Shown here piece after piece: positions 1 through 9,965 of a stretch of DNA of 9,965 nucleotides. Below the pieces are notes generated by a model that made no database searches, had not been told where the DNA came from, and worked only from the letters and a program-made list of their open reading frames with translations. A program made the position numbers and the translations under genes. How positions within the stretch are numbered: the stretch's first letter is position 1; each line of letters begins with the position of its first letter. The stretch is from NCBI GenBank assembly GCA_001797815.1, contig MGQK01000105.1:1-9965 (forward strand), written 5' to 3'. The stretch comes from Deltaproteobacteria bacterium RBG_13_61_14 (lineage in GTDB: Bacteria > RBG-13-61-14).

Positions 1-528
1 GGGGTCCGGGTGCACGAGAATCCCGGGGCCTTTCCGCTGGCGCGGCTGGTCGGCAACTGGCAAGGAGCGCGAGATGCCGAGGAAAGCGCCGCGGAGCTTT
101 TAGCAGGCCATGATTGGGCGAGTTGGGCGGTGGTCGAGGGGGTCGCTTCTTCCTCGGAGGGGAAAGCCCGGTCCTCCGGTTACCTTGAACCGTCAACCGT
201 CAACCGTCAACCGTCAACCGAGATGGGCCAGGTTCAAGTTCTGGAAAAGGCGGATGGCTATTTGCAGTTGTCGGTGGCGGCCAAGCGAGACTGCCTGCTT
301 CTGATCACGGAGAATTATTTCCCGGGCTGGCAGGCCCGGGTGAACGGGTCGCCCGCCCGAATTTTCCCCGCGGATCTCGCCTTTCGGGGTCTCTTGCTTA
401 AGCCGGGCGCTTCCCGCATCGAACTGATCTACCGGCCCTGGGCGTTTCGCGTGGGCCTCTTCTCCACCCTGGTTTCTCTGCTGGCGGCGGGGGCCGTCCT
501 GTTCAGCCGCCGGCGCCGATCCGTTTAA
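1..528 (+). CDS. YfhO-like multispanning membrane protein, C-terminal 175 residues (5' end outside window)
   Basis: The frame is open from base 1 to the TAA at 526-528, so the gene starts upstream of the window; the GTG at base 10 is not a convincing start. The visible part resembles the C-terminal extracytoplasmic domain of YfhO-type proteins. It has an ENP segment near the start, then a beta-rich region with [18 protein letters not shown] (the PGW triad at residues 108-110 counted from base 1), and then [10 protein letters not shown] and a YRP segment. A single membrane helix (about residues 149-167) and a basic RRRR tail follow. YfhO-like proteins are GT-C-fold membrane proteins linked in some bacteria to glycosylation of envelope polymers; the substrate here is unknown. 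Residues 64-73 ([10 protein letters not shown]) are encoded by a heptamer tandem repeat and look like a linker insertion. The 3' end overlaps the opposing dnaK gene by 26 bp. Confidence 0.72.
191..218. repeat. Heptamer tandem repeat (CGTCAAC)x4 inside the YfhO-like gene
   Basis: Four perfect copies of CGTCAAC lie head to tail at 191-197, 198-204, 205-211 and 212-218. Partial units flank them (AAC at 188-190, CG at 219-220). On the minus strand the unit is GTTGACG. The array is translated in frame as part of [10 protein letters not shown]. Because the unit is 7 bp, gain or loss of one copy would shift the reading frame of the host gene, while three copies (21 bp) would not. Confidence 0.95.
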
Positions 529-2320
529 TCAGGTCGGGCACCTGGTGGGTGTATTTCTTGATCTCCTGCAAATCGCCGAACTCGATCGCCTGGCGCGCCT
601 TCTTGAGCAGACTCTGCGCCTCCTGGACCAGGGACTTTTCCAGGCCCTTGTCCCGGGCGTGGAGCTCCCGCTCGACCTGCAGGAGCAGGCCCTCCAGCCG
701 GTTGCAGGCTTTTTCCACCTCGGACCGGCTCTTTAATTCCACCTCGTAGTTCTTGCTCGCGTCCACCATCCACTGGACTTCCTGGTCGGTCAGGCCCGAA
801 GAAGCGGTAACGGTGATGGACTGCTCCTGCCCGGTGTCCAGGTCCTTGGCCGAGACGCTGACGATGCCGTCCGAGTCAATGTCAAAGGTGACCTCGACCT
901 CCGGCTCGCCCCGCTTGGCCGGCCGGATGCCGGTGAGCATGAACTCGCCCAAAAGCTCGTTATCCGCGGCCCGGTCGCTCTCGCCCTGGAGCACGTGGAT
1001 CTTGACCGAAGCCTGGTTGTCGGCCGCGGTGGTGAAGATGTGGGAGGCATGGGTGGGAATGGTGGTGTTGCGCTCGATGACCCGGGTGAAGAAACCGCCG
1101 AAGGTGGCGATGCCCAGGCCCATGGGGGTGACGTCGAGGAGCAGGAGGTCTTCGGCCCTTTCCTCCCCGCCCGCGCCGGCCGCGGCCGAAAGCGCATGCC
1201 CCTGGATGGCCGCCCCCACCGCCACCACCTCGTCCGGGTGCACCCCTTTGCGCGGCGGCCGGTTGAAAAACTTCTGCACCACTTCCTGGACCCTGGGCAT
1301 CCGGGTCTGGCCCCCGACCAGGATCACCTCGTCAATGTCTTCCTTGGTCAGGCCGGCTGCTTCCAGGGTCTTGGTGCAAATGGAGAGGGTCCGCTCGACC
1401 AGGTCCGCGGTCAATTCCTCCAGCTTCTGCCGGGTCAGGGAGAGGTTGAGGTGGAGCGGGCCCTTGTCGCTCATGGCGATGAAAGGCAGGTTGATCTCGG
1501 TCTGCAGCGCGCTCGAAAGTTCGATCTTGGCCTTCTCCGCCGCGTCTTTCAGGCGCTGCAGCGCCATCTTGTCCCGGCGCAGGTTCACGCCTTCGTTCTG
1601 CTGGAAGCTCTCGGCGAGGTAGTCAATGATCCGGTCGTCGAAGTCGTCGCCGCCGAGATAGGTGTCGCCGGCGGTGGAGATGACCTCGAACACGCCCTCG
1701 CTGATCTCGAGGACGGAGATATCGAAGGTGCCCCCGCCCAGGTCGTAAATGGCCACGGTCTCGTCCAGCTTTTTCCCGTAGCCGTAAGCCAGCGCCGCCG
1801 CGGTCGGCTCGTTTATGATCCGGAGCACGTCCAGCCCGGCGATACGGCCGGCGTCTTTGGTGCCCTGGCGCTGCCCGTCGTTGAAATAGGCCGGAACCGT
1901 GACCACCGCCTCCTTCACCGGTTCGCCCAGGTATTCCTCGGCCACCCGGCGCATCTCCTGCAGCACCATGGCCCCGATCTCGGGCAGGCTGAACTCCTGT
2001 CCCCCGGCCCGGACCCGGACATCGGAGTGCGGCCCCTCGAAAATCTCGTAGGGATACGAAGCCAGCGCCTTTTTCACCTCGGGCGAATCGAACTTGCGGC
2101 CGATCAGCCGCTTGGTCGCGTAGATGGTGTTCTTGGGGTTGGTCACCATCTGGCGCTTGGCCAACTGGCCCACCAGCCGCCGGCCGCCTTCTTCAAATGC
2201 CACCACCGAGGGCGTGGTCTTGTAGCCCCCCTTGTTGGGTATCACCTTGGGCTGACCATCTTCGACCACCGCGACGCAGGAATAGGTGGTCCCCAGGTCA
2301 ATTCCGATTACTTTCCCCAT
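503..2320 (-). CDS. dnaK: Hsp70 chaperone, DnaK paralogue with short C-terminus
   Basis: This 605-residue ATP-dependent protein-folding chaperone is cytoplasmic. The ATPase domain (about 1-385) shows [10 protein letters not shown] (6-15), VTVPAYFND (140-148), [12 protein letters not shown] (169-180), DLGGGTFD (193-200), GDDFD (224-228) and VGGQTRMP (335-342). The linker is LLLLDVTP (392-399), and the substrate-binding beta domain runs to about 506. Differences from canonical DnaK include [13 protein letters not shown] where SQRQATKDAG is usual, and [11 protein letters not shown] where PLSLGIETLGG is usual. The lid is followed directly by a GAGG end, without the long disordered acidic tail of housekeeping DnaK (about 640 residues). 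The start has a strong AAGGAGG six bases upstream. It follows a J-domain gene by 11 nt, which is the expected Hsp40-Hsp70 pairing, but there is no grpE beside it. It is probably a specialised second DnaK rather than the housekeeping copy, so the symbol denotes the family only. Confidence 0.93.
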
Positions 2321-2326
2321 CCCCGT

Positions 2327-2334
2327 CCTCCTTA
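2327..2334 (-). promoter_or_regulatory. Ribosome binding site of dnaK overlapping the upstream stop codon
   Basis: On the minus strand the J-protein stop codon TAA (2334-2332) runs straight into AAGGAGG (2333-2327), followed by six bases and the dnaK ATG at 2320. The shared bases mean that terminating ribosomes sit on the next initiation region. This suggests translational coupling and fixed stoichiometry of the J-protein and DnaK. Confidence 0.8.
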
Positions 2335-3648
2335 CTTTTTACGCAAGGCCTTGAGCTCTTTCGCCGCTTGTTTGTGCTTGGGATTCAACTCCAGGGCCTT
2401 CTCCATTTGGATAATCGCCGGTTGTTTCTGGCTCAGGCCCTGATAGGCCTGCCCCAGCAGGAAATGGAAATCCGCGTCGCCCTTCTTCAAGTCAATCGCC
2501 CTCAGCACCAGCACCCGCGTCCGCTCGTAATTGTGCTGGTGCTCCAACACCACCTTGGCCAGGCGATAGAGCCCTTGCGGGTTCTCTGGATTGATCTTCA
2601 AGGCCTCTCCGTAAAGTCGAATCGCCTTGCTGTAGTCTTGAAATTCCTCGGCTTCCTGGCCCTGTTTAAAGGCGATTTCCGCCTGCATCGTGCTTTCCAA
2701 CTGCTTGAGTCGCTCCGTCTCCGCCAGGTAGGTCGGGTTCTGCGGATCGTAGTGCAACGCCAGCTTCAGGTTGATCTCCGCGGCTTTCAAATTCCTCTTC
2801 TCGATCTCCACCAGCGCCCCCTGGTAAAAACGGCGCGCCTGAGCCAAAAGGTTCTGCGCCCCCGCGCTGGATTGCGCCTCCTTCAATTTCTCCTCGAGCC
2901 GGCGCTCGAGCGACCCCTTGCCGAAATCGAGCTTGAGCTTCGGCCCGGGCGGCGGCTCAGCCGGCGGCGGCTCGGCCGGCCGCGGCCGGTCTTTCCGCCG
3001 GACTTCCACGGTCTCGTCCCACTCCAGGTCCAGCCGGGGCTTGGCCGCGTCTTCTTGGCGCAACTGGGCGTCGTACTCCCCGCGGCGGACCGGGTCGAAG
3101 AGCTCCCGATAGGCCAGGTTGATCCGCTTGAAGATCTCCTGGAGTTTTCTCCGGAATTCCGGGTCGGCGTGGCGGAAATGGCGGTCCGGGTGGAAAAGCT
3201 TGGACTGCTGCAGATAGGCCTTCTTGACCGCTTTGGAGGCGGCATTGCTGTCCACTCCCAGGAGTTCGTACCAGTTGAGGTGCTCTCGGCTCAGAAATAG
3301 CTCTTCCACCAGGGCCGCGAATTCTTTTCCCGATAAGGGGCGCTCCGCCGAAGCCGGCTTTTTCACCGGCCGAGCGGCCGCGGCCGGCTTTTCCCGGGAT
3401 CGGGCGTGGTGCCAGGTCACCACGCCTTTGGCATGAAGCTCGGCGAGAAGCTTCAAAGTCTCATCCTGCCCCAGCCCGGTCAGGCTGAACAGATGCTTCA
3501 CGCTGGTGCGACCATCCAAGCGGGAGAGCATGAAACCTTCGCGCGCATCCAAGGCCAGGTCTAAAACCGCGATCCCTTCACAAACGATCGGCACCGCTTC
3601 CAGGGGGATGTCCTCCGGCCGACAGACGTGCGGGGAAGAAGAATTCAC
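2332..3648 (-). CDS. J-domain co-chaperone with winged-helix-like N-terminus and C-terminal TPRs
   Basis: This is a 438-residue protein. The GTG start at 3648-3646 overlaps the argF stop (GTGA) and has GGGAGA six bases upstream. The longer open frame to 4164 is rejected because it lies inside argF and gives low-complexity shadow sequence. Residues about 12-80 form a compact region ([20 protein letters not shown]) resembling the small helical or winged-helix module found in some deltaproteobacterial regulators. A linker follows, then a J domain at about 122-195 with the essential HPD at 153-155 and NWYELLGV at its start. A proline-rich linker ([13 protein letters not shown], 224-236) and a charged helix (247-259) come next. 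TPR-like helices fill about 264-426, best seen at 323-356 and 393-426. J domains stimulate the ATPase of Hsp70, and the adjacent dnaK is the obvious partner. The TPRs and N-terminal module probably choose the client or location. No zinc-finger or G/F region is present, so this is not a housekeeping DnaJ. Confidence 0.9.
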
Positions 3649-4556
3649 TTCCGGTCTCCCAGCAGGTGCTCGAGGATGGCTTTTTGCACGTGCAACCGGT
3701 TCTCGGCCTGGGCAAAGACCACCGAGTTCGGCCCCTCCAGCGCGTCCTCCGTGATCTCCTCGCCCCGGTGCGCCGGCAGGCAGTGCATGATGCGAACTTC
3801 CGGCTGGGCCAGCCGGATCAACTCCCGGTTGATCTGAAAGCCCTGAAACACTTGCCGGCGTTCCGACTTTTGGGCTTCCTGGCCCATGCTCACCCACACA
3901 TCCGTATAGAGCACGCCCGCCCCGGCCGCGGCTTCTTTCGGGTCCTCCACCACCGTCACCGCCCCTCCGGCCGAGGCCAGGACCTCCGGGTCGGGCCGAA
4001 AGGCTCTTGGGCAGGCCACCATCAGGTGCAGGCCGAAGAGCTTGGCGGCAAGGATCCAGGAGTGGACCATGTTGTTGGAGCCGTCGCCGATGAAGGCCAC
4101 CCGCAAGCCCGGCTGAAGCAGCCCTTGCTCCCGCAAGGTGAAAACATCCGCCAGCACCTGGCAAGGATGGCAGCGGTCGGTCAGGGCATTGATCACCGGC
4201 ACCGTGGCCCAGCGCGCCAACTCCTCCACCTCGGCATGGGCCGCGGTCCGAATCACAATACCATGAACATAGCCGGAAAGCACCCGCGCCGTGTCTTTCA
4301 GGGGCTCGCCCCGGCCCATCTGGGTGCCGTCCTTGGACAGGACCAGCGGGTAGCCGCCCAGCTCCCGGATGCCCACTTCAAAAGAAACCCGGGTGCGGGT
4401 GGAGGACTTGAGGAAAATCATGGCCACGCTCTTGCCCAAAAGCGGCTGGGGCGAGGAAGAGCTTCGGCGCAGGGCCTTGAACTCCGCCGCCCGCTTGAGC
4501 AAGCACTCGGCTTCCGACAAGCTGAGATCGGTCAATGACAAAAAATCCTTTTTCAT
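3645..4556 (-). CDS. argF: Ornithine carbamoyltransferase
   Basis: This 303-residue protein is of normal length for the family. It transfers the carbamoyl group of carbamoyl phosphate to ornithine to make citrulline, in the arginine pathway in the cytoplasm. The carbamoyl-phosphate loop STRTR is at residues 52-56, HPCQ at 130-133, and a nucleotide-fold-like GDGSNNMVHSW at 157-167. The ornithine-side motif DVWVSMG is at 219-225 and HCLPAHRG at 258-265. The SMG and HCLP motifs identify an OTCase rather than an aspartate carbamoyltransferase. FLK (48-50) stands where FEK is common before STRTR. The N-terminus MKKDFLSLTDLS matches usual OTCase starts, so the ATG at 4556 is kept despite having no Shine-Dalgarno. 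A promoter-like sequence immediately upstream suggests a very short leader. The gene overlaps the J-protein start by 4 nt and is preceded by a PHP gene 83 nt away. Confidence 0.95.
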   Translation of the reverse strand: MKKDFLSLTDLSLSEAECLLKRAAEFKALRRSSSSPQPLLGKSVAMIFLKSSTRTRVSFEVGIRELGGYPLVLSKDGTQMGRGEPLKDTARVLSGYVHGIVIRTAAHAEVEELARWATVPVINALTDRCHPCQVLADVFTLREQGLLQPGLRVAFIGDGSNNMVHSWILAAKLFGLHLMVACPRAFRPDPEVLASAGGAVTVVEDPKEAAAGAGVLYTDVWVSMGQEAQKSERRQVFQGFQINRELIRLAQPEVRIMHCLPAHRGEEITEDALEGPNSVVFAQAENRLHVQKAILEHLLGDRK

Positions 4557-4567
4557 CGGATCGGGTT

Positions 4568-4597
4568 ATTCTAGCATAAACTTATACAAGACAACAA
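4568..4597 (-). promoter_or_regulatory. Candidate sigma70-type promoter for argF-J-protein-dnaK
   Basis: Reading the minus strand, TTGTTG (4597-4592) is followed by 18 bp and TAGAAT (4573-4568). A TGC immediately upstream makes an extended -10. Transcription would start near 4561-4560, only about 4-5 nt before the argF ATG, which fits the lack of a ribosome binding site. Its stretch (4561-4600) is clearly more AT-rich than the genes around it. This is inference from motif matching only. Confidence 0.45.
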
Positions 4598-4602
4598 TCT
4601 AT

Positions 4603-4643
4603 GTTCCTGGTTCCTGGTTATTGGTTCCTGGTTTCGGGTTCAT
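4603..4643. repeat. Degenerate heptamer array GTTNNNG between PHP gene and argF
   Basis: Successive 7-bp units on the plus strand are GTTCCTG (4603), GTTCCTG (4610), GTTATTG (4617), GTTCCTG (4624), GTTTCGG (4631) and a decayed GTTCATA (4638). Five units keep GTT at positions 1-3 and G at position 7. The array occupies about half of the PHP-argF spacer, and its last unit contains the PHP stop codon (4642-4640). The pattern matches the minus-strand unit GTTGACG of the array at 191-218. Confidence 0.85.
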
Positions 4644-5380
4644 ACTACGGAAAGGTGTTCCCCTTCCCTTTTCCGTTTACGGCCAAACAGGAAATAATAA
4701 GGGATGTTCCAGAACACGTCGGAAACAACTTTACCGAACAACACCTGCAGGTAAACCGGGAGCGCCAGCGGCTGGCTGACCACGCGCACCCGGCCGGCCT
4801 TGACCGCGGCGATGACCGCTTCCGCCTTGGGCTCGCTTTCGATCAGGCTGTAGGTCTTGCCCAACTGCCAGGCCGAGTGCATGTCCGAGTTCCCCACCAG
4901 GGGCAGGCCCTGCGCCCGGGCCAGCGCCACCGCCCGGCGGTTGGAGTTCAGGACCCGGGAATAGAAGTGGCAGTATTCCACCGCGTCAAACGCGTCCAGA
5001 TGCTTTTTCAGCAGGCCCCGCAAGGCAAACGGAGAAGGATAAAAAGGGTGGGGGGCGATGACCAGGTAGCCGTCCCGCCGCATGGCGCGCAGGTCGTCAA
5101 AAGTTTTCGGAAGAATTAGCCTCCCTTCCGGACCGATCACCAGCACGTGGCGGGCCCGGATCTGCGCCTCCACCCCCACGAGGAGCAGAAGCCCCTGGTC
5201 CCGCGCCCGCGCCACCTGCTCGGCCGTGACCGTGGGCCGGAGGTGGTTGGTGACCGCGAGGACCTGGAATCCCTCTTGCCGGGCGCGGGCGATCACGTCC
5301 TCGGTGCTGTACCGGATCAGGTGGTAATCCACCACGTCCTCGCAGGTGTGGATGTGAAGGTCGGCCTTGAGTTCCGGCAT
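4640..5380 (-). CDS. PHP-domain metal-dependent phosphoesterase-like protein
   Basis: This 246-residue protein carries the PHP metal-site motifs. They are DLHIHT (H9, H11), VTNH (43-46, with N45 where Asp is usual), E71 in GVEAQ, H78, HPF (H111), H138 in EYCHFYS and SDMH (D166, H168). PHP proteins hydrolyse phosphoester bonds with two or three metal ions. Known substrates range from histidinol phosphate to nucleotides and RNA, so none can be assigned here. After the barrel, residues about 204-234 are hydrophobic and aromatic (FWNIPYYFLFG) and end in a basic patch, which could be a membrane-associating tail. The ATG at 5380 is chosen because GGAG sits five bases upstream; a TTG one codon earlier would leave only two bases. 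It lies 64 nt after argD and 83 nt before argF on the same strand. HisK-type activity is possible but unsupported. Confidence 0.85.
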   Translation of the reverse strand: MPELKADLHIHTCEDVVDYHLIRYSTEDVIARARQEGFQVLAVTNHLRPTVTAEQVARARDQGLLLLVGVEAQIRARHVLVIGPEGRLILPKTFDDLRAMRRDGYLVIAPHPFYPSPFALRGLLKKHLDAFDAVEYCHFYSRVLNSNRRAVALARAQGLPLVGNSDMHSAWQLGKTYSLIESEPKAEAVIAAVKAGRVRVVSQPLALPVYLQVLFGKVVSDVFWNIPYYFLFGRKRKREGEHLSVV

Positions 5381-5444
5381 CAATGCTCCGCCCGTCTCTT
5401 TTTCTCTTCCCCTGCCCTTCTCATCCTTGGATGAGCGCGGCGAT

Positions 5445-6626
5445 TCAAAGGCTTCGCAGTCCTTGCTCCAACACCGGCAGAAGCTGGTCCACTTCCTTTT
5501 CGGTCACGATCAGCGGCGGCAGAAACCGCAGCACTTTCCCCGTGGTGCAGTTGATCAGCACCCCGTGCTCCCGGCAAAAGTCCACGACCTTTAAGCCCTC
5601 GCGGTCGAGCTCCATCCCCAGCAGCAGGCCCTTGCCCCGAATTTCCTTGATCAGGGCAAAACGCCGGGCCAATTCCTGCAACCGCTCCCTCAGGTAGGCA
5701 CCCACCCGCCGGCAGTTGGCGAGCGCGTCGCTTGAAAGCAAGGTCTGGATCACGGCTACCCCGGCGCGGGTGGCCAGGTGGTTGCCGCCAAAGGTGGAAG
5801 CGTGCGTGCTCGGCGTCATCACCGCCGCGGCCGCGTCAACCGCCAGGCAGGCCCCGATCGGCACCCCGTTGCCCAGGGCCTTGGCCAGGGTCATCACGTG
5901 CGGCTCCACCCCAAAGCCCGGGTAGGCGAAAAGCTCGCCGGTCCGGCCCATCCCGGTCTGGACCTCATCCAAGATCAGGAGCACGCCCCGCTCGTCGCAG
6001 AGCCGGCGCAGGCCCGGGAGATAGTCCGGCCCCGGCAGGTTCACCCCGCCCTCGGCCTGGATCGGTTCCACCAGCACCGCCGAGGTCTGCGGCGAGATCG
6101 CCCGGGCCATGGCCGGAAGGTCATTGAAAGGCACCTGGCGAAAGCCCGGCACCAGGGGGTGGAACCCGGCATGGAACTTTTCCTGCCCGGTGGCGCTGAG
6201 CGTGGCCAGGGTCCGGCCGTGGAAGGAGCCGAGGCAGCTAATGACCTCGAAGCCCCCCTGGCCGCGCTCCTTGGCATACTTGCGGGCCAGCTTGAGCGCG
6301 GTCTCGTTGGCCTCGGCCCCCGAGTTGCAAAAAAAGACCTTGTCGGCAAAGCTGTTTTCCACCAGGAGCCGCGCCAGCTCGATCTGGGGCTCGATCTGGT
6401 AAAGGCACGAGGTGTGGAGCATTTTCGCCGCCTGCTCCTGGATGGCCGCGGTCACCGCGGGATGGGCATGGCCCAGGTTGGTGGTGGCCAGGCCCGAGAC
6501 AAAATCCAGGTATTCCCGGCCGGTCGAGTCCCACACCCGGCAGCCCTGGCCCCGCACCAGCATCAGCGGCTGCCGGCCGGGCGTGGCAAACAAATAGCGT
6601 CTCGCCTTTTCCACAAAATCTTCCAT
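5445..6626 (-). CDS. argD: Acetylornithine aminotransferase (class III PLP enzyme)
   Basis: This 393-residue cytoplasmic enzyme exchanges an amino group between glutamate and N-acetylglutamate semialdehyde to make N-acetylornithine. The sequence shows LDFVSGLATTNLGHAHP (40-56), NSGAEANE (101-108, phosphate binding), SFHGRTLATLSATG (134-147), LDEVQTGMGRTG (219-230; D220 contacts the PLP ring nitrogen), K249 in LAKALGNG as the PLP Schiff-base lysine, and THASTFGGN (274-282). Length and motifs fit ArgD better than GABA or ornithine aminotransferases, and argF downstream supports this. The ATG at 6626 is preferred, with GGAG five bases upstream. The in-frame ATG at 6650 has no ribosome site and overlaps a predicted -10 box. 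It is the first gene of the leftward block. Confidence 0.92.
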   Translation of the reverse strand: MEDFVEKARRYLFATPGRQPLMLVRGQGCRVWDSTGREYLDFVSGLATTNLGHAHPAVTAAIQEQAAKMLHTSCLYQIEPQIELARLLVENSFADKVFFCNSGAEANETALKLARKYAKERGQGGFEVISCLGSFHGRTLATLSATGQEKFHAGFHPLVPGFRQVPFNDLPAMARAISPQTSAVLVEPIQAEGGVNLPGPDYLPGLRRLCDERGVLLILDEVQTGMGRTGELFAYPGFGVEPHVMTLAKALGNGVPIGACLAVDAAAAVMTPSTHASTFGGNHLATRAGVAVIQTLLSSDALANCRRVGAYLRERLQELARRFALIKEIRGKGLLLGMELDREGLKVVDFCREHGVLINCTTGKVLRFLPPLIVTEKEVDQLLPVLEQGLRSL

Positions 6627-6648
6627 CCGCTCTCCGCGTTCTTGGTCC

Positions 6649-6676
6649 ATTCTACCGGTTTCTGATGGAGGATCAA
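6649..6676 (-). promoter_or_regulatory. Candidate leftward promoter of argD
   Basis: On the minus strand TTGATC (6676-6671) is followed by 16 bp and TAGAAT (6654-6649). A start near 6642 would leave a leader of about 16 nt containing the GGAG of the 6626 start codon. The -10 hexamer is the same as in the argF promoter candidate. Motif-based inference. Confidence 0.45.
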
Positions 6677-6687
6677 GAAATTTCTTG
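6674..6687. promoter_or_regulatory. 14-bp palindrome between divergent promoters, candidate operator
   Basis: CAAGAAATTTCTTG is a perfect palindrome. Its left end overlaps the leftward -35 (6671-6676) and its right end overlaps the rightward -35 (6685-6690). A dimeric regulator bound here would block or affect both promoters. Part of the symmetry is built in because both -35 boxes begin with TTG. It does not resemble the ArgR box consensus. Confidence 0.4.
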
Positions 6688-6712
6688 CACTCTCTTTGGC
6701 TCTCGCTATAAT
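6685..6712 (+). promoter_or_regulatory. Sigma70-type promoter of the SDR gene
   Basis: TTGCAC (6685-6690), a 16-bp spacer and a perfect TATAAT (6707-6712) lie upstream of the SDR gene. The start point would be near 6719, giving a leader of about 110 nt. It is the best promoter match seen in the window. Confidence 0.6.
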
Positions 6713-6719
6713 GCAGTCA

Positions 6720-6753
6720 TTCATGCCGCAAGGCGGCACCCTGAAATCATGAA
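6720..6753 (+). other. Potential hairpins in the SDR 5' leader
   Basis: TGCCGC (6724-6729) pairs with GCGGCA (6733-6738) around a 3-nt loop. A wider pairing, TTCATG (6720-6725) with CATGAA (6748-6753), would compete with it at its base. Both lie just after the predicted start point of the rightward transcript. No known riboswitch is recognised, and no T-run follows, so it is not a standard terminator. Confidence 0.35.
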
Positions 6754-6762
6754 AATGGGAAA

Positions 6763-6790
6763 GTAGGGGCGCGATTAATCGCGCCCCTAC
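6763..6790. repeat. 28-bp perfect palindrome, REP-like
   Basis: The sequence from 6763 reads GTAGGGGCGCGATT and the second 14 bases are its exact reverse complement. It lies in the SDR leader, 24 bp before the Shine-Dalgarno. GTAGGGGC...GCCCCTAC palindromes are, from memory, a common dispersed repeat type in several bacterial phyla. No T-run follows, so a terminator role is unlikely. As RNA it would form a strong GC-rich hairpin. Confidence 0.8.
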
Positions 6791-6829
6791 ACCGCTATTT
6801 TCAGAGCAGAAGCTAAGGAGAAGTTGGGA

Positions 6830-7591
6830 ATGACGGAATTGGGGGGACGGCTTCGCGACCGGGTCGCCTTGATCACCGGGGCCAGCCGGGGCATCGGCCG
6901 GGCCATTGCCCTGGGTTTTGCCCATGAGGGCGCGGACCTGATCCTGGCCAGCCGCAAGCGCCAGGACCTGGAGACGGTGGTTAACGACGCCGAGCACCTG
7001 GGCCGGCGGGCGCTGGCCGTGGCGGCCAACTTGAGCTCGGAGGCCGACGTCAACGAGCTCTGCCAGCGGGTGGAAGAGGAGTTCGGCCGGCTGGATATCC
7101 TGGTCAACAACGCGGCCACCAACCCTTACATGGGTCCGCTGTGCGAGGCGACCCCTGAGGTTTTTGACAAAACCCTGGACCTCAACTTGCGCGGCCCCTT
7201 CCTCCTCATCCGCCGCTGCCGCGACCTGCTCCGCCGCTCGCCCGCGGCCAGCATCATCAATATCGGGAGCACCGCGGGCTTGAGGCCTTCACCCATGCTG
7301 GGGATCTACTCGATCAGCAAGGCCGGGCTGCACATGATGACCCGGGTGCTGGCGCGGGAGCTGGCGCCGGAGAAGATCCGCGTCAACACCCTGGCCCCGG
7401 GCCTGACCCGCACCCGGTTTTCCTCGGCGCTGTGGGCCGAGGGCCGGGAAGAAAGGGCCGCCAGCCTGATCCCGCTGGGGCGGATCGGCGAGCCGGACGA
7501 CATGGTCGAGGCCGCGCTTTACCTCGCCTCCGGTGACTCCGCCTTTGTCACCGGCCAAGTGATCGTGCTGGACGGCGGCGCGACGGCCTGA
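6830..7591 (+). CDS. Short-chain dehydrogenase/reductase, FabG-like
   Basis: This 253-residue NAD(P)-dependent oxidoreductase is of classical SDR length and presumably soluble. The Rossmann glycine motif TGASRGIG is at 17-24 and the structural NNAA at 93-96. The catalytic set is N119, S147, Y160 and K164 (YSISK). The C-terminal end VTGQVIVLDGG (240-250) matches FabG-like SDRs. The basic SRK after the second strand (41-43) suggests NADP(H). N67 stands where an Asp contacting adenine is usual. The NPYMGP segment after NNAAT is seen in a subgroup of carbonyl and alcohol SDRs rather than typical FabG, so the substrate is open. The ATG at 6830 is chosen with AAGGAG nine bases upstream; the TTG at 6824 would be only three bases away. 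Its promoter is back-to-back with that of argD. Its stop is 7 nt from the stop of the opposing TPR gene. Confidence 0.9.
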   Translation: MTELGGRLRDRVALITGASRGIGRAIALGFAHEGADLILASRKRQDLETVVNDAEHLGRRALAVAANLSSEADVNELCQRVEEEFGRLDILVNNAATNPYMGPLCEATPEVFDKTLDLNLRGPFLLIRRCRDLLRRSPAASIINIGSTAGLRPSPMLGIYSISKAGLHMMTRVLARELAPEKIRVNTLAPGLTRTRFSSALWAEGREERAASLIPLGRIGEPDDMVEAALYLASGDSAFVTGQVIVLDGGATA

Positions 7592-7598
7592 TCTTGCC

Positions 7599-9746
7599 CT
7601 ACCCTCCCCCGGCCTGTTCCCATAACTCTTTCACTTCCGGGTCGTCAGGCGCAAGCTTCTTCGCTTGCTCCAACGCCTGGACCGCGGCCTCCCGGCGCCC
7701 CTCCCGAAGGTAGATCTCGCCCAATTTTTTCCAGCCGAGGTAAAGGGACGGGTCCAGCCGGACCGCGGTGAGGCAGGAGGCCTGGGCTCGATCCAAGCGG
7801 CCGAGGTCATAGAAAGTTTCGCAAAGATTTTCATGGGAGATCGCCTGGCTCGGGTCTTCCGCCACGGCCTGCTCGAACCAGTTTAAGGCCAGCTCAAGCC
7901 GTCCTTGTTTCACGTAGGCCATGCCCAGGTTGTTGATCGCGCTCACGAAATGGGGATCGAGTTCCAGCTCTTTCGCATAAGCGTTCGCGGCCTCGGACCA
8001 GCGACCCTGGTAAAATCGGATATTCCCGAGGAGAAGATAATTTCCGGCCCGGCCGGGAAAGAGCTGAAAGATTTTTTCCGCAACCTCTTCCGCCAGGTCG
8101 GGGCGATTGATATCCAAAAGCCCACAGGCCAGCCTCCCGAGCATATTCGGTTCCGCAGGCTTTTTCTTGCGGAGTCTCGAATACCATTCCAAGGCATGGT
8201 CGGCATCTCCGGCGGCGCCGGCCACGCTGCCCAGGGCCAGAAGCGCGAAAGGATTTTCCGGCTTCAAGTGATACATGCGCTCGGCGAGAAGGAGAGCCTG
8301 GCGGTGGTTTCCAAGCTCCAGGTAAAGGAGGGTGACGTTGAAACCGGCAAGAAAATCGTTGGGGTCCAGCTTTGCCGCCTGCCGGTAGGCCTGCAAAGCC
8401 GTCTGGATTTGGTTGCGTTGCAGGTTCGCTTGAGCCAGGCCGGCCCAGGGGTGCGCTTTCCGCGGCGATTTCTCGACCGCATCGCGCCAGAGAGAGAGCT
8501 CGTTGGTCCAGAGTTGGTTACGGGAGAAGGTGAGAATGGCGAGGAAAGCCAGGGCAACGGCCAGCCAGGACCTTCGGGTCCGTTGCCGCGCGCCTGGCCA
8601 CGCCCAGGCGGCCCCGCACACTCCGAGGAGAACGGTGGATGGCACATAGAGCCGGTGCTCAAAGACCGGATCCAGGGGCAGGAGCGTCTCGGGCAGGAGC
8701 GTGATCAGGAAGAAGAGGACCGCGAAGGCGAAAAGGGGCCAGCGCCGAAGGCCGAGCCGGCTGACGGCGAGGAGCGCGGCCAGGGCGAGCCAGGCGGGCG
8801 TGGTGGTCCAAGGGCGCCACAGGTTTTTGGAAAAGGTCCATTCCGGGTCCAGGCTGAGGCGGGACAGAGCTGGGAAGGCAAGGAGGGAAAGGTAGTGCCA
8901 GATCAGGCGGGGCAGCGAGATCAAGCGCTCTTCCACGCTGACTTGAAAGTGGGGAACGCTGGCGGTGATCTCGGTCAAAAGCAAGGGCATGAGCAGAAGC
9001 AGAAACAGGGCATACCCGATCAGCACCGCGGCGCTCGATGCCAAAAAAACCCGGCGGTGCCGCAGCGGCTGACCCTGACCGAAGAAGCAAAATTCCAGAA
9101 GAAGCAAAACCACCGGGAGGGTGATTAAAATTTCCTTGGCGAAAAATCCGATGCCACCCAAAAGGAGGGCAAGGAAGAGAATTCCCCTCTGGACAAAACG
9201 CCGTTCCATCCTTCTTCCTCTGAGCCAGAGTAAAAGACTTGCCAAGTAGAAAAAGCCGGCCAGAGAAGTGACGCGCTGAACGATATAGGTGACCGCGGGA
9301 ACCAGGACCGGATGCAGCGACCATAAGAGCGACCCCAGCAGGGCGGGGAGGAGCAGGGTTTGTCGGGTCTCGTTGGGGACAGCATCTGAATGCTGTCCCC
9401 AGAGGGCGAGGAGTAAGAAGAAGAGGAGCCAGGAGTTGAAGACATGGAGGATGAGGTTGCCCAGATGGAAAGAGAAGGGACTGGGCCCGAAGCAACGAAG
9501 GTTGAGGGCGAAGGTGATGGCGGCAAGAGTGCGGCGCGATTGCAGCGTGGGTCGGGCCAGTTCGAGGAAGCTGGCCTGACCCATGCCGACTCGCCAGACG
9601 TCTGCGTTCTCCAGGATATTGAAATAGTCGTCAAAGACGAAGGGCGCGCGGGGGCTGGGCCAATAGGCGGCGGTGTTGAAGCCGGCCAGGAAGACCAGTG
9701 CCAGGCCGAGCTTGAGTCTGGGCGAGAACCTTGTTATCCAACTCAT
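7599..9746 (-). CDS. TMTC-like multispanning membrane protein with eight C-terminal TPRs
   Basis: This 715-residue protein has two halves. Residues about 11-410 hold roughly ten membrane helices with motifs resembling the TMTC / bacterial TPR-GT-C group. These are FVFDDYFNI with adjacent aspartates D39-D40 in the first outside loop, LNLRCFGPSPFSFHLGNLILH (81-101), SLHPVLVPAVTYIVQR (143-158), FFAKE (201-205), EHRLYVPS (363-370) and RNQLW (409-413). Residues 432-703 are eight consecutive TPR units of exactly 34 residues without gaps. Eukaryotic TMTCs are protein O-mannosyltransferases; a lipid-linked sugar transferase role is inferred here and not shown. The ATG at 9746 is chosen because AGGAGG lies nine bases upstream; the TTG at 9800 lies inside the preceding gene. 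A 28-bp inverted repeat (9374-9401) encodes the W116-N125 segment in the loop after an early membrane helix. It is downstream of a related TPR gene, 13 nt apart. Confidence 0.82.
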   Translation of the reverse strand: MSWITRFSPRLKLGLALVFLAGFNTAAYWPSPRAPFVFDDYFNILENADVWRVGMGQASFLELARPTLQSRRTLAAITFALNLRCFGPSPFSFHLGNLILHVFNSWLLFFLLLALWGQHSDAVPNETRQTLLLPALLGSLLWSLHPVLVPAVTYIVQRVTSLAGFFYLASLLLWLRGRRMERRFVQRGILFLALLLGGIGFFAKEILITLPVVLLLLEFCFFGQGQPLRHRRVFLASSAAVLIGYALFLLLLMPLLLTEITASVPHFQVSVEERLISLPRLIWHYLSLLAFPALSRLSLDPEWTFSKNLWRPWTTTPAWLALAALLAVSRLGLRRWPLFAFAVLFFLITLLPETLLPLDPVFEHRLYVPSTVLLGVCGAAWAWPGARQRTRRSWLAVALAFLAILTFSRNQLWTNELSLWRDAVEKSPRKAHPWAGLAQANLQRNQIQTALQAYRQAAKLDPNDFLAGFNVTLLYLELGNHRQALLLAERMYHLKPENPFALLALGSVAGAAGDADHALEWYSRLRKKKPAEPNMLGRLACGLLDINRPDLAEEVAEKIFQLFPGRAGNYLLLGNIRFYQGRWSEAANAYAKELELDPHFVSAINNLGMAYVKQGRLELALNWFEQAVAEDPSQAISHENLCETFYDLGRLDRAQASCLTAVRLDPSLYLGWKKLGEIYLREGRREAAVQALEQAKKLAPDDPEVKELWEQAGGG
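9374..9401. repeat. 28-bp inverted repeat inside the TMTC-like gene
   Basis: Arms TGGGGACAGCAT (9374-9385) and ATGCTGTCCCCA (9390-9401) are perfect 12-bp complements separated by CTGA. On the coding strand the element is read through as WGQHSDAVPN (residues 116-125), a polar stretch interrupting an otherwise hydrophobic run of membrane helices. The form suggests a small mobile palindrome that inserted without breaking the frame. Confidence 0.85.
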
Positions 9747-9759
9747 GGCTCGGGGCCTC

Positions 9760-9965
9760 CTAAGGCGGCGGCCAGCCAAGTTCTTCCCGCCCCTGCTCAA
9801 GCCCTGGGTCGGGCGGACCTGCCTGCCGAGCGCGCTCCCAGGCTTGCCGCGCTTCTAAAGGCCGGCCTTGCCGAGTATAGATTTCGCTCAATTTTTTCCA
9901 GCCCAGATCCAGAGAAGGGTCCAACTCCACGGAGCGAAGACAGGCGGCCTCCGCTTGCCGGAACT
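9760..9965 (-). CDS. C-terminal end of a TPR protein related to the downstream gene (5' end outside window)
   Basis: The last 67 residues are visible, ending at TAG (9762-9760). The stretch SVELDPSLDLGWKKLSEIY aligns with AVRLDPSLYLGWKKLGEIY in the last TPR of the next gene, and the similarity continues to the end with no gaps until the divergent tail GREELGWPPP. This indicates a tandem duplication of TPR (probably TMTC-like) genes. The stop codon TAG overlaps the AGGAGG ribosome site of the next gene, so the two are likely co-transcribed and translationally coupled. Whether it has the membrane half cannot be seen. Confidence 0.82.
   Translation of the reverse strand, partial: FRQAEAACLRSVELDPSLDLGWKKLSEIYTRQGRPLEARQAWERARQAGPPDPGLEQGREELGWPPP

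Follow-up and report, generated by a model that had tools for sequence, protein, structure and literature searches.

Dispersed heptamer repeats with a fixed core and strand-polarised inverted pairing in a deltaproteobacterial genome

The window analysed here, a stretch of 9,965 nucleotides that makes up an entire contig of the 4.74 Mb genome of Deltaproteobacteria bacterium RBG_13_61_14, carries short tandem arrays of heptamers at two unrelated loci, and the question is whether a single process lies behind both. A first-pass annotation had placed one array in a gene and the other in a spacer, had described both in a shared GTTNNNG frame, and had suggested a common origin, for example a dispersed heptad family seeded and expanded by slippage, or a protein that recognises GTT every 7 bp. 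The two arrays are real and non-random: they are found by TRF, they are the only places in the window with (GTTNNNG)x3, and 300 dinucleotide shuffles of the window gave no such match. In the GTTNNNG frame, array 1 reads on the minus strand as four GTTGACG units (218-191) and a fifth, GTTCAAG, which together span 184-218; array 2 reads as GTTCCTG, GTTCCTG, GTTATTG, GTTCCTG and GTTTCGG (4603-4637), followed by GGTTCAT to 4643. The common length of seven and the common GTT stand, but the supposed G at position 7 already opens the following unit, and the frame is better written as RGTTNNN. Neither array has an inverted partner within 150 bp.

Table 1. Heptad arrays of the window and the genes around them.
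Feature	Position	Strand	Evidence and remarks
YfhO-like membrane protein gene, 3' part, containing array 1	1-528	plus	Pfam PF09586, E 2.9e-7, residues 79-154
Heptad array 1: GGTTGAC x4 + GGTTCAA	185-219	minus	TRF; unpaired
argF-like ornithine/aspartate carbamoyltransferase gene	3645-4556	minus
Heptad array 2: TGTTCCT GGTTCCT GGTTATT GGTTCCT GGTTTCG GGTTCAT	4602-4643	plus	TRF; unpaired
PHP-domain protein gene	4640-5383	minus	Pfam PHP_C, E 5.4e-11

The locations of the arrays are much as first described. Array 1 lies in the YfhO-domain gene, and its peptide falls within a protein loop that, by alignment, differs in length among homologues; because of this difference, array 1 is not taken to be a clean insertion. 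Array 2 lies in the spacer between the argF-like and PHP genes, 45 bp upstream of the argF start, but it also holds the stop codon of the PHP gene, the TGA at 4642-4640 being inside the final heptad. The PHP gene has only weak relatives (27-28%) in genomes of the same order. Arrays within genes elsewhere in the genome include one in the region ahead of the NPPY motif in type IIG methylases (NREPGTANH) and another in a Kdo/WaaP-like kinase (SKIQNLKSKI). Like array 1 in the YfhO loop, these genic arrays occupy sites that tolerate them. The first-pass annotation had mentioned array-like peptides that recur in environmental genomes; peptides encoded by such arrays do recur within proteins of this genome, as these two and NQEPGT show.

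A scan of the whole host genome gives 143 places with (GTTNNNG)x3, compared with 8 for the reversed pattern; with four units the numbers are 73 and 1. Since the reversed pattern, GNNNTTG, is a heptad word too (it fits GATTTTG, and TTGG), the control counts are upper bounds that overstate the background. A sample of about 1.06 Mb contains 89 matches to (GTTNNNG)x3 and its dinucleotide shuffles none; some stretches of this sample were picked around known arrays, which makes it partly enriched and leaves the whole-genome counts unaffected. The outcome that the first-pass annotation had named as refuting was thus not obtained: the family extends far beyond the two arrays of the window and well above shuffled sequence. 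A lag scan that presupposes no word returns 112 arrays at lag 7, with harmonics at 14 and 21, while lags 4, 5, 8, 10, 11 and 13 return 12, 15, 27, 27, 3 and 7 arrays; the high values at lags 6, 9 and 12 are attributed to codon periodicity. The arrays fall into several word families, of which RGTTNNN is the largest, followed by RGATTTT, GTATNTC, AGGCNTT, AGGTCGT, GGGTGAA, AGTGCAC and others, and arrays with units of 8, 9 and 10 bases are also present in smaller numbers. The counts and the lag scan strongly support a dispersed heptad family with GTT fixed and the following three positions variable; the frame of the window arrays is one of several such words.

The division between core and variable letters was analysed in lag-defined arrays whose consensus is GGTT, 192 units in all. 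In these units, positions 1-4 are 89, 97, 98 and 99% constant, and positions 5-7 are at most 54, 36 and 51% constant. The variable triplet is not random, with CCT, CAC, CGC, GAC, GGC and TCT making up 127 of the 192. Neighbouring RGTTNNN units share their triplet in 41 of 251 cases (16%), while units from different arrays do so in 7.5%; identity is no more frequent for adjacent units than at a distance of two or three units, and no identical neighbours occur in 45 of the 74 RGTTNNN arrays. In other named genomes, picked for five-unit arrays, neighbour identity is 57%, indicating that slippage is real in some of them, while the value of 16% means that plain slippage does not explain the arrays here. 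A few arrays of this genome show expansion of several units at a time, as (CCT TCT)n or (CAA CAA TAA)n. The part of the original proposal that invoked expansion by slippage is therefore poorly supported in this genome, although it finds support in some others.

The main architecture of the repeats was not captured by the GTTNNNG frame. Among 66 pairs of neighbouring arrays (at most 150 bp apart), 26 carry one and the same word in inverted orientation, as opposed to 10% for random pairs (p 1e-10). In the inverted pairs of this genome the G/T-rich arm comes first in 24 cases and second in 2, and since the arm order is the same on both strands, the polarity is a property of the element. Pairs from named genomes of Bacteroidetes, Cyanobacteria, Chloroflexi, Planctomycetes, Verrucomicrobia, Proteobacteria and others are G/T-first by 27:5. 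Exact inverted repeats inside heptad arrays give 43:0 in this genome and 33:8 in the named genomes, whereas other inverted repeats lack such polarity, at 24:19 for the intergenic ones of this genome and 48:35 for the named genomes. With whole-genome patterns, GGTT words are G/T-first by 11:0 in this genome and GATTT words by 42:0. Over 386 genomes, GGTT words are G/T-first in 78 places (30 genomes) and A/C-first in 22 (17 genomes), and TTGG words, available from the reversed-pattern controls, in 235 places (28 genomes) and 36 (18 genomes), these totals being summed from tables in which overlapping registers of one array are counted and most single matches may be due to chance. Where a genome has at least two places, G/T-first clearly predominates, and A/C-first prevails only in two genomes, G005 and G115. 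G005 is the exception to the rule, with five A/C-first places; it has many GTTNNNG matches, yet only one period-7 array in 140 kb. No description of this polarity was found in the open-access papers on heptamer repeats cited here. Because several unrelated words in many genomes obey the rule and the other inverted repeats of the same DNA do not, any model of the repeats' origin has to account for it.

Many of the inverted pairs can fold into long, imperfect hairpins, the predicted energies ranging from -30 to -61 kcal/mol. Each family tends to have its own loop length even though the loop sequences differ: it is mostly 13-15 in the GATT family (8 of 11), mostly 21-23 in the GGTT family (4 of 7) and 37-61 in the GTAT family. 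In-phase hairpin lengths, considered for the GATT elements, are not strict, as loops of 13 and 15 also occur. Many GGTT arms terminate in GGAAAGA, and GGAAA or GGAAG follows 15 of 74 RGTT arrays; a shared hairpin cap, GGAAAG...CTTTCC, was matched in only three cases, and the hairpins of G002 have GAATTC at their centre. Arms of the GATT family show no closer match to their own partners than to other members of the family, which argues against recent inverted duplication. Some elements have flanks of up to 390 bp in common, showing that intergenic pieces do get copied, and at some loci the array blocks lie inside larger duplicated intergenic pieces. No T-run is evident in the predicted folds, no intrinsic terminator (a GC-rich hairpin with a T-run) was found around array 2, and Rfam 15 gave no structured-RNA match at gathering score over the window and five hairpin-bearing loci.

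Genes were called on the sample with a simple hexamer gene caller and cover 87% of the DNA. The remaining 13% holds 106 of the 123 arrays (86%), the other 17 being genic. Spacers between divergent genes are under-used (14 of 104 arrays, with about 25 expected by length) and convergent spacers somewhat over-used. For 62 of 104 arrays the closest gene end is a stop, where 47% is expected, a tendency that array 2 fits in holding the PHP stop codon. There is no preference in orientation relative to transcription (30 and 32 arrays).

Heptamers are the commonest repeats of longer unit in many bacteria, according to Mrazek and colleagues as cited in PMC4679880 and PMC4692102. The elements described here share with heptad repeats of the STRR/LSSR kind the tandem 7-base units, the many copies, the sporadic taxonomic distribution and the non-coding bias; they depart from them in lacking near-identical neighbouring units, which are more frequent in the named genomes. 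The cyanobacterial precedent invoked in the first-pass annotation is correct, as both the TAACTGA repeats (PMC4679880) and the heptads of the Nostoc trnL intron (PMC4476775) demonstrate. In element P6b of that intron, both arms of a hairpin consist of fixed-core degenerate heptads, Class I (TDNGATT) and Class II (NNTGAGT), and length changes in heptad steps, much as in the present elements; Class I is fitted by the RGATTTT family (read as TTRGATT) in both hairpin arms and not by RGTTNNN. However, P6b lies within a group I intron, whereas the present elements occur at many intergenic sites, with many other words, and in the sample are mostly located between protein genes. The TAACTGA repeats of Beggiatoaceae, Cyanobacteria and Bacteroidetes are likewise dispersed intergenic heptamers, and their opposite strand, AGTTATC, falls within the RGTTNNN frame. 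They differ in having one near-invariant word, whose single-base variants are seldom repeated and whose exact unit differs from the words of this genome, and in forming mostly direct arrays of fixed orientation just upstream of start codons, a placement at odds with the stop-codon tendency and free orientation described above. The GGGNATC repeats of Xanthomonas and Nostoc (PMC4692102) resemble the present ones in being dispersed, non-coding, near stop codons and under-represented between divergent genes; their G-tracts form quadruplexes, while the RGTT core is without GGG and the four G-tracts are not found. In Geobacter metallireducens, PMC2700814 describes tandem sites paired on opposite strands, built from the heptamer MTYCTGA or the octamer GTTGCTYN, as well as elements of GGACCGG x4; like the present repeats they are multicopy and lie between and within genes. 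These words are different from ours and the distance within pairs is variable; in the passages of that paper devoted to the sites, function is a prediction and polarity goes unstated.

The arrays of this genome combine a split between core and variable letters, an intergenic preference, frequent inverted and hairpin-capable pairing and a G/T-first polarity, and they are best read as dispersed, structured heptad repeats with a constrained core, of the kind known from cyanobacteria, Xanthomonas, Beggiatoaceae and Geobacter. As a whole, the best explanation, which on balance we think probably correct, is a genome-wide class of degenerate heptads characterised by a fixed core, inverted pairing, polarity, copying in blocks, and a core kept by a fold or a factor. 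Each family has its constant core, here RGTT, every 7 bases with variable letters between; elements would spread as copied blocks of intergenic DNA and change in length through gain or loss of entire multi-unit blocks, and the core and the 7-base spacing may be retained because they are needed by the folded strand or by a factor binding to it. Arrays 1 and 2 are single arrays of the commonest family, and the inferences about the class reach them by kinship only; as they are unpaired, the hairpin part of the explanation rests on their relatives. They may represent half-elements or leftovers that came to rest where they are tolerated, the one in a variable protein loop and the other where a stop codon meets a spacer.

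Chance or coding bias, for which the position of array 1 in a gene is all that speaks, is refuted by the empty shuffles and by the non-coding location of most arrays. Ordinary slippage of a 7-base unit during replication, with neutral mutation afterwards, has more in its favour: slipped-looking arrays exist (GAC x4 in the window, and the multi-unit expansions elsewhere), neighbours are often identical in other genomes, and the literature calls heptamers slippage-prone. However, the low triplet identity beside a nearly invariant core already disfavours it here, and it does not predict inverted pairs of fixed polarity, so we regard it as quite improbable. Still less credible is the mobilisation of REP/REPIN-type palindromes by RAYT (Y1) transposases. 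REP/REPIN elements are, like the present ones, small, palindromic, dispersed and intergenic, and the genome has 19 Y1_Tnp matches; but they are without heptad arms and have tagged ends and a transposase neighbour, whereas only 2 of the 10 Y1_Tnp genes examined here have a heptad array within about 1.5 kb. The GTAG-tagged palindromes that this genome does contain (GTAGGGGC...GCCCCTAC) are a separate sequence family.

A further alternative is that a DNA- or RNA-binding protein, either a nucleoid protein or a post-transcriptional regulator, reads RGTT at 7-base spacing, with the paired arrays serving as facing half-sites. A fixed core with free triplets is motif-like and the facing orientation is fixed, as might be expected of putative binding sites; moreover, post-transcriptional binding was proposed by MacGregor for the TAACTGA repeats (PMC4679880), and the authors of PMC2700814 proposed regulator sites for the paired heptamer and octamer repeats of Geobacter metallireducens. 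Against this, many heptad words coexist and each would require its own reader, no promoter preference is seen in the use of divergent spacers or in the proximity to stop codons, and orientation to transcription is free. We therefore consider such sites an unlikely explanation, though one to be taken seriously, and return to the class of degenerate heptads with a constrained core. The data fit a degenerate, often hairpin-forming form of the known heptamer repeats, with the polarity rule as an addition to the known picture. More speculatively, heptad hairpins of conserved G/T-first polarity across bacteria might point to an enzyme or binding factor dedicated to them, which would read a single strand of the hairpin and produce, copy or preserve the fixed-core heptads, a possibility that we advance with considerable reserve.

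Reports of heptamer repeats go back decades but have come singly, each for one word and one taxon, and without an agreed cause. The present data suggest a single class with three testable rules: a period of 7, a core that stays fixed while the other letters vary, and an inverted pairing in which the G/T-rich arm comes first. The last of these opens the question of slippage, selection or mobility to direct testing by strain comparison and binding assays.

Heptad arrays, which are degenerate 7-base tandem repeats, outnumber arrays with units of 8, 9 or 10 bases (GGTGTCAT, CACGAAGGA, ACACGAAGGG and CGCGTTNATC) in the host's own genome. Heptads of the form GTATGTC also lie within an intergenic repeat of 140–390 bp, whose copies there are 86–93% identical. 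Arrays of the largest word family, RGTTNNN, are found inside three type IIG-like restriction-methylase genes; in two of these three, the peptide NREPGTANH is located at an identical site, directly N-terminal of FDVVIGNPPY, and is preceded by a different short repeat (CACAGAG...).

Among the 386 genomes searched, G202 and G354 are by a wide margin the richest in paired TTGG-heptad hairpins, with 138 and 38 respectively in the order that puts the G/T-rich arm first. Contig C26 of another genome, G005, features five AACC...GGTT pairs that have their central part in common; these are A/C-first, the reverse of the general polarity.

Locations of repeats in the window and in stretches (L) of the host genome
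Feature	Sites
GTAGGGGCGCGATTAATCGCGCCCCTAC palindrome	window 6763-6790
RGTTNNN arrays in type IIG-like genes	L173:10696; L174:5017; L040:1177
8-, 9- and 10-base unit arrays (examples)	L045:19462; L170:19259; L173:5421
140–390 bp GTATGTC-bearing repeat	L034:868-1517; L047:10993-11335; L174:2669-3056; L045:12147-12284; L179:145-289; L205:527-670

In the window, a YfhO-like gene (plus strand) and a DnaK-like gene (minus strand) converge and share 26 bases at their 3' ends (503-528).

The host genome has a high count of matches (19; for example L241-L250) to Y1_Tnp, the domain of RAYT-like transposases, which are linked to REP palindromes; most are held in open frames of 300 or more residues. In 1.07 Mb of this genome, GTAGGGGC occurs in 87 copies, 18 of them palindromic. 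The window's GTAGGGGCGCGATTAATCGCGCCCCTAC palindrome and the GTAGGGGC palindromes, a GTAG-tagged family distinct from the heptads, look like the genome's own REP family.
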